From contig SDOA01000140.1 of NCBI GenBank assembly GCA_004524595.1, forward strand, positions 1-9,363: a stretch of 9,363 nucleotides of DNA, in the 5' to 3' direction. The first letter of the stretch is position 1. The number at the start of each line of letters is the position of its first letter. A program made the translations under genes and the position numbers. This stretch comes from Candidatus Thorarchaeota archaeon. Lineage in GTDB: Archaea; Asgardarchaeota; Thorarchaeia; Thorarchaeales; Thorarchaeaceae. This document shows positions 1-9,363 of the stretch, in pieces. The notes under the pieces were generated by a model. It saw only the letters and a program-made list of their open reading frames with translations. It had not been told where the DNA came from and searched no databases.

Positions 1-435
1 TGGGATTGCCAATTCCTTTGTCAGGTAAGGATCTTCACTAAAGTATTCAAATGTCCGTCCATTTAAAGGAGTCCTAGCAATGTTCATACCCGGAGCAAGC
101 AGAACATGTCTACCCACAGCACGGACCTCTTTGCCCATGGCAACCCCAATCTGATATGCAAGATCACGATTCCAAGATGCAGCTAGGCTTATTGTGGCGG
201 GGAACCGTGTATTTTTCTTGAACCCACTTGAGTGCATTGCCACACCAAGTGGTCCATCAGTTGTCTTGAATGAAGGAATTCTGAGTCGTTTGATTGGAGC
301 AGTCGTGTATATCCTTAACCACCCTTGACTTGAAAGAAGTCTGAATTTTTCTTTAAGCGTTAGTCTAGAGAGAAGGTCCGTCACTCTATTCTCAACGTCT
401 GAACTATCATCTAAATAGACAGGATCTTCATTCAT
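1..435 (-). CDS. GH3 family beta-glucosidase-type glycoside hydrolase, N-terminal part (cut by window edge)
   Basis: Reading the minus strand from an ATG at 435 gives 145 residues open to the window edge. They match the N-terminal TIM-barrel domain of glycoside hydrolase family 3. Visible landmarks are LTLKEK (about residues 26-31), TDGPLGV (59-65), FPATISLAASWN (77-88), GRHVLLAPGMNIARTP (103-118) and GRTFEYFSEDPYL (about 121-133), the family's substrate-pocket motifs in the usual order. The catalytic Asp nucleophile, the second alpha/beta domain and any fibronectin-III-like C-terminus lie outside the window. There is no signal peptide, so the enzyme is probably cytosolic and acts on imported or internal beta-glycosides; the exact sugar cannot be told. 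A second in-frame ATG at 456 would add seven residues (MFASCRS); neither start has a clear SD. The gene follows the FdhD-like gene by 27-48 nt on the same strand, so co-transcription is likely although no functional link is apparent. Confidence 0.93.
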   Translation of the reverse strand, partial: MNEDPVYLDDSSDVENRVTDLLSRLTLKEKFRLLSSQGWLRIYTTAPIKRLRIPSFKTTDGPLGVAMHSSGFKKNTRFPATISLAASWNRDLAYQIGVAMGKEVRAVGRHVLLAPGMNIARTPLNGRTFEYFSEDPYLTKELAIP

Positions 436-483
436 AGATCTACAGGATGCAAACATGACATTATTGTCTTTCGGAAGTCTAGT

Positions 484-1191
484 TCAACCTATGTCTATTT
501 TTACAGAACCTTCATGGTACACCCAACACTGTTTATCTGAAAAGGCTCCAATGAGAGTCGTATTTGATTCTCTTGCGATTTCGATTCCTCTCTCTGTTGC
601 AACAGTCATCGATGCTATCAACGGTATTCCAACATTACATCCCTTATTGACAACATTCGAAGTGAGTCTACCAGTAATTAATAAGACACAATCTTGGAGT
701 AGATAGCCATTCTGTGCGCAATAACCAATGACCTTATTCACCGTATTCTTTCTGTCAATATCCTCACAGGTGAACCACCTCCCTGTTGCATGTTCACGGA
801 GAATGGCTCCATGAAAGGCTCCTGTGGCGGTATGGTCTCGTTGATTATTGCATAGATCGTTGAATATCTCCTTTAATGCACTTAATTTGATACTCTCAAA
901 ACTTGTAGTTCGCGCTACATCCCTATGAGTTGGTGATATTGTAGACACCTTACAGAATGAGTCTGTTATTTCTAAACTACTTACCTCTTCAAGGCTCTCA
1001 ATTATTCCCTTAGAAAGAAGATGTCCTAGTACTAAGGATTCTTCAAGTCCCGGTGAAAATGTGAATCTTGTGTCAAAGTTATCATTAACGAATAGATCTA
1101 GCTGTGATTCTTTGGCAATTCTTTCTCTCATGACTTTCCTTGAATTTCCCTGTATCATATGACATTCAATTTCACTCACTCTGGCTATCAC
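484..1191 (-). CDS. fdhD: FdhD-family sulfurtransferase/chaperone-like protein lacking CxxC
   Basis: The protein (235 residues from GTG at 1191) follows the FdhD/NarQ fold. It has an N-terminal segment with SPGLEESLVLGHLLSKGII (like the family's 'PGDLEDLALGFLLTEGII'), then TGAFHGAIL (TGGxHxA motif), CEDIDRKNTVNKVIG (family EDxGRHNAVDKxxG) and ITGRLTSNVVNKGCNVGIP (family SGRxSxEMVxKxxxxGIP). E. coli FdhD passes sulfur from IscS to the molybdopterin cofactor of formate dehydrogenase through a CxxC loop. Here the loop before the central helix (TTSFESIKLS) has no cysteine, and the GRHNAVDK site reads DRKNTVNK. Cofactor binding may persist while sulfur transfer is altered or lost. No formate dehydrogenase is in view; the only metal-pterin enzyme here is the aldehyde oxidoreductase about 4 kb away. 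A GTG three codons upstream (1200) is also in frame, but it lies inside the SD. Family assignment is firm, function uncertain. Confidence 0.82.
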   Translation of the reverse strand: MIARVSEIECHMIQGNSRKVMRERIAKESQLDLFVNDNFDTRFTFSPGLEESLVLGHLLSKGIIESLEEVSSLEITDSFCKVSTISPTHRDVARTTSFESIKLSALKEIFNDLCNNQRDHTATGAFHGAILREHATGRWFTCEDIDRKNTVNKVIGYCAQNGYLLQDCVLLITGRLTSNVVNKGCNVGIPLIASMTVATERGIEIARESNTTLIGAFSDKQCWVYHEGSVKIDIG

Positions 1192-1197
1192 TGAGAC

Positions 1198-1203
1198 CAC
1201 CTC
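1198..1203 (-). promoter_or_regulatory. Shine-Dalgarno deciding the FdhD-like start
   Basis: GAGGTG on the minus strand sits six bases before the GTG at 1191 and reads on as GAGGTGGTC, close to the archaeal anti-SD complement GAGGTGATC. It overlaps the upstream in-frame GTG at 1200, which is therefore unlikely to be the start. Confidence 0.7.
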
Positions 1204-1388
1204 TTTTACTCATCCTGAAGTGTTAGAAAAAACCCCCTGTATATTTTCTTTGATATTGAAAAAATGTATCAATTCGGATTTTATCCTCATTCCCATCTAA
1301 TTTCCATTATTTCTAGCTTGACGTATGTATCCATCTTCACAACCTCATATCTACAGAACTACTGATGAGTAATGATGATCCAACCAAC
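1201..1388 (-). other. Intergenic region with two tiny overlapping reading frames
   Basis: Between the membrane mini-protein and the FdhD-like gene the minus strand carries a 15-codon frame (1334-1287, MDTYVKLEIMEIRWE) with SD GAGGT seven bases upstream. It overlaps by ATGA a 26-codon frame (1290-1210, starting MRIKSELIHFFN) that ends 18 bases before the FdhD-like GTG. They could be leader peptides or remains of a lost gene, or chance. A TATA-like sequence at 1239-1248 within the second frame argues for chance. Confidence 0.2.
1239..1248 (-). promoter_or_regulatory. Possible TATA box for the FdhD-like gene
   Basis: AAAATATACA on the minus strand lies about 50 bases before the GTG at 1191. 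At usual archaeal spacing it would place the transcript start near 1218 with a leader of about 25 bases. No obvious BRE is present, so support is modest. It falls inside the second tiny reading frame noted for 1201-1388, so both cannot easily be functional. Confidence 0.35.
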
Positions 1389-1589
1389 TCATGGAGTATA
1401 GAGTCCAAGAGAAATAACGATTATGAAATAAATGAAACTGATTGGTTCAAAGAGAATGTAAATAAGATTCAATGGACCATCTAATCCGCCTGGTTCAGGA
1501 ACAATGCTAAATTGCCTCATCACTGACCAGACAATTCCCAGTAATACATAAAGTAGTAATATTATTCCAAGTTTTTTCAATAGACCCAA
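1389..1589 (-). CDS. Small two-helix membrane protein, unknown function
   Basis: This is a 66-residue protein I do not recognise. Its start is a TTG at 1589, chosen because AGGAGTGA lies six bases upstream and a TATA element lies about 75 bases upstream. The chain begins with KK followed by a first hydrophobic helix (about residues 7-24, LGIILLLYVLLGIVWSVM). A short polar turn, PEPGGLDGP, follows at about 32-40, and then a second hydrophobic stretch (42-64) runs almost to the C-terminus. By the positive-inside rule the N-terminus is probably cytoplasmic, so both ends would be inside with the Pro/Gly loop outside. It is divergent from the secreted DUF6345 protein gene and 188 nt upstream of the FdhD-like gene. 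The good SD and promoter make it a real gene; no function can be inferred. Confidence 0.72.
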   Translation of the reverse strand: MGLLKKLGIILLLYVLLGIVWSVMRQFSIVPEPGGLDGPLNLIYILFEPISFIYFIIVISLGLYTP

Positions 1590-1595
1590 TATAAG

Positions 1596-1603
1596 TCACT
1601 CCT
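1596..1603 (-). promoter_or_regulatory. Strong Shine-Dalgarno supporting a TTG start
   Basis: AGGAGTGA on the minus strand ends six bases before the TTG at 1589. It matches the archaeal consensus AGGAGGTGA apart from one missing G, and is the main reason to accept the 66-residue frame as a gene with a rare start codon. Confidence 0.75.
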
Positions 1604-1664
1604 AACTAAGAGCCTATAGTAACAATCTTTTGAACATAAATAATCAGTGTTTGGACTTTTCTAA

Positions 1665-1672
1665 TTATATAG
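1665..1672 (-). promoter_or_regulatory. TATA box, small membrane protein gene
   Basis: CTATATAA on the minus strand is a good archaeal TATA element. The predicted transcript start, about 25 bases downstream, lies near 1642, leaving a leader of roughly 50 bases that contains the SD at 1596-1603. Confidence 0.5.
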
Positions 1673-1713
1673 ACATATTTTCTTAAAGACTTTCAAGAAC
1701 CTGATATAGAGAG

Positions 1714-1723
1714 TTTTTTATAA
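1714..1723 (+). promoter_or_regulatory. TATA box, secreted DUF6345 protein gene
   Basis: TTTTTATAAT on the plus strand lies about 75 bases before the TTG at 1795. It predicts a start near 1745 and a leader of about 50 bases. With the opposing element at 1665-1672 it makes 1590-1794 a divergent promoter region; the two TATA elements are separate, about 50 bases apart, and do not overlap. Confidence 0.45.
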
Positions 1724-1781
1724 TACTATAGTAATGGAATATATTACATATTTCAGAAATGTAGAAACTATTAGCAGCTAT

Positions 1782-1786
1782 GGGAG
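1782..1786 (+). promoter_or_regulatory. Shine-Dalgarno for the TTG start at 1795
   Basis: GGGAG ends eight bases before TTG at 1795. The residues that follow (MKQNILLILMMIILI) form a signal peptide directly from that codon, which agrees with this start. Confidence 0.6.
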
Positions 1787-1794
1787 TTTGATTC

Positions 1795-3888
1795 TTGAAA
1801 CAGAATATACTTCTAATACTTATGATGATAATACTTATCAATTCAAATTCGGAAGCTACTGCATTATCGTTAACCTCTGCAACTTTCGAACCCTCGAAAT
1901 TTGTCCTCTCTGAAACTGAGTTAGCAATCTATGAATTGGTAACTCCTGTTGTTAATGAAACCTACGTACAAAATCTTGCATCCTCACTTTTTGGCATTCA
2001 TGATTTAATTGCTGTGGAAGAAGAAGGAGTCTACTTTGTCAATTGGAGTAATATCTACCTTGAGGTTGACTCATCGGATGGGTCAATCTGGTATGCTGAT
2101 TATGACCGACTCTGGAATATATCATCTGGTGACAATCTTCCCTATGCATCAGAGAGCCAGGCAATTGTTGATGCTTGGGTTGCTGAAACAGGTCTTATTC
2201 CTGCGAATGCTTTTTTTGCAGGACTAGGAACGACCAATGCTACAATTTACAACATTGACACTCATGTGATGTACTCAAAGATAATGCACTATCACTTTAA
2301 CTATGCATTTGACATGGGTGAGATTCCAATATCTGAGCAGACAGCACAAATCTCTGTGATAGTTGGTGAAAGTGGAGAGATTACTGGATCAGCTGAGAAT
2401 ATTGTGGGATTAGATTGGAAGTGGCGAGACATCAATCCGACTCCATATGCACATGCACTCCTCATCGAGTTTGATTCAATTTTGGCAACATATGGAATTT
2501 CAGCTGATGATGTAGTGACTTACAGTCTAGTATATGAAACCGGTGAAGAAGATTCGAACAACGACCTCCTCTATCCAATCTATGATGTAACTCTCATTGA
2601 AACCAACGGGGATGGATATAAAGTTGAATACAATCTGAAGTTTGCCGCTACTGAGTTTCAACCATTTACAGGGATTATACAACCCGCAAGTGCCATCACA
2701 GTACAACCTGGATTCCCAATTACCTTCGACTGTCAGGTATCCTATGGAACACCTCCCTATCAATATCTGTGGCATTCCCTTATTGATGGCGTACTGAGTA
2801 ATTCCAAGAGTTTCACTACTTCTACTCTCTCAGAGGCATTCAAAGAGAATACACCTATTCCACATCCAATTATACTGACTGTCAAAGACTCAGAGGATCA
2901 ATTTAGTCGTGATATCGTTGCAGTTACAATTGACTCAACTGCTCCTTTGAGCATTAATCCCACTATTGTGATAATCGCACTTGGAGCAATAGCTCTTTTA
3001 GTAATATTTCTTATTGTTGTGAAAAAGAAAGGTTTTCTTGTCGTCCCTTTTCTATTTCTAGTACTTTCTGCTTTCTTACTCATACCAATCACTTCCGCAA
3101 ATACTCATGATGCAACCAAAATTGAATACAGACCAAATGCCCCTACGGGAGCTTTTGATGATGATACAAAAGAAGTTGGCGTTGAATGGGTTGGTCTATC
3201 ATATGAAGATCGATTGACTCGTTCCGAACCAGACGCAGGTAGGTTTTACCACCACATGGGAACCACAGGTGGCTATAGTCAGGAATTCAATTGGGGTGAG
3301 TGGAATGCCTGGGAAACGGACTTCAGAGATGCCTCTGAACACGATGGCAATGATACCGAGTGGGTTGATGCAGTGGACTTTGTGTACTATGCTGGACATG
3401 GCAATTCTCTCTCGATATCTTTCACATCTGACCAAGATGACGAGTATGCCTATTTCTCTGATATGAAACTTGGTGATGGAGACCTCGAAACTCTTGCCAT
3501 GACATCATGTAATGTTTTGGATTTCTATAATTGGGGCGGCAATATATTCGAACTCTGGGGTCCAGTTCTACAGGGTGTTCACCAAATCTGCGGATTCCAG
3601 ACGGGAGCAAAGAACTCTGATAGTATGGGACTAAAATTTGCTCTGTATATGACTGGTCTATATCCACTTCCAGCCCTCACAATTATGGAATCCTGGTTCA
3701 GAGCTGGTATTGAGTGTCAGCCCTCTGACAAGAAAGTTGCAGTATTTTATGGAACAAACTCAACCAATCCATTTTATCCTCAACTAGATGATCCAATAAA
3801 TGATCATGCGAAAGGATTTGGATATGTCTGCTCTGATCCCTTACCGGAGAATATGATGTGGTATGTTTACATAACATGCAACTGCTAG
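1795..3888 (+). CDS. Secreted/membrane protein with C-terminal DUF6345 (caspase-like) domain
   Basis: The 697-residue protein has a signal peptide at about residues 1-22. Residues 25-290 form a beta-rich region resembling the N-terminal half of other DUF6345 proteins, with PepSY-like stretches such as 'ISVIVGESGEITG' (187-199). Residues 292-380 look like a PKD/Ig-like domain (GTPPYQYLWHS; PIILTVKDSEDQFS). A membrane helix at about 388-409 ends in KKK, and a second hydrophobic segment spans 414-432. The C-terminal domain (about 455-697) matches DUF6345: WETDFRD, VDAVDFVYYAGHGN (His535) and LAMTSCNVL (Cys572). A His-Gly after one hydrophobic strand and a Cys after the next is the dyad arrangement of clan CD peptidases (caspase, gingipain, CHAT). 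Both large soluble parts should face outside. Activity and substrate are unknown; the family is described mainly by sequence. It is transcribed alone, convergent with the 155-residue gene. Confidence 0.85.
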   Translation: MKQNILLILMMIILINSNSEATALSLTSATFEPSKFVLSETELAIYELVTPVVNETYVQNLASSLFGIHDLIAVEEEGVYFVNWSNIYLEVDSSDGSIWYADYDRLWNISSGDNLPYASESQAIVDAWVAETGLIPANAFFAGLGTTNATIYNIDTHVMYSKIMHYHFNYAFDMGEIPISEQTAQISVIVGESGEITGSAENIVGLDWKWRDINPTPYAHALLIEFDSILATYGISADDVVTYSLVYETGEEDSNNDLLYPIYDVTLIETNGDGYKVEYNLKFAATEFQPFTGIIQPASAITVQPGFPITFDCQVSYGTPPYQYLWHSLIDGVLSNSKSFTTSTLSEAFKENTPIPHPIILTVKDSEDQFSRDIVAVTIDSTAPLSINPTIVIIALGAIALLVIFLIVVKKKGFLVVPFLFLVLSAFLLIPITSANTHDATKIEYRPNAPTGAFDDDTKEVGVEWVGLSYEDRLTRSEPDAGRFYHHMGTTGGYSQEFNWGEWNAWETDFRDASEHDGNDTEWVDAVDFVYYAGHGNSLSISFTSDQDDEYAYFSDMKLGDGDLETLAMTSCNVLDFYNWGGNIFELWGPVLQGVHQICGFQTGAKNSDSMGLKFALYMTGLYPLPALTIMESWFRAGIECQPSDKKVAVFYGTNSTNPFYPQLDDPINDHAKGFGYVCSDPLPENMMWYVYITCNC

Positions 3889-3899
3889 AATCACTGTTG

Positions 3900-3919
3900 A
3901 ATGATTGAAAGAAATCATT
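3900..3919. terminator. Small hairpin between convergent genes
   Basis: AATGATT (3900-3906) and AATCATT (3913-3919) can pair as a perfect seven-base stem around a six-base loop in the 39-base gap between two converging genes. A T-containing tract (ATTTCT) follows on the plus strand. The stem is AT-rich and weak, and archaeal termination relies more on T-runs, so this is tentative. Confidence 0.3.
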
Positions 3920-3927
3920 ATTTCTCG

Positions 3928-4395
3928 CTATGGTGGTGTCCAATCTCTAGGAATTATTGCAGATAATGCACGTATTAGGTCCTTGGTTCTTGCATCATCA
4001 TTCCTACAGCTCTCCCAAACCTCTTGGCTGAAGATTGGACTTCCATTGTCTAGAATGAGGAACGTGAGGAGCGCAGTATCAGGAAGTGCTCTATCTGTAC
4101 AGTTCTTTTGATCCCAGATTTTTTTCATCAACAATACTTCGACAAAAGACTTCAGATTCTCTGCGGAAAAGCTGGTTTCTCTTACTTTTGTAGCCTGTGC
4201 TTCTTCAGGACTATCCACTTCTATTCCTCTCGGAATCCTTCTATGTTCAATCTTCTCTGAGGTAACAAGAATTCTCAGGCGAGTATGAAATGATGTATGT
4301 CCTGATTGATACTCGAACGAGAAGTTAGTTATGCTTGACTTGCCTTTTACTAAGTCTTTGAGGTAGTTCTTCAAATCTTTGTCTGAATATGTCAC
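3928..4395 (-). CDS. Hypothetical protein, 155 residues
   Basis: I do not recognise this family. The start is GTG at 4395, supported by GAGGAG six bases upstream; an ATG three bases earlier hits a stop at once. The protein is soluble with no signal peptide or membrane segment. It opens with a charged helix (residues 1-18). A likely strand-rich part follows (about 20-53, FSFEYQSGHTSFHTRLRILV), with HRRIPRGIEVDSPEEAQ just after. The second half alternates helix and strand (LKSFVEVLLMKKIW, TALLTFLILDNGSPIF) and ends in a helix and IPRDWTPP. Two cysteines, at about residues 99 and 130, do not form a metal motif. It lies 95 nt after the DUF3788 gene on the same strand, so it may be the last gene of the oxidoreductase-ligase operon, though its own promoter cannot be excluded. 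Confidence 0.7.
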   Translation of the reverse strand: MTYSDKDLKNYLKDLVKGKSSITNFSFEYQSGHTSFHTRLRILVTSEKIEHRRIPRGIEVDSPEEAQATKVRETSFSAENLKSFVEVLLMKKIWDQKNCTDRALPDTALLTFLILDNGSPIFSQEVWESCRNDDARTKDLIRALSAIIPRDWTPP

Positions 4396-4401
4396 ATGCT
4401 T

Positions 4402-4407
4402 CTCCTC
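4402..4407 (-). promoter_or_regulatory. Shine-Dalgarno fixing the GTG start at 4395
   Basis: GAGGAG on the minus strand lies six bases before GTG at 4395, a good SD with standard spacing, and supports the short unknown gene being translated. Confidence 0.65.
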
Positions 4408-4490
4408 GAATTGCTATTTGATTATGAAACAACTAGAGCTGACATAAGATAAGTTAATGGACTCCCGATTTGTCAGAGTTGTCTGAAACC

Positions 4491-4928
4491 CTATCCTCTT
4501 TTAGGTTTCTTCTTTATCGTTAGAAGTTTCTTTACATCTTCGAATTTATTAAAGGGGGGCGTCTTGATATGCAACCATCTACCATCATGATACTGTTTGG
4601 TATTAACGAATATATCAACCATCTCAGAACTAAACTCAGCTTTAGAGTTCTTGAAATTCTCAACTTCTTTCTTTCCAAATATTATAAGAATGGTAAGTTC
4701 TCCCTTTTTTGGATAGAATGTCAATAATGTTTTACCACTTCTTCGATAACGAATAGTAGCGTCCAATCCCTCGCCACTTCTCACAGGCTCAAATTCATAA
4801 TTCTCATTCAGATAATTCGCTATTTTTCTCCACATGTTTCCAGCTTGTTTTCCAAGAAACTTGTAGATTTCCTCTTCTGAAGGCTCTTTACCTATCTCAG
4901 GTATTTTTTCCTTAACCACATCATTCAC
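4491..4928 (-). CDS. DUF3788 family protein
   Basis: The protein resembles the small DUF3788 family of bacteria and archaea. It has an N-terminal EPSEEEIYKFLGKQ (family: P-s-eel-lg), then MWRKIANYLNENYEFEP, a strand-rich centre TLLTFYPKKGELTILIIFGKKE (family: kTlLyP..G.f...i.lGkkE, here residues 66-87 from GTG4928) and a basic end EDVKKLLTIKKKPKRG (family: DvkkLi.iKrkP). The family is of unknown biochemical role and about 140-150 residues long, which suits the GTG at 4928 (145 residues) with SD AGAGGA six bases upstream. An in-frame ATG at 4976 would add sixteen residues (MVCEDRHIFKKRR...) and overlap the preceding stop as TAATG, a coupling arrangement, but it has no well-placed SD. Either way the gene is in an operon directly behind the oxidoreductase-ligase fusion. 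Confidence 0.78.
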   Translation of the reverse strand: MNDVVKEKIPEIGKEPSEEEIYKFLGKQAGNMWRKIANYLNENYEFEPVRSGEGLDATIRYRRSGKTLLTFYPKKGELTILIIFGKKEVENFKNSKAEFSSEMVDIFVNTKQYHDGRWLHIKTPPFNKFEDVKKLLTIKKKPKRG

Positions 4929-4934
4929 CAAATT

Positions 4935-4940
4935 TCCTCT
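4935..4940 (-). promoter_or_regulatory. Shine-Dalgarno favouring the internal GTG start of the DUF3788 gene
   Basis: AGAGGA on the minus strand lies six bases before GTG at 4928. The upstream ATG at 4976 has its nearest SD-like AGAGGA about sixteen bases away, too far for normal initiation, though it could start by coupling at TAATG. Confidence 0.5.
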
Positions 4941-4975
4941 TCTTTTTTTGAAGATATGTCTATCTTCACAAACCA

Positions 4976-7900
4976 TTATAGCTTCGAAAGTTCCTCTTCT
5001 CGAAGTTTCTTCTTGAAGAGCTTCATAACAACAGTCATCGGTAGTTCATCTCTGAATTCTACCCACTTTGGTATTGCGTATGGTTTTACCTTATCCTTGA
5101 GAAAATCTATGATGTCCTGTTCACTGACCTTACCCTTGTAACCATGCTTTAATTGGATGAACGCCTTTACCCGTTCGCTCCCTGGTCTCTCTGGGTCCGG
5201 AATTCCAATCACACCGGCAATCTCCACTGCTTCATGCTCGTGGAGGATATCATCAATCACTCTGCTGTAGACCTTGTTTCCTGATACATTGATCATGTCT
5301 TTGATTCGGTCGACAACTTTGAAGTATCCATCATTATCCATCTCTACGACATCACCCATCGGGAGCCAACCTCCGTCTTTGAGACCACTACCTTGAGTTG
5401 GCCAGTACCCAATCATAGTCTGGGGGCCGCGTATCCATAGCTCTCCTCTACTGCCAATAGGTAATTCTTCTCCTGTATCCGGATCTACAATCTTGATCTC
5501 AGTGTCGGGAATCGGTATTCCTACACCTCTCTTCGTTTCAGCCATGAATCCAGTCACCTTTGAGAGTGCTGAAACATTGATTGTGACAACACAAGAGGTC
5601 TCTGTGGCACCATAACCCTCCCCCATAGGCACTCCTGACTTTTCTTCAAAATCTTCTGCGAGTTCTTCTGGTAGGGCTGCAGCTCCTGAGAAATAGAAAA
5701 TCTGAGCCTTTACTAAATCCATCTGTGAGAGGAAGGTGTAATGTGTCGGCACTGCGAAAACAATGAAGGGTCTATGCGCATTGATTGTTTCGACTATCTT
5801 TGGGATGTCCCGAGAGTCCATCAGATGCATCTTGATTCCCCAAGAGATACAGGCGTGAACAGCCCAGTGTCCATAGGCATGGAATATCGGAATGCAGACA
5901 ACAGCAGAGCTCTTTCCAATGATTCCTTCCTTTAGGGGTTCCATCATCCAGTGAATAGACTGTCGTATGTTTGATGTGATATTGAAATGTGAGAGCATGG
6001 TTCCCTTGGGTTGACCTGTTGTTCCTCCAGTAAATGGAAGCAGAGCGATATCTTCCTTCGGGTTGATTTCGACAGTTTCAGTGTGCGGTTCGTATTTCTC
6101 AATCAAGTCACTCATAAGGTAATAGTTCTCATCCTGAATCTCCTCCATCTCTGGGTACTCATAATCGGGAAAGAGCTTTGTTGGTGCGTAGATGATAGTT
6201 TGGATGTCAGTATCTAATCTGACCTCGTTAAGCCGTTCAATTCTACGATAGGAGCAGATGACAATCTTTGCTTTACTCTCTTTGAGTTCATATCTCAGGT
6301 CATCAGCATTGTGAAGGATACTGAGAGGAACGTGTATCGCACCGATCTTCATGGCGGCATAATCTGCAATTATGAATTCGGGACATCCAGGAAGGACAGT
6401 AGCTACTGGGTCACCTTTATTGACACCAAGAGCAACAAGAGCTGATGCTAATCTATCGACTTTCTCCTTTAGTTCTGGATAGGTCATATCATCTCCTGCA
6501 TATTCACAAGCAATAACATCTGGAAACTCTGTGGCAGTATTCTCAAGAAACTTGTAGACATTCATTTCAGGATATGGTGCCATGGAGTGTTTAATCTTGA
6601 ATGGTCCAATTCTATAGCTCTCTAACCAAGGTTTCTCTCCCTTGATTTCTATAACTTCAATTAGCTCCTCATCAGATGTTACTAGGGTCTCTAACTGTCT
6701 GGCTGATTTCTTCTTCTGCATTTCCTTTGTTTGTGTGGGTTTTCCGTGAACAGTTTCAATCACCCAATCGAGACCTAATTCCTCAAGTTTCTCCTTTGTT
6801 GGTCTTCCCTCTTCATCCCACCCACGAAACTGATAGTATGCATCGAGAAGGATGTCTAAGTTTACTACATGACCTTTTGCTGGTCCTTCAGGCAATGGGT
6901 CTTCTAACATTCTGGGCGGCAATGTATCATCTTCTCTTGTAAATCCCTCACGGATAATGTATGCCCTCTCTAGATTGTAAATCCTCTCACCTGTCTTTCG
7001 AAACTCATCCGCCGTATAATCGAGACCCATGAGGGTTCCCATGAGACATGCCCAATCCTCAGCTGTTAAGACCATGCCCATGAACTTGCAGCCACCGATG
7101 GCATCAAAGATCCCGAATGCATCCTCGAAGTTTTTGACAATCTTTGTTGTTTCAGGAATCTCCTTCAAAGGGTCTCCAATGTCTGCCTCTTCAACAATCA
7201 TGAATGGCATTGCCAGAAATGCTGGTCCCTCAATATAAGCAGTGATATGGTCTCCACCTCGATTGGCAGTTGCATAGGCAAGCCCTGTGATCTTTGCTGC
7301 ACGGCTGTCATACCCTGGAAGTTCGAGACCCTTGACATGCATAGCGAACCTCTCAGATCCCTGCCCAAGTCTTTCAGATATTCTCTTGGTTCCCTCAGCA
7401 AGGAGGTTTCCAACACCTTCACGTTTACCTATCTTGTGAACGATGTCTACAATTAACTGAGCATTACCCCATGAGAAATCCATTCCATCGACATCTTCAG
7501 GTTGCAAGATTCCCCGTTGATAGCATTCCATTGCAAAGCCTATAGTATTTCCTGCTGAGATTGTATCTATTCCATACTCGTTACAAAGAAAGTGTGCAAG
7601 TGTAATTGCCTCCAGACTATCTACTCCGCACATTGTGCCAAAGGAACTGAGAGTCTCGTATTCAGGTCCTTCCCCTTTACTCTTGAAGGGTCCTGACTTA
7701 ATCTCAGCAATTCTCCCACAATGAATCGGACACGCAAAACATGGTTTCCTCTTCACTAGGATATTGTCATTGATTGCTGTCCCATTGATCTTCTCAGCAT
7801 TCTCAAAAACGCCAGTCTGCCAATTCCTTGTTGGAATGCCACCTTTAACACTGACGAGATCTACCATTGTTGCAGTGCCATAGACTTCAAGGGTCATCTT

Positions 7901-8614
7901 CAGGATACTCTGATTCACCCAATCAAACCTTTGTTTTGCTTCCACTCGATATGCTTCTTCGTCTGCAATTGGAATTTTCATTGTACCTCTCGATGCGATA
8001 GCCTTGAGATTCTTAGAACCCATGACTGCTCCAACGCCACAACGTCCGGCCGCGCGACCCCAGTTCTCTTCGTCACAATCGTTCATGATTGCAGCGTACT
8101 TTACAAGATTCTCACCTGCAATACCAATACAAGCCACATTAAACTTCTCTCCGTGTTTCTCCTTCAGTAGTCTTGTGGTCTCAGATGAATTCTTTCCCCA
8201 TAATTCCTCAGCATCTAATAGCTCTGCTTCACCATTCTCAGTCAGTAGGTAGACAGGTCTTGGTGCCTTTCCTTCGAAAATAATCCCATCAAATCCAGAT
8301 CGTTTGAAGTCTCGACCCCAGAATCCAGCAGAGTTAGCCTGACCCCATCCATTTGTTAATGGTGCTTTTGTTACTACACTGTATCTTCCAGTACTCGGAG
8401 ATTGTGTTCCTGTAAGTGGGCCAGTCATAAAGATGAGTTTGTTTTCAGGGCTAAGCGGATCAATTCCTGGTTCAGTTTCATCAAAGAGAATCTTGGTAGC
8501 GAGTCCTGCACCTCCAAGGTATTTTCGTAATGTTTCATCATCAGGGACTTCCTCAGTTATATTTCCGGTTGTCAGATTGACTCGTAGAATTTTCCCCATA
8601 TAACCGTGAATCAT
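4976..8614 (-). CDS. Aldehyde:ferredoxin oxidoreductase fused to AMP-forming acyl-CoA synthetase
   Basis: One 1212-residue chain holds two full enzymes. Residues 1-625 are a complete AOR: the N-terminal GYMGKILRVNLTTG, the iron-sulfur cysteines CFACPIHC (292, 295, 299) with the fourth in FDAIGGCKF (Cys509), GPEYETL (316-322), CNEYGIDTISAGNTIGFAME (344-363), and LAYATANRGGDHITA with His456 in the position of the active-site His. Residues about 661-1212 are a FadD-like ligase: KPWLESY start, P-loop FTGGTTGQPKG (861-871), GYGATETS (1000-1007), MGDVV (1086-1090), VDRIKDMINVSGNKVY (1101-1116) and a C-terminal Lys1198. A charged linker of about 35 residues joins them. Expected reactions: aldehyde + water + oxidised ferredoxin to acid, then acid + ATP + CoA to acyl-CoA + AMP + PPi, in the cytosol. 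The AOR half needs tungsto- or molybdopterin. ATG 8614 has SD GAGGT six bases upstream. Metal and substrate are not determinable. Confidence 0.95.
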   Translation of the reverse strand: MIHGYMGKILRVNLTTGNITEEVPDDETLRKYLGGAGLATKILFDETEPGIDPLSPENKLIFMTGPLTGTQSPSTGRYSVVTKAPLTNGWGQANSAGFWGRDFKRSGFDGIIFEGKAPRPVYLLTENGEAELLDAEELWGKNSSETTRLLKEKHGEKFNVACIGIAGENLVKYAAIMNDCDEENWGRAAGRCGVGAVMGSKNLKAIASRGTMKIPIADEEAYRVEAKQRFDWVNQSILKMTLEVYGTATMVDLVSVKGGIPTRNWQTGVFENAEKINGTAINDNILVKRKPCFACPIHCGRIAEIKSGPFKSKGEGPEYETLSSFGTMCGVDSLEAITLAHFLCNEYGIDTISAGNTIGFAMECYQRGILQPEDVDGMDFSWGNAQLIVDIVHKIGKREGVGNLLAEGTKRISERLGQGSERFAMHVKGLELPGYDSRAAKITGLAYATANRGGDHITAYIEGPAFLAMPFMIVEEADIGDPLKEIPETTKIVKNFEDAFGIFDAIGGCKFMGMVLTAEDWACLMGTLMGLDYTADEFRKTGERIYNLERAYIIREGFTREDDTLPPRMLEDPLPEGPAKGHVVNLDILLDAYYQFRGWDEEGRPTKEKLEELGLDWVIETVHGKPTQTKEMQKKKSARQLETLVTSDEELIEVIEIKGEKPWLESYRIGPFKIKHSMAPYPEMNVYKFLENTATEFPDVIACEYAGDDMTYPELKEKVDRLASALVALGVNKGDPVATVLPGCPEFIIADYAAMKIGAIHVPLSILHNADDLRYELKESKAKIVICSYRRIERLNEVRLDTDIQTIIYAPTKLFPDYEYPEMEEIQDENYYLMSDLIEKYEPHTETVEINPKEDIALLPFTGGTTGQPKGTMLSHFNITSNIRQSIHWMMEPLKEGIIGKSSAVVCIPIFHAYGHWAVHACISWGIKMHLMDSRDIPKIVETINAHRPFIVFAVPTHYTFLSQMDLVKAQIFYFSGAAALPEELAEDFEEKSGVPMGEGYGATETSCVVTINVSALSKVTGFMAETKRGVGIPIPDTEIKIVDPDTGEELPIGSRGELWIRGPQTMIGYWPTQGSGLKDGGWLPMGDVVEMDNDGYFKVVDRIKDMINVSGNKVYSRVIDDILHEHEAVEIAGVIGIPDPERPGSERVKAFIQLKHGYKGKVSEQDIIDFLKDKVKPYAIPKWVEFRDELPMTVVMKLFKKKLREEELSKL

Positions 8615-8620
8615 TTCGAT

Positions 8621-8625
8621 ACCTC
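8621..8625 (-). promoter_or_regulatory. Shine-Dalgarno of the oxidoreductase-ligase fusion
   Basis: GAGGT on the minus strand is six bases before ATG at 8614 and fixes the start directly ahead of the conserved AOR N-terminus (GYMGKILRVNL). Confidence 0.7.
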
Positions 8626-8653
8626 AGAGTGTTTCAGAGAACATTTCCACTGG

Positions 8654-8662
8654 AATTTAAAA
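8654..8662. promoter_or_regulatory. Shared, nearly symmetric TATA element of a divergent promoter
   Basis: AATTTAAAA contains the palindrome TTTAAA at 8656-8661, so it reads as a TATA box on both strands. The minus-strand gene start is about 44 bases from its centre (leader of about 18 bases with SD GAGGT) and the plus-strand MoaD start about 37 bases (leader of about 10 bases beginning near SD GAGGA). No other TATA-like element is seen in the 81-base gap, so one element may serve both directions. Confidence 0.5.
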
Positions 8663-8695
8663 GCGTGGTGTTTCTCAGAATGCTGAGGAATAGCA

Positions 8696-8977
8696 ATGCA
8701 TGTATTTGTCCAGTTCTATGCTCATCTGAGAGACCTCCTGGAAAAGAGAGAGAAGATAGAGATTGAATTGGATCATAATGCTACAGTTTCCCAACTATTA
8801 GATGTACTCATTCTGGATGAAAAAATACGAGAGCATTTATTTGATGATGCCCAGAAACTCAATTCTGAAATTACTGTTTTAATTAATGGCCGTGAAATAA
8901 AATTCCTCGAAGGTATTGATACTGTTCTTAAAGAGGGCGACTCAGTTTCGATTTTCCCGATGGTTGCAGGTGGATAG
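8696..8977 (+). CDS. moaD: MoaD/ThiS-family sulfur carrier protein
   Basis: The 93-residue ubiquitin-fold protein starts with the first strand MHVFVQFYAHLRDLL, typical of MoaD ('vkVkfFa.lRe'). It has a helix TVSQLLDVLI (29-38), ITVLINGREIKFLEG (59-73) and the closing LKEGDSVSIFPMVAGG, with the C-terminal Gly-Gly that MoeB/ThiF-type enzymes adenylate and load with sulfur. In molybdenum/tungsten cofactor synthesis the thiocarboxylated tail gives the dithiolene sulfurs of molybdopterin through MoaE. GAGGA six bases upstream supports ATG 8696. It is divergent from the AOR-containing gene across a common promoter, and MoaD genes are often found beside AOR genes, so it probably serves that cofactor. 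A tRNA-thiolation (SAMP/Urm1-like) role is the main alternative. Confidence 0.9.
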   Translation: MHVFVQFYAHLRDLLEKREKIEIELDHNATVSQLLDVLILDEKIREHLFDDAQKLNSEITVLINGREIKFLEGIDTVLKEGDSVSIFPMVAGG

Positions 8978-9000
8978 GCGATCTCAATTGAAACCGAACT

Positions 9001-9008
9001 GTTTAAAG
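9001..9008 (+). promoter_or_regulatory. TATA-like element of the SCP2-like gene
   Basis: GTTTAAAG lies about 32 bases before ATG 9036. The predicted start near 9030 leaves almost no leader, and the only GAGG (9011-9014) is more than 20 bases from the ATG, so the transcript may be leaderless. Co-transcription from the MoaD gene 58 bases upstream is the alternative. Confidence 0.4.
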
Positions 9009-9035
9009 TTGAGGAAAACATAGAATTTGATTACA

Positions 9036-9363
9036 ATGGCGAAATTCATGTCTGATGAGTGGTTGAATCTATACGAGACGGCACTCAACAAAAACGAAGC
9101 TTATGCAAAAGCTGCAGATTGGTGGACTGGGGACTTCATCTTCATTGTAAAAGCTAGTGGAAGCTTAGACCATGATATCATGGGTTTCATTGGCTTAACC
9201 CACGGTAAATGCACTGGTGTAAAGCCAATCGTAAGTGAAAGTGAATTTGAAATAGTTCCTCCTGGTGGAAGTTCGAGCAGTCCTGGCAAGACTGCTGTGG
9301 AGTATACATATGAGGCAACACAGGATACTTGGATCTCTATCATCAAAGGCGAGCTTGACCCAA
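9036..9363 (+). CDS. SCP2 sterol-carrier-like protein, N-terminal part (cut by window edge)
   Basis: From ATG 9036 the frame stays open for 109 residues to the window end. It begins MAKFMSDEWLNLYETALNKN and continues KAADWWTGDFIFIVKASG, the pattern of archaeal and bacterial stand-alone SCP2-domain proteins (start 'kflSdeWi..y.ealN.n', then a strand pair). Strands then alternate through KCTGVKPIVSES, FEIVPPG and VEYTYEATQDTWISIIKGELDP, the last resembling the SCP2 'dafl.il.Gel.p' turn. SCP2 proteins bind sterols, fatty acids or acyl-CoAs in a hydrophobic tunnel in the cytosol. The C-terminal helices are beyond the edge. A second in-frame ATG at 9048 is possible. Its position beside an acyl-CoA synthetase fusion hints at lipid handling, which is an inference. 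Confidence 0.75.
   Translation, partial: MAKFMSDEWLNLYETALNKNEAYAKAADWWTGDFIFIVKASGSLDHDIMGFIGLTHGKCTGVKPIVSESEFEIVPPGGSSSSPGKTAVEYTYEATQDTWISIIKGELDP

Follow-up and report, generated by a model that had tools for sequence, protein, structure and literature searches.

The window (the whole stretch of DNA that was analyzed, 9,363 nucleotides) contains an open reading frame on the minus strand, which raised the question whether an aldehyde:ferredoxin oxidoreductase (AOR) and an acyl-CoA synthetase (ACS) are truly joined in one protein, and which reaction such a protein would catalyze. The frame (4976..8614, minus strand) starts with ATG and runs uninterrupted through 1212 amino acids, and the linker between its halves has no stop codon. 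It is composed of the following parts:

6761..8614, minus strand: AOR half, residues 1-618; aldehyde:ferredoxin oxidoreductase of the tungsten type with Cys292/295/299/509, Glu320 and His456
6653..6760, minus strand: linker, residues ~619-654; charged and variable
4979..6652, minus strand: ACS half, residues 655-1212; acyl-CoA synthetase of the AMP-forming type with the P-loop at 861-867, A5 at 1000-1005, A8 Arg1103 and C-terminal Lys1198

A Pfam search of the frame at E ≤ 0.001 yielded four domains and nothing else, all above their cut-offs, i.e., AFOR_N (residues 7-211, E 1e-78, profile positions 1-199 of 199), AFOR_C (239-615, E 1e-140, profile positions 17-385 of 385), AMP-binding (690-1071, E 3e-87) and AMP-binding_C (1120-1195, E 3e-12). 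The in-frame joining of AOR and ligase that had been proposed in a sequence-only reading was thereby verified: both domain pairs are complete, they are connected by about 36 residues, and the fusion is genuine. The four cysteines and His456 aligned with the Pyrococcus furiosus AOR (PfAOR) chain 1aor, and Glu320 aligned with PfAOR Glu313; we take the cysteines to coordinate the [4Fe-4S] cluster, and the glutamate and histidine to be the acid-base active-site residues of PfAOR. All six residues were identical in 74 of 74 AOR rows of an alignment in which some rows are near-copies. In the ACS half, FTGGTTG (861-867), Gly1000/Gly1002/Glu1005, Asp1088, Asp1102-Arg1103 and Lys1198 were identical in all 76 rows and Lys870 in 75 of 76; they include the P-loop, A5, A8 and C-terminal Lys motifs. 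The signature residues that had been named earlier for both halves were thus correct and invariant (74/74 and 76/76 rows). Glu320 had been absent from that list. Both halves are under purifying selection, with dN/dS values of 0.031-0.060 in the three pairs with dS < 2, which are those among L003, L093 and L094 and do not include the window itself, most other pairs having saturated dS. The linker had values of 0.32-0.64 in the same three pairs, compared with 0.03-0.06 in the halves, and 0.27 to 1.45 or no value in more distant pairs.

The full AFOR_N and AFOR_C domains, the four cysteines and the conserved Glu/His place the AOR half in the AOR family, and AMP-binding and AMP-binding_C together with P-loop, A5, A8 and the C-terminal Lys place the ACS half among the ANL acyl-CoA synthetases. 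The ACS half stayed below the cut-off of every NCBIfam family among the best 25 of 108, the top one being PRK06187.1 with 370.9 versus 476 bits. Three other identities were rejected. The AOR half scored 227.6 bits against BamB of class II benzoyl-CoA reductase (4z3w) and 553.3 bits against 1aor. Carboxylic acid reductases (CAR) consist of an adenylation domain followed by carrier (PP-binding) and NADPH reductase domains, and neither a carrier nor a reductase domain was found with Pfam at E ≤ 0.001. The aldehyde dehydrogenase domain, which defines CoA-acylating aldehyde dehydrogenases, was likewise not found at this threshold.

To reveal the distribution of the architecture, the protein database was searched with the full query and with the ACS half; each search scored the roughly 8000 candidates with the most words in common, within a length range of 0.55-1.75 times the query. 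With the full query, 47 of 120 homologues (the best 120 of 294 matches listed) carried AOR and AMP-binding domains in one chain. The database check that the sequence-only reading had suggested therefore yielded at least 47 such chains, and their several sources ruled out an assembly or frameshift artefact. Among the matches listed, the legible organism names of fused proteins were Thorarchaeota, Hodarchaeota and one "Promethe...". Among the best 120 of 141 matches to the ACS half, the combination occurred solely in proteins from the full-length search. An orthologue of either half was present in 45 of 227 Asgard genomes, of which 11 had the fusion, 29 had two adjacent genes, three were cut by contig ends and two (G056, G125) had an ACS without an adjacent AOR. 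In all 29 loci with separate genes the AOR lay directly upstream of the ACS on the same strand, with gaps of -25 to 72 nt (own ORF calls). An apparent split at L013 (genome G188) was rejected, because a run of N after the linker ends the match at residue 674, and the gene that continues in this frame behind it is unrelated. At L008 (genome G214) the N-terminal part is missing beside a run of N.

The origin of the fusion was addressed with trees of both halves, which comprised 56 rows (83 minus 14 with a short half and 13 close copies), plus two outgroups in the AOR tree only. In both trees the fused proteins formed two separate clades, one Thorarchaeota-type and one Hodarchaeota-type, and a single fused clade was rejected by AU tests (p 2.4e-6 and 3.3e-29 for the two half-trees). 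A single origin was rejected on this basis, the ACS tree being without an outgroup. Two genes near the linker, which the sequence-only reading had considered as evidence against a fusion, were seen in other lineages only, and in neither tree did any of the 27 unfused rows group within the fused clade of the Thorarchaeota type (25 rows). This indicated that the fusion probably arose at least twice, and that the two-gene arrangement is likely to be the ancestral state. A single ancient fusion with several later re-splittings is conceivable, but it would need more changes. Some unfused pairs were placed differently in the two trees; L076 and L077, for example, were sisters by AOR and far apart by ACS. 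AOR and ACS partners may therefore have been exchanged in some of these pairs.

Two genes follow divergently upstream of the fusion gene:

8696..8977, plus strand: MoaD/SAMP1-type small sulfur-carrier gene; ThiS E 2e-14, SAMP1 and moaD_arch above cut-off
9027..9362, plus strand: gene for an SCP2-type lipid carrier, truncated at the end of the window; clusters with full-length relatives

SCP2 domains bind varied hydrophobic ligands. The cut piece in the window had no Pfam match of its own, but three of four tested full-length relatives of its cluster were above the Pfam SCP2 cut-off (the fourth had no SCP2 match), and one relative matched the T. thermophilus SCP2 2cx7 (E 6e-13). A member of this cluster was located within 1 kb of AOR-ACS at 35 of 40 loci; it was not found at the other five, of which L086, L105 and L108 lacked one on the flank that was present. 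Among the 11 fused genomes, eight had a close SCP2-type copy (72-100% identity) and eight a distant full-length paralogue (39-45%), of which no genome had more than one; one genome had neither kind. For a second neighbouring gene an SCP2-like fold was predicted. Thiolase and ChsH2-like DUF35 genes lay beside AOR-ACS at two loci (Pfam for L011 only). Acyl-CoA dehydrogenase and 3-hydroxyacyl-CoA dehydrogenase domains were present in 11 of 11 fused genomes and also in most control genomes. A MoaD-type cluster was found within 3 kb at 15 of 40 loci, and the neighbour probably serves the tungstopterin cofactor; MoaD-AOR gene neighbourhoods have been described (PMC2948915, excerpt). A scan gave 12 candidate sigma-70 promoter sites versus 9.7 expected and four candidate terminator sites versus 3.5 expected, and was thus uninformative. 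The likely two-gene ancestry, the probable double fusion and the lipid-carrier context go beyond the sequence-only reading.

Taken together, we somewhat favour the view that a hydrophobic aldehyde would be converted via the acid, with reduction of ferredoxin, to acyl-CoA, with cleavage of ATP to AMP and pyrophosphate, by a protein that was fused from an AOR-ACS pair at least twice. The AOR half (tungstopterin/[4Fe-4S]) would oxidize the aldehyde to the carboxylic acid and transfer two electrons to ferredoxin, and the ACS half would form acyl-AMP from acid and ATP and then acyl-CoA, releasing AMP and pyrophosphate. The acyl-CoA would enter beta-oxidation, and the adjacent SCP2-type proteins would be probable carriers of the hydrophobic substrate or product. 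The acid, as product of the AOR and substrate of the ACS, would be the compound that links the two halves. The pull by pyrophosphate release that the sequence-only reading proposed may act on general thermodynamic grounds. The earlier reading of a true fusion of two intact enzymes under selection held, and its order from aldehyde via acid to acyl-CoA gained support from the 29 adjacent pairs, the two fused clades and the SCP2-type neighbours. These neighbours suggest that the substrate is an aldehyde of the long-chain, branched or isoprenoid kind, which is probable, though they may serve another step.

The fusion would fix both activities at 1:1 and shorten the path of the acid. It is quite possible, if not quite probable, that it fixes 1:1 expression only and that the acid is freed into the cell by independent halves, which agrees with the favoured reaction except for the handover. 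The sequence-only reading had the free acid stay within the protein, but the linker is variable and of low confidence (pLDDT < 50 over model residues 615-643, i.e., ORF residues 627-655), which disfavours a rigid tunnel, and 29 genomes manage with unfused adjacent pairs. In contrast, two fusions of already adjacent genes suggest that covalent joining itself pays, and the pTM of 0.84 of the predicted model, which comprises two large domains, hints that their arrangement is fixed. It is doubtful that a twice-evolved single-chain tungsten/ATP enzyme of Asgard archaea is supplied with lipid-type aldehydes (fatty, isoprenoid, sterol-like) by dedicated SCP2 carriers and passes the acid on from the AOR site to the ligase site without release. 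If true, lipid aldehydes would enter beta-oxidation independently of NAD and oxygen, with all electrons at ferredoxin potential.

The same two reactions could act on amino-acid-derived aldehydes (aromatic or short branched) from peptide fermentation, with the SCP2-type neighbours serving something else. An AOR acts on phenylacetaldehyde in anaerobic phenylalanine breakdown in Aromatoleum (PMC6365974, excerpt), and fold matches of the ACS half include benzoate, coumarate and feruloyl ligases; nevertheless, the SCP2-type gene at 35 of 40 loci, the second neighbour with a predicted SCP2-like fold and the thiolase/DUF35 neighbours at two loci make this substrate class unlikely. A flow in reverse, in which acyl-CoA or acid is reduced to the aldehyde by reduced ferredoxin and then to the alcohol by a neighbouring Fe-ADH, to dispose of electrons or to make lipids, is improbable. 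Acid reduction by AOR does occur slowly, but the published reverse rates are tiny (archaeal AOR and AORMt stay below 0.3% of their forward rate in vitro; PMC6365974, excerpt). An Fe-ADH cluster (Pfam on one member) was present in eight of 40 loci, within 1 kb in six, but at none of the nine fused loci among the 40; the six nearby genes fit the favoured direction as well. Furthermore, the ACS reaction would need to proceed in reverse from AMP and pyrophosphate, which is unfavourable where pyrophosphate is hydrolyzed. A CAR-like course, with activation of an acid in the ACS half and reduction of the resulting acyl-AMP or acyl-CoA to the aldehyde in the AOR half, is highly improbable: carboxylate reductases couple adenylation to reduction and BamB, solved with a CoA thioester, has the AOR fold, but no carrier or reductase domain was found with Pfam, the AOR half is much closer in score to AORs than to BamB, and Glu320/His456 are kept in 74 of 74 rows.

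Each soil Asgard genome encodes several AORs, a few of which rank with the most highly expressed genes, and biochemical characterization is lacking for the majority of AOR families (PMC11291895, excerpt). New in the present analysis are the SCP2-type neighbours, the second SCP2-like neighbour and the common MoaD gene beside AOR-ACS. The conserved AOR-ACS-SCP2 set, fused in two clades, assigns to one AOR subfamily a fixed subsequent step (acyl-CoA) and a likely class of substrates, and therefore its function is directly testable. For these archaea, which are related to eukaryotes, it would represent a defined route from aldehyde to acyl-CoA, with electrons on ferredoxin and ATP as the cost. The probably repeated fusion offers a natural experiment on whether the benefit of joining two enzymes lies in the handover of an intermediate.

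The sequence-only reading knew of no characterized enzyme of this architecture, and no description of an AOR-ACS fusion was found among the papers listed for AOR and for its gene context in an open-licence library. The AORs of P. furiosus (1aor) and Clostridium autoethanogenum (9g7j) have about 605 residues and no ligase, whereas the fusion chain runs on into the ACS. As close as PfAOR is the solved AOR 9mqx, which is titled electron-bifurcating with NADH, and ferredoxin is therefore a putative acceptor of the AOR half. ANL synthetases such as Archaeoglobus fulgidus FadD1 (3g7s), the top-scoring PDB ligase by sequence, and feruloyl-CoA synthetase (8wev) have the two Pfam domains as well as the ANL motifs in common with the ACS half at ~25-30% identity, but the N-terminal AOR is present only in the fusion. 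In Aromatoleum aromaticum, the step after AOR is catalyzed by a separate CoA ligase. In its anaerobic phenylalanine breakdown a tungsten AOR oxidizes an aldehyde to the acid, as proposed here, but this AOR is multi-subunit and can use NAD (PMC6365974, excerpt). Unlike in the single-chain fusion, the enzymes are separate. For archaeal alkane oxidation in Ethanoperedens an AOR has been proposed between alkyl-CoM and acyl-CoA; according to the same source, neither Ethanoperedens nor Syntrophoarchaeum has genes for acyl-CoA synthetases, and its excerpt does not mention a fusion (PMC10811742). In other AOR fusions among the matches listed (AOR-HPS type and Fe-ADH-AOR) the partner could make the aldehyde for the AOR, whereas in AOR-ACS the partner would consume the AOR product.

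The residues Cys292, Cys295, Cys299, Cys509, Glu320 and His456 of the aldehyde:ferredoxin oxidoreductase (AOR) half were found to be invariant in 74 of 74 aligned rows. In the AMP-forming acyl-CoA synthetase (ACS) half the P-loop FTGGTTG, G1000, G1002, E1005, D1088, D1102 and R1103, and likewise K1105, D1106, K1198 and K1201, were invariant in 76 of 76 rows. The sequence-only reading, which had described both halves as complete with their signature residues, was thus borne out. The rows counted were AOR halves longer than 590 aa or ACS halves longer than 530 aa out of 83, near-copies included. For six fused genes dN/dS was determined, and dS was below 2 in all regions only for the pairs among the fused loci L003, L093 and L094 (3 of 15 pairs). 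In these three pairs dN/dS was 0.031-0.048 for the AOR half, 0.046-0.060 for the ACS half and 0.32-0.64 for the 37-codon linker. In pairs containing the window gene dS was mostly saturated; dN was low in the AOR half (0.056-0.091) and the ACS half (0.092-0.169), and the linker had a high dN (0.81-1.63). Both halves of the fusion are intact and under selection, and so variable a linker is more suggestive of a tether than of a fixed tunnel.

A full-length protein search, in line with the database search proposed together with the sequence-only reading, matched 294 proteins. Among the best 120 of these, AFOR_C plus AMP-binding occurred in at least 47, with Thorarchaeota, Hodarchaeota and one truncated 'Promethe...' as the legible labels, and at least 37 of them had all four domains. 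At least 32 full-length proteins among the matches listed were 78-90% identical to the window protein over the whole length, the organism, where legible, being Candidatus Thorarchaeota, and at least four full-length fused proteins were 62-64% identical, one of them labelled Hodarchaeota. A fragment of the latter type (P0048) also carried the Hodarchaeota label. In the GTDB collection the fused loci L001-L005, L007-L010 and L013 had Thorarchaeota titles. A thorarchaeal origin of the window is therefore most likely. The ACS half alone as query revealed no further AOR-ACS fusion among the best 120 of 141 matches. Other AOR fusions were present among the matches listed for the full-length query (many rows of P0051-P0094, P0101, P0103, P0108, P0113), with the domain order confirmed on a few rows: in one type (about 830 aa) AOR is followed by a C-terminal domain of the hexulose-6-phosphate-synthase type, and in the other (about 1000 aa) Fe-ADH precedes AOR, P0108 and P0113 being named Asgard and Heimdallarchaeota.

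Within the phylum of the fusion-carrying genome G001, matches at E <= 1e-150 were obtained in 107 of 227 genomes, mostly to AOR paralogues, and 45 genomes had a match of about 57% identity or more to one half or the other and were counted as containing an orthologue. These counts are lower bounds, as few candidates were scored per genome and the list ended at E 1e-150. The gene was fused in 11 of the 45 genomes:

Full length: G001, G207, G005, G195, G196.
Cut by contig ends or N runs, open across the linker: G188, G193, G206, G211, G213, G214.

AOR and ACS were adjacent separate genes in 29 genomes (e.g., loci L006, L011, L012 and L014), the contig ending within the ACS gene in two of them (G101, G046). 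AOR was located directly upstream of ACS, in the same orientation, in each of the 29 split loci, and by ORF calls the two genes are -25 to 72 nt apart. In three genomes (G119, G052, G205) only the first part of AOR precedes the contig end, and in two (G056, locus L105; G125, locus L106) ACS had no adjoining AOR on megabase-sized contigs; in G125 some ~117 residues at the start of the alignment are also missing from the reading frame. These lone ACS genes may reflect loss, rearrangement or misassembly.

Trees were calculated for the AOR half (56 rows and two outgroups) and the ACS half (56 rows, no outgroup), with fused and unfused groups set by gene structure independently of the trees. The 25 Thorarchaeota-type fused rows formed one clade (support 100/100 for AOR, 100/99 for ACS) and the four Hodarchaeota-type fused rows another (99/97 and 100/99), and unfused pairs stood between the two in both trees. 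A single fused clade was rejected for AOR (124 log units worse, AU p 2.4e-6) and for ACS (291 log units worse, AU p 3.3e-29). Compared by eye, the linkers show no resemblance between the two clades. The simplest history is an ancestral Asgard AOR-ACS gene pair that was fused at least twice; the fusion is real and apparently convergent, and its repetition speaks for some benefit of joining the halves covalently. The trees conflicted for some unfused pairs, which counts against a simple history: L076 (G117) and L077 (G121) were sisters by AOR (100/94) and stood at opposite sides of the tree by ACS, and the ACS of seven Lokiarchaeota-like loci (L076, L078-L081, L083, L099) fell on the Hodarchaeota side. 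These eight loci give the impression of a swapped ACS partner within an unchanged gene order, and probably either partner exchange or hidden paralogy occurred in some unfused pairs.

An SCP2-type gene was found within 1 kb of AOR/ACS in 35 of the 40 loci with an orthologue of either half. Of the other five, L012 is truncated at either end and L008 is interrupted by an N run inside AOR; the gene is absent from the 1.5 kb present on the AOR side of L086 and from long flanks of L108 and L105. Pfam SCP2 scored over the cut-off in three of four full-length family members tested, with no match for the L006 member, and the family matched T. thermophilus SCP2 (2cx7, E 6e-13). The G001 SCP2-type protein had a close copy (72-100%) in eight of the 11 fused genomes, a distant full-length paralogue (39-45%) in eight, and no match in one. 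A second conserved neighbour, a 136-aa protein of cluster c4, was present in 14 of the 40 loci:

L107:8648-9058, L092:12155-12565 and 12 other loci: second SCP2-like neighbour.

It had no Pfam match; its model (pLDDT 89) is predicted to have an SCP2-like fold, since all 21 structure matches at E <= 0.001 were SCP2/UbiJ structures (best E 7e-5, TM by query 0.47-0.62, identity 11-18%).

Further neighbours encoded in the window are:

1-456, minus strand: glycoside hydrolase family 3 gene, partial, cut by the window edge.
484-1200, minus strand: FdhD/NarQ family gene (Pfam E 4e-39).
1795-3888, plus strand: DUF6345 protein, 697 aa, probably secreted.
4491-4976, minus strand: DUF3788 gene, its start codon overlapping the last base of the stop codon of the fused gene.

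The FdhD/NarQ gene, presumably for a formate-dehydrogenase cofactor sulfurtransferase, had cluster members near AOR-ACS in L107 and L095. Two tandem DUF6345 relatives adjoin AOR-ACS in L107 and three in L092, and L092 also has a relative of the glycoside hydrolase gene. The DUF3788 gene had no clustered relative in the other 43 loci compared. An Fe-ADH gene was found within 1 kb in six of 40 loci and about 6.5 kb away in two. In L085 and L087-L090 AOR-ACS-SCP2-FeADH has further genes at its side, with domains tested on one member of each: a class-III aminotransferase, an FGGY kinase, a small gene with matches to the HMG-CoA_red_N and C-glycoside deglycosidase beta profiles and, in four of the five loci, a RuBisCO-like protein; this is possibly a further pathway. 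Fifteen of the 40 loci had a MoaD/SAMP1-type gene within 3 kb; neighbourhoods of MoaD with AOR are already known (PMC2948915).

The free acid is the compound common to AOR and acyl-CoA synthetase, and the order requiring no unusual chemistry would be for the AOR half to oxidize an aldehyde to the acid and for the ACS half then to convert the acid to acyl-CoA. The one or two SCP2-type carriers nearby speak for a hydrophobic substrate. Thiolase and DUF35 (ChsH2-like) genes lie near the AOR-ACS pair in L011/L108 and L073 (domains tested for L011); the two L011 thiolases matched several PDB thiolase types, including SCP2-thiolase and lipid-transfer protein, with no clear call. Acyl-CoA dehydrogenase and 3-hydroxyacyl-CoA dehydrogenase domains were present in all 11 fused genomes, so the acyl-CoA may have an outlet; this argues weakly, because control genomes have these domains too (10 of 14 and 14 of 14, respectively).

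Acid/aldehyde couples have potentials near -560 mV, low enough for ferredoxin reduction, whereas direct CoA-acylating oxidation, at about -400 mV, fits NAD better. The fused route would pay with ATP to AMP and PPi, and both electrons would stay on ferredoxin. No description of the AOR-ACS combination was found in the search listings of an open-licence literature library. As far as seen there, the architecture is undescribed, although fused sequences are already deposited as 'aldehyde ferredoxin oxidoreductase C-terminal domain-containing protein' or 'hypothetical protein'; by the features tested, each half is a member of a known family.
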